The position numbers and the translations under genes were made by a program. The notes beneath the pieces were generated by a model, which searched no databases, was not told the origin of the DNA, and saw only the letters and a program-made list of their open reading frames with translations. 60,779 nt of DNA from Clostridiales bacterium (GTDB taxonomy: Bacteria > Bacillota > Clostridia > Christensenellales > Borkfalkiaceae), in the NCBI GenBank assembly GCA_015055545.1, contig SVHY01000005.1, forward strand, positions 1 to 60,779, in the 5' to 3' direction. This document shows, piece by piece, positions 1 through 60,779 of the stretch; position 1 is the first letter of the stretch; each line of letters starts with the position of its first letter.

Positions 1-217
1 CCGTCCATATCGATCTTCCTAAAGGTCTAATACCCGAAGTTTCGTTTGCGGGCGTACCGCCCATATAAATACAAGCGCTAAATAAATTATACCCTATCTT
101 TTCAAACCCAGCGTAATCCGCATATTGAGGTAAATACGACATATAGGCAATCGGGAAAATTTTCTTTCCGTCCACGTCCATAATCAATCTGCCGTTTTCT
201 CGTATAATTCTCTTCAT
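1..217 (-). CDS. Putative glycoside hydrolase, N-terminal part (runs off window)
   Basis: The frame opens at ATG 217, preceded by an AGGAAG ribosome site, and stays open to the window edge, giving about 72 residues. The start MKRIIRENGRLIMDVDGKK, followed by FPIAYMSYLPQYADYAGFEKIGYNLFS in the next stretch, reads like the first beta-strand and helix of a TIM-barrel hydrolase (GH42 or GH2-like, 'enter the barrel with FP'). No signal peptide is visible, so it is probably cytoplasmic. It is the last visible gene of the minus-strand carbohydrate cluster, which supports a saccharide-processing role. The family cannot be fixed without the C-terminal catalytic residues. Confidence 0.55.
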   Translation of the reverse strand, partial: MKRIIRENGRLIMDVDGKKIFPIAYMSYLPQYADYAGFEKIGYNLFSACIYMGGTPANETSGIRPLGRSIWT

Positions 218-245
218 TTTTCACTACTTCCTATTCCTAATTTAA

Positions 246-276
246 GGGCGTTTTTGGGCATTGCCCAAAAACGCCC
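246..276 (-). terminator. Perfect 15-bp intercistronic hairpin
   Basis: GGGCGTTTTTGGGCA and its exact complement TGCCCAAAAACGCCC are separated by one base. There is no U tract after it on the minus strand, so it is more likely an mRNA-stabilising or partial attenuating hairpin between the giant repeat gene and the next hydrolase than a full terminator. Confidence 0.5.
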
Positions 277-307
277 CCTTTGTTGCACATCTATGCGTTA
301 GATAATT

Positions 308-3247
308 TTAGTTCCAGCTAAGCACACCGTCCGTAACCGTCCAATATTTGCTATCAAACGTATTCAGGTCTTCAGCATTCGCTGTCGCGTCTTTTTGCAT
401 ATCACCTATCGATGCATAACGCTTAACTCCTGCAATCGTGATCGTTGTTTCGGTTTGGTTGCTTGCATCAGCTCTCGTTGCCTCGTTTGCCTTCGAGCCC
501 GCCAACATAGCGTTGCTGATTACGTAAACGTTCTTGAAGTTTGCATACGCACCTTCTGTGCTGTCTGCCACGCACATCAACGAACCACCATTGTAATTAG
601 CGTTCGACATATAGTTATACTCGTCAATTTTAATCACACAGTTTTCCATTACCGTGCTTCCGTCAATACTGCTCGCAAGGCCTGCACCACGGAGTGCGCT
701 TCCTGAACCTGTCATAAGCGTGCCAGATGCGACTGTAACCGAGATCTGCATAGTCGGAATATGTACGTACACGTTTTTCAACGTTGCCTTTTCTATTACG
801 CAAGCTAAAGCATACGTATCTCGCGCATGGTAGACCGCATTTGCAGTAGCAGTATCTCTGGTGAACACCAAATTCGTGAAGCCAACGTTTTGAACCGTAC
901 CGCCGACAATCACGCCAAACAGACCTCTACGATTCAACGAAAGGTTGGAAATGGTATGTCCATTACCTTCGAATACGCCCGTCAAGCCAACGTTGCTATG
1001 CCCGCTAACGCTCAGGTTTTCCCACGAAATCGACGCCTCGTTAGTCGTTACCGAATGTACGTATCCCGCACAATCAATATCCTTCGTCAAGACGTAATAA
1101 CCGTCAAATGCATTCGCACGGCCAACCATACCCGTATTTACCGCATATGCCGAAGCTCCCAAATTGAATACTGCTAAATCAGATGCCTCGTCGATAACCT
1201 TCGTTGCAGGAATTACGGAAACGTTATAAACCTGTTCGCTGCCCTGCAGGGCAATCGTCATCTGTACGGGGGTACCATCCTTATTCACGGGTACGCCTGC
1301 CACTTTTCCGTTTGTTACAGTGTATTCTGTTTCAGCAACTTTTACGCTTTCGATAACCGCTGTAGCAGAGCCGAACATTTTCGCCATATCTTCCGCACCA
1401 AACTTACCTTCCGACATATCCAAATAGTACGTGCCTTGTACGTTAATAGTATTAGTACGTACATTAAAGTAAGGAATCTTTCCTTCTTCAACTGTCCAGA
1501 AACCATTATCGAACGAAGAATAATCATTGCCTGCCTTTTGCATATCACCTACCGATGCATAACGCTTAGCGCCTGCAATCGTAATCGTCGCCCCGGTTTG
1601 GTTTCCTGCATCAGCTCTCGTTGCCTCGTTTGCCTTAGAGCCTGCAAGCATAGCGTTACTGATTACGTAAACGTCCTTGAAGTTTGCATACGCGCCTTCC
1701 GCGCTATCTGCCACGCGCATCAACGAACCGCCGTTGTAGCTTGCATTGGTCATATAGTTGTATTCGTCAATCTGAATCACGCAATTTTCCATTACCGTAC
1801 TTCCGTCAATACTGTCCGCAAGCCCTGCGCCACGGACTGCACTTCCCGCGCCCGTCGTGCCCGATTCACCATTCAATACATACGAACTCTGCATCGTCGG
1901 GATGTGTACGTACACGTTTTTCAACGTCGCACCCTCAATCACACAAGCCAATGTGTAGACGTTTTGACCGTTATAGCCACCACCGTTTGTAATATCGCCT
2001 CTGGTAAACTGCACGTTTTTGAATGCTACGTTTTGCACCGTGCCGCCAGCGATTGCGCCGAATAAGCCTCTACGTACCAGGGTGAGGTTAGAAATCGTGT
2101 ATCCGTTGCCTTCAAATACACCTGTAAGACCTGCGCCTTCCTCTATATGCCCCGTCATGGAGAAAGATTCATTGGCGTCGCTCGGTTTCGATACTGAATG
2201 TATGTAGCCCGTACAGTCAATATTTTTGGTTAATACGTAATAGCCGTCGAAGGCATTTGCATTCTTCCAAGTCGTCGAATAGATATTTGCCTCATCACCC
2301 AAATAAAATACCGCTAAGTCAGATGCCTCGTCGATTACCTTCGTAGCTTTTACGAAAGATGCGCGATATACGTTTGCATTTTCGTCGAATAAATTCAAGC
2401 TATGTTCGCCGTCCGCAATACCGTCTACACTTACCGTTGCTTCGTTATTTGTAACTACTACGTTGCCTATGAGTTTTGCCCCAACGTATGCCACGTACGT
2501 TTGATCGCCAAGCTCGTTTAATGCTAATGCAACGTTTCCATTGTCCGTTTCAGGGTTATATACGCCAGCACGCGTCGTTTGCGTTTCCGCGACACCTACG
2601 TATTCAGTCAACAGCGTACTTGCATCACCGTCTATTTGCGCCGCATTCGCAACCGCGCGCATACTTCTTGCCGTATCTTCCGCTTTTGCGTATATGACTA
2701 CGGGTTCGCCACTCGTCGGTGTGATTTCCACGTACGAACGTGCAACGAGTTCCGTTGCATAAATCTCGCGAAGTTCCGCATCATTAAGGTTCGTCCAGTC
2801 TTCTACCGTGTCGTCTTTGTAGAGCACCGAACCGTAATATTTACCATCTTCCAAAGCACCTTTCGTATCGTTGCAAAGCAACGTTTCCGCATTTTCCACG
2901 GTCATATCCGAAATGGTAACCTCTTCCGCTCTATTCGGCAAGTTTACCGCCGTGATAAGCGTACGGTATTCCACGCTCGCGCCTGCGTACGTCGTTTCAA
3001 TGTAGTTTACAAATTCGTCCGTTACGTTCGTTTCCCAACGGATACCTGCTTCGTTGTTTACCTTACGTACCGACGCACCCGTGCTCATATAAAAACCTTC
3101 GCTTGCGATTCTCGTCGTGCTATCCACCGTGATATCCGCCGATACTTTTACGTTGTCGCCGTCGATTTGCATTACGCCAACCGACACCGCCATTGCCACG
3201 CCAAGTGCTAACGTCAGCAATACTTTACTTTTCTTCGTCGCTTTCAT
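308..3247 (-). CDS. Giant secreted protein with two near-identical GLUG-like repeat blocks
   Basis: 979 residues with a Sec signal peptide at about residues 1-30 (KKSKVLLTLALGVAMAVSVG). Residues 45-210 form a beta-rich module (ASVRKVNNEAGIRWETNV ... YATELVARSYVEI) known from Clostridia surface proteins. Two long blocks then start at about residues 299 and 684, both opening with ATKVIDEASDLAVF. Each carries FDGYYVLTK-IDC-GYIHSV, TGVFEGNGYTISNL and RGLFG-I-GGTVQNV, which is the GLUG-type right-handed beta-helix pattern. The two blocks are almost the same over roughly 290 residues, a recent internal duplication. The 1180-aa neighbour shares the motif. No LPXTG or SLH anchor was found. Role inferred: cell-surface or extracellular glycan or substrate contact for this sugar locus. 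The start overlaps the stop of a 46-aa gene (TAATG). Confidence 0.8.
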   Translation of the reverse strand: MKATKKSKVLLTLALGVAMAVSVGVMQIDGDNVKVSADITVDSTTRIASEGFYMSTGASVRKVNNEAGIRWETNVTDEFVNYIETTYAGASVEYRTLITAVNLPNRAEEVTISDMTVENAETLLCNDTKGALEDGKYYGSVLYKDDTVEDWTNLNDAELREIYATELVARSYVEITPTSGEPVVIYAKAEDTARSMRAVANAAQIDGDASTLLTEYVGVAETQTTRAGVYNPETDNGNVALALNELGDQTYVAYVGAKLIGNVVVTNNEATVSVDGIADGEHSLNLFDENANVYRASFVKATKVIDEASDLAVFYLGDEANIYSTTWKNANAFDGYYVLTKNIDCTGYIHSVSKPSDANESFSMTGHIEEGAGLTGVFEGNGYTISNLTLVRRGLFGAIAGGTVQNVAFKNVQFTRGDITNGGGYNGQNVYTLACVIEGATLKNVYVHIPTMQSSYVLNGESGTTGAGSAVRGAGLADSIDGSTVMENCVIQIDEYNYMTNASYNGGSLMRVADSAEGAYANFKDVYVISNAMLAGSKANEATRADAGNQTGATITIAGAKRYASVGDMQKAGNDYSSFDNGFWTVEEGKIPYFNVRTNTINVQGTYYLDMSEGKFGAEDMAKMFGSATAVIESVKVAETEYTVTNGKVAGVPVNKDGTPVQMTIALQGSEQVYNVSVIPATKVIDEASDLAVFNLGASAYAVNTGMVGRANAFDGYYVLTKDIDCAGYVHSVTTNEASISWENLSVSGHSNVGLTGVFEGNGHTISNLSLNRRGLFGVIVGGTVQNVGFTNLVFTRDTATANAVYHARDTYALACVIEKATLKNVYVHIPTMQISVTVASGTLMTGSGSALRGAGLASSIDGSTVMENCVIKIDEYNYMSNANYNGGSLMCVADSTEGAYANFKNVYVISNAMLAGSKANEATRADASNQTETTITIAGVKRYASIGDMQKDATANAEDLNTFDSKYWTVTDGVLSWN

Positions 3248-3387
3248 TATTGCGCACCCCCTTGTTCGTCGAGCCCTTCAAACGTTACCCAGCTTAAATT
3301 AAAACGGCTATCTTCACCAGATAACGTCAATACGTCAACGGTTGAATACATAACCGTCAACTGTGGTTGTTCGTAAAAACGTTTCAT
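3247..3387 (-). CDS. 46-aa micro-protein coupled to the giant repeat protein
   Basis: A small gene with a strong site (GGAGGG, then ATG at 3387). The product begins MKRFYEQPQLTVMYSTVDVL and continues TLSGEDSRFNLSWV. Its TAA stop shares one base with the ATG of the 979-aa gene (TAATG), so translation is probably coupled. The pattern 'MK-aromatic-E-P-hydrophobic-DVLT-SG' recurs in many short unannotated Clostridia peptides, which speaks for real coding. There is no signal peptide or membrane segment. Function unknown; it could be a leader peptide that sets the output of the downstream gene, or a small interacting peptide. The antisense frames here look like noise. Confidence 0.7.
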   Translation of the reverse strand: MKRFYEQPQLTVMYSTVDVLTLSGEDSRFNLSWVTFEGLDEQGGAQ

Positions 3388-3498
3388 TTTTTACCCTCCA
3401 AATTTTTATAATGTCGTAGTTTTTTAAGTCTCGCGCCCAAGACTTTTATAAATGCGCGGCGTTTACGGTGGTGGCTCGCCGTAGTTCCGCTTTTTATA

Positions 3499-6400
3499 TC
3501 ATTTCTTCCAAACAGGTATTTGTCCTTCCGCTACCGTCCAGTAATCGTTTTCAAACGCGCTATAATCGTTGTTCGCGTCTTGCATATCCTTTGCCGTTGC
3601 ATAACGGTACATGCCCGTATAACGGGAAATTCTTTCGCCCGTTATCGTCGTTTCGGTAATATTCGTATTCGACGCACCGCCAAGCTGTTCGTATACGTAC
3701 GCACGACGCACTTCACGCCATTGTGCCAACGTAAGCCCCGTTTCGTTCGTTTCATTCTCCCCAAGTGCTATGGTAGAATTATTTTTATATACTGCGCTTG
3801 GATTCCACGAAGATATCATTGCGTTGGAAATGACGTATACGTTGCTAAACGAAACACTTGACCCCAAAGGATAATTCGTATTATATTTTGCAGAGCTTTC
3901 GTAGGCGATTAAGCCGTACGATCTTGCGTATTGCTTTTGCGTGCCTTCGATATCGTATTGGAAGATACAATTTTCCATCGTCGTTCTTCCGTACGCCATC
4001 GTTACCAAAAGCGATCTATTTCCGCGCGATTGAACACTGTTTGTCGTGCCGTTTCCGCCGATCAGTTCATTTGCTTGGATATATACGTTTTCAAGCGTTC
4101 CGTTTACCATTTGTTCTGCCAACAACGAAATATTTTCCTCGTTCGTATCGCCTTTAAGCGTTACGTTGGTAAACGCTACGTTTTTCACCGTTCCGCCGTA
4201 AATAACGCCAAACAAGCCGTGATGACCTACCGTCAAGTTGGAAATCGTATAGCCGTTTCCGTCGAATATGCCTTTCAATCCGCCGTTGTGGGCTTTTGCG
4301 CCTGCAAGCGACAACGATTTGAGATTGTCGCGTACCGCGCCCGTTGCGACTTGGTGCGTATAACCGCTTGCATCGATATCCTTAGCTAATACGTAATATC
4401 CATCAAACGACGTTGCGCTTTCTATATACGAATCCGTGCTCATCGTTGCTTGCGTAATTTTAAAAATTCGCGCGATATCGTCTATATCGTCAAGGTACTC
4501 CGTAACAGGAATCACCGTTGCTTTATAACCTAACGCTTCGCCTTGAAGTTTAAAGATAACGGACAATTTATCACCGTGTTTATCGATAGGGAAACCGTTA
4601 ATAACGTTATTCTCTCCCACGGTTAACGCGTGCGTTCCGATTTTTGCCGACTGAATAATGACGTCTGCGCGTCCAAATATCGACGTCAATTGCGCATCGG
4701 TAAATTCGCCTACTTGCGTGTCAAAAAGGTATTCTCCGTCCACTTCACGGGCAGGTTCTAAACCCGTCGATTCAAAACAAGGCAAGTACCCGTCTAAAAC
4801 AACCCAGTATTTCGAGAAGTGCGAGAAATCGTGTCCAGCCTCCAACATTTCTTCTTGCGTTGCATAACGGTAAACACCGCTCGCTTGCTTACAAAGATGG
4901 CTTAAAAACGTTCTACCGTTGTACTGTTCAAAATCATCGCCTTCACTATACCAAGGCATATTGTTGTCGTGGTTAGGTCTACCAACGATTTCGTAAATAC
5001 GGTTTTCTATTTCTTCATTCGTTGCGCCTGATTTTATATCGTTTGTCGCTAAGAGTACGTTAGAATTAACCGTTTTATAAATTTTCGCCAAGTTGGAAGA
5101 AATAAGTACGCTGTTCGTAACGACGTATACGTTTTCAAATACCAACGACGAACCCGTAGCGTTTTTCATACTTCCTTCATAAGCAAATAACCCGTATGAA
5201 TAACAATATTTCACCGTCGTACTTGCGATTTGATAAGTGAAGAAACTATCTTTAACGCTCGTCTTTCCAAACGCGCTTACCGCAAGTAACGCGCGCGAGC
5301 CACGCGCATCATTATCCGTACGCACGTCCTCTAAAGACTCTGCGCCGTAAATGGTGTTGGCTGTGATATATACGTCTTTAAACGTACCGTTCAACGATTG
5401 TTCAGCGAAAAGTGCTTTGTTTTCCTGATACGTGCTTCCTCTTAAAGTAACGTTGCTAAAACCGACGTTTTTCACCGTCCCACCGTAGATAAGTCCAAAC
5501 AAACCGTGGTCTTCCACCGTAAGGTCGAAAATCGTGTAGCCTCTACCGTCAAACGTACCCGTCAAGCCACCACCTTTTATCTCCAACGGACTTTCCGCAC
5601 TGATTTTATTCAGCTTGGAGCGGACACGATTGCCGTCTTTATAAGCCACGCTCGTTTCCGTTTCGTTTTCAGCAATCGTATTATCGGTTACCCTATGTAT
5701 ATAACCGCTTGCATCAATATTGCCAGCAAGCACGTAATAACCGCCGAACGTCGTCGCACTTTTTACCCTTTCACGCGTGCCGTCCATTTCCGTTTCAATT
5801 TCCGTTATTCGGAAGATTTCTTCTAAATCAGCCACCGACCTAATAATCCGTGAATATGCCACGATGGGAACGACGTAACCGTACGATTCCGTATACACCG
5901 TAATCGTGCTTTTGTTTGCCTCGTCTTGCACGGGCGTTACGCCAAATACTTTATTATCAAGTATTTCTAACGTTTTACCATTCTCTTCCGCACCTGCAAG
6001 CGTAACGTTTTCGCCAAAAATCGTTTCAATGGGTAATTCGCCTATCTCCGTTTCAAACTCAAGCGTTGCACCGGCGTATTCCGCAATCGAAGGCAATACG
6101 GTTACCTTAAAAGATTTTTCGTACGTTTCGTTTTGACTGTCCGTGCAGGAAATCAAAATCTCCGCTACGCCTTTTTTGCCCATAGAACGTATGACTTTTT
6201 CCGTCGCGTCGTATTCTACAACGTCTTCGCCTGCAACGATTTCCACTTGCGCGTTTAACGCTTCCCCGTTTTCAAACGCCTGCACGGAAAAAGCCGTTTC
6301 CGTAACGTAGTCGTTTCCGCAAAATTCGGGTATAGCGTACAGCGTAAATTCATTTTGCGAGCCATCGTTAATATACAAAGCGACGTTCGTAGATACTTCC

Positions 6401-7041
6401 ACTTCAAACGTTTGCGTTAACATTACACTTTGCGCACCAGCCCACTGCGCAACGGCTTTCATAGTAGTTTTTCCAACCTTTTCGGGTTGAAAAACATTCC
6501 CTTCCATCCTACCTATCGTAGGGTCGGAAAGCGTATACGTTATCGTATCCGCGTCAAATTTTTTACCGTTAAAGCTTACGTACGGCGTAAATTCAAACGC
6601 TTCTAGCTGGGCAACTTTTATCTTTCCGTCTTTTATGCAGTCAAATGTAAGTACGGGAATGCGTTCGCCTATTCCTACGCTGATTTGCGCCGTCGCTACT
6701 TCTTCGCCGTATTTTACCGTAACGACCGCCGTTCCTACGCGCTTTGCCGTGCATTTACCTTGGTCGTCTACGCTAAGCACGTCCGCATTAGAAGATTCAA
6801 AACTAAGCGTGTCGTTGCGTGCAAAATCGTACGCAACGTTTAAATACTCCTCATCTCCTATCAGTAATTGCAAGTCAGCGTTTTTAACAGTTAATTTCGT
6901 TTCCTCCGCAGGTTGCATAACGGAAACGTCCGTATCCAAATCGTCGCTTGTTTCCTCGCCGTTTTTACAACAAACGCCACCAACTACAAGCAATAACGAA
7001 GCAAACGCTAAAAAGAGATGTTTTATAGTTTTCTTTTTCAT
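3499..7041 (-). CDS. Giant exported protein: Big_2-like Ig domain plus two GLUG-like blocks
   Basis: 1180 residues. The N terminus (LFLAFASLLLVVGGVCCK) is a signal peptide with Cys24/Cys25 and a weak lipobox, so a surface lipoprotein is possible. Residues about 45-125 match a bacterial Ig-like (Big_2) domain (NADVLSVDDQGKCTAKRVGT, then AVVTVKYG). Further Ig-like strands run to about 390. Two long blocks begin near residues 398 and 855, each with GYYVLA--IDASGY-H-V, GL-G-FDG-GYTI and HGLFG-IYGGTVKNV, the same GLUG/beta-helix motif as in the 979-aa product. The start at 7041 follows GGAGAG. It lies between the DUF4838 gene and the 46-aa gene in one direction, so it is likely co-expressed and involved in surface handling of the locus substrate (inferred). 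Confidence 0.78.
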   Translation of the reverse strand: MKKKTIKHLFLAFASLLLVVGGVCCKNGEETSDDLDTDVSVMQPAEETKLTVKNADLQLLIGDEEYLNVAYDFARNDTLSFESSNADVLSVDDQGKCTAKRVGTAVVTVKYGEEVATAQISVGIGERIPVLTFDCIKDGKIKVAQLEAFEFTPYVSFNGKKFDADTITYTLSDPTIGRMEGNVFQPEKVGKTTMKAVAQWAGAQSVMLTQTFEVEVSTNVALYINDGSQNEFTLYAIPEFCGNDYVTETAFSVQAFENGEALNAQVEIVAGEDVVEYDATEKVIRSMGKKGVAEILISCTDSQNETYEKSFKVTVLPSIAEYAGATLEFETEIGELPIETIFGENVTLAGAEENGKTLEILDNKVFGVTPVQDEANKSTITVYTESYGYVVPIVAYSRIIRSVADLEEIFRITEIETEMDGTRERVKSATTFGGYYVLAGNIDASGYIHRVTDNTIAENETETSVAYKDGNRVRSKLNKISAESPLEIKGGGLTGTFDGRGYTIFDLTVEDHGLFGLIYGGTVKNVGFSNVTLRGSTYQENKALFAEQSLNGTFKDVYITANTIYGAESLEDVRTDNDARGSRALLAVSAFGKTSVKDSFFTYQIASTTVKYCYSYGLFAYEGSMKNATGSSLVFENVYVVTNSVLISSNLAKIYKTVNSNVLLATNDIKSGATNEEIENRIYEIVGRPNHDNNMPWYSEGDDFEQYNGRTFLSHLCKQASGVYRYATQEEMLEAGHDFSHFSKYWVVLDGYLPCFESTGLEPAREVDGEYLFDTQVGEFTDAQLTSIFGRADVIIQSAKIGTHALTVGENNVINGFPIDKHGDKLSVIFKLQGEALGYKATVIPVTEYLDDIDDIARIFKITQATMSTDSYIESATSFDGYYVLAKDIDASGYTHQVATGAVRDNLKSLSLAGAKAHNGGLKGIFDGNGYTISNLTVGHHGLFGVIYGGTVKNVAFTNVTLKGDTNEENISLLAEQMVNGTLENVYIQANELIGGNGTTNSVQSRGNRSLLVTMAYGRTTMENCIFQYDIEGTQKQYARSYGLIAYESSAKYNTNYPLGSSVSFSNVYVISNAMISSWNPSAVYKNNSTIALGENETNETGLTLAQWREVRRAYVYEQLGGASNTNITETTITGERISRYTGMYRYATAKDMQDANNDYSAFENDYWTVAEGQIPVWKK

Positions 7042-7055
7042 TTCTTCTCTCCTTA

Positions 7056-9134
7056 TTAACTATTTGCAATATTGTTAATTACGTCCATGATTGTTGAAGA
7101 ACTACCTTCAGACATTCTCATTCCACCCAAGCCTAAAAGCTCTTCATTTTCTTTAAATTGATTGACAAGCTTTTGTTTTTCCGTCGACGATAATCCGCTG
7201 TCTGCGTCGCGACCATACAAATCCAACATGATAAACGCAGGGGAAATCCATTCCGTAAGAATGTGCCGTTTTAACGATTCGTAATATGCAGGGTTGGTCT
7301 GTTCGTAGCGTTGCACCGTTTGCAGAGCTTGTTCGCAAAGCCCAACCCACCGCCGTAACGTCGTCAACGGCCAGTATTCCTTCTTGTTGATATTTGTATA
7401 ACAGGACCTTTCTTTATGCAATCCGTATTCTTGGCAAATCACCGCGCTATGCGCTCGCAATTCGTCAAAATACGTACGCATATACGTCGCGCTCTCCCCA
7501 AACATCGCGTCAAACCATTTATCCGTTAATTCCGCCGACTTTTTCGACGTATCCCACATCAATTCTTTTGCTATGTAGAATTTTAAGTTTTGAAATCCGG
7601 TATCCACTTGATTTTTGACACCTTGTAAAAACATCATTTCCGCATCACGAACGGCTGCATACGCAAACATATCTTCCGTGAAATAGGAAAACGTGTCGTA
7701 AAAATACATCGGATAATGGAAATTTATAAAATAATGCCAGTGTTGAATGTGGTCGGAAATGGAGTCCCATTTATCTATATTTTCACGATATTCCACCACT
7801 TCTTCATCGAAAAATCCGCGTTGGAAATCGCAATGAATAGGCGCATAATACACGGAAATATTTTCGCGCAATTTCACCTTTTCGTCTATCGGTTCAAAGC
7901 ATCCGCTTTTTTCATTATATCTTGCCGGAGCTTTCTCAAAATTGTAATATGCAAAGAACCAAATCGTGAAATCTTCACGGTAATGGTCGGCATTCGCAGG
8001 ATCTTCCATCCACGTTTCCACCAACTCGCCAACTCTGTTCATCCATATACAAACAGCGCCCGCTTCCGTACCATAATAGTCTGCCAGTTCAACGCATTTT
8101 GCGCAATTGCAACAATCGTAATTATCTTGCATTGTAATACTAACCGCGTTCTTCCCTTCTTCCACAGGTATATTTTCCAAGGTGAAAATAATCTTCTTTG
8201 CCGCTTCTTGCGTCATCAAATCGTATTCCGTCGCATCGCCGTGTGCCGTATAACAAAGTTGTGGCTCGTGGTTGCTATCAACGATATCCGAGAACCACTT
8301 CGGGTGTTCTGCGCTGTAAATATCCTTTGCAAGTACTGTGTTGGAGTTGGTACTTGCTTTATAATAAGAATCTGTATTGTATTCTTTATATATCGGCAAT
8401 AAATTGTAGCCACGTTCTTCCATTGCGCGCGATCTTGCGCCGAACATTCTTGCGTCGTACGTTCTCGTTTCGTTTGTAATAGCCCCTAAGCTACCCTTAC
8501 CCACACGATTTTCAAAATCAGGGATATCGGTTACGTCCAAGGTCTTGAATTTAACGTTTCTAACCCCCGTATCCAGCGTATAACAATCCCAGTAATAACT
8601 TTCAAAGCCAAAGAACAGTTCCATAAACGAGTACACAGAGTACAACGTTCCCGTGTCGTATCCACCGACGAGATACATATTGTTATCTTGCGTAGCAATA
8701 CGAATACCGTCCCTGCCAAGTTCTTTTTTATTATAAGAAACCCCCGACGTCTTTAACAACGACGTTTCGCCTAACGAAATGTATTTCTGATTAGCATTGT
8801 GTTGCATATCACCATTGTCGTAAATTACGTCTAAATATATACCCGTAGCCTTTTCAAAGAAATATCTAAACTCTGTTACGGCGTTGGCAACGTATACACC
8901 AGCCGTAGCTGAAACGACGACTTTATAATCGGTTTTCCCGTCTTTTACAAAATCTTTATCCGTTTCCGTAACGTTAAAAACGTGCGTTCCGTCGTAGGTG
9001 GAACGTAAAGAATCTATTTTAGAAACGCTTTCTTCTTCCGTAGCCGATTCTTCACTATCACTTTTACAACCCACGCTAAATAATATCGTGAATGATAATA
9101 ACAAAGAAAGTATTTTGCTTTTTTTCTTTTCCAT
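7056..9134 (-). CDS. DUF4838 lipoprotein, alpha-glucuronidase-like N-terminal domain
   Basis: 692 residues. A signal with lipobox SVGC gives lipidated Cys23, so it is anchored outside the membrane. Residues about 60-190 resemble the GH67-type N-terminal domain (VVVSATAGVYVANAVTEFRY, then GIRIATQDNNMYLVGGY). The following 300 residues are DUF4838, with CYTAHGDATEYDLMT, the cysteine cluster NYDCCNCAKC and GAVCIWMNRV. DUF4838 proteins occur in polysaccharide loci and are predicted TIM-barrel hydrolases; no activity can be asserted here. It sits 33 bases after the Ig-like protein gene and before the 1180-aa gene, so it belongs to the same operon. Confidence 0.82.
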   Translation of the reverse strand: MEKKKSKILSLLLSFTILFSVGCKSDSEESATEEESVSKIDSLRSTYDGTHVFNVTETDKDFVKDGKTDYKVVVSATAGVYVANAVTEFRYFFEKATGIYLDVIYDNGDMQHNANQKYISLGETSLLKTSGVSYNKKELGRDGIRIATQDNNMYLVGGYDTGTLYSVYSFMELFFGFESYYWDCYTLDTGVRNVKFKTLDVTDIPDFENRVGKGSLGAITNETRTYDARMFGARSRAMEERGYNLLPIYKEYNTDSYYKASTNSNTVLAKDIYSAEHPKWFSDIVDSNHEPQLCYTAHGDATEYDLMTQEAAKKIIFTLENIPVEEGKNAVSITMQDNYDCCNCAKCVELADYYGTEAGAVCIWMNRVGELVETWMEDPANADHYREDFTIWFFAYYNFEKAPARYNEKSGCFEPIDEKVKLRENISVYYAPIHCDFQRGFFDEEVVEYRENIDKWDSISDHIQHWHYFINFHYPMYFYDTFSYFTEDMFAYAAVRDAEMMFLQGVKNQVDTGFQNLKFYIAKELMWDTSKKSAELTDKWFDAMFGESATYMRTYFDELRAHSAVICQEYGLHKERSCYTNINKKEYWPLTTLRRWVGLCEQALQTVQRYEQTNPAYYESLKRHILTEWISPAFIMLDLYGRDADSGLSSTEKQKLVNQFKENEELLGLGGMRMSEGSSSTIMDVINNIANS

Positions 9135-9167
9135 TTTCTCTTATCCTTCCTTTTAAGCCGTTTTTCA

Positions 9168-12100
9168 TTACACAACTTCTACGTTATAAAAACGTACCGC
9201 CATATTTCCAACTTCATCTATGCAATAATAACAAATCTTATAAAGCCCCTTTCGCTCCGCGACAAACTCGTTCGTGTCCGCTAACACTCTCTTTTCGCCT
9301 TTCGGGCTATAAACGATAACGTACGTTTTTAAATTCTCCGCCATCGTTCTATTATCCGTTACGGTGAAATCGGCAACGGTAACGACGGAGTTGTACGCCA
9401 CCTTACACAACGAAGTTTCGTTTAATCCGTCTGCAATCGTAATGGTCGGCGCTTCATTATCAAAAACACGCAAAGGCATATCAATCGTCATGCTCTTGTT
9501 TGCAAAATCTTTATACGTATATGAAACGTAGTAGACGCCTTCTTCTTCTATTTTAAATTCGTAGGCGCGCGTTTTTGAACACTTCTCGTTTAAAACAACG
9601 CCGTCTAAAGACGTTACCGTAACACCACTAGGAGCAACCACCTTAAATGTAAACTTCTTCGCAAAATACGGGGTTAAAACATCGGTTGCCGTAGCAGGCA
9701 TAATCGTTATAATGCTACCAAGTTCGTATTCGCCACGTACGTCCGTTTTAATCATAGGACGAATATTATCTTTCACAATGTTCACGTTAAAGACTTGGTT
9801 ATTGACTTGCAAAATGGAAATACCGCTTTGCCCGTTTATGCCGTTAAGCGTGATTTTCAACAATATTCTATCGCTTGAAAAAGTATTTTCACAAGGAATT
9901 TCAATATTGTCGCCTATTGCAAACGCGCCCTGTTTTTCATTATACTCAATCGACCACGTTTCGCCTGCGTACTTCTTTTCTACCAACTGTTGCACGCCAC
10001 CATTTACACTGAAATATGATGCCGAACCCGATTTTCCGTATTCAATCGTCATGACGTTATCGCGGTTGTAATAATCGCAAAGCGTTATCGTAAGTTTACT
10101 GAAATTATCATTATCCTGTGGAACGTTGAATTTAAGTGCAAAATTCGACAAGCCGATCGCGTTGATAAAATCCAACGCATTGTCCACGTTACCCTGTGTT
10201 TGTCTCGATTGATAATATACGTTAGCAGGAAGCGCGCTACTTTCAAAATCGCCCGCAAAATAGTTTTGGATTTGGATTTGACCGTCTATACCAACGTCCA
10301 CAACGGGAATTTCATCCGAAAATACAACGTTGTCGCCGTAATGATAACGGAATTGCACGCTATCCATTCCTGTTATTACAACTTCTTGCAAGTCTGCAAC
10401 TTTTATAAATTCACCGCTATCTTGTTTGCAATAAACGTCGACTATCGTTTCTTCCTTTACACTTTCTCCGCTATAAATATTAACCGTACCATTGTCCAAC
10501 GAATAGGGCGCGTTTTTGATAAAATACAACGGTAAAATCGGCTTTTTAAACACAATTGCATCCGAAGATTCCGCCGTGATTTTATACGAATATTCATAAT
10601 CGTGATACGCGTCGCCGTATTGATAAATAATTTCGTATTCGCCAAGTTCTTCAACGAAAAACTTTCTGCTTTCCTTGTCGATTTCTACGGTTTTATCGTT
10701 GCAAAGCGCAACTATACGAATATATTCTCCACCGTTTACCCCGTCCAAGGTATACGCAGGCAATTCGTATTCATAACCGCCCTTCAACGTCGTGAGTTTG
10801 GTCGTTTCCAAAGAAACGATTTTCCCTTCGTTTCCGTCCACACAATGTAAATCGACCGTTTTACTGCTTTCGTTGCCGTATACGTCTACCGCCACGTACT
10901 CTATCGTATACAATCCGTTTTTATTCGGCGTAAATCTGCCGTCCACCAACGAAACTTGCGTTTGGTTGTCCGTGCCGTAATCGTAATACACGTACGACTT
11001 TATCGGCGAACCTTTATGATAATCGCGATAATCCGCCCCAAAAATCTCAAACACGCCGTCTTTTGCAATATAAATAGGCTTACTTGTGTCTACTTCCACT
11101 TCGATAAACGGTTTTTCCGTATCTTCCTGTGCCGAAAGCGTAGCAAAATCGGTTTGTCTATAATTGCCAAGTTGTTCGATTTCCACATTCAGTTTCGGCA
11201 TATAATAATCGTCGCCAAGCACGGAAATATATACGTCGCCCGTCGTAAATCCCTTGAACAGGTTTTTATCGTAAACCGCCACTTCGTCCAAATCGTTGAC
11301 GAAATATTTCCCTGCGGCGTCTTGTACGTATATCTCTTTCGTTACGTCGTCGTAAAAAATGGAATATCCACAGTTATCGGCGCTAGGGCTACCCCAACTT
11401 TTGGACGCTGCTCCGTATTGATCGTAATCAAACACCCTATAATGTTCGCCGTTAATCCAAGCGCTTCCTAACGTAGGTGTCGGTGCGGCTTTCTGCAAAC
11501 CTATAACCGTTTGCGTAGATGCTCCCGCGCGGAAATACGGGTGTCTATTACCCGTTAGTGTGTTGCTAAAATCCCAGCTCAAAACAACGTCCACGTATAG
11601 GCTTTCGTCGTAACAATCGGTAAGTCGAACAATCACTTTTCTTGCTTCCGTTACCGAACCGTTATTCCCCATCAATTTCGTTCTATTATAGGGATAAACG
11701 ATTGCAATGGCTTCGTCCTTAGAAAAATCTTTGACGTTTACGGGTACGTTAAAACGGAAACTACCGCCACTAGAAATGGACGTTTCCAACCCACTTTTAA
11801 AGGTTGTTTCGTTCATATTCAACTTGTCAAGATACGTATACGACGCTTCTTCAACCATATAAGCGTCGCTTAAAACGTCAAAATCTTTTCCTACCTTTAA
11901 TTGTACATTATCCACGGTTGCTACGTATATCACCGTGTACGTACCCATACGGTTTAACACGTACGAATCCCTTTGCTCAACCGAACCGTCGGGATACTGC
12001 AAATATGTACTATCCGCCACATATTCCTTATCTTCATAGCGAATAACCGCATCAGGAATCGTCAACGTATCCCCTATCATATACGATTCTTCCCATTCGT

Positions 12101-12245
12101 TAATAACAAGCTCACATTCGTCCGCATTCGCTATGCTGGAATTATCTAAATTTCGCACACCAAATCCAACGGCAGCACCGCAAATAATCATGCACGTTGC
12201 AAGCACGCAAACTCTTTTCTTCCATTTTCTTTTATTAAAAAGCAT
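9168..12245 (-). CDS. Large membrane-anchored/secreted protein with Ig-like domains
   Basis: 1025 residues, start ATG 12245 after AGGAG. Residues about 11-30 are hydrophobic (VCVLATCMIICGAAVGFGV) behind KRKWKKR: a signal anchor or signal peptide. The rest is beta-rich with repeated Ig-like signatures such as GLYTIEYVAVDVYGNESSK, GVYYVSYTYKDFANKSM and GLYKICYYCIDEVGN near residues 465, 930 and 1005, typical of group 3/DUF5011-like bacterial Ig domains. A jelly-roll-like stretch (NFALKFNVPQDNDNFSKLTI, near 710) could bind carbohydrate. No sortase motif was found. It directly follows the two permease genes, so it is probably the cell-surface partner of the ABC uptake system (inferred). Confidence 0.72.
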   Translation of the reverse strand: MLFNKRKWKKRVCVLATCMIICGAAVGFGVRNLDNSSIANADECELVINEWEESYMIGDTLTIPDAVIRYEDKEYVADSTYLQYPDGSVEQRDSYVLNRMGTYTVIYVATVDNVQLKVGKDFDVLSDAYMVEEASYTYLDKLNMNETTFKSGLETSISSGGSFRFNVPVNVKDFSKDEAIAIVYPYNRTKLMGNNGSVTEARKVIVRLTDCYDESLYVDVVLSWDFSNTLTGNRHPYFRAGASTQTVIGLQKAAPTPTLGSAWINGEHYRVFDYDQYGAASKSWGSPSADNCGYSIFYDDVTKEIYVQDAAGKYFVNDLDEVAVYDKNLFKGFTTGDVYISVLGDDYYMPKLNVEIEQLGNYRQTDFATLSAQEDTEKPFIEVEVDTSKPIYIAKDGVFEIFGADYRDYHKGSPIKSYVYYDYGTDNQTQVSLVDGRFTPNKNGLYTIEYVAVDVYGNESSKTVDLHCVDGNEGKIVSLETTKLTTLKGGYEYELPAYTLDGVNGGEYIRIVALCNDKTVEIDKESRKFFVEELGEYEIIYQYGDAYHDYEYSYKITAESSDAIVFKKPILPLYFIKNAPYSLDNGTVNIYSGESVKEETIVDVYCKQDSGEFIKVADLQEVVITGMDSVQFRYHYGDNVVFSDEIPVVDVGIDGQIQIQNYFAGDFESSALPANVYYQSRQTQGNVDNALDFINAIGLSNFALKFNVPQDNDNFSKLTITLCDYYNRDNVMTIEYGKSGSASYFSVNGGVQQLVEKKYAGETWSIEYNEKQGAFAIGDNIEIPCENTFSSDRILLKITLNGINGQSGISILQVNNQVFNVNIVKDNIRPMIKTDVRGEYELGSIITIMPATATDVLTPYFAKKFTFKVVAPSGVTVTSLDGVVLNEKCSKTRAYEFKIEEEGVYYVSYTYKDFANKSMTIDMPLRVFDNEAPTITIADGLNETSLCKVAYNSVVTVADFTVTDNRTMAENLKTYVIVYSPKGEKRVLADTNEFVAERKGLYKICYYCIDEVGNMAVRFYNVEVV

Positions 12246-12273
12246 ACATTACTCCTAATTTCATTTCAATTTA

Positions 12274-13218
12274 TTAGCCTTTAATCCCGCCTATGGTAAC
12301 GTTGCCCATAATTTTATCTTTGAAGAAGATAAACAGCAACAAAATGGGAATAGCAAGCATCATACACGCCGCCGTTTTGGCTGGAACGAACGCAAACGTA
12401 CCTTTATTTGTACCAATGGATAAATAATACACCCCGTAAGACAGCGTAGGATGCGTAGGCATATAAATAAGCGCCGTTCTATAATCGTTCCAAAGCTGAA
12501 CGAATTGAATTAAAAATACGGTTGAAATAATTTTGATTGCCAACGGCATAATAATCGTCGTCATAATTCTTAATTGCGATGCCCCGTCAATTTCCGCCGC
12601 CTCCGAATACGTATTAGAAAGCCCGCTGAAAAATGCGTGGAATACCAAAAAGTACATACCGCCGAAATTGAAACGCATAATAATCAAGCCCAAATAGCTA
12701 TCGTAGATATTCAATGCACGCAACGTCGTAATCATGGAAGGGTAGTTCCCAACGATGGGAATCGCCATCGTTACAATTACCAACGAACACAAAAACGCAC
12801 TGATTTTACAATGATATTTTGCGCACATATACGCCATAATTGCAGGAATAAACGAATGTTCTAACGCACCGATAACGGCGTAAACAATCGAGTTTAATAA
12901 CATCGAACCGATATTATCCGTACTTTCGTGGCCTACGGGCATATCACCAACGAAATAATCCACCGAGCTGTTAATTTTAAAATCCTTGAAAATATTCGTG
13001 TAATTACCAAATTTCAAAAATTCCGTTTTACTCCATTCCAAGGAAGGAAGGTTGACGATATTTCCAAATACTACAAAATCCAGTTTCGATTTTAAAGACG
13101 TCAAAAAACCCCACGCCAACACCAAAAGCAACGACAACGAATACACGATAAGAATCGTGCAAATAACGCCAACAAAGATATTCTTCCCTATATCGGCTTT
13201 TCTTTTATTCTTACTCAT
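12274..13218 (-). CDS. Carbohydrate ABC transporter permease, MalG type
   Basis: 314 residues and about six membrane helices. The inner-membrane permease signature that docks the ATPase is seen as EAAEIDGASQLRIMTTIIMP (EAA loop). The start is placed at ATG 13218 (MSKNKRK) because GAGGTGAT precedes it at the right spacing; an upstream TTG at 13233 would sit before that ribosome site. It follows the partner permease with little gap (that gene stops at 13230). MalG-type CUT1 systems import oligosaccharides. No ATPase gene is present, so a shared MsmX-like ATPase elsewhere is likely, as is common in Firmicutes. Confidence 0.92.
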   Translation of the reverse strand: MSKNKRKADIGKNIFVGVICTILIVYSLSLLLVLAWGFLTSLKSKLDFVVFGNIVNLPSLEWSKTEFLKFGNYTNIFKDFKINSSVDYFVGDMPVGHESTDNIGSMLLNSIVYAVIGALEHSFIPAIMAYMCAKYHCKISAFLCSLVIVTMAIPIVGNYPSMITTLRALNIYDSYLGLIIMRFNFGGMYFLVFHAFFSGLSNTYSEAAEIDGASQLRIMTTIIMPLAIKIISTVFLIQFVQLWNDYRTALIYMPTHPTLSYGVYYLSIGTNKGTFAFVPAKTAACMMLAIPILLLFIFFKDKIMGNVTIGGIKG

Positions 13219-13229
13219 CTTATCACCTC

Positions 13230-14147
13230 TCAATCTTCGCTAGGTCCAACACGGTTCAACACCTTACGCAAAGCCAACGTAATGGGCGCCATAACAAACG
13301 TCAATATTAAGCAAAGCGCGGAAATTACACTAAACGAAGGAATTGTATCGACGTCGGCGCTTTCTACTACCATAAACAAATAATAACCTAACGTCGCAAG
13401 CGTGTTCGCATTTGTACCAAACATATCAAACAACCCGTTTTGGTTTGTGAATATGCCCGTAAAACCGATAATAAAGAAGGAAACGAGCGTAGGGTATATA
13501 GACGGCAAGGTAATATAGATAAATTCCTTGATCGTATTTGCTCCGTCTAATTGCGCAGATTCCACGATAGAAGGATCGATTGTACTCATGCTGTTGCTGT
13601 ACATCAATACGCTAATACCAAATGAAATCCAAAGATTGAAGAATACAACCGTACCAAAACGCGTATCTAAATTATCCAAAAGACCCGTGCCTTCCATTCC
13701 CGTAATTTTTAAATAGAAATATTCGTATACGTCGGTTACTATGTATTTAAAGAGAATGGCAAAAATTAAACCTGAAATGATTTGCGGTAAAAACAGCATT
13801 ACACGGAATAATCCCGATAAAAAGTATTTTTTATAAATATAATAGGAAAATACAATGGAAAGGGTCGTGCCGAATAATAATCCAAACGCATACATAACCA
13901 ACGAATTCCTAATCATAAAAGAATTCTTTTGTAAAATTTCCCACGCCTCTTTAAAATTCTCCATTTTTGCGAAGGTAACGGTATAACCTGTCGTATCCAC
14001 GTTTGCTTCGTATTTTTGAAACGCCATAGTAAACGAATTCAAATTTACGTAAATATAGAAAATTGCAAACTGTATTACCGGCAAGAGAATTATAGCTAAG
14101 TAAAAAAGTTGGCGCGATAATAATCTTTGATTGATTTTTTTCTTCAT
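13230..14147 (-). CDS. Carbohydrate ABC transporter permease, MalF type
   Basis: 305 residues with six predicted helices. The EAA loop appears as ESAQLDGANTIKEFIYITLP. The start is ATG 14147 (MKKKINQRLL), with AGGTGA upstream; a GTG at 14156 lies inside that site and is less likely. It pairs with the next gene to form the CUT1 heterodimer. It is separated from the solute-binding protein gene by a perfect 12-bp hairpin, which would lower permease relative to binding-protein expression. Substrate inferred from neighbours: arabinose- or glucuronate-containing oligosaccharide. Confidence 0.92.
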   Translation of the reverse strand: MKKKINQRLLSRQLFYLAIILLPVIQFAIFYIYVNLNSFTMAFQKYEANVDTTGYTVTFAKMENFKEAWEILQKNSFMIRNSLVMYAFGLLFGTTLSIVFSYYIYKKYFLSGLFRVMLFLPQIISGLIFAILFKYIVTDVYEYFYLKITGMEGTGLLDNLDTRFGTVVFFNLWISFGISVLMYSNSMSTIDPSIVESAQLDGANTIKEFIYITLPSIYPTLVSFFIIGFTGIFTNQNGLFDMFGTNANTLATLGYYLFMVVESADVDTIPSFSVISALCLILTFVMAPITLALRKVLNRVGPSED

Positions 14148-14169
14148 TTCTTTCACCTAAATTTTATAC

Positions 14170-14211
14170 AATGATATTCGTCGCAAGTAAACGTGTACAA
14201 CGAATATCATT
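14170..14211 (-). terminator. Intercistronic hairpin between binding protein and permease
   Basis: AATGATATTCGT and ACGAATATCATT are perfect 12-bp arms with an 18-base loop. No U tract follows. Such a hairpin after the solute-binding protein gene usually stabilises its mRNA and reduces read-through into the permeases. Its ATTCGT/ACGAAT core reappears in the hairpin upstream of the binding-protein gene. Confidence 0.6.
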
Positions 14212-14240
14212 CTTTGCATTTGCTTACCCTTTTGACCTCG

Positions 14241-15152
14241 TTAACCTTGATAATAATCAGACCATTCGGTTGCGTCTAAACACGTAGCATCAAAATAATC
14301 CTTTGTGCCATAATTACGCGTACGCAGCAAAGACAAAATCGAATCGTACGTCGCGTTGGTCTTTGGTCTTACGATTTGCGCAAGCGTTCCGATGGAAAGT
14401 GTTTTGGAATTCCTCAAAAACGTACCAGCCGTTCCACCTTGGTTAATTACCGTTCCTTCACTTCTCATCTTCCATACGCCTTCTTGGAAATCGTCCAACT
14501 TTTCATAATCCGCAGGAAGAAGTTCGTAATCGATTGCACATTTTGCCACACCCGTCGTAGCCGTAAACGCACTCAATTCTTCGTCCGTATACAAAAATTT
14601 GAGGAAATCTTTGCTTGCGCTAGAAACGGCTTCGTTGTTTTTAAATCTACCGTTTATAAACGCATAACCATCCGTAGCAAGCAAAGTAGGTGCTTTACCA
14701 TTTCCTTCCGTTACCGAACCTTCCCATTGCACGGGCAACGGCATCCAAGCCAAAGTTCTCGACGTTTTTTCGTATTTCGTTGCGGCATAATAATCTTCAA
14801 ACGAACCGTAATCTTTTGCTTCGTTATACCAGAACGAACCTTCAATAAGCATACCAGAAACGTCTTGCGCGCCTACCCCACTACTAATAAACGACAGTTG
14901 CGCCGCGGTATTCGAGAAGTTCGTATTTTTATTTTCAATATAATCGTTATTAAACGCCATTTCTACAAACGCCGAAGCATAGTATCTTGCCGCTTGTTGC
15001 GTCGCATAATAACCCGTCGCCTCCGTCAAAGCTTGCGTTTTTACGTTGGGCGCAGAAATATCCGTACTGAACAGTGTTTCCGACGAATATCCGTCAACGA
15101 TTTCCATATCCCCTGTCATGGAAATAATTTTGCATTTCTTCCGCACCTGCAA
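14241..15152 (-). CDS. Solute-binding protein, C-terminal part (out of frame with N part)
   Basis: This frame carries the C-terminal two-thirds of an extracellular solute-binding protein, readable from about 15132 (KIISMTGDMEIVDGYSS) through MPLPVQWEGSVTEGNGKAPT and GYAFINGRFKNNEA to DATEWSDYYQG. Those are typical of CUT1 sugar-binding lobes (SBP_bac_1). Upstream of that point the frame gives no family sequence; the matching N-terminal part is in another frame. The first in-frame ATG is at 15119, without a good ribosome site, so independent translation is unlikely. Either a real frameshift or a one-base assembly error in the AAAA run near 15130-15134 explains it. Confidence 0.75.
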   Translation of the reverse strand: MQVRKKCKIISMTGDMEIVDGYSSETLFSTDISAPNVKTQALTEATGYYATQQAARYYASAFVEMAFNNDYIENKNTNFSNTAAQLSFISSGVGAQDVSGMLIEGSFWYNEAKDYGSFEDYYAATKYEKTSRTLAWMPLPVQWEGSVTEGNGKAPTLLATDGYAFINGRFKNNEAVSSASKDFLKFLYTDEELSAFTATTGVAKCAIDYELLPADYEKLDDFQEGVWKMRSEGTVINQGGTAGTFLRNSKTLSIGTLAQIVRPKTNATYDSILSLLRTRNYGTKDYFDATCLDATEWSDYYQG

Positions 15153-15936
15153 GCGACGTCCAAAGCCCTACAAGCAAGTGATTGAAATAGTGTTCGTGTC
15201 CGCCTGCGTATAAGATAGGATTATCAATTTCACTATTCATCTTATCGCACAAAATCAGCAATTCTTGCACGGACGAAGGTAAACCGTCGTCATAATCCCC
15301 CATTTTCCCGTTAGGGCCACAACTCTTCTTAGCCGTTTTAGAGCCTACGAATTTAGCAGAACCAAACCCTGCCGAACTAGCATACGACGTTACGTTCGTT
15401 TCGTTCGGTGCTGCAAAATAATAATTATTTTCATCAAATAATTCTACGTCATAAGAAAGACCACTATAAAATTCGTAATGCGGCAACCCGTAATATTCAT
15501 CGTCGTTCCCTTTCAACATGATCCGATAGTTCTCGTCAATTTTGCTTTCAATCGTTTTGCCGTCCTCGTTTTCTTCCGTTACGACGTCGTTTATATTCAT
15601 CAATCTACCCTTTTGCGCCAAACCACGAATCACTGAGCCTTGGCCAAAATAAATATGGCTTGCGCTGGTTGCAATGTTTTCTTCGTCCATTTCCATCGTA
15701 GATTTCACGTCGAATTTAACCCCTTTAAAATCGCCGTACTCCTTGTCCGCTACTTTCTCTTCAAAACGCTCGATTGCATTGTCCAACCACACACGACCTA
15801 CACCGCCTGCAAAATTCACCACTTTCAGTTCCAACTTTGCACCAGAACCGCCGTTAGAATTACCACCACAAGCAACCAAACTTGCACCCATCGCAAGAGC
15901 TAAGACGCCTGCCAAACATTTTTGTATTTTTTTCAT
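15094..15936 (-). CDS. Solute-binding lipoprotein, N-terminal part (frameshifted)
   Basis: Start ATG 15936 after AAGGAGGG. The signal peptide LAGVLALAMGASLVAC gives lipidated Cys23, followed by a CUT1 sugar-binding domain (LELKVVNFAGGVGRVWLDN ... YGLPHYEFYSGLSYDVELF). Family sequence holds to LLVGLWTSLAGAEEMQ, then the frame runs into NYFHDRGYGNR and stop. Removing one base from the AAAA run after ATGC restores the C-terminal frame (MQ-IISMTGDMEIV). As the only binding protein of this transporter, its loss would disable uptake, so sequencing error is a live alternative to a true pseudogene. Confidence 0.85.
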   Translation of the reverse strand: MKKIQKCLAGVLALAMGASLVACGGNSNGGSGAKLELKVVNFAGGVGRVWLDNAIERFEEKVADKEYGDFKGVKFDVKSTMEMDEENIATSASHIYFGQGSVIRGLAQKGRLMNINDVVTEENEDGKTIESKIDENYRIMLKGNDDEYYGLPHYEFYSGLSYDVELFDENNYYFAAPNETNVTSYASSAGFGSAKFVGSKTAKKSCGPNGKMGDYDDGLPSSVQELLILCDKMNSEIDNPILYAGGHEHYFNHLLVGLWTSLAGAEEMQNYFHDRGYGNR

Positions 15937-15981
15937 TTTTTTACCCTCCTTAAGGTTTTCTTTTTTTCTGTTTATTATGTT

Positions 15982-16021
15982 TTGTATTCGTTGGGAACAA
16001 CGAATACAAGCCCCGCGGGGC
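15982..16021 (-). terminator. Tandem hairpins upstream of the binding protein gene
   Basis: TTGTATTCGTTG/CAACGAATACAA is a perfect 12-bp stem with a GGAA loop (15982-16009). It abuts the GC palindrome CCCCGCGGGG at 16011-16020. They lie between the GH127 gene and the binding-protein gene, where partial termination or RNA processing would separate enzyme and transporter expression. A short T-rich stretch follows on the minus strand only after a gap. Confidence 0.55.
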
Positions 16022-16043
16022 TACAATCGCCAAATTTTTTATT

Positions 16044-17879
16044 TTACAACCAAACGTTAATCCGCGTATTCGTTCCCGAGTCCCACTCTTTCCCTGCCGA
16101 CGCATAATCACACATCGTTATCTCACAACCGTCTATTAAAGGGATTTGGAATTCCGCTCTTGTTTCAAACTTTCCGCTCACCGTCTTTCTACCGCTTACC
16201 ACGCCCCGTTCGCCTATCGCTATTGCCACGCACTCTTCCAAACCGTCTTGGTATCGCTCGTCGCGCGCAAGCACTATACCGCATTTTTTAAGCAACGTTT
16301 TGCCGTTTCTTTGCACGGCGTATATACGATTATCCGTTTCTATCTCTATCACGTCGCCGTTTACGAACGTGTCGCTAAGAGTAAAATACTTTCCGCCAAC
16401 CGTTTCATAGCGTTTGCCCTTACATACCACCGTCGCCGTTTTTGACCATTCGGGTATGCGGAGTTTGAAAGTCAACGTTTCTTCGCTTTTTGTTTGCAAC
16501 GTTATTTTCGTCGTTTCCCCATTCTCAAACGGCTTACCCGTGATTTGCAAAGTAAATTCTCTGCCCGACGGTGCAAACAAGTTTGCCGCACATTCTTCGT
16601 AGCTGTTGATGATATACACATCGTCCGCTTTCATAATACCGTACAACGCCGAAATTGCCGTACCCGTAGAAGATATGCAAGTACAACAACCGTATTTCAT
16701 ACCGTCCTGTGTAAGCTGTTTAAGACCACCCACGTCTATCGCACGGCGTTGCATAACCAACGGACTATAACTGTCAAACGGCATAAAATATTTTGTATCA
16801 ATCAAATGCGGAACCTCGTTAGCCCATTTACATACGCTTTGATTTTCCCTCGTATTCACCGCACCGAACATTGCGTTATAAGCTGATTTTTCTATGTAAT
16901 CGGCAAATCTGCTCTCACCCGTAAACTGCAACATTTGATAACATAAGTTCATAAACGTTACCGTAACGCACGTTTCTGCTATCGGAAGGCTTTTCGGCTC
17001 CGTTTGATTATCCACAGAGTTGTCGAAAAACTCGTAACTCGTTCCTAACGCGCCGATTTCCGTAAGCTCCGTTTCTATTACGGAATTCATGAAATTGTTA
17101 AGCGACGTTAAATATTTTTCGTCCTTTACCACTTTGTAATACTCGAGCAAGCCTTGGAAACAACTCATCATTTCGTACGCTTTTTTTACGCTTAATTCGT
17201 TTACGTTTTTTTCTTGCTTATAAAAGACTTCTATCAAATTTTCGTCCGTATTCGTAAAGCCTGTTCTCACAATCTCCGTCGCAAAATCCAAATACGCTTG
17301 TTTGGGCTTTAAAGCATACAACTTCATAAACGGTTCTAATATCGAACAGGACGGCAATCCTGCGTGATGCCAAAAACTGATAGCATACGCAATCGGGTGT
17401 TTTTTCCCTTCGCCCACGTTCCCCACGATATAATCTGCATGCTTTTCAAGCGCGACTAAAATACGCGTTTTTAAATTCTCATTATCCGATATTTCATAGA
17501 AATATTCCAAGCCGAGCATGGCGTATTTTCTACCCCACATATCCCAACCCGTAAATTCTTTTTCCACTATATACGTCGAAAACCGCCCCAAGTCGTCTTG
17601 CGTCGTTAAGAAATCTTCTATTGCGTTTTCCAAAATTTGCACGAGCCTTGTATCGCATGTATACTTATAGGTCAAGCACGCACCACGCATCATTTTCCCG
17701 AAAAACTCTCCGCGCCACCCGCCGTCGTCGCTGTCCTTTCGATCCCGAAATTGTTGCACGAATATTTTCCAAAGCGTTTGATCGTAAAGTTGTTTTTCTA
17801 TCACGAACGCGTTCATTTGCGCCGCCATACCTTGATAGGAAACTGTGCCGTAAGGCACTCCCTTTAAACTATCCATCAT
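16044..17879 (-). CDS. GH127 beta-L-arabinofuranosidase-like enzyme
   Basis: 611 residues, no signal peptide, so it acts in the cytoplasm on imported sugar. It matches GH127 (former DUF1680): an alpha/alpha-barrel, ESRFADYIEKSAYNAMFGAV near 322-341, and the zinc ligands of the founding enzyme HypBA1 (Glu, Cys, Cys-Cys) seen as E302-T-C304 and C398-C399. In HypBA1 the ligand cysteine Cys417 is the proposed nucleophile, which corresponds to C398 here. The known reaction is release of beta-1,2-linked L-arabinofuranose. The ATG at 17879 overlaps the TAA of the upstream hydrolase by one base, so the two are translationally coupled. Some GH127 relatives have other specificities, so the substrate remains inferred. 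Confidence 0.87.
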   Translation of the reverse strand: MMDSLKGVPYGTVSYQGMAAQMNAFVIEKQLYDQTLWKIFVQQFRDRKDSDDGGWRGEFFGKMMRGACLTYKYTCDTRLVQILENAIEDFLTTQDDLGRFSTYIVEKEFTGWDMWGRKYAMLGLEYFYEISDNENLKTRILVALEKHADYIVGNVGEGKKHPIAYAISFWHHAGLPSCSILEPFMKLYALKPKQAYLDFATEIVRTGFTNTDENLIEVFYKQEKNVNELSVKKAYEMMSCFQGLLEYYKVVKDEKYLTSLNNFMNSVIETELTEIGALGTSYEFFDNSVDNQTEPKSLPIAETCVTVTFMNLCYQMLQFTGESRFADYIEKSAYNAMFGAVNTRENQSVCKWANEVPHLIDTKYFMPFDSYSPLVMQRRAIDVGGLKQLTQDGMKYGCCTCISSTGTAISALYGIMKADDVYIINSYEECAANLFAPSGREFTLQITGKPFENGETTKITLQTKSEETLTFKLRIPEWSKTATVVCKGKRYETVGGKYFTLSDTFVNGDVIEIETDNRIYAVQRNGKTLLKKCGIVLARDERYQDGLEECVAIAIGERGVVSGRKTVSGKFETRAEFQIPLIDGCEITMCDYASAGKEWDSGTNTRINVWL

Positions 17880-19768
17880 TACTTGCTCTCTTTCTTCAAA
17901 AGTTCTATATACGCGTACGATTTAGCCATTTTTACCGTATTTCCACAAATTTCCGCATACAATACTCTATCTATTTCGTAGCCTTGTTGCAAAGCAAACG
18001 ACAATTGCGTTCTCTCGTCAAAATTGTTCAGCATAACTGCCGTCTTTCCGTTTGCAAGCTCGTGCACGGTTACCATGCATTTATCACTTTCTACTTTGAA
18101 TACACTCGGTTTATCGGCAAAAAACGTTTTATATACTTCGCAAAGCGCGGTATTTTCCGCGTAATACGTGTCGGTATATACGCTTTCAATAGGTGCGCTA
18201 CAAAAATACACCGTACCTTTTCCCACTTTGTTTCTAGAAAGGAATACTTCGCCGTTATCGTCTTTGATAAGAATTTCCGCCGTGTCCGCAATGAGCTGTA
18301 ATCTATTTTCACAAGCCACGGAAAGTTCTTTCTCGTTTATCTTGCAACGCTTGGTATGGGACGTTCTTTCCTTGCCCCAAATCTTCATGCCCGTCAATCG
18401 TTCCTGTTCGCCTATGCCACCGCCGTTGTACGTTATCAAAAGGTTCGCACCTTCTTCCACTCGCTTTAACAACCGTCTTATCTGCAAATGTGGTATAGCG
18501 TTCGTGAGCGTAATACACGGCAATACGTAATAATCGCTGTCATTAAAAACGTCTTCTTCGTACATAAAATCGATATGTCTACCCACTTGCACACCAAGCA
18601 TAAACGCCCCGTACGCAATTTTCCATTGATCGATAAAATGTGGCAATATTACCACGGCATCCGCTTTCGGACGGGGCAACACGCCTATTTCTTTCAGTAC
18701 GCCCGATAATTCTTTCATTTTCAGTAAAACGCTTTTCGGCGTATAGTCCGCGTGCGCAAGCCCTAAATTGTTTTCAAGCGAGTTCATATCGTACGGCGGA
18801 AAATCTAAATGATCTTGTTCAAATGCACACCACCATAAATATCCGTTCGTACCCACCGCAACCGACGTCATCAACGACCGTTCTAAATATTCAGGCAAAT
18901 AGTCGTCCGATAATACACTCGGACCTAATGCGCTGATTTCTTCTACCATGCACGGTTTTCCACTTACCGACGAATAATAGGAAGTTTCGCACGCCGCGTG
19001 TAACGCCGAACGCATTCCATGTAAATTTTCCGTCCGACAATAGGGTGTAAATTCGGGGTACGGGTGCGTCGTCAATACGTCTACGTTTCGCGCCAACAAC
19101 CGTTGATTAAAAGCGCCTTGCAAATGCGGTCCGCACATTCCCGAATATATCGGACGCGTAGTATCTATCGCGCGAATTGCGTTTACGATAGACATTATCC
19201 AAAGCTCGCTTTGTTCTTCGTTTACGTCGTAGCTTAAACAGTTACATTCGTTCCCCGGTTCCCAAGCAATGATATTTTCGTAATCTTTCAATTCCCGAAC
19301 CATATCGGAAATAAACCGACATTCCCATACGATTGCCATAGGGTCAGCCAGGACGTCCTTTCCTTTCAACAACGGCGGAATAAACCGTCTACCGCTCATC
19401 CAACCCGTGATAAACGCAACGATTACTTTCATGCCGTTCTTTTTCGCTATATCCAAAACCGTTTTAAATTGCTCCAGCTTTTCTTCTGATAAACCGCTCA
19501 ACGGAAATTTTTGATCGCTTAATATCTTTTCATTGACGCGCACTTTATAACTCATCGAGTTGAAAAAGTTGCTCTTGGGAATAGGATTTTCGGCTATCGG
19601 CTGAAAATCGTCCCACGTAGGAAAAATACGGATACAATTCACACCGTATTCTTTCAAGAGCGCTAAATCCTTTTCCACTACCTGCTTATCGAATTGTTTC
19701 CACATAAAACAACCCGCGTTCGACGCCCAGTAATTGCAACCTATTAAAAATTCTTCTTTTTTCTTCAT
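17879..19768 (-). CDS. GH5-like retaining glycoside hydrolase
   Basis: 629 residues without a signal peptide. The N-terminal 330 residues are a clan GH-A TIM barrel: FLIGCNYWASNAGCFMW, CIRIFPTWDDFQP, then the acid/base Glu in WEPGNEC (E174) and the nucleophile Glu in CMVEEISALG (E276 or E277). The C-terminal 250 residues contain a glutamine-amidotransferase-like/beta-galactosidase trimerisation-like fold (LLITYNGGGIGEQERLTG, 450-467) and a small beta domain, as in GH42-like enzymes. It is the first gene of the cluster, facing the AraC gene. It likely cleaves the oligosaccharide backbone; mannanase or galactosidase activity cannot be told apart from sequence alone. Confidence 0.75.
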   Translation of the reverse strand: MKKKEEFLIGCNYWASNAGCFMWKQFDKQVVEKDLALLKEYGVNCIRIFPTWDDFQPIAENPIPKSNFFNSMSYKVRVNEKILSDQKFPLSGLSEEKLEQFKTVLDIAKKNGMKVIVAFITGWMSGRRFIPPLLKGKDVLADPMAIVWECRFISDMVRELKDYENIIAWEPGNECNCLSYDVNEEQSELWIMSIVNAIRAIDTTRPIYSGMCGPHLQGAFNQRLLARNVDVLTTHPYPEFTPYCRTENLHGMRSALHAACETSYYSSVSGKPCMVEEISALGPSVLSDDYLPEYLERSLMTSVAVGTNGYLWWCAFEQDHLDFPPYDMNSLENNLGLAHADYTPKSVLLKMKELSGVLKEIGVLPRPKADAVVILPHFIDQWKIAYGAFMLGVQVGRHIDFMYEEDVFNDSDYYVLPCITLTNAIPHLQIRRLLKRVEEGANLLITYNGGGIGEQERLTGMKIWGKERTSHTKRCKINEKELSVACENRLQLIADTAEILIKDDNGEVFLSRNKVGKGTVYFCSAPIESVYTDTYYAENTALCEVYKTFFADKPSVFKVESDKCMVTVHELANGKTAVMLNNFDERTQLSFALQQGYEIDRVLYAEICGNTVKMAKSYAYIELLKKESK

Positions 19769-19892
19769 ACTTTTAACTTGCCACTATTCGCTATTATACG
19801 ATTTTTGTTTATTATAACATAAAAACCACGGCTTTTCATGTATTATCAGCTCAATTTTATTGTATAATTATCCCAAAATTTACAATTATATA

Positions 19893-19921
19893 TTGACATA
19901 CATAAAAATAGGTGTTATAAT
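19893..19921 (+). promoter_or_regulatory. Sigma-A promoter of the AraC gene
   Basis: TTGACA (19893-19898), a 17-base spacer and TATAAT (19916-19921), with GGGAG about 20 bases later. On the opposite strand the hydrolase operon has TATAAT-like boxes near 19790-19815 but no good -35, as expected for an activator-dependent promoter. Confidence 0.8.
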
Positions 19922-19950
19922 ATATCCACTAGACTAAATGGGAGATTTTT

Positions 19951-20904
19951 ATGAACAATATTGATATTCCTGATTCACTACCAAAGCACCCTAAACATCC
20001 GTTTTATTTGGCTACAGAATTTTTCAGCGAGAACACTATGAAAAGTGTGCATTGCTTTTTACATGCCCCTAGAATCAAAGGGGGCTGGGGCTATCCCATT
20101 AAGGCACATAAGCATGAATTTTATGAAATTAATTTGGTTACGGATGGCGAAGGTATTCATTACATCAACAACGAAAAAATTAATATTCGCGCTGGAGATT
20201 TATTCATTATCCCCCCCAACGTTGAACACGGGTATTTTGAAATATCCGATTTACATATCTTCCACGCGCTATTAGGGCCTAGATTTTTTTCAATATATAA
20301 ACCAACTCTAAAAAGCATGAAAGGGTTTGATTCTCTTTTTAACATTGAACCGTTATTGCGTTCCAATAAAAACCATAATTCTTATTTGCAACTTTCTAAG
20401 TCGCAATTTGAAGAAGTCTATCAAGACTTACATAACATAATGCATTATAATGAGGAGGACGTTTACGATTATAACGTGCAAGCGGCTATCGTTTTCCAAT
20501 TGATTTGTAAATTCTGTAAAAGCTATTGCTCCACTACGTTATTTCCGCGCCAAATATCGCAGCCTATCCATTCATACGTTCCTATCATTATCTATGCAAT
20601 GGAGTTTATCAAAAAGAATATCGCAAATAAACTTACCATTGAAATTATAGCAAAAGAATTGTCCGTTTCCCCTGCAACGTTCAAGCGGTATTTCACCGAA
20701 ATCGCAAAAATACCACCTATGGAATATATTATTAAATTGCGTTTACGACAAGCAAAAAAAATGCTCGCTAATACAGACAAATCCATTACTTTTATCGCCT
20801 ACGAATGTGGTTTTTTCGATTCTTCGCATTTCGTCCGCCTATTTAAAAAAAGCGAAAACATAAGTCCTAGCGAATACAGAAAACAATTTAAAGTTTCGCA
20901 ATAA
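19951..20904 (+). CDS. AraC-family transcriptional regulator of the sugar cluster
   Basis: 317 residues. An N-terminal cupin sensor (HKHEFYEINLVTDGEGIHYI ... AGDLFIIPPNVEHGY, about 47-95) is followed by two AraC helix-turn-helix motifs at about 210-315 (IEIIAKELSVSPATFKRYF; ITFIAYECGFFDSSHFVRLF). AraC/XylS members with this layout bind a sugar in the cupin and usually activate adjacent operons. It is divergent from the hydrolase/transporter cluster, 182 bases away, and that cluster's promoter lacks a -35, which fits direct activation. Start ATG 19951 after GGGAG. The gene ends at a strong terminator at 20985. Confidence 0.92.
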   Translation: MNNIDIPDSLPKHPKHPFYLATEFFSENTMKSVHCFLHAPRIKGGWGYPIKAHKHEFYEINLVTDGEGIHYINNEKINIRAGDLFIIPPNVEHGYFEISDLHIFHALLGPRFFSIYKPTLKSMKGFDSLFNIEPLLRSNKNHNSYLQLSKSQFEEVYQDLHNIMHYNEEDVYDYNVQAAIVFQLICKFCKSYCSTTLFPRQISQPIHSYVPIIIYAMEFIKKNIANKLTIEIIAKELSVSPATFKRYFTEIAKIPPMEYIIKLRLRQAKKMLANTDKSITFIAYECGFFDSSHFVRLFKKSENISPSEYRKQFKVSQ

Positions 20905-20984
20905 TCCTTCCCCTTTCTTAAAAATTTATCTTAACTTAGACAATATACTCCGACGACAGATTATCCATTACGCACACGCATAAG

Positions 20985-21016
20985 AAAATCTCACGGATTT
21001 TACTCCGTGAGATTTT
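20985..21016. terminator. Intrinsic terminator (AraC gene)
   Basis: AAAATCTCACGGA/TCCGTGAGATTTT, a 13-bp stem with a 6-base loop ending in T residues. It works for the plus-strand AraC gene, and its A/T flanks make it usable from the other side for the minus-strand isomerase remnant. Confidence 0.75.
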
Positions 21017-21095
21017 CCTATTTTATCTGTAAATTTTTATTCCATTAACCTTACATATTACCTTGTCCGCCAAAAACGATTACGTCCATAACTTC

Positions 21096-21373
21096 TCAAA
21101 TTCTCGTCTTTAAAAACGAAAAGGCTTTTTCAATATCCGCTTGCGGATTATCGCCACATTCCCTTTCAATCGTCAAGAACCCGTCAAACCCGATTTCTTT
21201 GAGCGCTTTTAAGTAGTTTACCCAGTCCACTTCGCCCTCGCCAAGCGGTACTTCTTTAAACCCTTCGCAAGCGTTTAATGCATCCACACCGCCTTTCGTG
21301 TCCTGCAAAAACGCAAGCAACGTCTTCGCCTTTTCAGGACCCGTTTCTATCGCAAGCGTTACCCCCTTACTTT
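21096..21373 (-). pseudogene. C-terminal remnant of a sugar-phosphate isomerase/epimerase
   Basis: About 92 residues from GVTLAIETGPEKAKTLL through GEGEVDWVNYLKALKEIGF and GFLTIERECG match the last third of xylose-isomerase-like TIM-barrel proteins (AP endonuclease family 2), usually 270-290 residues. The upstream two-thirds are missing: right before GVTLA the sequence turns into the 40-nt hairpin and the structured ncRNA. The open frame continues upstream into that RNA region only by chance. The remnant sits close to the sugar locus and probably belonged to it. Loss of the N terminus looks like a deletion or a junction created at the ncRNA unit. Confidence 0.75.
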
Positions 21374-21397
21374 CCTTATTTCTCCTAAAAACAAAAG

Positions 21398-21437
21398 AAC
21401 GCCAATTAGAAACCGTATATCGTTTCCCAGCGGCGTT
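21398..21437 (-). repeat. Conserved 40-nt hairpin, copy 1
   Basis: Outer arms AACGCC/GGCGTT enclose an inner GGAAAC/GTTTCT stem, followed on the minus strand by a CTTTTGTTTTT tract. 38 of 40 bases equal copy 2 at 57455-57494. In both places it lies just downstream of the ncRNA terminator. It is probably a second terminator, but its conservation exceeds that of the RNA before it. Confidence 0.75.
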
Positions 21438-21462
21438 TCTTTTTTTGCCAAACCTATAAATT

Positions 21463-21675
21463 AAAAAAGAATGCCGCCTCTTTCGAGACAACATCCGCAG
21501 AAAATATCATCTCAAAAGCTGCGACACTTCAAAACACATTTACACTTCATCGCCGTGAAAGGGATTTGTATAAAGCGAGATAGATATAATCCACCAAGAT
21601 TATATCCCTAACCACAACAAACTATAAAATTGAAGTGTAAAAATTCTCCTTGATTAAAGTGTTTTGAAAAGTCGC
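21463..21675 (-). ncRNA. Structured ncRNA, copy 1 (about 213 nt)
   Basis: A perfect promoter fires at G21675. The RNA starts GCGAC and folds as a rod. P1 pairs 21675-21659 with 21521-21537 (17 positions, one mismatch). A 5' bulge carries AAGGAG (21646-21651). P2 pairs 21631-21640 with 21540-21549 (10 bp). A distal hairpin GATATAATC/GATTATATC (21583-21606) has a UGGU-containing loop. A terminator (10-bp stem, GAAA loop, U-rich tract) ends it at about 21463. No open frame fits inside. The paralogue at 57516-57725 keeps the same stems with different bases, which is covariation. Length and rod shape recall 6S RNA, but the strongly one-sided bulge is unusual; identity unresolved. Confidence 0.8.
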
Positions 21676-21681
21676 ATAATC

Positions 21682-21710
21682 ATTATATGGCATTTTGAAA
21701 ATAATGTCAA
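21682..21710 (-). promoter_or_regulatory. Promoter of ncRNA copy 1
   Basis: TTGACA (21705-21710), a 17-base spacer and TATAAT (21682-21687): full consensus. The expected start lies 7 bases downstream, at the first base of stem P1. Confidence 0.88.
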
Positions 21711-21763
21711 TGATTTTCAAAAGGAAAAGACGATTTATATTCTAAACCGTCTTCCCAAATTAT

Positions 21764-22128
21764 TTATTTCAACTCGATTATTTCCCCTATCAGTTTTATC
21801 CTACCCCTATACGGTGGATAATTTTTATCCACACGTATCACCTGCAAAACAATATCTTGCACATCTTGATGTATTCCGCAATCTACTTCTACAATAGATT
21901 TAATCGTCGTCTTATCTTCTTCATCTATGTACCACCCAGCTGGACCATATATCGTTTCTACCAATACGTATCGTCTTGTTTCCGTTGAAAATTCAGCTCG
22001 GGTTCTATAATATGCCAATTCTTCCTTTTCCGTCGCTTGTCTTATAGTTTTTTTCCCGCAATTAGGACACCCTCGCATCCATCTCGTTCCATAAACGTAT
22101 ATAAGCAATTTACACAAGTATATATCAT
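21764..22128 (-). pseudogene. Frameshifted zinc-ribbon protein
   Basis: ATG 22128, preceded by GAGAGG, opens MIYTCVNCLYTFMERDGCE. The family-like continuation GCPNCGKKTIRQATEKEELA ... ends at 21764 but lies in a different frame. Adding one base to the GGG run at 22070-22072 joins them as ERDGCE-GCPNCGKK and gives a CxxC...CxxC zinc ribbon of about 121 residues with the rest intact. The length of 365 nt, one short of a multiple of three, agrees. The C-terminal part (ETIYGPAGWYIDEEDKT, RGRIKLIGEIIELK) is not a family I recognise. It is either a true frameshift or a homopolymer miscall; the in-frame TTG at 22141 is not a credible start. Confidence 0.7.
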
Positions 22129-22284
22129 TATATCCTCTCAAGTAAATTTAATTTTTCCTTATTATAAAATATATTTATAAAAAATACAAGCATGTTACCA
22201 TTCTATATTACCAACAATGACGTAAAATCATTATCCATCAAAACAAGAGAAATAAGCATTCGCTCCTGTTCAATATTTTTTCAA

Positions 22285-22393
22285 TTTATTAGAAAATTTA
22301 TTAGAAAAAATAAAAAACACGATTTTTTATTAGAAAAAAATTTTGTCTATTTTTGTTCTAATAAAACCGCAAAAAATTTTATTAGAACAAAAA
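22285..22393. repeat. AT-rich block: five TTTATTAGAA repeats and a 17-bp inverted repeat
   Basis: TTTATTAGAAAA occurs in tandem at 22285-22296 and 22297-22308, and again at 22326-22337. The motif then appears twice more as a perfect 17-bp inverted repeat, 22350-22366 and 22377-22393, with a 10-base gap. This fills most of the 320-base gap between the zinc-ribbon gene and tRNA-Arg. I see no gene in it. It could be a binding array, a transcription barrier or a decayed element. Confidence 0.7.
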
Positions 22394-22424
22394 TAAGTTC
22401 AAAGTAAAAGTATCAAAAATAAGC

Positions 22425-22460
22425 AAAAAACAAGCGAAAATCGTATGATTTTCGCTTGTT
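22425..22460 (-). terminator. Intrinsic terminator of tRNA-Arg
   Basis: AACAAGCGAAAATC/GATTTTCGCTTGTT, a 14-bp stem with a 4-base loop, followed on the minus strand by a U6 tract. It is placed right after the tRNA CCA end. Confidence 0.88.
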
Positions 22461-22461
22461 T

Positions 22462-22538
<77 letters not shown>

Positions 22539-22559
22539 TTGCTCATTAAATGCCTATAT

Positions 22560-22588
22560 AGTATAGACTGTTTTTTATTTTTTGTCAA
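22560..22588 (-). promoter_or_regulatory. Promoter of tRNA-Arg
   Basis: TTGACA (22583-22588), a 17-base spacer and TATACT (22560-22565). The transcription start would lie about 15 bases before the mature 5' end. The promoter sits just past the stop codon of the membrane-protein gene. Confidence 0.85.
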
Positions 22589-22606
22589 CTGTTTTTGAGT
22601 ACTTTT

Positions 22607-23524
22607 TTAAAGCTTTTCATGGAAATTTTGTAACATTCGTTTTGCGGTGGATAACATATACAATCCTACGCAAACAATACCTATACATACCCCTATCCCT
22701 GTCAACGCATTCCAAACGACTGCATGGTGTACGGCAAACGTTTGCATGATCAGCGTTTGTAAGATAAACACCGATACGAGCGCCGTCGCAAAATTCACGT
22801 TCCGCACGATTCTTACGATAATATCGTCGCAGCGTTTGGCTTTCGCCATATGCCGCGCTGCCGTTGCCATACGGTATACGGCAAACGCCCCCATTACGTA
22901 TACAATCCAAGCGGGCATACGGAACGCACCGCCCTTTATCAATATCAGCACTACCGACAACAGCAACACACTCGTAGACGTTAATAACGTAACCCCGCAA
23001 GAACGGTACGATGCAAGTTTTTCTTTTTGCAAGCGCGTTGGATTGCCGCCGAACTTGCGTTCGTTTTTCCGATTTTCCAACAACACGCCGCCGCGCATGG
23101 ACGTTAGCAACACGTAATAACCAGCCAACACCCAATACCAAAACACGCCCGAATACAGCGCCATAACGCACAAGAACACCGTATACGCTACGTTGCCGAA
23201 AAACGAACACGCACCAAGCACTACCGTACGGAACACGTAGTCGCGGCGCAAGTTACGCGTAAACGTATGCTTATCCGCCATGGCAAGTAACCGCTGTTTC
23301 AACGCGCGCAAAAGCTGTCCCGTCAAAAACAGCGCGTAAACGAGCGTAAGACCCGTACACGCGTAAATAATATAAGCGGGCGCGCTCTTACCCGCGCCAC
23401 CGACGATTGCAATCACCGTCAAGGCGAAAAAGGTAAAAAACGCCCCGTAAACGAGCAACGCCACCCAACTGGGCGGGTTGCAAAATCGTTGCCATATCCG
23501 TTTCAAAAAGCCTTGACGTTGCAC
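22607..23524 (-). CDS. Polytopic membrane protein of unknown function
   Basis: 305 residues with about seven to eight hydrophobic helices (for example VALLVYGAFFTFFALTVIAI, VVLGACSFFGNVAYTVFLC and GVTLLTSTSVLLLSVVLILI) and short basic loops (LKQRLL, NLRRDY, RKNERKF). It has no recognised motif. The start is GTG 23524 with GAGGT at good spacing; no internal ATG has a better site. It lies 8 bases after the SpoIIE-type phosphatase gene in the same direction, so they are probably one operon and the pair may form a membrane signalling unit (inferred). Confidence 0.75.
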   Translation of the reverse strand: MQRQGFLKRIWQRFCNPPSWVALLVYGAFFTFFALTVIAIVGGAGKSAPAYIIYACTGLTLVYALFLTGQLLRALKQRLLAMADKHTFTRNLRRDYVFRTVVLGACSFFGNVAYTVFLCVMALYSGVFWYWVLAGYYVLLTSMRGGVLLENRKNERKFGGNPTRLQKEKLASYRSCGVTLLTSTSVLLLSVVLILIKGGAFRMPAWIVYVMGAFAVYRMATAARHMAKAKRCDDIIVRIVRNVNFATALVSVFILQTLIMQTFAVHHAVVWNALTGIGVCIGIVCVGLYMLSTAKRMLQNFHEKL

Positions 23525-23532
23525 GCTTTACC

Positions 23533-24618
23533 TCACAAATCAAACGCGATCGCCGTAATATCGTCTGAAAAACGACCGCCGCTGAATACCTGCAACGCCG
23601 ATTTAAGTTTACCAATAAAATCTTCCGCGCCGCGGCTTTGCGCCAAAACGCTTTCCGTGCGCTCTATCCCGAACAACTCGCCTTTGGCGTTCATGCACTC
23701 GGTTACGCCGTCCGTTACGAGCGCCAAGATATCCCCTTTGTCAAAGGGTAATTCGCGTTCGCTGTAAACGTAATCAGGCATCCAATTAGAAACGGGTGGT
23801 GCAGGCGATTCAATCTCGTTAATACCAAGCGAATTTTTCAATAAAATAGGCGCGTTATGCCCCGCCGAAGTATATTTAAGCGTTTGCGCGGCTTTGTCTA
23901 TACGCACCGCCGCCACCGTGATATACGAACGCTCGTCTTGACCAAGCTCGTTAAATTTCGTGTTGAGCTGGGTAAGTGCTTTTGCAAGGTCGGGTTGTTT
24001 TCTATCAAAGCCCGCTTTCACGAACGCCGAAAGCATACCCGCCGACACGCCTTTACCCGATACGTCCGCCAAAACGCCGTACGTTTGACCGTTCAATTCG
24101 TATACGTCGGGCAAGTCGCCACCCACGTCGAAACAGGGGATATACATATACGAATAAGGCACGCCGCCCATGCTTTTGCCCGCAGGCAACAGGCGTTGTT
24201 GCATTTGTTTCGCAGAAAGCATTTCCCGTTCCATTTCCGTTTGGTACGTACCGTCCGTCAAGCCTACAAACAGTTTCCCGCTCTCATCCACGGGTAGAAT
24301 ACGGATACGCACGGACAATTTATCCGTTTGACCACCGCGACGGACGCTCGTTTGCAGCGTTTCCGTTTGCTCGCAGTTATCCGCAATCGCCGCGCGCATA
24401 GCGCGTAAAAACGCACAGTAGCCACATTTCGCGCCCATACCGCACGCGTCCGTTTCCGTGCAAGCGAGTACGGCTTTGAGCGTGCCGCGTTTTTTTACGT
24501 TCTCAGAAAAGGAACGCCGAAACGCCGCGTTGGTGAATTTCACCCGCAGCTTATCGTCGAATACGAACACTCCCTCAGGGAGTCTATCGAATACTTTTTT
24601 GAGCGCTCCGTTCGTCAT
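23533..24618 (-). CDS. PAS-like/SpoIIE-family PP2C protein phosphatase
   Basis: 361 residues. Residues 1-115 resemble a PAS sensor (LPEGVFVFDDKLRVKFTNAA) with a cysteine group (CTETDACGMGAKCGYC) that may bind metal or sense redox. Residues about 140-361 are a SpoIIE/RsbU-type PPM phosphatase: MQQRLLP linker, DVGGDLPDVYELN, VLADVSGKGVSAGMLSAF, KYTSAGHNAPIL, LALVTDGVTEC and FSDDITAIAFDL. The metal-binding Asp positions are present. In this family the enzyme dephosphorylates anti-anti-sigma factors; no sigma or anti-sigma partner is encoded nearby. It is co-directional with the lipid kinase and the membrane protein. Confidence 0.9.
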   Translation of the reverse strand: MTNGALKKVFDRLPEGVFVFDDKLRVKFTNAAFRRSFSENVKKRGTLKAVLACTETDACGMGAKCGYCAFLRAMRAAIADNCEQTETLQTSVRRGGQTDKLSVRIRILPVDESGKLFVGLTDGTYQTEMEREMLSAKQMQQRLLPAGKSMGGVPYSYMYIPCFDVGGDLPDVYELNGQTYGVLADVSGKGVSAGMLSAFVKAGFDRKQPDLAKALTQLNTKFNELGQDERSYITVAAVRIDKAAQTLKYTSAGHNAPILLKNSLGINEIESPAPPVSNWMPDYVYSERELPFDKGDILALVTDGVTECMNAKGELFGIERTESVLAQSRGAEDFIGKLKSALQVFSGGRFSDDITAIAFDL

Positions 24619-24645
24619 TTTTTACCTATACTTATCTATACTTAC

Positions 24646-25518
24646 TTATCTATAAAATTGCAATCCGCGGCGCAGTTTTACGTCGAAGGATAAGTCCTTA
24701 TAAAGTTCGCCGTCTAATTGCACGGTACATTTTTTTTCGGGCATAAACTTCACCGCGTCGCATAAGAAATGGGTCGTTGCCGCGTAATCTAAAATCTTAC
24801 CCTTCAAAAGCTGGATAAACGCTTTGATTATTTTCCATTTCCCGCCGATACAATCGACGATAACGGTACTGATTTTGCCGTCGGAAACGTCTGCCGTAGG
24901 ACAAATTTTTATACCGCCGCCAAACTGCGAACCGTTACACGCCGCCGCTAACAATACGTCGCGCGTTTGCTTTTCGCCGTCCGCCTCAAATTCCACCTTA
25001 ATCCCTTTATACGCAAACAGGCTTTGGACAAGGCTTTTTAAATATTTTAGTTTCCCTTTACTTTTTCCCTTTTTGCAACGTTCTAAAACGTCTACGTCCA
25101 TGCCGATCCCCGCCACGTTCATACAACGCACGCCGTCCACTTCCAAATAATCCGTTTCCTGCACTCTGTCTTCCATAATCAGCGAAACAGCCTTATCCGC
25201 TTGTAAGGGCAAGCCTATTTTTTCCGCAAAATCGTTGCCCGTGCCTGACGGTATAAGCCCTAACCGACATGCGGTGGGATCGTGCAAGCCGTTCAAAACT
25301 TCGTGCAACGTACCGTCCCCACCCAGCGCGATGATGTCCTTTTCGCCGCCTTGCGTGAGTTCACGCACGATGTTCGTCGCATCGCCTACGCCGTGCGTTA
25401 AATGCGTTTGTACGCTCGCACCGTAAGAAAGAAACGTTTCTTGCGCCAGTTGCAAGTTTTTATCCGATTTCTTCTTGCCCGCCGTCGGGTTGGCTATCAA
25501 ATGGAAGATTTTTTTCAT
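24646..25518 (-). CDS. Diacylglycerol/lipid kinase, YegS/BmrU type
   Basis: 290 residues, cytoplasmic with membrane association expected. The catalytic domain signatures are LIANPTAGKKKSDKNL and ALGGDGTLHEVLNGL (nucleotide loop GGDGT), then GLIPSGTGNDFA. The C-terminal beta domain follows (DYLEVDGVRCMNVAGIGMD, FMPEKKCTVQLDGE). Family members phosphorylate diacylglycerol or related lipids to recycle them into phospholipid synthesis. First gene of a three-gene operon whose promoter shares its -35 box with the divergent CCA enzyme gene. A DgkB-type assignment is plausible but not certain. Confidence 0.9.
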   Translation of the reverse strand: MKKIFHLIANPTAGKKKSDKNLQLAQETFLSYGASVQTHLTHGVGDATNIVRELTQGGEKDIIALGGDGTLHEVLNGLHDPTACRLGLIPSGTGNDFAEKIGLPLQADKAVSLIMEDRVQETDYLEVDGVRCMNVAGIGMDVDVLERCKKGKSKGKLKYLKSLVQSLFAYKGIKVEFEADGEKQTRDVLLAAACNGSQFGGGIKICPTADVSDGKISTVIVDCIGGKWKIIKAFIQLLKGKILDYAATTHFLCDAVKFMPEKKCTVQLDGELYKDLSFDVKLRRGLQFYR

Positions 25519-25556
25519 TCGTGTTCCCCTATCGGAAAAAATTTTTCCGTAAATAT

Positions 25557-25608
25557 ATTATATAACACTTTGCGTAGAATTGCAATTTATTTTCAAATTT
25601 GATATACT
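25557..25608. promoter_or_regulatory. Divergent promoter pair sharing one -35 hexamer
   Basis: TTGCAA at 25580-25585 is its own reverse complement. To the right, a 17-base spacer leads to TATACT (25603-25608, CCA enzyme gene). To the left, a 17-base spacer leads to TATAAT (25557-25562, lipid kinase operon). The two polymerases cannot bind at the same time. Confidence 0.75.
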
Positions 25609-25639
25609 TTTATTATAAAACTTTTTTCGAGAATTTTTT

Positions 25640-26989
25640 ATGCAAAGCATTTTACCCGAAAATTTAACCGCTCTTTCGCGCGCCCTACCCGCCCCTCTCT
25701 ACGTCGTCGGCGGTAGCGTACGCGATTTCCTTGCGGACTTGTCGCCCCAATCAGGCGTACGCGATTGGGATATCTGCGCACCCGTTGATACGGAAACGCT
25801 CGTATCCGTCGCACAAAAGCTTGGGTTTAACGTCAAAGCCGTTTATAAAAACACGGGTACGGTGAAGTTGCAAGATACAGACGGTGTGGATTACGAATTT
25901 TCGCAATTCCGTTCAGACGAGTACGTACGCGGCGTACACACGCCCGTTGCCACGCATTTCACGACGGATATCCGTTTAGACGCTCTGCGCCGCGATTTCA
26001 CGGCAAACGCCGTGTATTTCGACGTAGCGGCAAACGCGTTCGTCGATCCCTTGGACGGCATAACGGCGATCCGCGAAAAGCGTTTAACTACCGTACGCGA
26101 TTCTTCGCGCGTGTTCGGCGAAGACGGGCTTAGACTTATGCGGCTCGCTCGACAAGCCGCGCAACTTGGTTTTACGCCCGACCAAGCGTGTATGCAAGGT
26201 GCGAAAAAACACGCAAATTTGATTTTAGATATTTCCCCCGAACGCATTTACGCAGAACTCGTTTCGCTGCTTACCGCCGATGAAAAATACGGTGTGGAAA
26301 ACGGACATTTCCACGGGCTTTGCATTTTAAACGAAACGCGCGTGTTAGACCGTTTATTCCCCGAACTTACTTTGGGACGGGGCATGGAGCAACGCGCCGA
26401 TTTCCATAAATACGACGTACTCGACCATTCCCTGCGCGCCGTTTTGTACGCGCCCAAATCCGTACGTCTTGCCGCGCTTTTGCACGACGTAGGAAAACCC
26501 TTTTGCAAACTGCGCGACGGCAATTCCTTTGCACACCCCGAAGAGGGTGCTAATATCGCAAGCGAGCTGTTGACCAAGCTGAAAGCTCCCAAACGCACCG
26601 TAGAACGGGTACGCGCGTTAATCGCACTACACATGTACGATTTCGATTGTAAAACGCGCGAAAATAAGTTGCGTCGGTTTTTCGTGGAAAACTTGCCCTA
26701 TCTCGACGATTTACTCGCCTTAAAGCAAGCGGATTTTTCCGCGTGCACGGACAATCGCTCTCCGGCTCCTACTTGTATTAAATGGCAAGCTATTCTCGAA
26801 AAAATGCATACAACGCGCGCGCCTATGTCGCTTAAAGAACTTGCTGTCAACGGCAACGATTTATTAGCTATGAGCGTACCGCCACACGAGATTTCCCAGC
26901 GTTTACACGCGTTGCTTTTACACGCCGCCGTCAACCCGACGGACAATCAAAAAACAAGGCTGTTAAAACTTGTCCAACACGTCAAATAA
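25640..26989 (+). CDS. cca: CCA-adding tRNA nucleotidyltransferase with HD domain
   Basis: 449 residues. The class II nucleotidyltransferase head has LYVVGGSVRDFL and the catalytic carboxylates in VRDWDICAP (DxD). RRDFTANAVYFD and the RFGEDGLRLMRLARQAA-like segment (FGEDGLRLMRLARQAAQLGF) select nucleotides and bind tRNA. An HD domain follows (RLAALLHDVGKPFC ... LIALHMYDFD), as in longer bacterial forms with phosphohydrolase activity. The reaction adds or repairs CCA on tRNA 3' ends using CTP and ATP. The one tRNA in this window already encodes CCA, so repair, or other tRNAs, would need it. Poly(A) polymerase is the main alternative. Confidence 0.9.
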   Translation: MQSILPENLTALSRALPAPLYVVGGSVRDFLADLSPQSGVRDWDICAPVDTETLVSVAQKLGFNVKAVYKNTGTVKLQDTDGVDYEFSQFRSDEYVRGVHTPVATHFTTDIRLDALRRDFTANAVYFDVAANAFVDPLDGITAIREKRLTTVRDSSRVFGEDGLRLMRLARQAAQLGFTPDQACMQGAKKHANLILDISPERIYAELVSLLTADEKYGVENGHFHGLCILNETRVLDRLFPELTLGRGMEQRADFHKYDVLDHSLRAVLYAPKSVRLAALLHDVGKPFCKLRDGNSFAHPEEGANIASELLTKLKAPKRTVERVRALIALHMYDFDCKTRENKLRRFFVENLPYLDDLLALKQADFSACTDNRSPAPTCIKWQAILEKMHTTRAPMSLKELAVNGNDLLAMSVPPHEISQRLHALLLHAAVNPTDNQKTRLLKLVQHVK

Positions 26990-26990
26990 A

Positions 26991-27017
26991 TATTGCCCCT
27001 TTCACGACAGGGCAATA
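26991..27017. terminator. Bidirectional terminator between cca and galK
   Basis: TATTGCCC/GGGCAATA, an 8-bp stem with an 11-base loop followed by T7. The two genes converge here. Confidence 0.8.
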
Positions 27018-27022
27018 TTTTT

Positions 27023-28180
27023 TTACAGCTTTTCGACGGTAATACCGTCTTCAATGGACGTTTCGTAAAAGCTTGCCTTATAGCCGATTTCTTCCGCGTA
27101 CGCCATACCTACGCGGCGGATAAACCCGTCCACCGCCGTCTTTTTGACGATAGAAATGGTGCAACCGCCAAACCCACCGCCTATCATACGCGAGCCTAAA
27201 CATTCCGTTTCTTTTCTCGCAAGTGCGGAAAGGGTATCCAGCTCTTTACCCGTTACTTCATACAAATCACGAAGGCTGAAATGGCTCTCGTTTAAAAGCT
27301 TACCAAGCTCTACCAAATCCCCGTCTTTGAGCGCCTTAACCGCCTTATTCACACGATCACATTCCATAACGACGTGTTCTGCGCGCTTTGCCACCACGCC
27401 CGCAAGCAGGTATTTTACTTCCGCAAAATCCTTGGGCGAAAGCTCGGATAAATTGTTGATATCCTTCACCGTTTGTATGACTTTGAGCGCCGTTTCGACT
27501 TCCTGACGGCGAACGTTATACTTGCTTTCCACTAAGCTGTGCGGTTTATTGCAATTCGCTACGACAAGGCAGTAATCGCCAAGCTGTAAGGGCACGTATT
27601 CGTAAGCAAGCGTAGAACAATCCAGCAGCACGGCATGGTCTTTTTTGCCCATAGCCGAAGCGAATTGATCCATAATCCCGCAATTGACGCCCGCGTACTG
27701 ATTTTCCGCTTTTTGCGCCAAAAGCGCGATTTCTACTTTATCGTATTCCACGTTTGCGTATTCGCATAACGCAACCGCCGTCGCCACCTCGATTGCCGCG
27801 GACGAAGACAGCCCGCTGCCAAACGGCACGGTGCAATCGTAATACAAATCGCAACCGATAATATCCACGCCCTTTTCTTGCAAGAAATACGCTACGCCGG
27901 CTTGATAATTGCCTATTTCTAAATCTCGGTAGTCGTTGAGTTTATCCGTTTTGAATTCCACAACGCCGTCAATACCGCGAAACGTCATACGCACGGTGTC
28001 CCCGCCCGTTTTGCGCGCGTAGATATTGCAACGCAAGTTAAGCGCCGCAGGAAATACCTTACCTCCGCAATAATCGACGTGTTCGCCGATGACGTTGATT
28101 CTACCCGCCGCCGTAAACAAATCGGTGGGCGCGCGTCCGAATACCTGTTCAAACGCTTGCATAGCCTGTGTTCTGTCCAT
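27023..28180 (-). CDS. galK: Galactokinase
   Basis: 385 residues, GHMP kinase superfamily. The galactose signature is GRINVIGEHVDYCGG, the ATP loop is PFGSGLSSSAAIEVATA, the catalytic Asp region is CGIMDQFASAMG, and GGGFGGCTISIV is the third GHMP motif. It phosphorylates alpha-D-galactose to galactose-1-phosphate, the first Leloir step. galT and galE are not in the window. Its promoter is full consensus, and a small GC palindrome (28206-28222) sits in the 5' leader. It fits an organism that lives on host or plant oligosaccharides. Confidence 0.95.
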   Translation of the reverse strand: MDRTQAMQAFEQVFGRAPTDLFTAAGRINVIGEHVDYCGGKVFPAALNLRCNIYARKTGGDTVRMTFRGIDGVVEFKTDKLNDYRDLEIGNYQAGVAYFLQEKGVDIIGCDLYYDCTVPFGSGLSSSAAIEVATAVALCEYANVEYDKVEIALLAQKAENQYAGVNCGIMDQFASAMGKKDHAVLLDCSTLAYEYVPLQLGDYCLVVANCNKPHSLVESKYNVRRQEVETALKVIQTVKDINNLSELSPKDFAEVKYLLAGVVAKRAEHVVMECDRVNKAVKALKDGDLVELGKLLNESHFSLRDLYEVTGKELDTLSALARKETECLGSRMIGGGFGGCTISIVKKTAVDGFIRRVGMAYAEEIGYKASFYETSIEDGITVEKL

Positions 28181-28232
28181 TATTTATCACCTCTTATTTC
28201 CTCTATCGCGCCTCGCGCGATTTCTTAAAACG

Positions 28233-28261
28233 ATTATACTACAAACGCCGTATTTTGTCAA
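28233..28261 (-). promoter_or_regulatory. Promoter of galK
   Basis: TTGACA (28256-28261), a 17-base spacer and TATAAT (28233-28238). The leader contains the palindrome ATCGCG-CCTC-GCGCGAT, a possible operator or hairpin. Confidence 0.85.
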
Positions 28262-28280
28262 ATCTTGGACGGGAGTTTAT

Positions 28281-28316
28281 AAAAAAACCGTATCGTTTTT
28301 CACGATACGGTTTTTT
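28281..28316. terminator. Terminator of the cold-shock gene
   Basis: AAAACCGTATCGT/ACGATACGGTTTT, a 13-bp stem with a 5-base loop and T/A tracts on both sides. Confidence 0.85.
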
Positions 28317-28326
28317 CCTTTTTCTC

Positions 28327-28542
28327 TTACAAAGCACAAACGTTCGTCGCACGGAGCTTTTCAGGATTTTTAGGATCGGGTTCGATTTCAAAAGAAACCT
28401 TTTGCCCTTCCTTCAATCTCCGATAACCTTCCGCAACGATCGCCGAAAAATGCACGAATACGTCGTCGCCACCTTCATCGTTAGCGATAAATCCGTAGCC
28501 TTTTTCCGCGTTGAACCACTTCACAGTTCCCTGACTCATCAT
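28327..28542 (-). CDS. Cold-shock domain protein
   Basis: 70-71 residues, a single OB-fold cold-shock domain. RNP1 is KGYGFIAND and RNP2 is DVFVHFSAI, with [14 protein letters not shown] at the start. It binds single-stranded RNA and DNA as a chaperone or transcription antiterminator. Two adjacent ATGs follow GGAGGG; either can be the start. A 64-nt leader precedes it, the sort of region in which csp genes carry thermo-responsive structure. It is monocistronic, bounded by its own promoter and terminator. Confidence 0.95.
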
Positions 28543-28612
28543 CGTTCCCTCCGATTATTTATTTACCGTCAAAAAACCGCAACGTCCCCCCGTATTTTTC
28601 TTCGATAAATAT

Positions 28613-28641
28613 ATTATAGCACATTTTTTTTACGATTGCAA
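28613..28641 (-). promoter_or_regulatory. Promoter of the cold-shock gene
   Basis: TTGCAA (28636-28641), a 17-base spacer and TATAAT (28613-28618). About 60 bases of leader follow before the ribosome site. Confidence 0.75.
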
Positions 28642-28771
28642 TATTTATAACGGAATTTTTTTTCGTTTTTTAACGGTTTTTTGCATTTTTTACACTTTTT
28701 TTGCCCATTTGGTGGACTTTCTCTCGTTTCCGTGATATAATAACTATACCAATCCTTTGGAGATAATAGTT

Positions 28772-29845
28772 ATGGATATCTTTCAATTAGATAAAAATTT
28801 CGTCAACGCGAACGTCAATCGCGACGACGTGGACTGGTTTGACGCAAACGTTGCGCCCTTTTCTTTACACGGCTTGTTTTTCGACGAATCGGAAAACCGG
28901 TATTTGCGTATGCCTCCCGAGGCAGCAAAAAAGGTGGACGCGGGTAGATATTATATGTCGGCAATGACCGCAGGCGGCAGAATCCGTTTTATCACCGATT
29001 CCCCCTTTATCGCTTTGAAATGCGTAGTCGGTCCTGAATTTAAGACGGAAGGCAAAGCCTCACAAGGCTTTTCCGTGTATAAGAACAACCGTTTTTGCGG
29101 CGTTATTTTCCCCAACTATAACCAGTTCCATGCCGTCGTGGATAATAAAATCGCTTTCGACGGCTTGAAAACGCCTTACGAATCGGGGTTGGGCGATATC
29201 ACAATCCAGTTCCCCAACTATAACGGCGTACATAAGCTGTATATCGGCGTGCAAAAGGGTTGCAGCGTACAACCGCCCAAGCCCTACCGTTACGCAACGC
29301 CCGTCGTTTTTTACGGTTCGTCCATTACCCAAGGCGGGTCTTGTTCGCACACGGGCAACGATTATATCGATTTACTTTCCCGTGGTTTGGATTTCGATTA
29401 CATCAATCTCGGTTTTTCGGGCGGCGCGAAAGGCAACCCGAATATGGTGGACTATCTCGCCAGCTTAAACCCGTCCGTGTTCGTCGTCGATTACGACCAC
29501 AACGCACCGACTGTGGAGCATTTAGAAAAAACGCATTATCCCTTATACGAAAAATTGCGTAAGGCGCACCCGAACACCCCCATTCTCTTTTTGAGCCGAC
29601 CGAATACGGACGCAAATCCCCCCGAGGCAGCCCAGCGCCGCGACGTGGTTGCGCAAACCTATTCCCGCGCGAAAAAACAGGGCGACAAGCACGTGTATTT
29701 CATCGACGGTCATACGCTGTTCGGTAAAAAATACCGCGATTTGTGCACGGTGGACGGTACGCACCCCAACGATTTCGGGTTCTTCCGCATGGCGCAAACG
29801 ATTTATCCTACGATGAAGAAAATACTCAAACGTAGCATACAATAA
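28772..29845 (+). CDS. SGNH/GDSL-type esterase with N-terminal beta domain
   Basis: 357 residues from ATG 28772 (preceded by GGAG); an in-frame TTG at 28757 overlaps that site and is not used. The N-terminal 160 residues are a beta-sandwich (YYMSAMTAGGRIRFITDSPF). The C-terminal half is an SGNH hydrolase: VVFYGSSITQGGSC (block I, catalytic Ser about 184), the INLGFSGGAKGNPNMVDYL region (block II Gly, Asn) and VDGTHPNDFGFFRMA (Asp-x-x-His). It deacetylates or de-esterifies glycans or related molecules. No signal peptide, so cytoplasmic. It reads into uppP 13 bases later, so the pair is an operon. Confidence 0.88.
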   Translation: MDIFQLDKNFVNANVNRDDVDWFDANVAPFSLHGLFFDESENRYLRMPPEAAKKVDAGRYYMSAMTAGGRIRFITDSPFIALKCVVGPEFKTEGKASQGFSVYKNNRFCGVIFPNYNQFHAVVDNKIAFDGLKTPYESGLGDITIQFPNYNGVHKLYIGVQKGCSVQPPKPYRYATPVVFYGSSITQGGSCSHTGNDYIDLLSRGLDFDYINLGFSGGAKGNPNMVDYLASLNPSVFVVDYDHNAPTVEHLEKTHYPLYEKLRKAHPNTPILFLSRPNTDANPPEAAQRRDVVAQTYSRAKKQGDKHVYFIDGHTLFGKKYRDLCTVDGTHPNDFGFFRMAQTIYPTMKKILKRSIQ

Positions 29846-29858
29846 GGATAAGCTGATT

Positions 29859-30710
29859 ATGGAATTTATTGAAGTTTTGAAAATTATTCTGCTTGGTATC
29901 GTGGAAGGCATTACCGAATGGTTGCCCGTATCCAGCACGGGGCATATGATTTTGGTGGATAAACTCTTTCCCATGAACGTATCCCCCGAATTTAAGGAAG
30001 TCTTTCTTTATTTTATCCAACTCGGCGCAATTTTAGCCGTCGTCGTTCTCTTTTTTAAAAAATTATTCCCTTGGAAACGGGAAGAGCAGACGTTAAACGG
30101 CGCTATTGCGAAAAAAACCGTGTTAGATAAAGGTATTTTGAATCTTTGGGGCAAGGTGTTAATCGCCTGTGTACCCGCCGTCGTCGGCGTGTTCGTCGGC
30201 TTGCCTGATAACCCGCTCGTCGTTGCAATCGCGCTCATCTTTTACGGTGTAGCGTTTATCGTCGTCGAACAAATCAACCGCGACAAGACTTTTGCCGTGC
30301 AATCGACGGACGATATTTCTTATAAGCAAGCGTTTATTATCGGGCTGTTTCAGCTCCTTGCAATTATCCCCGGTACGTCCCGTTCGGGTGCGACCATTTT
30401 AGGCGCGCTGCTTATCGGTATTTCCCGTCCTGCCGGCGCGGAATTTACTTTCTATCTCGCAATTCCCGTTATGGTGGGCGCAAGCGGGATAAAAATTTTG
30501 CAGTTCCTGCTCGATTACGGCATGTTCTCGGGTGCGGAAATCGGGTATTTGCTTATCGGCGCGGCGGTAGCGTTCGCCGTATCCATGGTTGCCATCAAGT
30601 TCTTGATGAACTTCGTCAAAAAACACGATTTCAAGGTATTCGGTTGGTATCGTATCGCGCTCGGCGTAATCGTAATTGCGGCAATCGTTATCCCGTCGTT
30701 TATCGGTTAA
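29859..30710 (+). CDS. uppP: Undecaprenyl-diphosphate phosphatase
   Basis: 283 residues, an integral membrane protein of the BacA/UppP type with about seven helices. The conserved box EGITEWLPVSSTGHMIL near residue 17 holds the catalytic Glu, and a second box PGTSRSGATILGALL lies near 177 (catalytic Ser/Arg). It removes the terminal phosphate from undecaprenyl-PP to recycle the lipid carrier for peptidoglycan; overexpression gives bacitracin resistance. It follows the SGNH hydrolase gene closely. Confidence 0.96.
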   Translation: MEFIEVLKIILLGIVEGITEWLPVSSTGHMILVDKLFPMNVSPEFKEVFLYFIQLGAILAVVVLFFKKLFPWKREEQTLNGAIAKKTVLDKGILNLWGKVLIACVPAVVGVFVGLPDNPLVVAIALIFYGVAFIVVEQINRDKTFAVQSTDDISYKQAFIIGLFQLLAIIPGTSRSGATILGALLIGISRPAGAEFTFYLAIPVMVGASGIKILQFLLDYGMFSGAEIGYLLIGAAVAFAVSMVAIKFLMNFVKKHDFKVFGWYRIALGVIVIAAIVIPSFIG

Positions 30711-30733
30711 AAACCACAAAGGAGTGATTTCAT

Positions 30734-31546
30734 ATGAAAAAATTTACTTGCATAACAATTTGCGCTCTTTCGCTTATGCTTGCCGCGGGCTGTAAAGACG
30801 ACCCTGTCGGTGGAACCCCTATCAACCCTAATTATTCAGGTAAAGTCAACGTCGCGGCAGAAAGTTCAAAAATCGTGTCGCAAACCGTCACGGAAGATGT
30901 TTGGGTTGCCGCACTGTCTGACCAAGCTTTCGCCAACGTCACATGCACCGCATCGCGCGTACAATGCAAAAACGGCGAACTGTGGGGCACAACGGTCAGT
31001 GGTTACGGTCTTTCCTATAAAATCAACGAGAACGGTTCTTATAAATACGAATACGACGATACGCAGAGCATAGAAACGTATTTTGAAACGGTTACCGCAG
31101 ACGAAGTTGACGACACGACTACTTTAACCGCAAAACAAAAAAAATTTTTGCGTCTACACGGCTATTTTGCTTATAAATACGAGTATGACAAAGAAACGAA
31201 AACTTGGTCAAAAACCGACGATGACAATGAATTTAATTACGCCATTAGCGGCGAAACGTTGAAAGAACGGTTTATGATTTGCGCAAAAGATTACTATGAA
31301 AGCTTCACATATAGCCAAACGGAAAAGGCGTATATTGCAGAAACCATTACTTTGCCGTTGAGCGAAGATGAAAACGAAGAAAACACACGAGAATATGCTA
31401 ACGTTATTTTGAAGTTTAAGGACAATAAGCTTGCTTATATGGAATACACAATGGAAGATTACGGGGGCACGGAAGGCAATTACCAAACAGTTGGAATCCT
31501 TTTTTATAACTATAACACAACCACGTTTACATTCCCCAAAGTATGA
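30734..31546 (+). CDS. Lipoprotein of unknown function
   Basis: 270 residues. The signal LALML-like segment ends at the lipobox LAAGC (Cys20), so it is surface-anchored. The mature part is rich in Thr, Glu and Tyr with beta character (ENGSYKYEYDDTQSIETYF; FAYKYEYDKETKTWSKTDDD). No known domain. It follows uppP by 23 bases with an AAGGAG site, so it may share that transcript. It ends at a bidirectional terminator. Related unnamed lipoproteins with a similar bulk composition are common in Clostridia. Confidence 0.75.
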   Translation: MKKFTCITICALSLMLAAGCKDDPVGGTPINPNYSGKVNVAAESSKIVSQTVTEDVWVAALSDQAFANVTCTASRVQCKNGELWGTTVSGYGLSYKINENGSYKYEYDDTQSIETYFETVTADEVDDTTTLTAKQKKFLRLHGYFAYKYEYDKETKTWSKTDDDNEFNYAISGETLKERFMICAKDYYESFTYSQTEKAYIAETITLPLSEDENEENTREYANVILKFKDNKLAYMEYTMEDYGGTEGNYQTVGILFYNYNTTTFTFPKV

Positions 31547-31557
31547 AATTATGAAAC

Positions 31558-31593
31558 AAAAAGCCTGTGTACGCTACGTACACAGGCTTTTTT
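31558..31593. terminator. Bidirectional terminator (lipoprotein / tsf)
   Basis: GCCTGTGTACG/CGTACACAGGC, an 11-bp stem with a 3-base loop, flanked by A5 and T7. The two genes converge on it. Confidence 0.9.
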
Positions 31594-31625
31594 ATTTTGA
31601 CAACTTTTTTATTTTGGTCGTTTAA

Positions 31626-32516
31626 TTATTTTTGAGCCGCCGCAACTTGCTTTGCAACTTCTTCGCTCAAATCTTCGCTCTTCTTTTCAAGACCTTCGCC
31701 CATTACGAAGAACGCAAACTTGTTAACGGACACGCCAGCCGCTTTCAAAAGGTCGCCAATCTTCTTGGAATCGTCCTTAATGAACGCTTGTTCCAAAAGA
31801 CAGTTTTCGTCGTAGAACTTCTTGATTCTACCCATAACCATCTTTTCTGCGATCGCTTCGGGCTTGCCTTCGTTCATCGCTTGTTGTTTCAAAACAGCCT
31901 TTTCCTTTTCAAGCGTTTCCGCGGAAACTTCGTCTTTCGTAAGGTAAGCGGGTTTCGTGAACGCGATTTGAAGGGTGATATCGTGCGCTACTTCTTTTGC
32001 CGCATCGCTTTCGTCGCCTGCTACGTCGAGCATAACGCCGAGCTTGCCGCCAAGGTGGATATAGCTCGCCAAGAAGCCCGTCGTTTCATAGCGTACGAAT
32101 CTTCTAACCGCAATCTTTTCACCGATAATAGCGATTTTGCTCTTCAAATATTCTTCTACCGTGCCGCCTACGCAAGCGCATGCAAGGAGCGCGTCTACGT
32201 TTGCAGGGTTTTCTTTTACGATAACCTTGGAAACTTCCGTTGCGATTTCCGTAAATTGAGGGTTCTTTGCAACGAAGTCAGATTCGCAGTTGAGTTCCAC
32301 CAATACGCCGAATTTACCGTCGATATAGCAAGCAACGATACCTTCCGCCGCGATACGGGAAGCTTTCTTTTCTGCTTTTGCAATCCCTCTTTCTCTAAGC
32401 AAGTCCGCAGCTTTTTGCATATCGCCGTCAGCGTCCGTCAATGCTTTCTTACAATCCATAACACCAGCGCCCGTCTTTTCTCTAAGCGCCATTACGTCTT
32501 TTGCCGTAAATGCCAT
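31626..32516 (-). CDS. tsf: Elongation factor Ts
   Basis: 296 residues. The N-terminal UBA-like helix pair is present (VMALREKTGAGVMDCKKAL), then the EF-Tu-contacting core with the invariant NCESDFVAKNPQF. The C-terminal subdomain (EQAFIKDDSKKIGDL) is full length for a Firmicutes form. It exchanges GDP for GTP on EF-Tu. It is 26 bases after rpsB and shares its promoter; pyrH and frr do not follow, unlike the common order rpsB-tsf-pyrH-frr. Confidence 0.97.
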   Translation of the reverse strand: MAFTAKDVMALREKTGAGVMDCKKALTDADGDMQKAADLLRERGIAKAEKKASRIAAEGIVACYIDGKFGVLVELNCESDFVAKNPQFTEIATEVSKVIVKENPANVDALLACACVGGTVEEYLKSKIAIIGEKIAVRRFVRYETTGFLASYIHLGGKLGVMLDVAGDESDAAKEVAHDITLQIAFTKPAYLTKDEVSAETLEKEKAVLKQQAMNEGKPEAIAEKMVMGRIKKFYDENCLLEQAFIKDDSKKIGDLLKAAGVSVNKFAFFVMGEGLEKKSEDLSEEVAKQVAAAQK

Positions 32517-32542
32517 TTTATTTTCTCCTTAATGATAATTTT

Positions 32543-33328
32543 TTACGCGTTTTCTTCTTCCGCTGCCGCCGCAACAACTTCTTCCATAGAAGTAGGTTCT
32601 TCCGCTACTTCTTCCGCCGTTTCCGTCAAGCTGATAAGCGCTTCTTCGCCTTGGTTCGCTTCGATAACCGCGTTTGCGATAACGGACGAAATGAGCTTAA
32701 TCGCGCGGATAGCGTCGTCGTTACCAGGGATAACGTAGTCGATTTCGTCGGGATCACAGTTCGTGTCCGTGATAGCCACGATTTTGATACCGAGTTTCTT
32801 CGCTTCAGCGATTGCAATGTCTTCGTTGTGGGGGTCTACGACGAACATAACGCCGGGCATAGACTTCATCGTCTTAATACCGCCAAGGTTCGCTTGCAAC
32901 TTGCCCATTTCTTTCTTCAAAAGCATAACTTCTTTCTTGGGCAATACTTCAAAGTCGCCGTTCGCTTCCATAGCTTCGAGCTTTTCCAATCTTTCTACAC
33001 GACTTCTCATCGTCTTGAAGTTGGTAAGACAGCCGCCAAGCCAACGCGAATTCACGTAGTACTGACCGCATCTTTCCGCTTCTTCCTTAATCGCGTCTTG
33101 CGCTTGCTTTTTCGTACCAACGAAAAGAACGGACTTGCCTTCCTTTACGCTGTCGCATACGAACGTGTACGCTTCTTCGATAAGGTTTGCCGTAACTTGC
33201 AAGTCGATAATGTGAATATCGTTTCTTGCCGCGAAGATGTACTTCTTCATCTTGGGATTCCACTTTCTCGTCTGATGACCAAAGTGTACGCCAGCTTCCA
33301 AAAGCTGTTTCATAGTGATAACTGCCAT
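32543..33328 (-). CDS. rpsB: 30S ribosomal protein S2
   Basis: 261 residues. The start [20 protein letters not shown] and the [20 protein letters not shown] and [19 protein letters not shown] motifs are diagnostic. An acidic tail ([17 protein letters not shown]) extends the usual C terminus. It binds the 30S head-body neck and recruits S1. A leader of about 110 bases precedes it and may hold the S2 autoregulatory structure. Strong AACGGAGG site. Confidence 0.98.
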
Positions 33329-33445
33329 AATTCATACCTCCGTTTAACCTCCCCGCCTTGTGTTGGCTCGTAACGACGTCCGCATTGAAAGATTTTACGG
33401 ACACGGATTACGCACAATGAGCGAGTGTGAATTTTTAGCTATACT

Positions 33446-33474
33446 ATTTTACCACAAACAACAAGCCTTTGCAA
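33446..33474 (-). promoter_or_regulatory. Promoter of rpsB-tsf
   Basis: TTGCAA (33469-33474), a 17-base spacer and TAAAAT (33446-33451). The leader 33329-33439 is GC-richer than its surroundings and probably structured (ribosomal autoregulation, inferred). Confidence 0.65.
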
Positions 33475-33503
33475 GCTATTTTCAAGCAATTTTAAGGATT
33501 TTT

Positions 33504-33887
33504 TCAATTTTTTTCTTCCTTTTTTGATTTTCTATTCCACTTCCATTGCTTTACAGGGTCAACGTACTCATTCGTATCGTATAATTCGTTTTTTACATCA
33601 CATTGCAACGCATATTTTTTTGCTAAACTCTCCAAAAAGGTTTTCGTCGAAAACCCGTCCAAATTTTTTAAATAATAAAGCATACGCAAATCCATTGGCG
33701 TTATTCTTTCAACCGTTTCAACCAACGCCTGTCCCTCCATGCCCAACTTTTCTTTGTCCGCCCCTTTTTCCCACTCGTAAAAGTTAAAACGCCGAATCAA
33801 ATACTCTTGGTACGAATATGCTCTCAACAATAGTTCTTCAATATGCGCTCCTGCTTTTCTACACCTTTCTTTTTCTTCTTTTTTCAT
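33504..33887 (-). CDS. Small charged protein controlled by the divergent XRE regulator
   Basis: 127 residues, charged and mostly helical (EEKERCRKAGAHIEELLLRA; IRRFNFYEWEKGADKEK; VETVERITPMDLRMLYYLKN). It has no membrane segment and is not a family I recognise. Start ATG 33887 after AGGAG. Its promoter spacer holds a perfect palindrome, TTCAGT-TAT-ACTGAA, repeated at the start site, so the XRE gene next door almost certainly represses it. It could be a toxin-like or phage-derived partner of that regulator (speculative), or a regulated cytoplasmic factor. Confidence 0.65.
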   Translation of the reverse strand: MKKEEKERCRKAGAHIEELLLRAYSYQEYLIRRFNFYEWEKGADKEKLGMEGQALVETVERITPMDLRMLYYLKNLDGFSTKTFLESLAKKYALQCDVKNELYDTNEYVDPVKQWKWNRKSKKEEKN

Positions 33888-33905
33888 AATCCGCTCCTGT
33901 TTATT

Positions 33906-34000
33906 TTCAGTTATACTGAATTTTTATATATTATAATTCAGTTATACTGAAAAGTCAAGACTTTTTACATTATTTTTGATAAAATTTCAGTATAAATGAA
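33906..34000. promoter_or_regulatory. Divergent control region with three XRE operators
   Basis: TTCAGTTATACTGAA occurs at 33906-33920 and 33937-33951. A degenerate copy TTCAGTATAAATGAA is at 33986-34000. The middle one lies inside the 17-bp spacer of a minus promoter: TTGACT at 33953-33958, TATAAT at 33930-33935. The left one covers its start point. The right one is just before the regulator ATG. Confidence 0.85.
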
Positions 34001-34017
34001 TTTTCACGGGGTATGAT

Positions 34018-34221
34018 ATGAAATTTCAACAGCGATTGATTGAAGAATTAAAAGCAAGCAAATACACTCAAAAAGAAATTGCAAATGAATTAGGCATAAC
34101 GGAAAGCAATTTAACCAACTGGAAAAAGGGCGAAAACGTACCGTCGTTAGAAACTTTCTATCGCTTGTGTATTTTATTAGAAGTAAGCGCCGACTATTTA
34201 CTTGGAATAGACAATATGTAA
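34018..34221 (+). CDS. XRE-family transcriptional regulator (short)
   Basis: 67 residues, one Cro/C1-type helix-turn-helix: KYTQKEIANELGITESNLTNW, then KKGENVPSLETFYRLC and the C-terminal helix VSADYLLGID. It is all DNA-binding domain with no sensor, as in phage-type and plasmid repressors. It binds as a dimer, and the palindromes in the adjacent divergent region are the obvious targets. Autoregulation is likely because a third operator lies before its own start. A paralogue at 47821-48024 has the same size and an operator with different half-site spacing. Confidence 0.92.
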   Translation: MKFQQRLIEELKASKYTQKEIANELGITESNLTNWKKGENVPSLETFYRLCILLEVSADYLLGIDNM

Positions 34222-34229
34222 AAAAACGC

Positions 34230-34258
34230 GAGCGGGAAATTTTTCCCGCTCGTTTTTT
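34230..34258. terminator. Terminator of the XRE gene
   Basis: GAGCGGGAAA/TTTCCCGCTC, a 10-bp stem with a 2-base loop then T6. It overlaps the stop codon of the convergent micro-gene. Confidence 0.85.
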
Positions 34259-34349
34259 ACTTGTCCTTATTAATTTTAAATAGCAACATACAAACAATGC
34301 CGATTTGCACTCCTACGAAAACACCTATTGTCAAGCCTGCCCAAAACAT
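34257..34349 (-). CDS. 30-aa single-helix membrane micro-protein, DUF3789-like
   Basis: ATG 34349 after GGAGAAAG. The product MFWAGLTIGVFVGVQIGIVC continues MLLFKINKDK: one transmembrane helix and a short basic tail. The MFW-GL-IG-FVG pattern is that of DUF3789 mini-proteins seen often in Clostridia and phage-like regions. It lies 12 bases after the lipoprotein gene, so they form one transcript under the GTCAGTT operator. Too short for most gene callers. Function unknown. Confidence 0.7.
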   Translation of the reverse strand: MFWAGLTIGVFVGVQIGIVCMLLFKINKDK

Positions 34350-34360
34350 GTTCTTTCTCC

Positions 34361-34882
34361 TTATTCGTCTGTGCTTTCAAATTCTATTCGCAAACCACCA
34401 TTTTGGTAGTCTTCGTACGTCAAATGCAAATCCGAGCCGTATTCCCAAACGAATTTGTCTCCAACGGCTACGTTGCCACGATATAAGGTTTCCGTATGTG
34501 CTAAATAACCATCGCCGTTATAACACTTCAACGAAAGGATTGCGGCAGCGCCCTGCGTTGTAATTACCGTACAATATATACGGAAATCCAACCATATCTG
34601 CCCGTTCGTTTTAATTGCCCAGCCCGTATATTCCACTTTTTCAATCTCTATAATACAAGCCCCGTATTCCGTACGGCAACCATACCGTCCTGCCGTCGGC
34701 AAAACCGCTTTTCCGTCTTTATCCGAAAGCCGCGCGCATACGGTTTCTACGATCTCTTCGTAACCGTCCTCGTCGCCGCCCGCTATTTCATAATCAGGAA
34801 ACACCGTTTCCTCTTTACACCCCGTCAAACCAACACAACTAAACAGTGAAAGTAGGCCAAGCAATATTCCTTTCTTTTTCAT
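34361..34882 (-). CDS. Small lipoprotein under XRE control
   Basis: 173 residues, signal LLSLFSCVGLTGC with lipobox LTGC (Cys22). The mature domain is beta-rich (RYGCRTEYGACIIEIEKVEY, then WAIKTNGQIWLDFRIYCTVI), resembling the DUF4352-like immunoglobulin-type lipoprotein folds, but that link is a guess. It is translated with the following 30-aa membrane protein. Its transcription start region carries the same GTCAGTT-TAT-AACTGAC palindrome that controls the sipW/TasA-like cluster, so it is probably in that regulon. Confidence 0.75.
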   Translation of the reverse strand: MKKKGILLGLLSLFSCVGLTGCKEETVFPDYEIAGGDEDGYEEIVETVCARLSDKDGKAVLPTAGRYGCRTEYGACIIEIEKVEYTGWAIKTNGQIWLDFRIYCTVITTQGAAAILSLKCYNGDGYLAHTETLYRGNVAVGDKFVWEYGSDLHLTYEDYQNGGLRIEFESTDE

Positions 34883-34909
34883 TTCTTCTCTTTTTTATTG
34901 CATAAATTA

Positions 34910-34962
34910 GTCAGTTTATAACTGACAACTATATTATATACGAAAAATTTGGATTTTGTCAA
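34910..34962 (-). promoter_or_regulatory. Lipoprotein promoter with GTCAGTT operator
   Basis: TTGACA (34957-34962), an 18-base spacer and TATAAT (34933-34938). GTCAGTT-TAT-AACTGAC, a perfect palindrome at 34910-34926, begins at the expected start point. It is identical in both arms to the operators at 47734 and 47765. Confidence 0.85.
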
Positions 34963-34980
34963 GCATTTTTAATAGAAATA

Positions 34981-35010
34981 GCGCGGGTGGAAAATTATTT
35001 CCGCCCGCGC
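34981..35010. terminator. GC-rich hairpin after the SDR gene
   Basis: GCGCGGGTGGAAA/TTTCCGCCCGCGC, a 13-bp stem with one wobble pair and a 4-base loop. It has no long U tract on the minus strand, so termination efficiency is uncertain. Confidence 0.5.
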
Positions 35011-35028
35011 GTAGATTTTGATTGCTTT

Positions 35029-35778
35029 TTATACTTGCGTTGCGCCGTCTACCGAAAGGGTTGCGCCCGTGATATAACTTGCCTTGTCGCTGGCAAGGAA
35101 CACGAATGCGTTGGCTACTTCTTCCGGTTCGCCCACTCTGCCAAGGGGAATACCTGCGGAAATGCGGGCTACCATTTCGGGAGGCAAAGCCGCTACCATA
35201 TCCGTACGCGTAACTCCGGGCAACACCGCGTTGACGCGGATATTGTCTTTACCAAGCTCTCTTGCAAGCGATTTCGTCAAGCCGTTCACCGCGAATTTGG
35301 ACGCGGGATACGCACAGCCTGCGCTTTGACCGTAAATGCTGACCATGGAGCTGGTGTTCACGATAGAACCGCCGCCCTGCTCTTTCATTATCGGGGCTAC
35401 TGCTTTCGCGCAATAGAACACCGCGTTCACGTTCAAGTCCATTACTTTATCAAACGCCGACGGGTCGTAATCGTACAGCGGTTCGCGAGCGGAAACGCCT
35501 GCGTTGTTTGCCAAAATATCGATTTTGCCAAAGTGCGTCTTTACCTTTTGCATTGCCTCTTCCACCTGCTTGTAATCGGTGAGCGACGGGCAATCGCCAT
35601 ACACGTCCCAAGCCGCGTTTTCTGCTTTCAAGCTTGCAATCGCTTTATCCACCGTTTCTTGGCGAGAACCGAACAGCGCGACCTTTGCGCCCTCTTCCAA
35701 AAACGCTTTTACAATCGCATAACCAATCCCACGCGTACCGCCCGTAACGACGGCTACTTTACCTTCTAACATTTTCAT
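35029..35778 (-). CDS. SDR-family oxidoreductase, FabG-like
   Basis: 249 residues from ATG 35778 (MKMLEGKVAVVTGG), preceded by GGAGTG; the longer open frame upstream lies inside the RuvX-DUF1292 gene and is spurious. The Rossmann motif is TGGTRGIG, NNAGVS follows, and the catalytic Ser-Tyr-Lys set is in SIVNTSSMVSIYGQ and YPASKFAV. A C-terminal GG-rich end matches classical SDRs. It uses NAD(P)H on a keto or hydroxy substrate; 3-oxoacyl-ACP reductase is one possibility, but no fab genes are near, so sugar or other alcohol substrates are equally likely. Confidence 0.92.
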   Translation of the reverse strand: MKMLEGKVAVVTGGTRGIGYAIVKAFLEEGAKVALFGSRQETVDKAIASLKAENAAWDVYGDCPSLTDYKQVEEAMQKVKTHFGKIDILANNAGVSAREPLYDYDPSAFDKVMDLNVNAVFYCAKAVAPIMKEQGGGSIVNTSSMVSIYGQSAGCAYPASKFAVNGLTKSLARELGKDNIRVNAVLPGVTRTDMVAALPPEMVARISAGIPLGRVGEPEEVANAFVFLASDKASYITGATLSVDGATQV

Positions 35779-35812
35779 ATTACACACTCCTTTTTCTTTT
35801 CCGTTCGTTGAT

Positions 35813-36577
35813 TTAAGAATCCAAGCTTGCCGCCTCGTCCGCGTCTTCAAAATCCTCGTACTGGTGGCAAAATTCCGCAAACACTTCGTCCATGAGCTGT
35901 TCGTCTTCAAGCGCCAAGAGCATTTCTGATTCTTCGTCCAAGCGGAACATTACTACTTCGTCTTCTTCCTCTTCCGTTTCCGGTTCGGCTTTTTGGAAGA
36001 AACAGTATTTATCGCCCTTATATTCGATGGTGGCGATATGCAAAAAGCGTTCTACTTTCCCGTCTTCGTCTTCCAGCTCGATAATGCGTTCTTCTTCGTC
36101 GTACAATTCGTCTTTAATTTCTTCGTTCATGTTGTTCACCTCGTTTTGTTTTTTGATTTTTTCGCGCGTGAGATAGCTTTCCAAAATATAAGATGCGGCA
36201 ATCGAATCCACCGTCTTTTTTCTATTCTCCCGTTTCACTCCGCCCATCATCTGCGTTTCACGGGCTTGGAGCGTTGTAAAACGCTCGTCCGCCGTTTCGA
36301 CGGGAATATTCGTCGCTTTGGCAAGCGCCTCGATAAATGAACGGGTTTTTTGCGTTTGTTCGCTCTCTTCCCCGTCGGCGTGCACGGGCAAGCCGCATAC
36401 GATTTTCCCCACGCCTTTCTCTTCCGCTATCTTCGCAATCGCGGCTACGTCCGCACGGAAACTGTGCGTTCTGAAATACGTTTCACAGGGCATTGCGTAT
36501 TCGTTGAACGGGTCGGAAACGGCTACGCCTATTCTTCTGTCTCCTATATCAAAGGCTATCACGCGTTTTTCCATCAT
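35813..36577 (-). CDS. ruvX: In-frame fusion RuvX (YqgF) - DUF1292
   Basis: 254 residues. Residues about 1-140 are a YqgF/RuvX Holliday-junction resolvase or rRNA-processing nuclease with an RNase H-like fold: VIAFDIGDRRIGVAVSDP, IVCGLPVHADG, ETADERFTTLQARE, VDSIAASYILESYL. After a Lys/Asn linker, residues about 150-254 are DUF1292 (YrzB family): DEEERIIELEDEDGKVERFL, IEYKGDKYCFFQKAE. In Bacillota these are usually separate adjacent genes. Here no stop separates them, yet the DUF1292 part keeps its own ATG (36130) with GAGGTG upstream. Both a long fusion and a free DUF1292 protein may be made. The start lies at the transcription start, so the mRNA may be leaderless. Confidence 0.88.
   Translation of the reverse strand: MMEKRVIAFDIGDRRIGVAVSDPFNEYAMPCETYFRTHSFRADVAAIAKIAEEKGVGKIVCGLPVHADGEESEQTQKTRSFIEALAKATNIPVETADERFTTLQARETQMMGGVKRENRKKTVDSIAASYILESYLTREKIKKQNEVNNMNEEIKDELYDEEERIIELEDEDGKVERFLHIATIEYKGDKYCFFQKAEPETEEEEDEVVMFRLDEESEMLLALEDEQLMDEVFAEFCHQYEDFEDADEAASLDS
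36128..36142 (-). promoter_or_regulatory. Internal ribosome site and ATG for DUF1292
   Basis: GAGGTG at 36137-36142, a 6-base gap, then ATG 36128-36130 (MNEEIKDELYD), in the same frame as ruvX. It would give a 105-residue stand-alone DUF1292 protein. Confidence 0.7.
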
Positions 36578-36583
36578 ACGATT

Positions 36584-36612
36584 ATTATACACGAATTTTT
36601 TCCGTTCGTCAA
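36584..36612 (-). promoter_or_regulatory. ruvX promoter, possibly leaderless
   Basis: TTGACG (36607-36612), a 17-base spacer and TATAAT (36584-36589). The predicted start (about 36577) coincides with the first ATG of ruvX, and there is no Shine-Dalgarno sequence. Confidence 0.75.
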
Positions 36613-36663
36613 GTATATAAAAAGTGTTTTTTCACATACTGCCATCAAGGAGGGTCGTTGTTT

Positions 36664-36915
36664 ATGGAAAAATTTGCAATCGGCGTCGTCGTCGGCGGGC
36701 TTTGCGGAGCTTTACTTGCGACGAATAATTATAAAATGCGCACGCTCGTGAAAAAAGGGCAAGAAGAAGTACAGGCAAAACTGGACGAACTGATGGACGA
36801 GAAAATTCGGAAAATGGAAGAAACGGTAGAAGAGACCACCGAAGCCGTCAAAGAGAAAGCGAAAAAAGCCAAAGACGAACTGAAAAAAACGGCGAAAAAA
36901 GCCGTTCAAAATTAA
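36664..36915 (+). CDS. YtxH-like small membrane-anchored helical protein
   Basis: 83 residues from ATG 36664, after AAGGAGGG. A short hydrophobic glycine-rich helix (IGVVVGGLCGALLATN, 5-20) precedes a long amphipathic Lys/Glu helix (EEVQAKLDELMDEKIRKMEE, then TVEETTEAVKEKAKKAKDEL). This is the shape of YtxH/general-stress proteins; the role is unknown. It is divergent from ruvX and ends at a strong bidirectional terminator. The mostly helical coiled-coil tail suggests oligomerisation at the membrane. Confidence 0.75.
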   Translation: MEKFAIGVVVGGLCGALLATNNYKMRTLVKKGQEEVQAKLDELMDEKIRKMEETVEETTEAVKEKAKKAKDELKKTAKKAVQN

Positions 36916-36946
36916 TTTACAGTCCCCATGCTTTGGGGACTGTAAA
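36916..36946. terminator. Bidirectional terminator
   Basis: TTTACAGTCCCC/GGGGACTGTAAA, a 12-bp stem with a 7-base loop, A/T tracts on both sides. Serves the YtxH-like gene and the convergent coiled-coil gene. Confidence 0.9.
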
Positions 36947-36949
36947 TTT

Positions 36950-37594
36950 TTAATGCATACGTTTATTCTCTTCTTTGAGCTTGGCGTTCTCTTCACGTAA
37001 CCGCTCGTTTTCCGCCTTTAAGCTTTGGGCAAGCCTGTCGTAAAGCGCGTTAATTTCGTTTTCCAAGCGACGGCGTAAAAACTCTCTATCCACTTGCGGG
37101 CTTTTCGCTTTGCGACCGTCCGTATTTTCCCGCTTTTCCAGTCGTTCCGCTTCTTCCGTCAAACCCATTTCCCGCGCCAACGCCGCGATTCTAAACGGCT
37201 CTTTTTTGAGCGTGTTTCGGTATTTGTTTTGTAAACGGAGCATGAGTTTATCGTCGCCCGCCGAAAGATTAAAAATTGCGCGGCGCACGGACAAGCCCTT
37301 ACTCTTTTCCGCTAAAATACTACGTAGCGTTTTATCCGTTTCTTCTTCGGTAAATTCACGGATTTTTTCCACGGTCAGGCTAGAACCGTCCAACAATTTC
37401 ACGATACGCTCGTCCTGTTTTTCGTTTTTCATCAGCGCGTAATAATAATTGCGTACGCTGCCTTTCGCTCTACCCCGTTCCAAGCCGTACGCCTCGAACA
37501 AATAAGTAAGCGTTTTGCCTTTGTTTTTTCCTGCCTTAATGTATTCCACTAAACTTTTTGCTTCCTCTTCCGTATAACCGTTGATTTTGTTCAT
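36950..37594 (-). CDS. Myb/RsfA-like helical protein with C-terminal coiled coil
   Basis: 214 residues from ATG 37594 (AGGCAGG upstream); an earlier start would leave no ribosome site. Residues 1-60 form a helical module (GKTLTYLFEAYGLERGRAKG, SVRNYYYALMKN) like the SANT/Myb-type DNA-binding part of RsfA-family regulators. Residues 60-140 are a second helical region, and 165-214 are a coiled coil (EINALYDRLAQSLKAENERL, REENAKLKEENKRMH). It is conserved in related Clostridia as far as I recall, but no function is established. It could be a sporulation or cell-cycle transcription factor. Confidence 0.65.
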   Translation of the reverse strand: MNKINGYTEEEAKSLVEYIKAGKNKGKTLTYLFEAYGLERGRAKGSVRNYYYALMKNEKQDERIVKLLDGSSLTVEKIREFTEEETDKTLRSILAEKSKGLSVRRAIFNLSAGDDKLMLRLQNKYRNTLKKEPFRIAALAREMGLTEEAERLEKRENTDGRKAKSPQVDREFLRRRLENEINALYDRLAQSLKAENERLREENAKLKEENKRMH

Positions 37595-37688
37595 AATTTT
37601 TTCCTGCCTTTTTAAGTTTTGCAAGCTGATTATTTCCTTATTTTTTCCGTTTTATACATTTTTTTTGATAAAAAGAATATAGTAAATT

Positions 37689-38588
37689 ATGAAAATTTAT
37701 TTTTTATCGTCTTTGCCTTGCGCTCTTACGCTCAACGGCGCGTATTTCGGCTTGACCGACCGTTTTGAACGCTTTGCCGACATCGCCTTAACCGACCGCA
37801 TTTTCGTACAATTTTCACCCCAAAACGCGCTCCCAAACGGTTTTTTCCTGACGGAAGATATCCGTTTTCATTCGCCCGAGGGCGTAGAAGTTTACCTTTT
37901 AAAAGACGGCATCGCCGTATACGCGCGCGATTTTACGCCTATCGATTTTGCTTTGAAAACGCACGCGCAAAAACGGTTCGATTCACTCCTCGTTACCTTG
38001 TTCACGCAAGGCGCGACGCAACTTTCTATCGAAAGCGAGCACGGTTTTTTCGTGCAAACCCTACCCGCCGCATTTTCACAAGCGCAAATCGGTTTTTTTT
38101 GTGAGCTCATCTTTATCCACACGCAAAACGCGCTGGCGATTTTTACGCAAACGGGGGATATGCTCTTTCACGAACAAATTCTCGATTTTAACGTGGAAAA
38201 CGACGAGCTTTTCGTCCGTATTCCCCTGTCCGATTCTCTTGGTCGGGTAGCGGAATGTACATATTCTTTAAGCGAAGACGCGTGCGCGAGAACGGCTTGC
38301 GTTTTAAAACAAGCGCGTGAACGCGCGAACGTTTGCCCTGACGGCTTGCTTTGTTTCGCGTTTTTTGAAAGCGTTTTGATCGGCGGAGATTACGCTCAAT
38401 TTTTAAGCGAGCAATTGCAAAGCCGCGCACAAGAGATTTTGCAATTTTTAGGCGAGTTTTTGTGGGTCGTGCCGACGGATAAAGAAAACGAATGTGGTTT
38501 GGTGCGAAAAATTGGCGAGCGGCTGTTTTCGCTTGATTATTATACGGTAGAAATACAAGACGGAAAAATCACGGATATAAAAAATTGA
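37689..38588 (+). CDS. Unrecognised protein with beta-sheet N terminus
   Basis: 299 residues, start ATG 37689 only a few bases after an AAAAGAAT stretch that is a weak ribosome site. It opens MKIYFLSSLPCALTLNGAYF, reads as beta-strands (AVYARDFTPIDFALKT, LLVTLFTQGATQLSIESEHG) and has no signal peptide or membrane helix. A Cys-containing helix (CARTACVLKQARERANV, 200-216) lies in the middle. I cannot place it in a family. It ends with TGA just before a terminator that also contains the next gene's promoter -35. Codon usage matches the neighbours. Confidence 0.65.
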   Translation: MKIYFLSSLPCALTLNGAYFGLTDRFERFADIALTDRIFVQFSPQNALPNGFFLTEDIRFHSPEGVEVYLLKDGIAVYARDFTPIDFALKTHAQKRFDSLLVTLFTQGATQLSIESEHGFFVQTLPAAFSQAQIGFFCELIFIHTQNALAIFTQTGDMLFHEQILDFNVENDELFVRIPLSDSLGRVAECTYSLSEDACARTACVLKQARERANVCPDGLLCFAFFESVLIGGDYAQFLSEQLQSRAQEILQFLGEFLWVVPTDKENECGLVRKIGERLFSLDYYTVEIQDGKITDIKN

Positions 38589-38627
38589 CAAAATATAGCA
38601 TTAAAACCAACAAAAACCGAAAAAATC

Positions 38628-38670
38628 CCCGCGTATCAGCTTGACAAGTACGCGGGTTTTATTATACAAT
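38628..38670 (+). terminator. Terminator whose loop holds the next promoter's -35
   Basis: CCCGCGTA (38628-38635) pairs with TACGCGGG (38649-38656), followed by TTTT. TTGACA lies in the loop at 38641-38646; with an 18-base spacer and TACAAT (38665-38670) it forms the promoter of the 77-aa gene. Confidence 0.75.
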
Positions 38671-38706
38671 ATATCCGTTCAAAATAAACTATAAGGAGTA
38701 TGAATT

Positions 38707-38940
38707 ATGCAGAAAATCATTTGCAAAAAAGTGTACGACACGGCAAACTCTACGCTTGTGAAAAAAGTGACTTGCGGCGAATACGGCTGCCCCGAAGGTT
38801 ATGAAGAAAGCCTTTATAAGACGGAAAGCGGTAACTTCTTCTTGTATACCAACGGCGGCGCGAGCTCTAAGTATACCAAAGAAGACATCACGAGAATGAG
38901 CGCTGAAAAAGCAAAAGCTTGGCTTAAAGACCACGAATAA
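38707..38940 (+). CDS. Small conserved protein, 77 aa
   Basis: Start ATG 38707 with AAGGAG. It reads MQKIICKKVYDTANSTLVKK, then TCGEYGCPEGYEESLYKT, with a CGEYGC pair that could bind metal, and ends in an acidic/lysine helix (ITRMSAEKAKAWLKDHE). No signal or membrane segment. Short proteins with 'YKTESGNFFLY-NGG' recur in Clostridia without assigned function. It is monocistronic, bounded by the overlapping terminator-promoter and a strong downstream terminator, so it may be well expressed. Confidence 0.75.
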   Translation: MQKIICKKVYDTANSTLVKKVTCGEYGCPEGYEESLYKTESGNFFLYTNGGASSKYTKEDITRMSAEKAKAWLKDHE

Positions 38941-38956
38941 GTCGTAAACACAAACG

Positions 38957-38985
38957 AAAATCCCGAACGTTACGTTCGGGATTTT
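38957..38985. terminator. Bidirectional terminator
   Basis: AAAATCCCGAACGT/ACGTTCGGGATTTT, a 14-bp stem with a 1-base loop, T6 on the plus side. Confidence 0.88.
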
Positions 38986-38993
38986 TTCTTCGT

Positions 38994-39848
38994 TTAGTAT
39001 TTTTCTACCGTCATTTTCTTAATGACAATCGGTTCTTGCGGTACTTTGTACGTTGCATAGCTGTCTTTGCTGATGAAACGGTCATCCTCGTCGATTTGCA
39101 TTTTCGTTTCGGGCGCAAACGTTTTCGCATCTTCGTCTTCCGACGCCGCGTATTCGTCCGCGATATAGTCTTTAATCGCCTCTTGCAAGTCCTCCAAAAC
39201 GCTTACGCTGTCTTCTTGCAAGGTTGCAAACGTGCAATAGTTATTGTCTTTCGTTTCCGTCTTGGAAAGAGAAATAAAGAACTGCGACGTCGCGCTGTTG
39301 TATTTATACTGCCGAGCCGTCACGCCGTTGCCGTCCAAACGTTCGATAAACACTTCCTGATCCACGTCTTTGGGCGTATAATACATCGTCAGCGAACCGA
39401 AGCTTTGTTTGAGCGCGCCGTTTTCTACCGTGAACCCGCCGTTCGCGTAAAATTCGCCGTAGAGCGTACCCGTGGAAGTTTTCTTGCCCTTATCCACCCA
39501 TACGCTGTCGGGTACGTATTTCTCCGCAAACGCGTAATAATCCTTATAGGCAAGCTTGCTATCTTTATATTCGTACGCGCCCGTATACCACTTGCTGTCC
39601 GTATAATCGTGGATACAAAGCCCGTCGTAATAACCGTTTTCAACAAGGCTCAAAAAGTGGTTGGTCGTCGTCGGCGCAATCTTTCTGTACAGCTCGTATT
39701 CAAGGGTATACGTTTCGCCGTTAAAGACAATTTCCATTTTCACTTCGGGGTGTTTCGTTTCGCACGCCGTCATCGTACCCATGCACGCCACCGTCGCCGA
39801 TACGGCAAGCACACCGCATACTATTTTCTTCATCGTTTTCTTGAACAT
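38994..39848 (-). CDS. Cyclophilin-type peptidyl-prolyl isomerase lipoprotein
   Basis: 284 residues. The signal ends at the lipobox MTAC (Cys29). It has the cyclophilin start IVFNGETYTLEYELYRKIAP and TTNHFLSLVENGYYDGLCIH, followed by an inserted region and FGSLTMYYTPK. The canonical FHR-type active-site motif is changed (CIHDY), so catalytic activity is doubtful. It would act outside the membrane on secreted proteins. Divergent members of this lipoprotein group are common in Clostridia. It is monocistronic with its own promoter. Confidence 0.8.
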   Translation of the reverse strand: MFKKTMKKIVCGVLAVSATVACMGTMTACETKHPEVKMEIVFNGETYTLEYELYRKIAPTTTNHFLSLVENGYYDGLCIHDYTDSKWYTGAYEYKDSKLAYKDYYAFAEKYVPDSVWVDKGKKTSTGTLYGEFYANGGFTVENGALKQSFGSLTMYYTPKDVDQEVFIERLDGNGVTARQYKYNSATSQFFISLSKTETKDNNYCTFATLQEDSVSVLEDLQEAIKDYIADEYAASEDEDAKTFAPETKMQIDEDDRFISKDSYATYKVPQEPIVIKKMTVEKY

Positions 39849-39877
39849 AATTCTTCTCCGAATTTAACTTCTCTATT

Positions 39878-39906
39878 ATTTTACCCGATAAACGCCTTTT
39901 CGTCAA
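39878..39906 (-). promoter_or_regulatory. Promoter of the cyclophilin lipoprotein
   Basis: TTGACG (39901-39906), a 17-base spacer and TAAAAT (39878-39883). GGAGAAG follows before ATG 39848. Confidence 0.75.
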
Positions 39907-39946
39907 GTGCTTTTACGATATTTTTGGCATTTTTTATGCAATTTCA

Positions 39947-42184
39947 TTACAACGGACGGATTTTACCGTGTTTCTCGTCGCCGCGCTCGCCCATGTCCCG
40001 TACGTTCCAACGCCTGTTCCACGTGGCGGGTATAAACAACGGGTTCTTTACGTAGATTACGAACTCCTTTTTACACAGGAAAAATACGCTGTGCGATACG
40101 TGCTGTACGCTGGGCGGGATACGAATCTCGTCTAACGCGTCGCATAAGGCAAACGCAAACGTTTCTAACGCCTTTAAACCGCTTGGCAATACCACGCTCG
40201 TAAGCCCTTTACAGCGGTGAAAGGCAGAATGTCCTATCTTCTTCACGCCTACGGGAATTTCAATTTCCTTTAAACGGAAACAACCGCAAAAACAGGAATC
40301 GGATATCTCTTCAAGCGACGTAGAAAGTCGCACCGTTTCCAACTTCCAGCACCCGAAAAAGGCGTTATTCCCCACCGCTTTCACGCTGTCGGGCATGAAA
40401 AGCGAGGTCATCGTTTTATTCCCCTCAAACGCGCGCGGCGCAATTTCCGTAATAAACGCGGGAATTGCCACGTGCTCTGCGTTGCCTTCGTATTTTTGCA
40501 GCGTTTCGCCCTCTACGATAAAGCCCTGCTCCCGTACCTGCGCGCTTGCCTCCGCTAAAAATTTTGCCCGCTCTTCCTGCGCTTTTCTCTCTTCCGCTTC
40601 GCGCGCTAAACGCTCCTCTTCTTGGCGTTTTAACAGTTCTTCTTTTTCTTTCCGCTCCTGCTCTTGACGGATACGTTCTTGCTCTTTTTTGCGGAACTCT
40701 TCCGATTGTTCCCGCCGAAGTTCTTCCAAGCGCGCCCGCTCTTCCGCCATACGCGCGCGCGTTTCTTCCGTTTGCCGCCGCTGTTCTTCCGCACGCAGTC
40801 TAAACTCTTCTTCGTAGCGGCGGCGTTGCTCTGCTAAAGCGTTCATTTCCGCCTCACGAGCCAAACGCTCTTCTTCCGCACGCTTTTTCGCCTGTATTTC
40901 TTCTTGGCGTTTTAAGTCCTCTTGCGCTTTGCGCTCTTCTTCATACCGCTGACGCTCTTTTTCCAAGCTCCGCGCCTCTTCTATACGTCGACGGCGTTCT
41001 TCTTCTAACTGCTTTTTCTCGTTTTCCAAGCGTTCGCGCTCCTGCGCCATACGCGCAAGCTCTTCTTCCATTTTCAAGCGCGTTTCTTCTTCCATGCGCC
41101 GACGTTCTTCGTCCAACCGCTTGCGCTCTTGTTCAAGTTTCCGTTCTTCTTCCACGCGCCGCGCCTGTTCTTCTTCCATAGCCTTTTGCTTGGCTTCTTC
41201 TTCCGCGCGTTTGCGCTCCTGATCCGCGCGTAACCGTTCTTCCCGCAACCGCTTTTGCTCTTCTTCGCGCGCTTGCCGTTCCTTGATAAACGCTTGCTTT
41301 TCTTCTTCTAACCTCGCGCGCTCTTCCGCCATTTTCGCCCGTTCCGCCTCCATTTGTTGGCGGCGTTCGTCCTCTTGGCGTTTTTGCTCCTCTTCAAGCT
41401 TTTTGCGTTCTTCTTCCCGCTGCGCGTTTTCCTTTTCAGCAATCGCTTTCGCCCCCGATAAATACGGGTATTGTACGGCGTAGTCCGTGCGTTCGCGCTC
41501 CGTTTTGCAAAGTCCGAATAACTGCCGAAGCGCGTTTTCCGCCGCCGCGTTGGGTCGAGTGCCACCGCGTAAGCTCGCACGAAGTTTGAGTTCCCAAAGC
41601 GTTTTATCGTCAAAATTTTCGTCCAAGCCCGCGTCGATATACCCGTTCGCCTCGTCGTATTGCCCGCTTGCAAGTAGCATTTGAATATCCGCGATACGCT
41701 TTGCCTTTGCTTGCTGCTTTTCCGCCGTCGAGCGCGCGAACTCGTCCGTTTTCATGGTCTTTTGCTTGCGGTCAATCTCCATAACGTCAGCGGAATAAAA
41801 ACGGTTTTGCTCCCGCGAACTACGCGCAAGTATCATTAAATATTCAGGGTGCTGCATAATGGGCGTAGAAAAGGCTCTATGGCATACGGGCGTTTTTCTG
41901 CCCTGCGCGCCGTCCGCATATTCCACCCCGTATAAGCAAAGCAAAAGCCCCCAACGCGCTTCGCTTTCGTCGGGATATTCCGCTTTCAGTTTCGTATACA
42001 GCCGTTCAGCCTCGTCAAAACGCTTTTGCAAACGAGTATCGTTCGCGTCGTTGAAAAGCTGCACTTTGCGTTCGTCTATAAACGACGGTAACGTTTGCCC
42101 CATACCGCAAAATTGACAAAAAACGACCTTTGCCCCTTGCAACGCCGCTAAATCGTTTCCGCATGCTTTACATTTATAGTTCAT
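39947..42184 (-). CDS. Zinc ribbon - coiled coil - BspA-like leucine-rich protein
   Basis: 745 residues in three parts. A zinc ribbon (C5-x2-C8 and C23-x2-C26, with YKCKACGNDL and FCQFCGMGQ) begins it. TPR-like helices to about 240 follow (FDEAERLYTKLKAEYPDESE). A very long charged coiled coil spans about 245-575 and is almost pure Glu/Arg/Lys/Gln. The C-terminal 150 residues are BspA/LRR_5-type repeats (IPAFITEIAPRAFEGNKTMT, VKAVGNNAFFGCWKLE, LKEIEIPVGVKKIGHSAFHR). There is no signal peptide, so a cytoplasmic scaffold is more likely than a surface adhesin. The mix of domains is unusual. It has its own promoter (TTGACT-18-TATAAT, 42215-42244). Confidence 0.82.
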   Translation of the reverse strand: MNYKCKACGNDLAALQGAKVVFCQFCGMGQTLPSFIDERKVQLFNDANDTRLQKRFDEAERLYTKLKAEYPDESEARWGLLLCLYGVEYADGAQGRKTPVCHRAFSTPIMQHPEYLMILARSSREQNRFYSADVMEIDRKQKTMKTDEFARSTAEKQQAKAKRIADIQMLLASGQYDEANGYIDAGLDENFDDKTLWELKLRASLRGGTRPNAAAENALRQLFGLCKTERERTDYAVQYPYLSGAKAIAEKENAQREEERKKLEEEQKRQEDERRQQMEAERAKMAEERARLEEEKQAFIKERQAREEEQKRLREERLRADQERKRAEEEAKQKAMEEEQARRVEEERKLEQERKRLDEERRRMEEETRLKMEEELARMAQERERLENEKKQLEEERRRRIEEARSLEKERQRYEEERKAQEDLKRQEEIQAKKRAEEERLAREAEMNALAEQRRRYEEEFRLRAEEQRRQTEETRARMAEERARLEELRREQSEEFRKKEQERIRQEQERKEKEELLKRQEEERLAREAEERKAQEERAKFLAEASAQVREQGFIVEGETLQKYEGNAEHVAIPAFITEIAPRAFEGNKTMTSLFMPDSVKAVGNNAFFGCWKLETVRLSTSLEEISDSCFCGCFRLKEIEIPVGVKKIGHSAFHRCKGLTSVVLPSGLKALETFAFALCDALDEIRIPPSVQHVSHSVFFLCKKEFVIYVKNPLFIPATWNRRWNVRDMGERGDEKHGKIRPL

Positions 42185-42214
42185 ATCGCCCTTGCCTTGG
42201 ATTAGATTTATTAT

Positions 42215-42244
42215 ATTATACAGTATTTAGTTAGAAAAAGTCAA
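42215..42244 (-). promoter_or_regulatory. Promoter of the zinc-ribbon/coiled-coil gene
   Basis: TTGACT (42239-42244), an 18-base spacer and TATAAT (42215-42220). The -35 abuts the terminator region of the TasA-like cluster upstream. Confidence 0.7.
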
Positions 42245-42258
42245 TGAGAAACACGCGC

Positions 42259-42296
42259 AAAAAAAGGTTTCGGGAAAAATCCCAAAACCTTTTTTG
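42259..42296. terminator. Terminator of the sipW/TasA-like cluster
   Basis: GGTTTCGGGA/TCCCAAAACC with one C-A mismatch and AAAA loop, flanked by A6 and T7. Active in the minus direction after the last cluster gene; also active from the plus side. Confidence 0.8.
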
Positions 42297-42317
42297 CTGC
42301 TTACACAAATCGTCTGA

Positions 42318-45125
42318 TTATTTTTTCGTTACGTTCTTATCAGCATCTTTCGTATACGCTACGCCGTCAAGGAATACGTCGCCGTTAGTCATGCTATATA
42401 CCACGCCGCTTACCGTTACGGACGAATTCTCAACAATTTTCTTAACTCTCCACAAGCCAGAGAAATTGCTATCGTACACGTTGTTTCCCGCTAAAATTAA
42501 GGTAAAGTTACCGTTAGAGTTCTCTGTGCTAATTTCAATAGCTGCACAAGCTTGATTCGCAACGTCGCCCGCCTTAGCGCTTGCCGTTGCGTTGAAGATA
42601 CAATCTCTTACCGTTACGATTTGATTGGGCGCAGCACCTTCGTTGTATATAAGAATCGATTTACCTGCAGTATTAAACGTACAGTTATTAAATTCTACTT
42701 CTTCTGCAGCATATGTCCAAAGATATTGTCCTGCCGCCAATTCAAACGTACAGTTATTGAAAACAACTTTTTCGCCGTACAAGCACATTTCGCCTTTAAT
42801 CGTAACGTCGTTATACGTTACCGTGTTTACGTGCTGAACGCCCGTAGAATAACCGCTACCTTGTACGGTTACACCGTTAAACGTTACGTCCGTCCCCGAC
42901 AAATTGGGTTTCCCCACCGTAACAACGGTACTTTCCGTACCCGAAATGGTAACGTCGCTATTGCTTGCCGAAGGCATAGTGTAGCTGCCGTCGTTTAACG
43001 TAACGTTTACGTTAGAAGAAGAATTTATCGCCGTATTCAACGAGCTTTGGTCTGTCGCCGTCACCTGTTCTGCCACAACGCCGTCAATGGTAACCGTCGT
43101 ATTGCCAGCATTTGCGCTGCCCTTATAATTAACAACGGAAACATAGTGCAATTCACAATCGGTAAACGTTGCTTTTGCTTTATCGCCGCGGAACAAGACG
43201 AGCGCGCCTATATTTTCCGTTGCGGACAGTGCAATATTAAACGTAGAGTTTGCTGCGGTGACTTCTGCTTGCGCGTTCGTTCTGAACCCGTATTCTTCGC
43301 AATTAACGGTAGTGCCCGTAACCGTAACGATACCGTTCCCGTTGCCGCCACGTTGCACGTTTACAAAGCCGTTATAACCGCCGTTGAACGTACAATCTGC
43401 AATCGTAAGCGTTCTCGGTCCACCCGAAATATTACCGCCATAGTTGAACGTACAGCCCGTAAACGCAATATCACCCGTACCATTCGTACCCGAACCGCCG
43501 AAATTGATATGCGTTGCGTTAGTAAAGTTACACACATCAAACGTTACGTTATCCGCACCCTTTTGCACGTACAGATTTAAATAATCCGTACCATCGTCCA
43601 CAGAAGGCATACCCGCGTCAAAGTGTACGTTCTTAAATACCGTTTTTACGTTTTCACTGTCATTAAAGTTACTCTTGCCTTGCCCGTATCCGTTTACGTA
43701 AAGAATACCCGTGAACATTGCGCCGTCTTTACCGACAAACGTTACATCTGTCTGTGCCGAGCCTTTATTTTGCGCATCTACACCGCCCCATTCAGGGAAT
43801 TGTTTCAAGGTGTATTCGCCTTCGTATACGCCACCTTTCATCACTACCGTTACGGGCTTATTCCAAAAGGCATTTTTCGTGTTAATATCACTAATTGCCG
43901 CAGCAAGGCTTTCATCGTCCGAAACCAAGAACCCGTAAACGTGTTCGCCGATTTCCGTTACCGTACCGCTATCCGTTACGTACGCGCTGATATCTTGCAG
44001 TTGGGAATATTTATTATAACCAGGCGCTTGCGATACGTTGCCGTTGTGGTCTACCGTTACGGTTGCGCCGTCTGCAATCGTTACGGACATATTTGTTACG
44101 CTGCCTGAAACGCCCGCAATCGCGCCTACACCGCCCCACGTTTCTTCGGGGTTCAAATCGTAATTATACTTTACGCTGTTGGAACCTTTAATCGTAACGT
44201 TTGTAATTGCCTTGCCGTCGATGGAGCCCGCAACAACACCTGCTTGCGTACCTTCCGAAGTTACATTTTCAAGCGTGAAATTTTTCATCCAACCGCCGCC
44301 TGCATAACCTGCAAAACCACTTCTACCCCAATCGTCTACCCCGCAGTTCAAATTAGAAATTGTATGACCTTGCCCGTCAAGCGTTACCCACCAAAAACGG
44401 ATAGGAGTCCAATCATATCCCGTCATATCCATATCGTCATTGAGCGCAAAATTCAACGTTTTGCCCTCGCCGTGCGAAACGGTGTTTACATAATTATTCA
44501 TTAACATCATACCCGTTTCATTATTGACGTAGTATACGTTTTCTTCTGCGTTGTAGTCAATAGGATTTTCCACTTCCGCATTGCCTTGTACGGCTTCTAC
44601 GGTATACGCAAGCTTGCAGAATTTGCTTTGATATTCGTCGTCCGCGTCTTTGGGAAGCGTAATGGAAACGATAATTTCCTTATTCCCTTCGCCAGGTTCT
44701 GCTTTTGCCCAATCCGCATATGCATCCGTGCCCGTAAACGTTTGCTTATTTGTACCGTCGTCAAACGTTACCTGCAAGCCGCTCATAAGCCCCGTATCTT
44801 CCAAACACTTAATCACGGTTCTGTAATTTACCGCTACGTTGCTGTTGTTCGTCACCGTAATTTTAAACGTGACCGTATCGCCAGGGACGATATTCGTAAG
44901 CGTTACCGTATTGTTATCTACGTTTGCCGTACCGATAGGGGTACCTAAAACGGACGTAACCGTCGCGTCGCTCGCCGTTGCCGTTACGTCAACCGTACCA
45001 GACGAAACTGCGATATTCACAACGGATTCGCTGGTGAATAATGCGTACGTGCCACCTGCCACAAGGCTTGCGCACATAGCAATTGTTGCCATAGAAGTTA
45101 ATAAAACTTTGTTCTTCTTTTTCAT
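42318..45125 (-). CDS. SipW-dependent secreted protein with beta-helix
   Basis: 935 residues. A SipW-type signal (LLTSMATIAMCASLVAGGTY then ALFTSES) marks it as a TasA/camelysin-like export substrate. Residues about 30-205 are the TasA/CalY-like beta domain (VDVTATASDATV, VPGDTVTFKITVTNNSNVAV). The remaining 700 residues are a parallel beta-helix of short Asn/Thr/Gly-rich rungs (ITNVTIKGSNSV, VTFDVCNFTNATHINFGGSG), with a GLUG-like segment (DGQGHTISNLNCGVDDWG). The product should be an extracellular matrix or surface fibre-like protein. It is last in the cluster, probably co-expressed from the XRE-controlled promoter at 47759, and ends at a terminator. Adhesin or fibre function is inferred. 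Confidence 0.83.
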   Translation of the reverse strand: MKKKNKVLLTSMATIAMCASLVAGGTYALFTSESVVNIAVSSGTVDVTATASDATVTSVLGTPIGTANVDNNTVTLTNIVPGDTVTFKITVTNNSNVAVNYRTVIKCLEDTGLMSGLQVTFDDGTNKQTFTGTDAYADWAKAEPGEGNKEIIVSITLPKDADDEYQSKFCKLAYTVEAVQGNAEVENPIDYNAEENVYYVNNETGMMLMNNYVNTVSHGEGKTLNFALNDDMDMTGYDWTPIRFWWVTLDGQGHTISNLNCGVDDWGRSGFAGYAGGGWMKNFTLENVTSEGTQAGVVAGSIDGKAITNVTIKGSNSVKYNYDLNPEETWGGVGAIAGVSGSVTNMSVTIADGATVTVDHNGNVSQAPGYNKYSQLQDISAYVTDSGTVTEIGEHVYGFLVSDDESLAAAISDINTKNAFWNKPVTVVMKGGVYEGEYTLKQFPEWGGVDAQNKGSAQTDVTFVGKDGAMFTGILYVNGYGQGKSNFNDSENVKTVFKNVHFDAGMPSVDDGTDYLNLYVQKGADNVTFDVCNFTNATHINFGGSGTNGTGDIAFTGCTFNYGGNISGGPRTLTIADCTFNGGYNGFVNVQRGGNGNGIVTVTGTTVNCEEYGFRTNAQAEVTAANSTFNIALSATENIGALVLFRGDKAKATFTDCELHYVSVVNYKGSANAGNTTVTIDGVVAEQVTATDQSSLNTAINSSSNVNVTLNDGSYTMPSASNSDVTISGTESTVVTVGKPNLSGTDVTFNGVTVQGSGYSTGVQHVNTVTYNDVTIKGEMCLYGEKVVFNNCTFELAAGQYLWTYAAEEVEFNNCTFNTAGKSILIYNEGAAPNQIVTVRDCIFNATASAKAGDVANQACAAIEISTENSNGNFTLILAGNNVYDSNFSGLWRVKKIVENSSVTVSGVVYSMTNGDVFLDGVAYTKDADKNVTKK

Positions 45126-45182
45126 TTTTTTACACTACCTTTTAAAAATTTTTTTCTCAACGTTTTCCCTGTTATCAAAATT

Positions 45183-45848
45183 TTATGCGTTGGGATCGTC
45201 CGTTACTTGCGTTGCGTACACAAGAAGGTCGAAAATCGTTTCCGCGTTTTGCGCTTTGTTGTTGTCCGTGCGGTCTTCAAACGTAAGCGTAACCGTGAAC
45301 GTTGCCGTTTGACCTTTTTCCACTACGGCAAAGTAGTTGGTTTCCGATCCGATCGTCAAGCCGTCGGAAAGATATTGCGGCGTTACAAGGTTGCTGCCGC
45401 CTGCGTCCGTAACGCTGACTTTGATTTGCTTTGCAAGCTCCGTCGTTTCATAACCGTCTTGCGCGGCGATTGCTATGTAATAACCGAAAGCCACATCGCC
45501 GTCGTTGCTAAGCTGCATAGTAGCCGAAAGGACCGTGCAAGGTACGATTTTTTCGTCCGTGTCCAAGCCGAATACGTTGTCGGTCGTTTCGCCCGTGAAG
45601 TCTACGGGAGTATTTTGCGTGGTTTGTTCTTCTTCCGTTACCAAATAGCCTTTGGAATTGAGTTTGGTCGTCGTCAAGGCAACACGTTCTAATTTTGCGT
45701 TCAATTCACCAGCGATAAGGTGCGTGGTGTTTTTCGAGTTTTGGGAAAATAACGCGAAACTACCCGCCACCATGATCATTACGCAAAGCACGATCGTCAT
45801 ACCTGACAGCATTAACGTTTTCATTCTTTTCGTCATTGCTTTTGCCAT
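45183..45848 (-). CDS. TasA/CalY-like SipW-processed protein
   Basis: 221 residues. A long N-terminal hydrophobic segment (LMLSGMTIVLCVMIMVAGSF) with the processing-site pattern ending ALFSQNS precedes a beta-sandwich (LIAGELNAKLERVALTTTKL ... ATFTVTLTFEDRTDNNK). This is the layout of TasA/camelysin fibre proteins, whose maturation needs SipW, encoded two genes upstream. 3 bases separate it from the 45851 gene. Expected to be exported and to polymerise or bind the cell surface, possibly in biofilm matrix. Confidence 0.85.
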   Translation of the reverse strand: MAKAMTKRMKTLMLSGMTIVLCVMIMVAGSFALFSQNSKNTTHLIAGELNAKLERVALTTTKLNSKGYLVTEEEQTTQNTPVDFTGETTDNVFGLDTDEKIVPCTVLSATMQLSNDGDVAFGYYIAIAAQDGYETTELAKQIKVSVTDAGGSNLVTPQYLSDGLTIGSETNYFAVVEKGQTATFTVTLTFEDRTDNNKAQNAETIFDLLVYATQVTDDPNA

Positions 45849-45850
45849 TT

Positions 45851-46579
45851 TTAGTTTTCTCCTTTTTTGCTTTGTTCTTTTTCTTCTTTTTGCGCTCTTC
45901 TTCTTTGTCTACGGCGTTCCAAAACGAGTTGGCGTTTATATTCGCGTTCTTCTTCCAACGCTTTTACCACGATATCAATACTGTCTTTCGCCGCTTGGAG
46001 CGTCGTATCGTCGAGTATTTTCATCGTTGTGCCCGCCACTTTTACGTTCACTTTGTTTTCGTTGACGTAGTTCTTGAAATCCGCGTTCGGCAAAATAAAT
46101 TCGCACACCACCACGCCGCGTTTGACGAGCAATCGAACGAGTCGCGTTTTTCCCGTTTTATACTCTTCGTAGCGCGTGTTTTTGAACCGTTTCGAATCTT
46201 CTTGCGCCGCCGCGTACTTCACGATTTCGTCGTAGTACGCACGAGATTTTGCGTCGAGCGCCAGATATTTCTCTTCGAGCGTGGGCGTTGTTTTCGATGC
46301 AAAACGCACCTCTCCCGCCGCCGCTATCTCTTCCGCCGACAATTCTTGCGCTTCTTCTTGCGGTTCTTCTTGCGGTTCTTCTTGCGGTATCGCCATTACA
46401 ACAGGTTCCGGAGTCGCCAAATTCGGTTGCTCGCTCGGTTGTTCCGTCGTGCTGGCGGCTTCCGCTTTTTGTTTGCGTTTCTCCGTTATGTCCTCTATCA
46501 ATTCGCGCGTGAGCACGAGCACAGAGAACAAACAGATCAAAACGGCAAACGCCATGAATACAACAATTACAGTAGTCAT
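45851..46579 (-). CDS. Membrane-anchored helper of the sipW cluster
   Basis: 242 residues. One N-terminal helix (VIVVFMAFAVLICLFSVLVL) is followed by a Glu/Pro/Gln low-complexity linker (EEPQEEPQEEAQELS). A C-terminal soluble domain (AKSRAYYDEIVKYAAAQEDS ... VKRGVVVCEFILPN) resembles an unnamed domain common in Clostridia proteins (RLxxKGKxLxLYLALDP type). It ends in a very basic/acidic charged tail. Its ATG overlaps the TGA of sipW by four bases (ATGA), so they are coupled. It probably assists export or assembly of the TasA-like products (inferred). Confidence 0.7.
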   Translation of the reverse strand: MTTVIVVFMAFAVLICLFSVLVLTRELIEDITEKRKQKAEAASTTEQPSEQPNLATPEPVVMAIPQEEPQEEPQEEAQELSAEEIAAAGEVRFASKTTPTLEEKYLALDAKSRAYYDEIVKYAAAQEDSKRFKNTRYEEYKTGKTRLVRLLVKRGVVVCEFILPNADFKNYVNENKVNVKVAGTTMKILDDTTLQAAKDSIDIVVKALEEEREYKRQLVLERRRQRRRAQKEEKEQSKKGEN

Positions 46580-47586
46580 TTTTCTTCTCCTTTTTCCGTT
46601 TTTTCTTCTACCGTTTCTGGCTCATCGGTCTTTTCCCCCTGTGTTTTTTCACCCTTTGGTTTTTGCGTTTCCGCAAGTTCCGTTTCTTCTTTGTTTTCTT
46701 CCTTGTTTTCTTCCGACTGCGGTTCTTGCACTTCCTCCACCGTTTCCGCCGTTTCCGCTTTTGTTTCCGTTCGCGGTTCGGGTTCTTTTTCGTCCGTCTT
46801 TTCTTCTTTTTCCGCGTCCGTTTGCTGCGATTTATCCACCGCCGCTTTCAACGCGGCGAGCTGTTGTTTGAGTTCGTCGATTTCGTCCTGTTTTTTCGCC
46901 GTTTCTTCCTTGGCTTTCTTGCGTTTTTCCTCGTTGATAACGCTAAAAATCCGCACGAGTTCTATACCGATAACGATAACGCACGGCACGATTACGATAC
47001 AGCAAATCCCCACGGGGGTTTTCAGCGCGTACACGAGCAAACCGAGCAAACGGCTACTGCCCGTTACTTTGCCTATTACGTAATTCGGGCTTTCCGTTTC
47101 CGACGTGTCAATCGTTTGCACGCCCGCATGTGTTCCGCTTGCCGCGTTATCGCCCTGCAATTCGATTATGTACCCGCCCGTTTCCTTTTCCGTAATGGAC
47201 GTGATACGGTGGGTAATCGTTTCCTGTGAAACGTATACGTATCGAAACGTAAGCACGTCGCCTACTTCCAACTCCGCATACCAGTCTTCTTTCTCTTCTG
47301 CCTTTTCAGGCACGGTTTCTATAAAAATTAACGTCTTAATCGGCAAATCCTTAATCTCAAATTCGCTCACGTCCGTCGCTTCGCTTTCCGTCATGGAATC
47401 GGAACGGATTAAACGTATTTGTCGTCCAAAGACCGTCGCCGCTCCGTCTGAATCCTTTTTAGAGGATATTGCGATCACGAGCAAAAACACGCATAACGCC
47501 AAAAACGAATACAGCAACACGTTTATGATAACCGAAAAAACGCGGTTGCGTTTTTTCACTTTTGTTTCATCGTTATTTTTCATCAT
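46576..47586 (-). CDS. sipW: Signal peptidase I, SipW (ER) type
   Basis: 336 residues. Helix 21-40 (INVLLYSFLALCVFLLVIAI), then the catalytic Ser64 in RSDSMTES and His126 in ETITHRITS replace the usual Ser-Lys dyad, with Asp146 in QGDNAAS: the archaeal/ER (SipW) signature. A second helix near 178-200 (VGICCIVIVPCVIVIGIEL) returns through the membrane. A cytoplasmic Glu/Lys-rich tail of about 130 residues (residues 205-336) is unusual for SipW. It cleaves the signal of the TasA-like proteins downstream. Promoter at 47759-47787 has an XRE operator inside the spacer. Confidence 0.9.
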   Translation of the reverse strand: MMKNNDETKVKKRNRVFSVIINVLLYSFLALCVFLLVIAISSKKDSDGAATVFGRQIRLIRSDSMTESEATDVSEFEIKDLPIKTLIFIETVPEKAEEKEDWYAELEVGDVLTFRYVYVSQETITHRITSITEKETGGYIIELQGDNAASGTHAGVQTIDTSETESPNYVIGKVTGSSRLLGLLVYALKTPVGICCIVIVPCVIVIGIELVRIFSVINEEKRKKAKEETAKKQDEIDELKQQLAALKAAVDKSQQTDAEKEEKTDEKEPEPRTETKAETAETVEEVQEPQSEENKEENKEETELAETQKPKGEKTQGEKTDEPETVEEKTEKGEEK

Positions 47587-47733
47587 ATATATTTCCCAAC
47601 TCTACCCCATTATACGGCTGTATGCATTATACCACACGACGCCACTCCGTTTTCGTCAAGTGTTTACACGACTTTTTGCAATTTTGTTTAAGTTTTCGCC
47701 TATTATTTTTCCTGTATATGTATGCGAAACACA

Positions 47734-47787
47734 GTCAGTTTAGAACTGACCCGATTATATTATAGTCAGTTTTTAACTGACTGTCAA
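47734..47787 (-). promoter_or_regulatory. sipW promoter with two GTCAGTT operators
   Basis: TTGACA (47782-47787), 17-base spacer and TATAAT (47759-47764). The spacer at 47765-47781 is exactly GTCAGTT-TTT-AACTGAC. A second site, GTCAGTT-TAG-AACTGAC, at 47734-47750 covers the start region. The adjacent XRE gene is the likely repressor. Confidence 0.88.
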
Positions 47788-47820
47788 GTAAAAACTTACT
47801 GTTTTGCGTATAATATTTAT

Positions 47821-48024
47821 ATGAATTTTACGGAAAGATTTAACGAAGTATTAAAAAACTGCGGAAAATCTCAAGTGGAAATTGCGAATGCAGTGCACGT
47901 TACAAAGCAATGTATCACGGATTATAAAAAAGGGAAAAGCGCTCCTTCCATAGAAACGCTTTACGAACTTTGTTTATATTTAGAGATTTCTTCCGATTAT
48001 TTGCTTGGATTGAGCGACTATTAA
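47821..48024 (+). CDS. XRE-family regulator of the sipW cluster
   Basis: 67 residues, a single Cro/C1-type HTH with no sensor: KSQVEIANAVHVTKQCITDY, KKGKSAPSIETLYELC, ISSDYLLGLS. It is close to the 34018 regulator in length and layout but has a different recognition helix. It lies divergent from sipW; the control region between them carries two GTCAGTT-N3-AACTGAC palindromes. Start ATG 47821, with a TATAAT box just before it and no clear ribosome site, so it could be near-leaderless. It probably represses sipW and the lipoprotein at 34882, and autoregulates. Confidence 0.88.
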   Translation: MNFTERFNEVLKNCGKSQVEIANAVHVTKQCITDYKKGKSAPSIETLYELCLYLEISSDYLLGLSDY

Positions 48025-48120
48025 AGGGTTCGGTAAAATAGTTGCCGAAGGCGGGGTAAAGAACGAGTAGGTCGTTTTTGAGGGTGCTTGCATAAACATG
48101 CAATATTTTTGCGTGCAAAA

Positions 48121-48156
48121 AAAACGGAAAAGTTCTTCGTGTCTTTTCCGTTTTTT
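48121..48156. terminator. Bidirectional terminator (XRE / rplL side)
   Basis: AAAACGGAAAAG/CTTTTCCGTTTT, a 12-bp stem with a 10-base loop. Lies between the XRE gene and the convergent rplL. Confidence 0.75.
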
Positions 48157-48161
48157 GTATG

Positions 48162-48193
48162 AAAAAAGCTCTTCCACTTGGGAAGAGCTTTTT
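48162..48193 (-). terminator. Terminator of rplJL
   Basis: AAAAGCTCTTCC/GGAAGAGCTTTT, a 12-bp stem with a 5-base loop and a U-rich tract on the minus strand. It separates rplL from what would be rpoB in most genomes. Confidence 0.8.
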
Positions 48194-48209
48194 GTCGGTT
48201 TGTAAAAAC

Positions 48210-48581
48210 TTATTTCAATTCTGCAACAGCGCCAGCTTCTTTAAGTTTCGCAACGAACGCTTCTGCATCAGCCTTAGGCATAGCTTCTTTCAACACGCCC
48301 ATAGCTTCAACTGCTTTCTTCGCGTCGATAAGACCAAGGCCGGTAACTTCCTTAACAACCTTGATAACGTTAACTTTGCTTGCGCCAACTTCTTTCAACA
48401 CTACGTCGAATTCCGTCTTTTCTTCCGCAGCGGGAGCAGCTTCCGCAGCAGCACCGCCAGCAGCAGGAGCAGCAGCAACAGCCGCGCTTACGCCAAATTC
48501 AGCTTCAAGAGCTTTTACAAGTTCGTTCAATTCAAGAACGGTCATAGCTTTTACTTCTTCAATGAGTTTTTGTACATCCAT
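48210..48581 (-). CDS. rplL: 50S ribosomal protein L7/L12
   Basis: 123 residues. N-terminal dimerisation helices ([20 protein letters not shown]), an Ala/Gly-rich hinge ([18 protein letters not shown]) and the C-terminal factor-binding domain ([33 protein letters not shown]). It forms the stalk that recruits elongation factors. It follows rplJ in the same transcript and ends at a terminator; rpoB does not follow. Confidence 0.98.
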
Positions 48582-48642
48582 GGTAATTTTAATCCTCCGA
48601 TTTTTTAATTTAATGATTTTTTTATAATTTTTGTTTTAATAA

Positions 48643-49146
48643 TTAGTTGCTTTCTTTTGCTTTCGCAATTTGATCCAAAACACCAACGAATTTGGAAAGC
48701 GAAGACTGGAAGCAACCGAGCATTTTCGCGATGAGTACTTCTTTGGAAGGAATCGCCGAAAGTGCTTTTACGCCGTTCTTGTCAAGATACTTGTTCTCTA
48801 CGAACGCGCACTTGGGAACAACTTTTTCGCTGAGCGCAGGGTTCGCTTTCGTTTCCTTTGCGAATACCGCCGCACCACTCGTTTCGTCCGCACAGAATAC
48901 CGTTGCGGTCGTGCCGTTAAGGTCGTTGTCAAAATCGGTGATACCGAGTTCGTTGAACGCCTTTCTTACAAGCGTGTTCTTGTATACCTTATATTCGCAG
49001 TTTACTTCTTTGAACTTTCTTCTAAGTTCCGTAACTTCCAAAACGGTAAGCTTGTTGTAATCTGCCAATACGATAGACTTGCTCGCTTGAATTTTTGCCT
49101 TAATTTCTTCTACGATTTGTTTTTTAGCTTCTACGTTTGCCGACAT
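48643..49146 (-). CDS. rplJ: 50S ribosomal protein L10
   Basis: 167 residues from ATG 49146 (MSANVEAKKQIVEEIK) after AAGGAGG; a longer frame upstream runs into the leader and is not real. Motifs SKSIVLADYNKLTVLEVTEL and KVYKNTLVRKAFNELG match L10. It anchors the L7/L12 stalk. An L10-binding leader with an intrinsic terminator precedes it. Confidence 0.97.
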   Translation of the reverse strand: MSANVEAKKQIVEEIKAKIQASKSIVLADYNKLTVLEVTELRRKFKEVNCEYKVYKNTLVRKAFNELGITDFDNDLNGTTATVFCADETSGAAVFAKETKANPALSEKVVPKCAFVENKYLDKNGVKALSAIPSKEVLIAKMLGCFQSSLSKFVGVLDQIAKAKESN

Positions 49147-49347
49147 TGTTTTACCTCCTTTAAGCGTTTCCGCCTGACGATAAAAAAATTCCTTACGCCG
49201 CACGGCATAAGGACTCATTGTTTCTTTCTAAAACGTTATTTCCTTAAACCTCAACGAGCGGTTTCCCATCATGCTTTACAAGCACTCGTTATCTACGGCT
49301 TTGATTTTTTACTGTCTTATTATATCATCTTCGTCAAAGGCAGTCAA
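49147..49347 (-). promoter_or_regulatory. rplJL promoter and L10 leader with attenuator
   Basis: TTGACT (49342-49347), a 17-base spacer and TATAAT (49319-49324). The leader has the L10-leader-like arms CCGTAGATAACGAGTGCTTG and AAACCGCTCGTTGAGG, then a stem 49190-49213 (UCCUUAUGCCG/CGGCGUAAGGA) with a U7 tract. That is an attenuator by which L10-L12 limits its own synthesis. Confidence 0.75.
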
Positions 49348-49401
49348 TCGTTTTTCACTGCCTTTGACAAAAATTTTTGTTTTTTATAGATTTTCTCTTT
49401 G

Positions 49402-50088
49402 TTATGCCTTAGGTACAACCTTTACACCAGGCCCCATCGTCGAAGCGATGGTTACACTCTTCACGTATTGACCTTTCGCAGCTGCGGGTTTCGCCTTGAT
49501 GATTGCGTCCATAAGCGCCGTGAAGTTTTCCAAAATCTTTTCTTGACCAAAGCTCTTCTTGCCGATCGGGCAGTGGATAATAGCCGTTTTGTCAAGTCTG
49601 TATTCTACTTTACCAGCTTTTACTTCCTTAATCGCTTTTTCAACGTCCATCGTAACCGTACCGCTCTTGGGGTTAGGCATCAAGCCCTTAGGACCGAGCA
49701 CACGACCGATACGACCTACCATACCCATCATGTCGGGCGTCGTGATCATAACGTCGAAATCGAACCAGTTATCGTTTTGGATTTTCGCGATCAATTCTTC
49801 CGCGCCTACGTAGTCCGCGCCAGCAGCTTGCGCCGCGTCCGCTTTCGCACCTTTTGCGATAACCAAAACTTTCTTGGTTTTACCCGTACCGTTGGGAAGA
49901 ACGAGTACGCCACGTACTTGTTGGTCAGCTTGACGGGGGTCAACGCCCAAACGAACGTGCATTTCTACCGTTTCGTCAAACTTTGCTTTTGCCGTTTCCA
50001 ACAAAACGGAAACTGCTTCGGACGGTTCGTATTGTTTGGTTAAATCAAATGCTTTTACGCTGTCTTGATATTTCTTTCCGTGTTTCAT
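49402..50088 (-). CDS. rplA: 50S ribosomal protein L1
   Basis: 228 residues, with the L1 pattern [40 protein letters not shown] and [20 protein letters not shown]. It forms the L1 stalk and guides the E-site tRNA. It is 14 bases from rplK. A promoter for rplJL starts after its hairpin, so it may not extend. Confidence 0.98.
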
Positions 50089-50102
50089 AATCCAAAGCCT
50101 CC

Positions 50103-50528
50103 TTAGTCCTCAACCGTAACGCCCATACTGCGTGCGGTGCCTGCAACCATGCTCATAGCGCTTTCCAAGCTCGTGCAGTTCAAGTCGGGCATTTTCGTCT
50201 TCGCAATTTGTTCTACTTGCGCTTTCGTCAACTTACCAACTTTTACACTGTTGGGTTTCGCGCTCGCCGTTTCCAAACCAAGTGCTTTCTTGATCAGAAC
50301 GGGTGCGGGGGGGGTCTTCAAAATGAACGTGAAGGAACGATCTTGATAAATCGTTACGACAACGGGGATAATGAGACCGGGTTTGTCTGCCGTTTTTGCA
50401 TTGAATTCCTTGGTGAATCCGGGAAGGTTAATACCGAACGGACCAAGCGTCGAACCTACCGGGGGGGCAGGGGTCGCTTTACCTGCAGGAAGTTGCAATT
50501 TTACGACTGCTGTAATCTTCTTAGCCAT
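50103..50528 (-). CDS. rplK: 50S ribosomal protein L11
   Basis: 141 residues from ATG 50528 ([20 protein letters not shown]) with GGAG upstream; an earlier start is spurious. [15 protein letters not shown]-like and [11 protein letters not shown] ends match L11. It binds the GTPase-associated centre and is the RelA sensor on the ribosome. It precedes rplA. Confidence 0.98.
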
Positions 50529-50638
50529 AAATATTTTTCTCCTTCGTGGTTTTCGCAAAACGCCCTCAAAATATTTGACGTTTCTCCCACTTTTTTAACA
50601 TGTTGATATGCGTGTACGCGCACAAGCTTTACAAAAGC

Positions 50639-51196
50639 TTAGTCTTCCGAGGGTTCGGGAATAGTCGCGTCCACCTTTTTGATTTGCAAGAACTCAACGT
50701 CCGCATCCGTGCTTCTGCCGAACATCATCGTCGTAATCTTGACTTTCTTCGACGTTTCGTTGATTTCTTTAATCGTACCTATAAAGCCTTTCAACGCGCC
50801 GTCTTCCACCGATACGGTGTCGCCGACCTTGAAATCAAATTCGTCGAAAGCAGGATCTTCCAACTTCATTTTACGAATTTCTTCCGGTTTCATAGGAATA
50901 GGTCTACCTTGCGGACCGCAAAAACCCGTTACGCCACGCGTACTGGTTACGTAATACCAAATTTGGTTGGTGTAAATCATCTTAATAAAGACGTAGCAAG
51001 GCAAAAGTTTTCTATCCACGATTTTGCGTTTGCCGTTCTTTTCTTCGATGACTTGCTCCATAGGGATTTTCAAGTCCACGATATAATCGCCCAAGTTGTT
51101 GTTTTCAATCAACTTTTCAAGGCTGTCTTTTACCATCGCCTCATACCCAGAGTAGGTATGAAGAATATACCATTTAGGTTCTTCGTTCATCGGCAT
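50639..51196 (-). CDS. nusG: Transcription elongation/antitermination factor NusG
   Basis: 185 residues. NGN domain (WYILHTYSGYEAMVKDSLEK, then PCYVFIKMIYTNQIWYYVTS, RGVTGFCGPQGRPIPM) and C-terminal KOW domain (FKVGDTVSVEDGALKGFIGT). It couples transcription with translation and controls pausing and termination. Between secE and rplK, as in most bacteria. Two nearby ATGs follow GGGAGGG; either start is possible. Confidence 0.98.
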   Translation of the reverse strand: MPMNEEPKWYILHTYSGYEAMVKDSLEKLIENNNLGDYIVDLKIPMEQVIEEKNGKRKIVDRKLLPCYVFIKMIYTNQIWYYVTSTRGVTGFCGPQGRPIPMKPEEIRKMKLEDPAFDEFDFKVGDTVSVEDGALKGFIGTIKEINETSKKVKITTMMFGRSTDADVEFLQIKKVDATIPEPSED

Positions 51197-51212
51197 ACTA
51201 CTTCCCTCCCGA

Positions 51213-51440
51213 TTACGAACCCGAAATTACGTCGAGTAATTTCAGCAAAAGTTTGTCCACACCCGTAATAATCGCAAGGAATGCGGCAACGATAACGAGC
51301 ACTACGCCCGTCGTCTTTAATACTGTGCCAAACTTCGGCCAGGTAACTCTTTTCAGTTCGGAAAAAGTTTCCTTGAATTTCGCGCCTACGCGACGAAACC
51401 AATTGGGCTTCTTGTTCTTACTTTTTGTTGCGTTTGCCAT
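51213..51440 (-). CDS. secE: Preprotein translocase subunit SecE
   Basis: 75 residues, one C-terminal transmembrane helix (GVVLVIVAAFLAIITGVDKL) and the conserved amphipathic front (FKETFSELKRVTWPKFGT). It stabilises SecY. It sits directly before nusG. Confidence 0.95.
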   Translation of the reverse strand: MANATKSKNKKPNWFRRVGAKFKETFSELKRVTWPKFGTVLKTTGVVLVIVAAFLAIITGVDKLLLKLLDVISGS

Positions 51441-51503
51441 GTTTACCTCATACGCAAAATTTCCCGCGAACGTTGCCGTGCGCGAAAAAACGCGTTTTAT
51501 GGA

Positions 51504-51668
51504 TTATTTGGATTCTTTATGTTCCGTGTGTTTCTTGCAGAACGGACAGTATTTGCTAAGCGTTAATCTGTCGGGATCGTTCTTCTTGTTCTTAATCGTG
51601 TCATAGTTTCTATGCTTACATTCCGTGCATTCAAACGTAATTTTGGCTCTTGCCGTTTTGGTTGCCAT
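51504..51668 (-). CDS. rpmG: 50S ribosomal protein L33
   Basis: 54 residues from ATG 51668 (GGAG upstream); [20 protein letters not shown], ending [15 protein letters not shown]. The four Cys (CTEC, CPFC) make a zinc-binding L33. It heads the rpmG-secE-nusG-rplKA transcript. Confidence 0.95.
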
Positions 51669-51719
51669 AATCAAAACTCCATACAAAAAAATTACACCCT
51701 TCGTCAGGCGCGTATATAG

Positions 51720-51748
51720 AGTTTACCACACTTTCAAAAGCTTGTCAA
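51720..51748 (-). promoter_or_regulatory. Promoter of rpmG-secE-nusG-rplKA
   Basis: TTGACA (51743-51748), a 17-base spacer and TAAACT (51720-51725). Confidence 0.75.
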
Positions 51749-51839
51749 TCTTTTTTCAAAGCTTTTTGATAAATTTTTTAATTTTTTTCGCAAATTTTTT
51801 CGCCGCCTTGCAAGTAGTCTGCAAGACGGCGCACGTTTA

Positions 51840-52244
51840 TTATTTTTTGAATACGACCGTAACCCCGTCGCCAATGAACGTAAGAGTTTCGCCGTCGCAT
51901 TGCGTTAAAATTTCCATTTCCTTGCCATAGGCGCTCAATTCCAAAATGCCTTGCTCTTCTTCTTCCCAAAGTCCTCCGCTAACGGCAAACAAATCGGCAA
52001 GCTCACCCGAAAACGACCAAGTCCCCTCGTCCTTTTCGTGTCTTGTTTCCGTAAGTTTTATAACCAAGGAATCTTCGTCTAAAATAAATCCCCCTACTTC
52101 AAACATATCGCCTACGCGATAAGTTTTTCCATCGTAAGCAATAGAATAAAACTCGTATTCCCCTTCGTAATCTTCCCCACACGCCGTAAAGCACGACAAC
52201 GCACAAACGCTTGCAAGCGCCAAAGCCAAACAACTCTTTTTCAT
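51840..52244 (-). CDS. Small lipocalin-like lipoprotein
   Basis: 134 residues, signal LASVCALSCFTAC with lipobox FTAC (Cys22). The mature part starts YEGEYEFYSIAYDGKTYRVG and carries GTWSFSGELADLFAVSGG and FIGDGVTVVFKK: a beta-barrel like small lipocalin-type (DUF4923/5004-like) lipoproteins, which is an inference from the strand pattern. Its promoter is TTGACA-18-TATAAT (52292-52321). A long hairpin follows the stop codon but without a U tract. Confidence 0.75.
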   Translation of the reverse strand: MKKSCLALALASVCALSCFTACGEDYEGEYEFYSIAYDGKTYRVGDMFEVGGFILDEDSLVIKLTETRHEKDEGTWSFSGELADLFAVSGGLWEEEEQGILELSAYGKEMEILTQCDGETLTFIGDGVTVVFKK

Positions 52245-52291
52245 CGTTCAATCCCCCTTTCTATATTATATAATAGGTTTTTCGTAATTGT

Positions 52292-52321
52292 ATTATACCA
52301 CGGCTTGTATGCTCCTGTCAA
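52292..52321 (-). promoter_or_regulatory. Promoter of the small lipoprotein
   Basis: TTGACA (52316-52321), an 18-base spacer and TATAAT (52292-52297). The -35 lies within the 27-bp direct repeat at 52313-52339. Confidence 0.8.
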
Positions 52322-52339
52322 CAATTTGGAAAAAATTTC
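52313..52339. repeat. 27-bp direct repeat, left copy (right copy 53231-53257)
   Basis: The sequence from TCCTGTCAACAATTTGG through AAAAAATTTC is identical at 52313-52339 and 53231-53257. The pair brackets the micro-gene and double-HTH regulator. Such bracketing is expected for a duplicated or integrated module. The right copy keeps a TTGACA but has no -10. Confidence 0.75.
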
Positions 52340-52363
52340 CCCGCGCGAATTTTCTCGCGCGGG
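52331..52363 (-). terminator. Terminator of the 52-aa gene
   Basis: CCCGCGCGA/TCGCGCGGG, a 9-bp stem with a 6-base loop, followed by U6 a few bases later on the minus strand. Confidence 0.7.
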
Positions 52364-52397
52364 TTTCTTCCTTTGTTCTTCTTTCGTTTTTCTTTTG

Positions 52398-52556
52398 TTA
52401 TTTGCGTTCCGTCATCGTCAATTCAAACGTTTGACCGTTCGCAAAACGCAATAATGTCTTGTCGTTTTCTCTACTTACTTGTGCTACGAAATAATCCTTT
52501 AACGCCATATGTACTTCCATTTCCAAGTCTTGCATAGATATTGCTTTTTTGTCCAT
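52398..52556 (-). CDS. 52-aa micro-protein divergent from a double-HTH regulator
   Basis: ATG 52556 after GGAGAT. The product starts MDKKAISMQDLEMEVHMALK and includes LLRFANGQTFELTMTERK; no membrane segment, charged and helix-beta. I do not recognise the family. A strong promoter (TTGATT-17-TATAAT) has a 14-bp operator arm inside its spacer, so its expression is clearly controlled by the regulator at 52699. The architecture matches the 33504/34018 pair. It could be a small effector of that regulator or a toxin-like product, which remains speculative. Confidence 0.7.
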   Translation of the reverse strand: MDKKAISMQDLEMEVHMALKDYFVAQVSRENDKTLLRFANGQTFELTMTERK

Positions 52557-52618
52557 AATCTTTATCTCCTTTTGTTTTTCTTTTGATTTTCTTTGCGCAT
52601 TAAAAATCTTATGTATAT

Positions 52619-52669
52619 ATTATAACATCAATTTTTCCCGAAATCAAGTTTTTTAGGGAAAAATTGATG
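52619..52669. promoter_or_regulatory. Control region of the double-HTH module
   Basis: Perfect 14-bp inverted arms CATCAATTTTTCCC (52626-52639) and GGGAAAAATTGATG (52656-52669), 16 bases apart. The left arm fills the spacer of TTGATT (52642-52647)/TATAAT (52619-52624) for the micro-gene. Two HTH domains per regulator monomer fit such long half-sites. Confidence 0.8.
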
Positions 52670-52698
52670 AGAATATATTGTAGAAAAAGGACTACTTT

Positions 52699-53142
52699 AT
52701 GGATAATTTGTCGATATTTGGCGAAAGGATAAATGAATACATTATTTTAGCGGGCGGCGACGTGGTAGCGCTTTCCAAAGAAATGGAAATTAGCGACACT
52801 ACACTTTACGCATTAAAACGCGGAGAAAATTTACCCACTGCAAGAGTTTTGTATAAACTTTTACAGCGGTTTCATTGTTCTGCCGATTATTTGTTAGGGC
52901 TTGTAGACGATTATGAAGAAAAGCAATACCCCAACCCCACCGAAAATTTTAGTAGTCGATTTGCGAACATTTTAAAAGAGTGCCAAGTTTCACAATACGC
53001 TTTAACAAAAGAGCATAATATTTCAGGGCACTTGCTCTATCAATGGTTGCACGGTCAATCTATACCCAGTGCAAGCAATCTTATAAAGCTTTCAAAAATT
53101 TTACAAGTAAGCGTAAACTATTTAATCGGTTTAGAAAACTAA
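52699..53142 (+). CDS. XRE-family regulator with two tandem HTH domains
   Basis: 147 residues. HTH 1 at about 10-65 (GDVVALSKEMEISDTTLYAL, then KRGENLPTARVLYKLL, CSADYLLGLVDD). HTH 2 at about 82-145 (VSQYALTKEHNISGHLLYQW, then LHGQSIPSASNLIKLSKILQ, VNYLIGLEN). Two full Cro/C1-like folds on one chain are uncommon. It faces the 52-aa gene. The two 14-bp operator arms lie in between, longer than those of the single-HTH regulators in this window. No sensor domain. It ends at a terminator just before a repeat segment. Confidence 0.88.
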   Translation: MDNLSIFGERINEYIILAGGDVVALSKEMEISDTTLYALKRGENLPTARVLYKLLQRFHCSADYLLGLVDDYEEKQYPNPTENFSSRFANILKECQVSQYALTKEHNISGHLLYQWLHGQSIPSASNLIKLSKILQVSVNYLIGLEN

Positions 53143-53148
53143 AAAATT

Positions 53149-53176
53149 ACGGAGTTGTCGAAATGGACAACTCCGT
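53149..53176 (+). terminator. Terminator of the double-HTH gene
   Basis: ACGGAGTTGTC/GACAACTCCGT, an 11-bp stem with a 6-base loop and a T-rich tail. Confidence 0.8.
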
Positions 53177-53180
53177 TCAC

Positions 53181-53207
53181 TTTTATAATCCGTATTCTTC
53201 GGCTAAT
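53181..53207. repeat. 27-bp direct repeat, left copy (right copy 54587-54613)
   Basis: TTTTATAATCCGTATTCTTC then GGCTAAT is identical to the 3' end of the aminotransferase gene at 54587-54613. On the minus strand it encodes LAEEYGL-stop in both copies. Together they bracket the AAA/DUF4143 gene, a pattern expected when an insertion duplicates a gene end. Confidence 0.8.
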
Positions 53208-53260
53208 GAGACTCCAAACGACTTTTGCGTTCCTGTCAACAATTTGGAAAAAATTTCTTT

Positions 53261-54454
53261 CTATTGCTTTAACAACCAATCTGCAATATCCGTAATCCGT
53301 ACGCCTTCATATTGATATTCGCCGTGGCGAGTTCTTGCAATTACCATTTTAGGATAGGCATCTTTAATTTGTAATAGAGGAGATATTTCTCTTTCAAAAG
53401 TTTTCTCATCACTTATATTATCGGACACTTGAATATATATTTTCTCGTTACGCTTAACGGCAACGAAATCTATCTCTTTTTTGTATAACACTCCAACGTA
53501 AACCTCATAGCCTCTACGCAAAAGTTCTATTGCTACGATATTTTCGAGAATTCTGCCATAATCCATATTTTTTGTGCCGAGCTTTGCGTAACGGAAGGTG
53601 TGGTCGCTCAAATAATACTTATCGTTACTTGATAGATATTTTTTCCCTTTTATATCGTATCTGCGAACTTTATAAAATGCGAAAGCGTTGCAAAGGTATT
53701 GCATATAGGAGCCTATCGTGTTATGATTGACTTTTTCCTTAACACCCATCAAAGTATTGGTAATACTTCTCGCAGAAGATAAATTCGATATGTTATCCAT
53801 TAAAAAGTCTACAACTCTATCCATAAGCTGCGTATTTCTGATTTTGTATTTTCTACGAATATCTCTAACAATGAGCGTGTCAAAAACCTCTGCAATATAG
53901 TCGTACTTCGTTTCTTGGTCTTTATAAAGGTAAGAACCAGCCATACCACCTTCAATCATATATCTATCGAAAGCATTGTATTTATTCTGCAATTCAAAAT
54001 ATTTCACATATTCGTTAAACGAAAAGGGATATACCTTAATTTCAAACGTTCTTCCAGTAAATAAAGTAGCCAAGTCAGAGCTTAGAAGAAAAGCGTTTGA
54101 GCCTGTTATATAGATATCAAATTTTTCCGTTGCGTGAAGTCCGTTAATCGCTTTTTCAAAATCATTGCACATTTGCACTTCGTCAATGAGAACAAAGTTT
54201 TCTTTGCCGTCTTGATAGTTTGAATGAACGTAATCATATAACGCTTTATATTCGTTAAAAGATTCGTATTCCGGCAAATTAAAATTGATGTGAATAATAT
54301 TGGCGTTTGTATTGCATTTTTGAATATGAGCCTTAAACGCTTCTAAAAGCTTTGATTTGCCACTACGGCGCACGCCTGTAATTACCTTAATATCAGGTGT
54401 TCCCATAACGTTTATTATTTTTTCTAAATACTGTTCGCGCTGAATAAGTTTCAT
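53261..54454 (-). CDS. AAA ATPase with DUF4143 domain
   Basis: 397 residues from ATG 54454, after GAGGTG; an earlier GTG lies inside that site. Walker A is GVRRSGKSKLLE, Walker B is FVLIDEVQMCNDFEKAINGL, and sensor-like ITGSNAFLLSSDLATLFTGR follows. The C-terminal DUF4143 carries a PD-(D/E)XK nuclease-like fold (KKEIDFVAVK, then YIQVSDN). These proteins are widespread and poorly understood; many are linked to toxin or defence-type accessory regions. Bracketed by 27-bp direct repeats, one matching the aminotransferase 3' end. Its promoter contains TATTTACCA/TGGTAAATA arms around the -35. Confidence 0.9.
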   Translation of the reverse strand: MKLIQREQYLEKIINVMGTPDIKVITGVRRSGKSKLLEAFKAHIQKCNTNANIIHINFNLPEYESFNEYKALYDYVHSNYQDGKENFVLIDEVQMCNDFEKAINGLHATEKFDIYITGSNAFLLSSDLATLFTGRTFEIKVYPFSFNEYVKYFELQNKYNAFDRYMIEGGMAGSYLYKDQETKYDYIAEVFDTLIVRDIRRKYKIRNTQLMDRVVDFLMDNISNLSSARSITNTLMGVKEKVNHNTIGSYMQYLCNAFAFYKVRRYDIKGKKYLSSNDKYYLSDHTFRYAKLGTKNMDYGRILENIVAIELLRRGYEVYVGVLYKKEIDFVAVKRNEKIYIQVSDNISDEKTFEREISPLLQIKDAYPKMVIARTRHGEYQYEGVRITDIADWLLKQ

Positions 54455-54474
54455 AATCATCACCTCTTGCTTAT

Positions 54475-54526
54475 ATTATAGCACATCTATTTACCAAAAT
54501 CAACATTTTTTCAAAAGTGGTAAATA
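54475..54526 (-). promoter_or_regulatory. Promoter/operator of the AAA-DUF4143 gene
   Basis: TTGATT (54498-54503), a 17-base spacer and TATAAT (54475-54480). Inverted arms TATTTACCA (54488-54496) and TGGTAAATA (54518-54526), one in the spacer and one upstream of the -35. Same layout as the double-HTH control region, with a different motif. Confidence 0.7.
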
Positions 54527-54545
54527 AAAATATTTTTATTTTTGC

Positions 54546-54586
54546 AAAAAAATCATCGGAGATTTTTCATCTTCGATGATTTTTCT
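54546..54586. terminator. Terminator of the aminotransferase gene
   Basis: AAAAATCATCG/CGATGATTTTT, an 11-bp stem with a 15-base loop, A7 and T5 flanks. It is the 3' end of the aminotransferase and abuts the direct repeat. Confidence 0.75.
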
Positions 54587-54613
54587 TTTTATAATCCGTA
54601 TTCTTCGGCTAAT
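54587..54613. repeat. 27-bp direct repeat, right copy
   Basis: Identical to 53181-53207; here it is the authentic end of the aminotransferase gene (LAEEYGL-stop). Confidence 0.8.
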
Positions 54614-55779
54614 TGTTTGAACAGCGGCAAAGCGCGTTCAATTTGTTCCGTTTGCACACAGTAGGCTATTCTCACCCAACCCGCACAGCCAAAGTCCGCG
54701 CCGTTGACAAACAACAGTTCGTACTTTTTCGCGCGTTCGCAAAAGGCTTTCGCGTCTTCTTCCGCCGCTTTCATAAACAGGTAGAACGCGCCGTCGGGAT
54801 AGACACAGGTAAAGCCGTAGCTCGTCAAAGCGTTATATAATAAATCGCGGTTGCGTTTATATACGCTCAAATCGGCGGTCATACCGTCGCAAGCCGCCGC
54901 CACGCGTTGGAAAAGCGCGGGCGCACACACGAATCCGAGTGCTCTTCCCGCGCCGCACACTGCGGCGTAAATCGCTTTTGCGTTTTCCGCTTTGGGGCAA
55001 ACCGCGATATAACCGATACGTTCACCAGGCAAAGACAAGGATTTGGAATAGGAATAGCAAACGAGCACGTTATCGTAATACGCCATCGGGCACGGCACTT
55101 TCGTCGTTTCGTCGTAAATCAGTTCGCGATACGGCTCGTCGGATATCAAGAACACGGGCTTGCCGTATTCGTTCGATTTCGCTTTGAGCATGTCGCAAAG
55201 CGTTTGCATGGTCTTTTCGTCGTACACAACCCCCGACGGGTTATTCGGCGAATTGATAAGCACCGCTTTCACTTTGGGATTGAGCGCCTTTTCAAGCGCG
55301 TTGAAATCGGGCAACAACGTCTTTTCGTCCGATTGCAAAACGGTGAGTTTCGCACCTGCGTTTTCCACGAACACGCGGTATTCGGGGAAGAACGGCGCAA
55401 AAACAATCACTTCGTCGCCGTCGTTGATAAGCGCGTGCAAGGACACGGTCAAGGACGCCGCCGCGCCACAGGTCATATATAAATCGTCGCCGCTCAACGC
55501 AACGCCGAAACGGCGGGTATAATTCGCCGCAATCGTATCGCGAACACCCTTATCGCCCTGCGCGGACGTATAGCCGTGCAAAACCACGGACGGCGTTTGG
55601 TTGACTTGACGAACGATTTCCTCGTTCACCGCGTCAGGAGCGGGTACGGACGGGTTGCCGATGGAAAAATCGAACACCTTATCCGCGCCTATTTCCGCGG
55701 ACCGCGTTTTGGCATATTCAAAAATTTCTCGAATGGTGGAGCGCTTACTACCCAGCGCGTACATTTTCTCGTTAAACAT
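54589..55779 (-). CDS. PLP-dependent class I/II aminotransferase
   Basis: 396 residues, fold type I. Cofactor contacts: DFSIGNPSVPAPD, SPNNPSGVVYDEKTMQ, ISDEPYRELIYD, and the Schiff-base Lys in CYSYSKSLSLPGERIGY. The C-terminal part (YPDGAFYLFMKA) matches aspartate or aromatic aminotransferases. Transfers amino groups between amino acids and 2-oxo acids; substrate uncertain. Monocistronic: a promoter overlapping the DegV terminator drives it. Its 3' end has been copied to 53181, which marks the insertion of the AAA gene. Confidence 0.92.
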   Translation of the reverse strand: MFNEKMYALGSKRSTIREIFEYAKTRSAEIGADKVFDFSIGNPSVPAPDAVNEEIVRQVNQTPSVVLHGYTSAQGDKGVRDTIAANYTRRFGVALSGDDLYMTCGAAASLTVSLHALINDGDEVIVFAPFFPEYRVFVENAGAKLTVLQSDEKTLLPDFNALEKALNPKVKAVLINSPNNPSGVVYDEKTMQTLCDMLKAKSNEYGKPVFLISDEPYRELIYDETTKVPCPMAYYDNVLVCYSYSKSLSLPGERIGYIAVCPKAENAKAIYAAVCGAGRALGFVCAPALFQRVAAACDGMTADLSVYKRNRDLLYNALTSYGFTCVYPDGAFYLFMKAAEEDAKAFCERAKKYELLFVNGADFGCAGWVRIAYCVQTEQIERALPLFKQLAEEYGL

Positions 55780-55806
55780 ATCGTTCTCCCTATACTTGAT
55801 ACGGAT

Positions 55807-55835
55807 ATTATATACCCTTTTTTGAAAAAAGTCAA
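55807..55835 (-). promoter_or_regulatory. Aminotransferase promoter
   Basis: TTGACT (55830-55835), a 17-base spacer and TATAAT (55807-55812). The -35 begins directly after the U tract of the DegV terminator. Confidence 0.75.
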
Positions 55836-55862
55836 AAAAAATCGGCTATTGCAGCCGATTTT
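55834..55862 (-). terminator. Terminator of the DegV gene
   Basis: AAAATCGGCT/AGCCGATTTT, a 10-bp stem with a 5-base loop, then U-rich; next promoter starts within it. Confidence 0.85.
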
Positions 55863-55870
55863 CGTTTTTT

Positions 55871-56764
55871 TTATTCCGCGCCGTCCGTTACCTTATTGCC
55901 GAAGAAGTAAACGGCAACCGTACCTGGGCCGACCGACGCCCCGATAATAGGCCCTATCCAACCCGTTTGGATATCCTTTTCCAACTCAGGCATACGCGCT
56001 ACGATTTCCTTTTTCAACGCCGCCGCACCATCTTCGCAGTCCGCGTGCACGACGTAAATTTTTTGATAGTCTACGTCACGGATATCCGCTTGCATACGTT
56101 CCGCCAAACGCGCGATAGACGTTTGTCTACCCTTTACCTTTTCCACCGCCAAGTTGCGACCTTTCGCGTCCGAAATAATAATGGGCTTAATATTCAACAA
56201 ACCGCCGAAGAACGCGCTTGCCGCACTTACTCTACCCGCTTGCTTTAAGTAATTGAGCTTTTCGGGCGTAGCCTCTTGGTGTGCTTCTAATTTATGTTCT
56301 TCTACCCACGCCGCCACTTCTTCAAGCGTTTTACCTGCCGCGCGCAATTCCGCCGCCGTCATACACAACATACCAAGCGCCATACACGAAGTCAAACTGT
56401 CGATACATACGATTTTTGCATCGGGATATTTTTGCAACAATTCGTCGCGTACCGCATAGCTCGCCGAAACCGACGCCGAGAGCGCGGACGAACAGGAAAT
56501 CGAAAGCACGTCAAAGCCGTCTTTGATTGCATTTTCAAACGCCGTTCTATAATCTTCCGCCGTTACTTGCGCCGTCGTAATACGCTTGCCGCCACGCATA
56601 ATCGCGTAATATTCCGTCGGGTCCTTTCCACCCCAGTCCAAATCGGCGATATGGTCTTCGCCGTCGTATAATAAGTGCATGGGTACGTACGAAATATCGT
56701 ATTTTTCGCGCATATCCTTAGTCAAATCACTACAAGAATCGGTTATAATTACAAATTTTTTCAT
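55871..56764 (-). CDS. DegV-family fatty acid-binding protein
   Basis: 297 residues from ATG 56764 (MKKFVIITDSCSDL); AGGAGAGG upstream, whereas the longer frame is spurious. Signatures VIITDSCSDLTKDMREKYDI, TTAQVTAEDYRTAFENAI and SISCSSALSASVSAS line the fatty-acid pocket. DegV/FakB proteins present fatty acids to the FakA kinase for phospholipid synthesis; FakA is not seen here. Monocistronic, own consensus promoter. Confidence 0.93.
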   Translation of the reverse strand: MKKFVIITDSCSDLTKDMREKYDISYVPMHLLYDGEDHIADLDWGGKDPTEYYAIMRGGKRITTAQVTAEDYRTAFENAIKDGFDVLSISCSSALSASVSASYAVRDELLQKYPDAKIVCIDSLTSCMALGMLCMTAAELRAAGKTLEEVAAWVEEHKLEAHQEATPEKLNYLKQAGRVSAASAFFGGLLNIKPIIISDAKGRNLAVEKVKGRQTSIARLAERMQADIRDVDYQKIYVVHADCEDGAAALKKEIVARMPELEKDIQTGWIGPIIGASVGPGTVAVYFFGNKVTDGAE

Positions 56765-56788
56765 CTTTTTTGCCTCTCCTTTTTTTAC

Positions 56789-56817
56789 ATTATACTCTAT
56801 ATTCTTGCAAATGTCAA
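56789..56817 (-). promoter_or_regulatory. Promoter of the DegV gene
   Basis: TTGACA (56812-56817), a 17-base spacer and TATAAT (56789-56794). Confidence 0.85.
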
Positions 56818-56856
56818 CGAAATTACCATACTTTGTCATATTTTTTTATGACGGGA

Positions 56857-57432
56857 CTATTCTCCGTCGTCCAAACAAAGATTAACGATTATCGTTTTCT
56901 TACCGTTTCTCTTTTTTTGGCAAGCATAATCAAACGCAAGTTTCGTACCGCTTTTGGGCTGGTATTCGCTTGCATTTCCTTTCAACCCTTTATTTTTCGG
57001 CGGTTGATAATACGGATTATAATAAAAAACGCAATACTCACTTGCATTGATCATCGCTTGATTTCTTTCCACGTACGCCTCTCTGCCCGCCGCATTGATA
57101 CGTTCGGATTGTTGCATACCGTCGTAATCTTTCAATCGCACGTCCTTTTTCAAAATCGCGCTCCAACTCTTTTGAAGCTTTGCTTTTTCTTCTTTTTTAA
57201 CGGCGTATTCGCTACGGCAAGCAAACATAATACGCTTAATAGCAGGATACTTGTTTTGCATTTTCGTCACGCGTTCGTGGCAAAGCGAATTAAATGCGCT
57301 GCGGCTACCGAATAGAAAGGTTTTTACGCCCTTTTCCACGATAAGCCGCTCCAATAATTCGTCTATCCGTTTGATTAAATCTTCCGTTATTTCTATTTTT
57401 CTATGCCCTATAAAACAACACTTCTTTTCCAT
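56857..57432 (-). CDS. SLOG-fold DUF1273-like protein
   Basis: 191 residues. Reads CCFIGHRKIEITEDLIKRID, then FGSRSAFNSLCHERVTKMQN, RIMFACRSEYAVKK and PKSGTKLAFDYACQKKRNGK, the SLOG (Rossmann-like, nucleotide-ligand-binding) pattern near the YpsA/DUF1273 group. The SGTKLAFDYA motif is the ligand pocket. Start ATG 57432, with GGGGG ahead. The structured ncRNA copy 2 ends a short way upstream in the same direction. Stop codon TAG. No partner effector is visible next to it. Confidence 0.85.
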   Translation of the reverse strand: MEKKCCFIGHRKIEITEDLIKRIDELLERLIVEKGVKTFLFGSRSAFNSLCHERVTKMQNKYPAIKRIMFACRSEYAVKKEEKAKLQKSWSAILKKDVRLKDYDGMQQSERINAAGREAYVERNQAMINASEYCVFYYNPYYQPPKNKGLKGNASEYQPKSGTKLAFDYACQKKRNGKKTIIVNLCLDDGE

Positions 57433-57454
57433 ATAACCCCCACTAAAATCACAA

Positions 57455-57494
57455 AACGCCGATGAGAAACCGTATATCGTTTCCCAGCGGCGTT
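57455..57494 (-). repeat. Conserved 40-nt hairpin, copy 2
   Basis: Arms AACGCC/GGCGTT with inner GGAAAC/GTTTCT, followed by TTTTGTGATTTT. It differs from copy 1 at two of 40 positions. Lies between ncRNA copy 2 and the SLOG gene. Confidence 0.75.
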
Positions 57495-57515
57495 CTTTTG
57501 CCTATTCCAATCCAT

Positions 57516-57725
57516 AAAAAAAATGCCGCTCCCCTTACAAGAAGCGACACCCATAGTATATACCTTCTCGTAAGTTGCTACACTCTATTTTCGTTCAACC
57601 ATCACACTTGAAATGGATGTTTTAAACGCGATTAGATATAATACTACCAGAGTATTATATCCATTTCAAGTATTATTCATTTTTGACGGTTGAAAAAACT
57701 CCTTGGCTTAAAAATAGAATGTAGC
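57516..57725 (-). ncRNA. Structured ncRNA, copy 2 (about 210 nt)
   Basis: Same plan as copy 1. P1 pairs 57725-57711 with 57577-57591 (15 bp, one wobble). AAGGAG (57699-57704) sits in the 5' bulge. P2 pairs 57684-57693 with 57595-57604 (10 bp). P3 pairs 57659-57671 with 57606-57618 (13 bp), overlapping a GATATAATAC/GTATTATATC hairpin with a UGGU loop. The terminator is a 9-bp stem (57524-57549) with U8. The arms share little sequence with copy 1 yet pair in both, which is covariation. It lies upstream of the SLOG gene but has its own terminator. Confidence 0.82.
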
Positions 57726-57731
57726 ATACTC

Positions 57732-57760
57732 ATTATACGACATTTTAAAAGGAAAGTCAA
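57732..57760 (-). promoter_or_regulatory. Promoter of ncRNA copy 2
   Basis: TTGACT (57755-57760), a 17-base spacer and TATAAT (57732-57737). The start would be G57725, the first base of P1. Confidence 0.85.
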
Positions 57761-57854
57761 TACTTTTCAAATCGTTCACAAGAAAAAAATCGACTCGCGA
57801 TTGTTCGGTCGCTTTCCACTCGTTAAAAATATTTAAACTTTTTTTCAAAAACGC

Positions 57855-57883
57855 TTGACAATATATACTATGCATTGTATAAT
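57855..57883 (+). promoter_or_regulatory. PadR operon promoter with operator in the spacer
   Basis: TTGACA (57855-57860), a 17-base spacer and TATAAT (57878-57883). ATACTATGCATTGTAT (57865-57880), a 14/16 palindrome, lies across spacer and -10; a likely PadR site. Confidence 0.8.
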
Positions 57884-57917
57884 ATTATGCGAAGAATGGT
57901 ATTAAGGAGTAAACGGT

Positions 57918-58226
57918 ATGGACGCGCAATTAAAAAAAGGATTGCTGGAAATATGCGTACTTACGGCGGTCAAGAACGAAGAGTCGTACGGGTATAAAAT
58001 TATTTCCGACCTTGCGCCGCACGTTGAAATTTCCGAATCGACGTTATACCCTATTTTGCGTAGGTTGGAAAGTAGCGGCGCAGTTACCGTGCGGACGGCG
58101 GAATATAACGGCAGGCTACGTAAGTATTTCCGTATCACCGCGATAGGCAAGCAAAAGATTCGGGATTTTATTGAAACGATGCAAGAATTTGAACGAATCA
58201 GTAATTTTATTATGCAAGGAGAATAA
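57918..58226 (+). CDS. PadR-family transcriptional regulator
   Basis: 102 residues. Winged helix (LKKGLLEICVLTAVKNEESY, YKIISDLAPHVEISESTLYP, ILRRLESSGAVTVRTAEYNG) and a C-terminal dimer helix. PadR members repress membrane-stress or transport genes. First gene of a tight operon; the promoter palindrome ATACTATGCATTGTAT is the likely target. Start ATG 57918 with AAGGAG. Confidence 0.93.
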   Translation: MDAQLKKGLLEICVLTAVKNEESYGYKIISDLAPHVEISESTLYPILRRLESSGAVTVRTAEYNGRLRKYFRITAIGKQKIRDFIETMQEFERISNFIMQGE

Positions 58227-58228
58227 GT

Positions 58229-58837
58229 ATGACGCAAAAAAAATGGGAACGGACTTTGAAACGTTTTTTGTCGCCACTTCCTAAAAGCGAACAAAAATCC
58301 ATCGTCGCGTATTACCGTGAAATGTATCAAGACAAATTAGATTTAGGTTTGAGCGAATCGGAAATTTTGGCGGAATTTGGTGATCCGCAAGTTTGCGCAG
58401 GGCGCATGATCGCCGAAAGCTCCATTGAGCAAAAAACGCCACCCACTACTACTGCTACCAATAACCCGTTCGCACAGGAATATAAGGCGAAACCGATAAA
58501 ATCCGCTTCCGTAGGCGGGACTTTGGGCATGGTGTTTTTCACGCTGCTTTTAGGCATACCCGTCGGCGCGGTTTGGGTGAGCGTAATTGCCGTTTTTGCG
58601 GCGGTAGGCGTGGCGAGCGTAGCCGTTGGCTTTGCAGGTTTGCTTTCCCCTCTGCTCACGCCCTTTTATTCTTCGCTTGGTTTTAGCGGCGTTTCGTTCG
58701 CGGCGAACCTTGGCTTATATCTTGCCAGCGCAGGCGCAGGGTTTATGCTTGCCGTTCTGTTCTATTACGCCACCAAACACACCGTTGTCGGCTTGATACA
58801 AACGGTCAAATTCGTATACGGGAGATATAGATTATGA
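58229..58837 (+). CDS. DUF1700 membrane protein
   Basis: 202 residues. N-terminal helical domain (WERTLKRFLSPLPKSEQKSI, VAYYREMYQDKLDLGLSE) and the LAEFGDPQVCAGRMIAES motif define DUF1700 (HAAS). Three or so C-terminal helices follow. It is co-encoded with PadR and DUF4097 and probably relays membrane signals to the PadR protein. Two bases from padR. Confidence 0.92.
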   Translation: MTQKKWERTLKRFLSPLPKSEQKSIVAYYREMYQDKLDLGLSESEILAEFGDPQVCAGRMIAESSIEQKTPPTTTATNNPFAQEYKAKPIKSASVGGTLGMVFFTLLLGIPVGAVWVSVIAVFAAVGVASVAVGFAGLLSPLLTPFYSSLGFSGVSFAANLGLYLASAGAGFMLAVLFYYATKHTVVGLIQTVKFVYGRYRL

Positions 58838-59646
58838 AAAAGATTTTTAAAGTATTTCTAATTCTCGGGACTTGTCTGCTGTTTATCGGCGGCGGTATTT
58901 TTCTCATTGCCTTTGCCAAAGTCGATTTTGATATTCACGCTCTTTCGGCTACAAAGACAAAGGAAGAACGTTATGAAGAAACTTCTATCGTTACTTCCCT
59001 GTCCCTTGAATACACCGTCGCGGATATCAACGTCGTCGCAACGGACAGCGAAAAATTAAGCGTTTCCTATTCTTGCCCCTATAACCGTAAAGGCGATATA
59101 TACGAAGTTTCGATTACGGAAGAAAACGGTCGGCTTTCTATCGTGGAAAAAACGAAACAGCATGTTTCTTTGAGCTTCTTCAACTTTTACGACCACGACG
59201 TTACCGTATACGTACCCAAGGACCGCGTCTTGGATATTCAAATCCAAACGAACACGGGCGATATTAAACTCGGCAACGGTACGTTTGGGAAAATCGACTT
59301 AGAAACGAATACGGGTGATATTGTATTCGGCGCAATCACGGCAACGGAAATATCCGTATCCGTTGATACGGGCGACGTAGATTTTAACGGCAACGTGATT
59401 GCAAATACGCTCACCATCGAAACGGACACGGGCGATATCGATAGCAACGGCGTTATCACGGCGCAAACGATTAAAGCGGAAACGGATACGGGCGACGTAG
59501 AACTGATTTTATCGGGCAAACAAACCGATTACACGATAATCGCGAAAACGAATACGGGCGATCAGAATATCCACTCGGGCGGGAACGGCGAGAAAAAATT
59601 AAGCGTTTCCTGTTCCACAGGCGATATTGAAATTGATTTCAGATAA
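58834..59646 (+). CDS. DUF4097 beta-repeat membrane protein
   Basis: 270 residues. One N-terminal helix (VFLILGTCLLFIGGGIFLIA) and an extracytoplasmic repeat with DTGD/NTGD rungs: QTNTGDIKLGNG, TNTGDIVFG, DTGDVDFNG, DTGDIDSNG, DTGDVELIL, TNTGDQNIH, STGDIEIDF. This is the LiaG-like DUF4097 right-handed repeat. It overlaps DUF1700 by four bases (ATGA). Probable cell-envelope stress sensor of the operon. Ends at a strong terminator. Confidence 0.9.
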   Translation: MKKIFKVFLILGTCLLFIGGGIFLIAFAKVDFDIHALSATKTKEERYEETSIVTSLSLEYTVADINVVATDSEKLSVSYSCPYNRKGDIYEVSITEENGRLSIVEKTKQHVSLSFFNFYDHDVTVYVPKDRVLDIQIQTNTGDIKLGNGTFGKIDLETNTGDIVFGAITATEISVSVDTGDVDFNGNVIANTLTIETDTGDIDSNGVITAQTIKAETDTGDVELILSGKQTDYTIIAKTNTGDQNIHSGGNGEKKLSVSCSTGDIEIDFR

Positions 59647-59658
59647 GAAAAACGAACG

Positions 59659-59692
59659 CGCCTCCAACGGCAAAAAACGTTGGAGGCGTTTT
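59659..59692. terminator. Terminator of the padR operon
   Basis: CGCCTCCAACG/CGTTGGAGGCG, an 11-bp stem with an 8-base loop then TTTTATT; convergent with the Dabb gene. Confidence 0.85.
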
Positions 59693-59693
59693 A

Positions 59694-59996
59694 TTATATC
59701 TCAAAATCCAAACAGCTCCGCACCGCCGTATACGGCCGAACGAGCGTATTTGCAACGGCTACGTGCGCAGGGTGCACGGCATACTCTTTCAAGGCTTGTA
59801 CGCTTTCAAACGTGGAATCGAGCATTAAATCCACCGTAGAAGATTCCAAACCGTTGATATGTACTTTAATTTCCGTCAAGCCCGTGATTTTCCCCAAAAG
59901 GCTTTCCAAACCGTCTTTAATTCCCCGTTTAATATCCGTTTTTTCCTTTTCCTAATATTCGTCTTTTAATTTCCATAAAATTACGTGTTTAATCAT
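59694..59996 (-). pseudogene. Dabb-domain stress protein with in-frame amber codon
   Basis: ATG 59996 with GGAG opens MIKHVILWKLKDEY, then TAG at 59952-59954 (codon 15), then reading continues in the same frame through EKEKTDIKRGIKDGLESLLG, IKVHINGLESSTVDLMLDST and PYTAVRSCLDFEI to the end. That is a complete 100-residue Dabb (stress-responsive A/B barrel) protein, so only one codon breaks it. TAG is rare here but is a normal stop elsewhere (56857), so recoding is not required. Likely a nonsense mutation or base error; the downstream start at 59909 would lack the first strand. Confidence 0.75.
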
Positions 59997-60378
59997 TTTT
60001 TCTTTCTCCTTTTTACTTCCCAAAAAGCGCAAGAGCTTTTAAGGCAATTATTTTTAATTTATTTCTATCTTTTAATATTCGCTTGAAGGAGTGTGTATAG
60101 TGAAAAGTTGGCGGTGTATATTTATACCCTTTTTCAAGCGTTTTGTTTATCTTATGCATACATATTGCATATTTTGTCGAATTATGTATATTTATACAAA
60201 ACGCGGTAGCTGTAGGTTTTTGGTGCTTTTTCACCCAATTTTTCGTAGCTGGTCTTGACAGTCCTTGGTATTTTGAAAGTGCGTTAATCCCTTATAAAAC
60301 CTGACTTTTTCGGGATTTTTCAAGTGCTTTTTATTGCTATCTTAACGCCACCCACTATCACCGCAAGTCTTACTATTT
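59997..60378. other. Gene-poor stretch with paired palindromes
   Basis: No firm gene. GTATATTTATAC occurs at 60116-60127 and 60186-60197. CGCTTGAA (60080-60087) pairs with TTCAAGCG (60133-60140) across the first palindrome. A weak 52-codon GTG frame (60100-60258, plus, AAGGAG ahead) and a 73-aa minus frame (60013-60234) have no support beyond their length. The repeats may be operators or remains of an element. Confidence 0.5.
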
Positions 60379-60779
60379 TTAAGGCTCTAAAACTTTGTTC
60401 TTTTTCAAGAAATCAATCACCCATTCTTTTGTATATTCTATCCCTTTATCTTTATAAATAGCGCCTATAATCGCCTCTATGTATGAATTATGTTTTTTAT
60501 TTGAAACCTTATCTTCTTCAGGGGATTCGCCATAAAAATACTTGTCATTATACGCAAACTCGTAAATCTTTAAATGATTAGACAGTTCAAATAGCGTCTT
60601 GTTATCTTCTATTTTCTTTTTCTCGTCCGTAATATATTTTTTATCCTGCGCCTTATCAAAAAAGTATTCCGTTAAAATAAATTTAAGTATACTATCCCCT
60701 AACGTCGCAAGGGCGTCATTTTCATAGTTCTTCCTATGTTTTCCGTCATCTTTGTTTTCGATTTTTTTGGCATACATAG
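60379..60779 (-). CDS. RNase III-like domain protein, altered active site (partial)
   Basis: At least 132 residues, open to the window edge; first ATG seen at 60777. It matches the RNase III fold: NDALATLGDSILKFILTEYF and SNKKHNSYIEAIIGAIYKDK. Of the four metal ligands, the Asp in GDS and the second-motif Glu (YIEAIIGA) remain, but the first-motif Glu is Ala (LATLGD) and the second-motif Asp is not seen (Ser). No dsRNA-binding domain follows; the frame ends after WVIDFLKKNKVLEP. Either a degenerate or specialised RNase III relative. Function not assignable. Confidence 0.65.
   Translation of the reverse strand, partial: MYAKKIENKDDGKHRKNYENDALATLGDSILKFILTEYFFDKAQDKKYITDEKKKIEDNKTLFELSNHLKIYEFAYNDKYFYGESPEEDKVSNKKHNSYIEAIIGAIYKDKGIEYTKEWVIDFLKKNKVLEP

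Follow-up and report, generated by a model that had tools for sequence, protein, structure and literature searches.

A family of Clostridia leader RNAs with mutually exclusive 3′ hairpins and a predicted loop–loop contact, consistent with transcription attenuation in cis

Two structured RNAs lie on the minus strand of the window, a 60,779-nucleotide stretch of DNA from a Clostridiales bacterium, and the locus raises the question of whether they act together as a regulatory pair or each control a neighbouring gene. An earlier note had described the stretch at 57516..57725 as the second copy of a non-coding RNA, with one fold common to both copies and paired-base changes in stems P1 and P2. Its coordinates and both lengths were exact: copy 57.5k comprises 210 nt (57516..57725, running from 57725 to 57516) and copy 21.5k comprises 213 nt (21463..21675, running from 21675 to 21463). 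When the copies were aligned, the changes in P1 and P2 were recovered, with seven double changes, seven identical pairs and one pair lost in copy 21.5k for P1, and four double changes and seven identical pairs for P2. The same pair-by-pair comparison gave two double changes, three single changes and six identical pairs for an antiterminator hairpin, and one double, four single and five identical for a terminator. Each copy, folded with a few flanking bases, was more stable than its dinucleotide shuffles (z=−7.2 for 57.5k and −6.9 for 21.5k), with none of 200 shuffles as good. The minus strand, the promoter, the terminator and an alternative second 3′ hairpin are additions to the original description.

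All parts of copy 57.5k were located on the minus strand. A sigma-A promoter (TTGACT-17-TATAAT, 57732..57760) with 11 of 12 consensus matches precedes a rod domain (57577..57725) that is closed by P1 (57725–57711 with 57591–57577), a stem with compensatory changes both against copy 21.5k and across the family. Within the rod, P2 (57694–57684 with 57604–57594) has compensatory changes relative to copy 21.5k, and the P4 tip hairpin (57635..57662) carries a GGUAG loop that is conserved in the family alignment of 100 members. The tip-loop strand GUAGUAU (57641..57647) is complementary over 7 bp to the strand AUACUAU (57553..57559), which lies in the loop of the predicted antiterminator hairpin (57534..57574; 11 bp outer stem; −16.5 kcal/mol). 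The antiterminator, partner-specific across the family, is mutually exclusive with an intrinsic terminator (57521..57552; −16.3 kcal/mol). A second GC-rich hairpin with a T-rich tail (57455..57494, by eye) lies between the RNA and a gene of the YpsA/SLOG family (56857..57432; 191 aa; Pfam PF06908, E 9.6e-7, 29.4 bits against a cut-off of 27.7), which is the likely target of this copy.

The claim that this is a conserved structured RNA was borne out by wider alignments of 18 and of 100 members. For a MAFFT alignment of 18 relatives, with a structure picked by eye and from the RNAalifold prediction for that alignment, 91.9 % of cells were paired and 20 of 41 pairs had changed on both sides. There were 86 double-changed cells compared with 28.8 in shuffles, which ignore relatedness, and pairing fell to 38–54 % when partners were slid. 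The larger alignment, whose 100 members were fitted to the model and which hence flatters the structure, had 95.5 % of cells paired, 36 of 41 pairs double-changed and 907 double-changed cells against 256.6 in shuffles that again ignore relatedness. Along the rod, P1 is followed by P2, which an internal loop can replace, and then by P3 and P4; the P4 loop reads GGUAG or differs little from it, and a large asymmetric loop lies 3′ of P4. Members are about 152–230 nt long and vary in rod length. A folded sensor domain with covariation, as expected of a riboswitch or cis attenuator, was thus found. A promoter-like match of at least 10/12 was present just upstream of 102 of 116 members, compared with 19 of 580 mononucleotide-shuffled upstream stretches; the 116 were the units of the genus search after removal of the cut-off copies L011 and L012, reverse-strand echoes and about 20 weak rows. 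Translation of a short peptide after an AAGGAG bulge, noticed by eye in some class-1 members, was considered and is unlikely, since some members lack AAGGAG or lack an ATG. In class 2 the P1 sequence appeared by eye to be repeated in the terminator arms.

Downstream of P1, a stretch is able to pair with the 5′ arm and loop of the terminator; the antiterminator formed in this way draws on bases that the terminator needs, so only one of the two can form. Predicted antiterminator energy among the 100 members was −16.7 kcal/mol with their own partners and −11.6 kcal/mol with swapped partners (sd 0.29, 20 permutations); for 32 further members, mostly more distant (alignment A7), it was −17.2 and −10.5 kcal/mol (sd 0.52), respectively. 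The predicted energies of antiterminator and terminator were less than 4 kcal/mol apart in 77 of the 100 and 24 of the 32 members, and such similar energies mean that a small input can decide between them. Sequence and predicted energy therefore indicate mutually exclusive structures of the kind found in the expression platform of a riboswitch or cis attenuator.

The P4 loop and the strand after P4 are complementary to the antiterminator loop region, by 7 bp in copy 57.5k and by only 5 bp in copy 21.5k (21497..21594, minus strand; GUGGA at 21594–21590 with UCUGC at 21501–21497). For the latter copy the longer-window loop score picked a different pairing, which counts against a kissing model. 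Best contiguous loop pairing over the 100 members scored 13.34, compared with 11.56 (sd 0.15, maximum of 200 permutations 11.96) when partners were permuted within two rough classes with relatedness ignored. For a longer tip stretch, permutations that likewise ignored relatedness gave 12.7 (sd 0.21, maximum of 100 13.2) against an observed 14.7 for the 100 members, and 12.2 (sd 0.45, maximum 13.6) against 16.0 for the 32. A reversed-tip control scored 11.8 for the 32 members and 12.99 for the 100, the latter exceeding the permuted mean a little and falling not much short of 14.7. This indicates that low complexity explains part of the raw loop-pairing score.

Loop pairing was also scored from anchors chosen regardless of pairing, which could be placed in 123 of 132 members (nine had no anchor), at least six of the 123 being visibly mis-anchored. 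Over seven positions, 86.9 % of cells were paired, compared with 79.2 % in shuffles that ignore relatedness (maximum of 500, 81.9 %) and 44–62 % when slid, and there were 76 double-change cells against 37.9 (maximum 57). The outermost position accounted for 44 of these 76 cells, and the count of pair types, 20, fell within the shuffled range (maximum 21). For the six inner positions, the proportion paired was 89.4 % against 85.1 % (maximum of 500, 86.9 %), with 32 double-change cells against 9.9 (maximum 25). All seven pairs were formed in 68 members, six in 21, five in 22 and four or fewer in 12, some of the last because the anchor was misplaced. Examples of the loop pairs are GUAGGAU/AUUCUAC, GUAGAAGUG/CAUUUUUAC, GCAGAA/UUCUGC, AUAGGA/UUCUAU and GUAGUAU/AUACUAU. 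On these comparisons of sequences, the kissing contact is in all likelihood real.

Position relative to genes was assessed for 147 members, of which 145 had 200 nt of sequence downstream and 142 had 200 nt upstream. A same-strand ORF with a ribosome-site-like motif began within 200 nt downstream in 108 of 145, and a divergent ORF lay upstream in 22 of 142, compared with 732 of 3000 random positions. Most members thus have the position of a 5′ leader, as a riboswitch or cis attenuator would; no ORF was detected for 37 of the 145, and by eye many of these were followed by a gene without a detectable ribosome site or by a short peptide, or were inner members of a tandem array. The proteins encoded downstream (106 of the 108 were analysed; relatives are non-independent, so these are counts and not rates) comprised 36 of BspA-type LRR_5, 11 YpsA/SLOG, six with the Listeria-Bacteroides repeat, five collagen-like and four MBG_3; zinc ribbons were among the other matches. 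Inspection by eye showed that a protein sharing an 'LRxYGR' type stretch recurs downstream of seven members (L024, L026, L039, L056, L060, L097 and L098); that of L024, the one tested singly, had no Pfam match.

A similar association was present in the genome of the window, where the covariance model found seven clear copies (E<1e-16) and a further match without significance. The training set of the model had included all of the seven but C22:13282. All five copies beyond the window (C15:32736, C45:14115, C22:30797, C22:13282 and C43:18933) lie on the same strand about 170–520 bases upstream of an LRR_5 (BspA-type) match. When the two lists were compared, many other LRR_5 frames of this genome had no RNA copy, and nor did its other two YpsA matches. 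One BspA-type LRR_5 gene without a detected RNA copy is in the window (39947–42184, minus strand).

The earlier note had read the two copies as a regulatory pair with separate conditions or targets. This was not upheld, given the seven clear copies in the genome and the occurrence of tandem arrays elsewhere; in the genus, the number of matches per matching genome ranged from 1 to 11. The location of the copies and their 3′ anatomy point instead to cis control of the neighbouring gene. A DNA search gave matches in 20 of 61 genomes including that of the window (E up to 0.01, a few of the matches being weak). Within the genus, covariance model R1, built from an alignment (A2) of 18 relatives with the degenerate copy L029 left out, matched 44 of 57 genomes. 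Model R2, built from an alignment (A6) of 100 members from 94 sources, had matches in 55 of the 297 genomes searched in the order and in 26 of the 391 in the class, among them members of families that lie outside the order; all three counts include the window's own genome. In a phylum sample of 398 genomes, some of the same class, R2 matched the own genome only and none of the 397 others, which suggests that chance matches are rare; the order, class and phylum counts are lower bounds because stricter filters were used and few candidates were scored per genome. Exact-pattern matches among named genomes were on 19 contigs of metagenome-assembled Clostridia, 13 of which were labelled as roe deer, goat or sheep gut.

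A phage origin was considered and set aside: copy 57.5k had no match in the phage collection, and searches with exact patterns, which miss variants, found one viral contig (L201) for class 1 and none for class 2. In PHROGs, three of 10 downstream proteins gave a match at E≤0.01; these included a sigma factor.

Comparison with known systems was made at the level of both sequence and working. Cobalamin riboswitches have a junction fold, and T-box RNAs make a choice between terminator and antiterminator in Gram-positive leaders. The family shares the latter choice with T-box RNAs, differing in its target genes and in the lack of an Rfam match; from cobalamin riboswitches it differs in its single rod, its BspA-type and SLOG targets, its promoter for each unit and its tandem arrays. 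No Rfam 15 family over either copy reached half of its gathering score (E up to 10), and at gathering thresholds only tRNAs were found at 20 other member loci; the cobalamin and T-box models specifically matched neither copy (E up to 10) nor any of these 20 loci (gathering). The closest likeness in working is to the activating corrinoid (cobalamin) riboswitch of the A. halodurans cobT type. In the model given for it in PMC10653944, kissing is the ON state, and the kissing loop stabilises a stem that cannot coexist with the terminator. There a loop of the 5′ (aptamer) domain kisses a loop of the expression platform (PMC10653944), an arrangement that covariation would suggest for the present family. 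The predicted contact is a likeness of working to this riboswitch and confers no membership, and the family is not filed as cobalamin, T-box or 6S RNA. Candidate structured RNAs from the human microbiome (PMC8040213) are the same general kind of prediction; the terms BspA, leucine-rich, lipoprotein, antitermination and pseudoknot are all absent from the main text of that paper, and overlap with a numbered candidate in its supplement is possible. No description of such an RNA was found among the titles and abstract starts listed by searches of open-licence literature, at most 20 hits for each. Although the kind of RNA is known, the leader family is apparently new, and both its cassette-like arrangement and its regulon are unusual.

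Taken together, sequence comparison supports the rod, the pair of alternative 3′ hairpins, the loop complementarity, the promoter and the position before genes, and the family is very probably a cis attenuator. A fuller reading, which we consider reasonably likely, is that of riboswitch-like leaders acting by transcription attenuation in cis, in which the kissing loop stabilises the antiterminator. RNA polymerase would start at the strong sigma-A promoter and make the long rod (P1, P2 or internal loop, P3 and P4) before the 3′ segment. The nascent segment after the rod would then fold as the antiterminator or, after synthesis of its final bases, as the terminator. With the rod bent at the large asymmetric loop between P3 and P4, the P4 tip loop could kiss the antiterminator loop through about 5–10 bp and hold the antiterminator in place, permitting read-through into the gene (ON), while the terminator would form if the tip did not dock (OFF). 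Docking may be controlled by a signal, whether a small molecule, a protein or an RNA. On balance, kissing would correspond to the ON state, a choice favoured by members such as L023, in which the pairing strand is in the open antiterminator loop. Several observations count against this reading, among them that some copies have no obvious downstream gene (for example L010, L030, L032, L061 and copy 21.5k), that every unit, including those in tandem, has its own promoter and terminator as a stand-alone small RNA would, and that the variable rod length has to be absorbed by a rigid docking geometry.

The sign of the loop contact bears on the first alternative. Loop pairing overlaps the inner antiterminator stem in many members, and 54 % (100 members) and 47 % (32 members) of the loop-pairing nucleotides were unpaired in the minimum free energy structure of the antiterminator, so that loop pairing could weaken rather than support this hairpin. 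The tip loop would then pull the antiterminator loop region apart and promote the terminator (OFF), as would fit complementarity of 9–13 nt through the P4 3′ strand in many members, which overlaps the inner stem. We regard this as unlikely, though by no means negligible, as L023-like members keep the pairing strand entirely within the open antiterminator loop, where the two structures can form together. The nature of the signal separates two further readings. Direct sensing of a small ligand by the leader is a candidate that we put forward tentatively. It is somewhat more doubtful that a protein, a tRNA or other RNA, or temperature drives the attenuator, with the conserved rod as the docking site of the partner. 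The targets, mostly surface and accessory genes with no common metabolite, suggest no ligand and so favour such a driver, while the combination of two hairpins similar in energy and a kissing contact is reminiscent of a metabolite riboswitch.

A trans-acting small RNA with paralogues, the reading behind the proposed regulatory pair, would account for the separate promoter and terminator of each unit, for the orphan copies without an obvious downstream gene and for the tandem arrays. It is improbable in view of the strong bias towards positions just upstream of a same-strand gene and of a conserved antiterminator that has no evident use in a plain small RNA; tandem arrays and orphan copies nevertheless leave room for a possible second role in trans. 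The rod and its bulge had initially brought 6S RNA to mind, an RNA of about 200 nt that is transcribed from a promoter of its own, folds as a long bulged rod and binds RNA polymerase. The general shape, the length, the promoter and the presence of two copies in the window agree with a 6S-type RNA, whereas the 3′ switch hairpins and the position before genes do not, neither copy matched RF00013 at E up to 10, and another locus of the same genome scored 49.2 bits with RF00013; this explanation is very hard to credit. That separate locus (L001, G000:C6:6725-6906) has promoter-like and terminator-like sequence by eye and is a candidate 6S RNA, an assignment that is unsure because cmscan at gathering listed nothing for it.

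With riboswitch-like attenuation in cis as the preferred reading, the family might, still tentatively, represent a new class of riboswitch in the class Clostridia. Its rod would fold back so that the tip kisses the antiterminator, and it would be carried as a portable and often tandem promoter–switch–terminator cassette, placing BspA-type and SLOG genes under the control of a signalling molecule. A large orphan class of leader RNAs in which sensor and switch both covary would offer those who study riboswitches a ready target for ligand discovery, and the family would be a lead to how uncultured gut Clostridia choose the surface proteins that they display. Through the kissing-loop contact, compensatory mutants in a laboratory reporter strain would put the mechanism to a direct test.

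Tandem arrays of complete promoter–RNA–terminator units included one of three units (L039, G027:C15) and five of two units (L050, L057, L020/L029, L176 and L179). One copy (L014, G023:C30) looked decayed by eye, with a damaged P1 and no terminator seen. At five orphan members (L010, L030, L032, L061 and L201) a terminator-like hairpin was followed by an apparently convergent gene (by eye), leaving no obvious cis target.

Copy 21.5k appears from its sequence to be an orphan that has lost its gene. On the minus strand it has a sigma-A promoter (TTGACA-17-TATAAT, 21682..21710) with 12 of 12 consensus matches, a predicted antiterminator hairpin (21480..21518; −16.9 kcal/mol) and an intrinsic terminator (21469..21496; −13.6 kcal/mol), followed by a second GC-rich hairpin with a T-rich tail (21398..21437, by eye). 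The second hairpins after the two window copies are 85 % identical over 55 nt. Beyond the hairpin lies an apparent remnant of the start of a YpsA-type gene (21366..21392, minus strand), which looks by eye like the sequence that precedes the YpsA-type gene in L019. The remnant leads into neither an intact start nor an intact gene, and 3′ of the decayed start is a fragment of a xylose-isomerase-like TIM-barrel protein. Second GC-rich hairpins with T-rich tails were also noticed after L015, L016, L019, L023 and L072, and in several copies before YpsA-type genes they lie between the RNA and the ribosome site. Their arms differ between copies and yet look complementary by eye, like a tandem second terminator.

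Other features of the window were noted in passing. A long AT-rich hairpin (TATTTTTGTTCTAATAAAA and its complement) lies at 22346–22397 near a tRNA-Arg, and a ribosomal protein L10 leader (RF00557, 48.9 bits) is present on the minus strand at 49174–49316. Two minus-strand genes (308–3247 and 3499–7041) encode large proteins with a Peptidase_M26_N match, and each contains long direct repeats.
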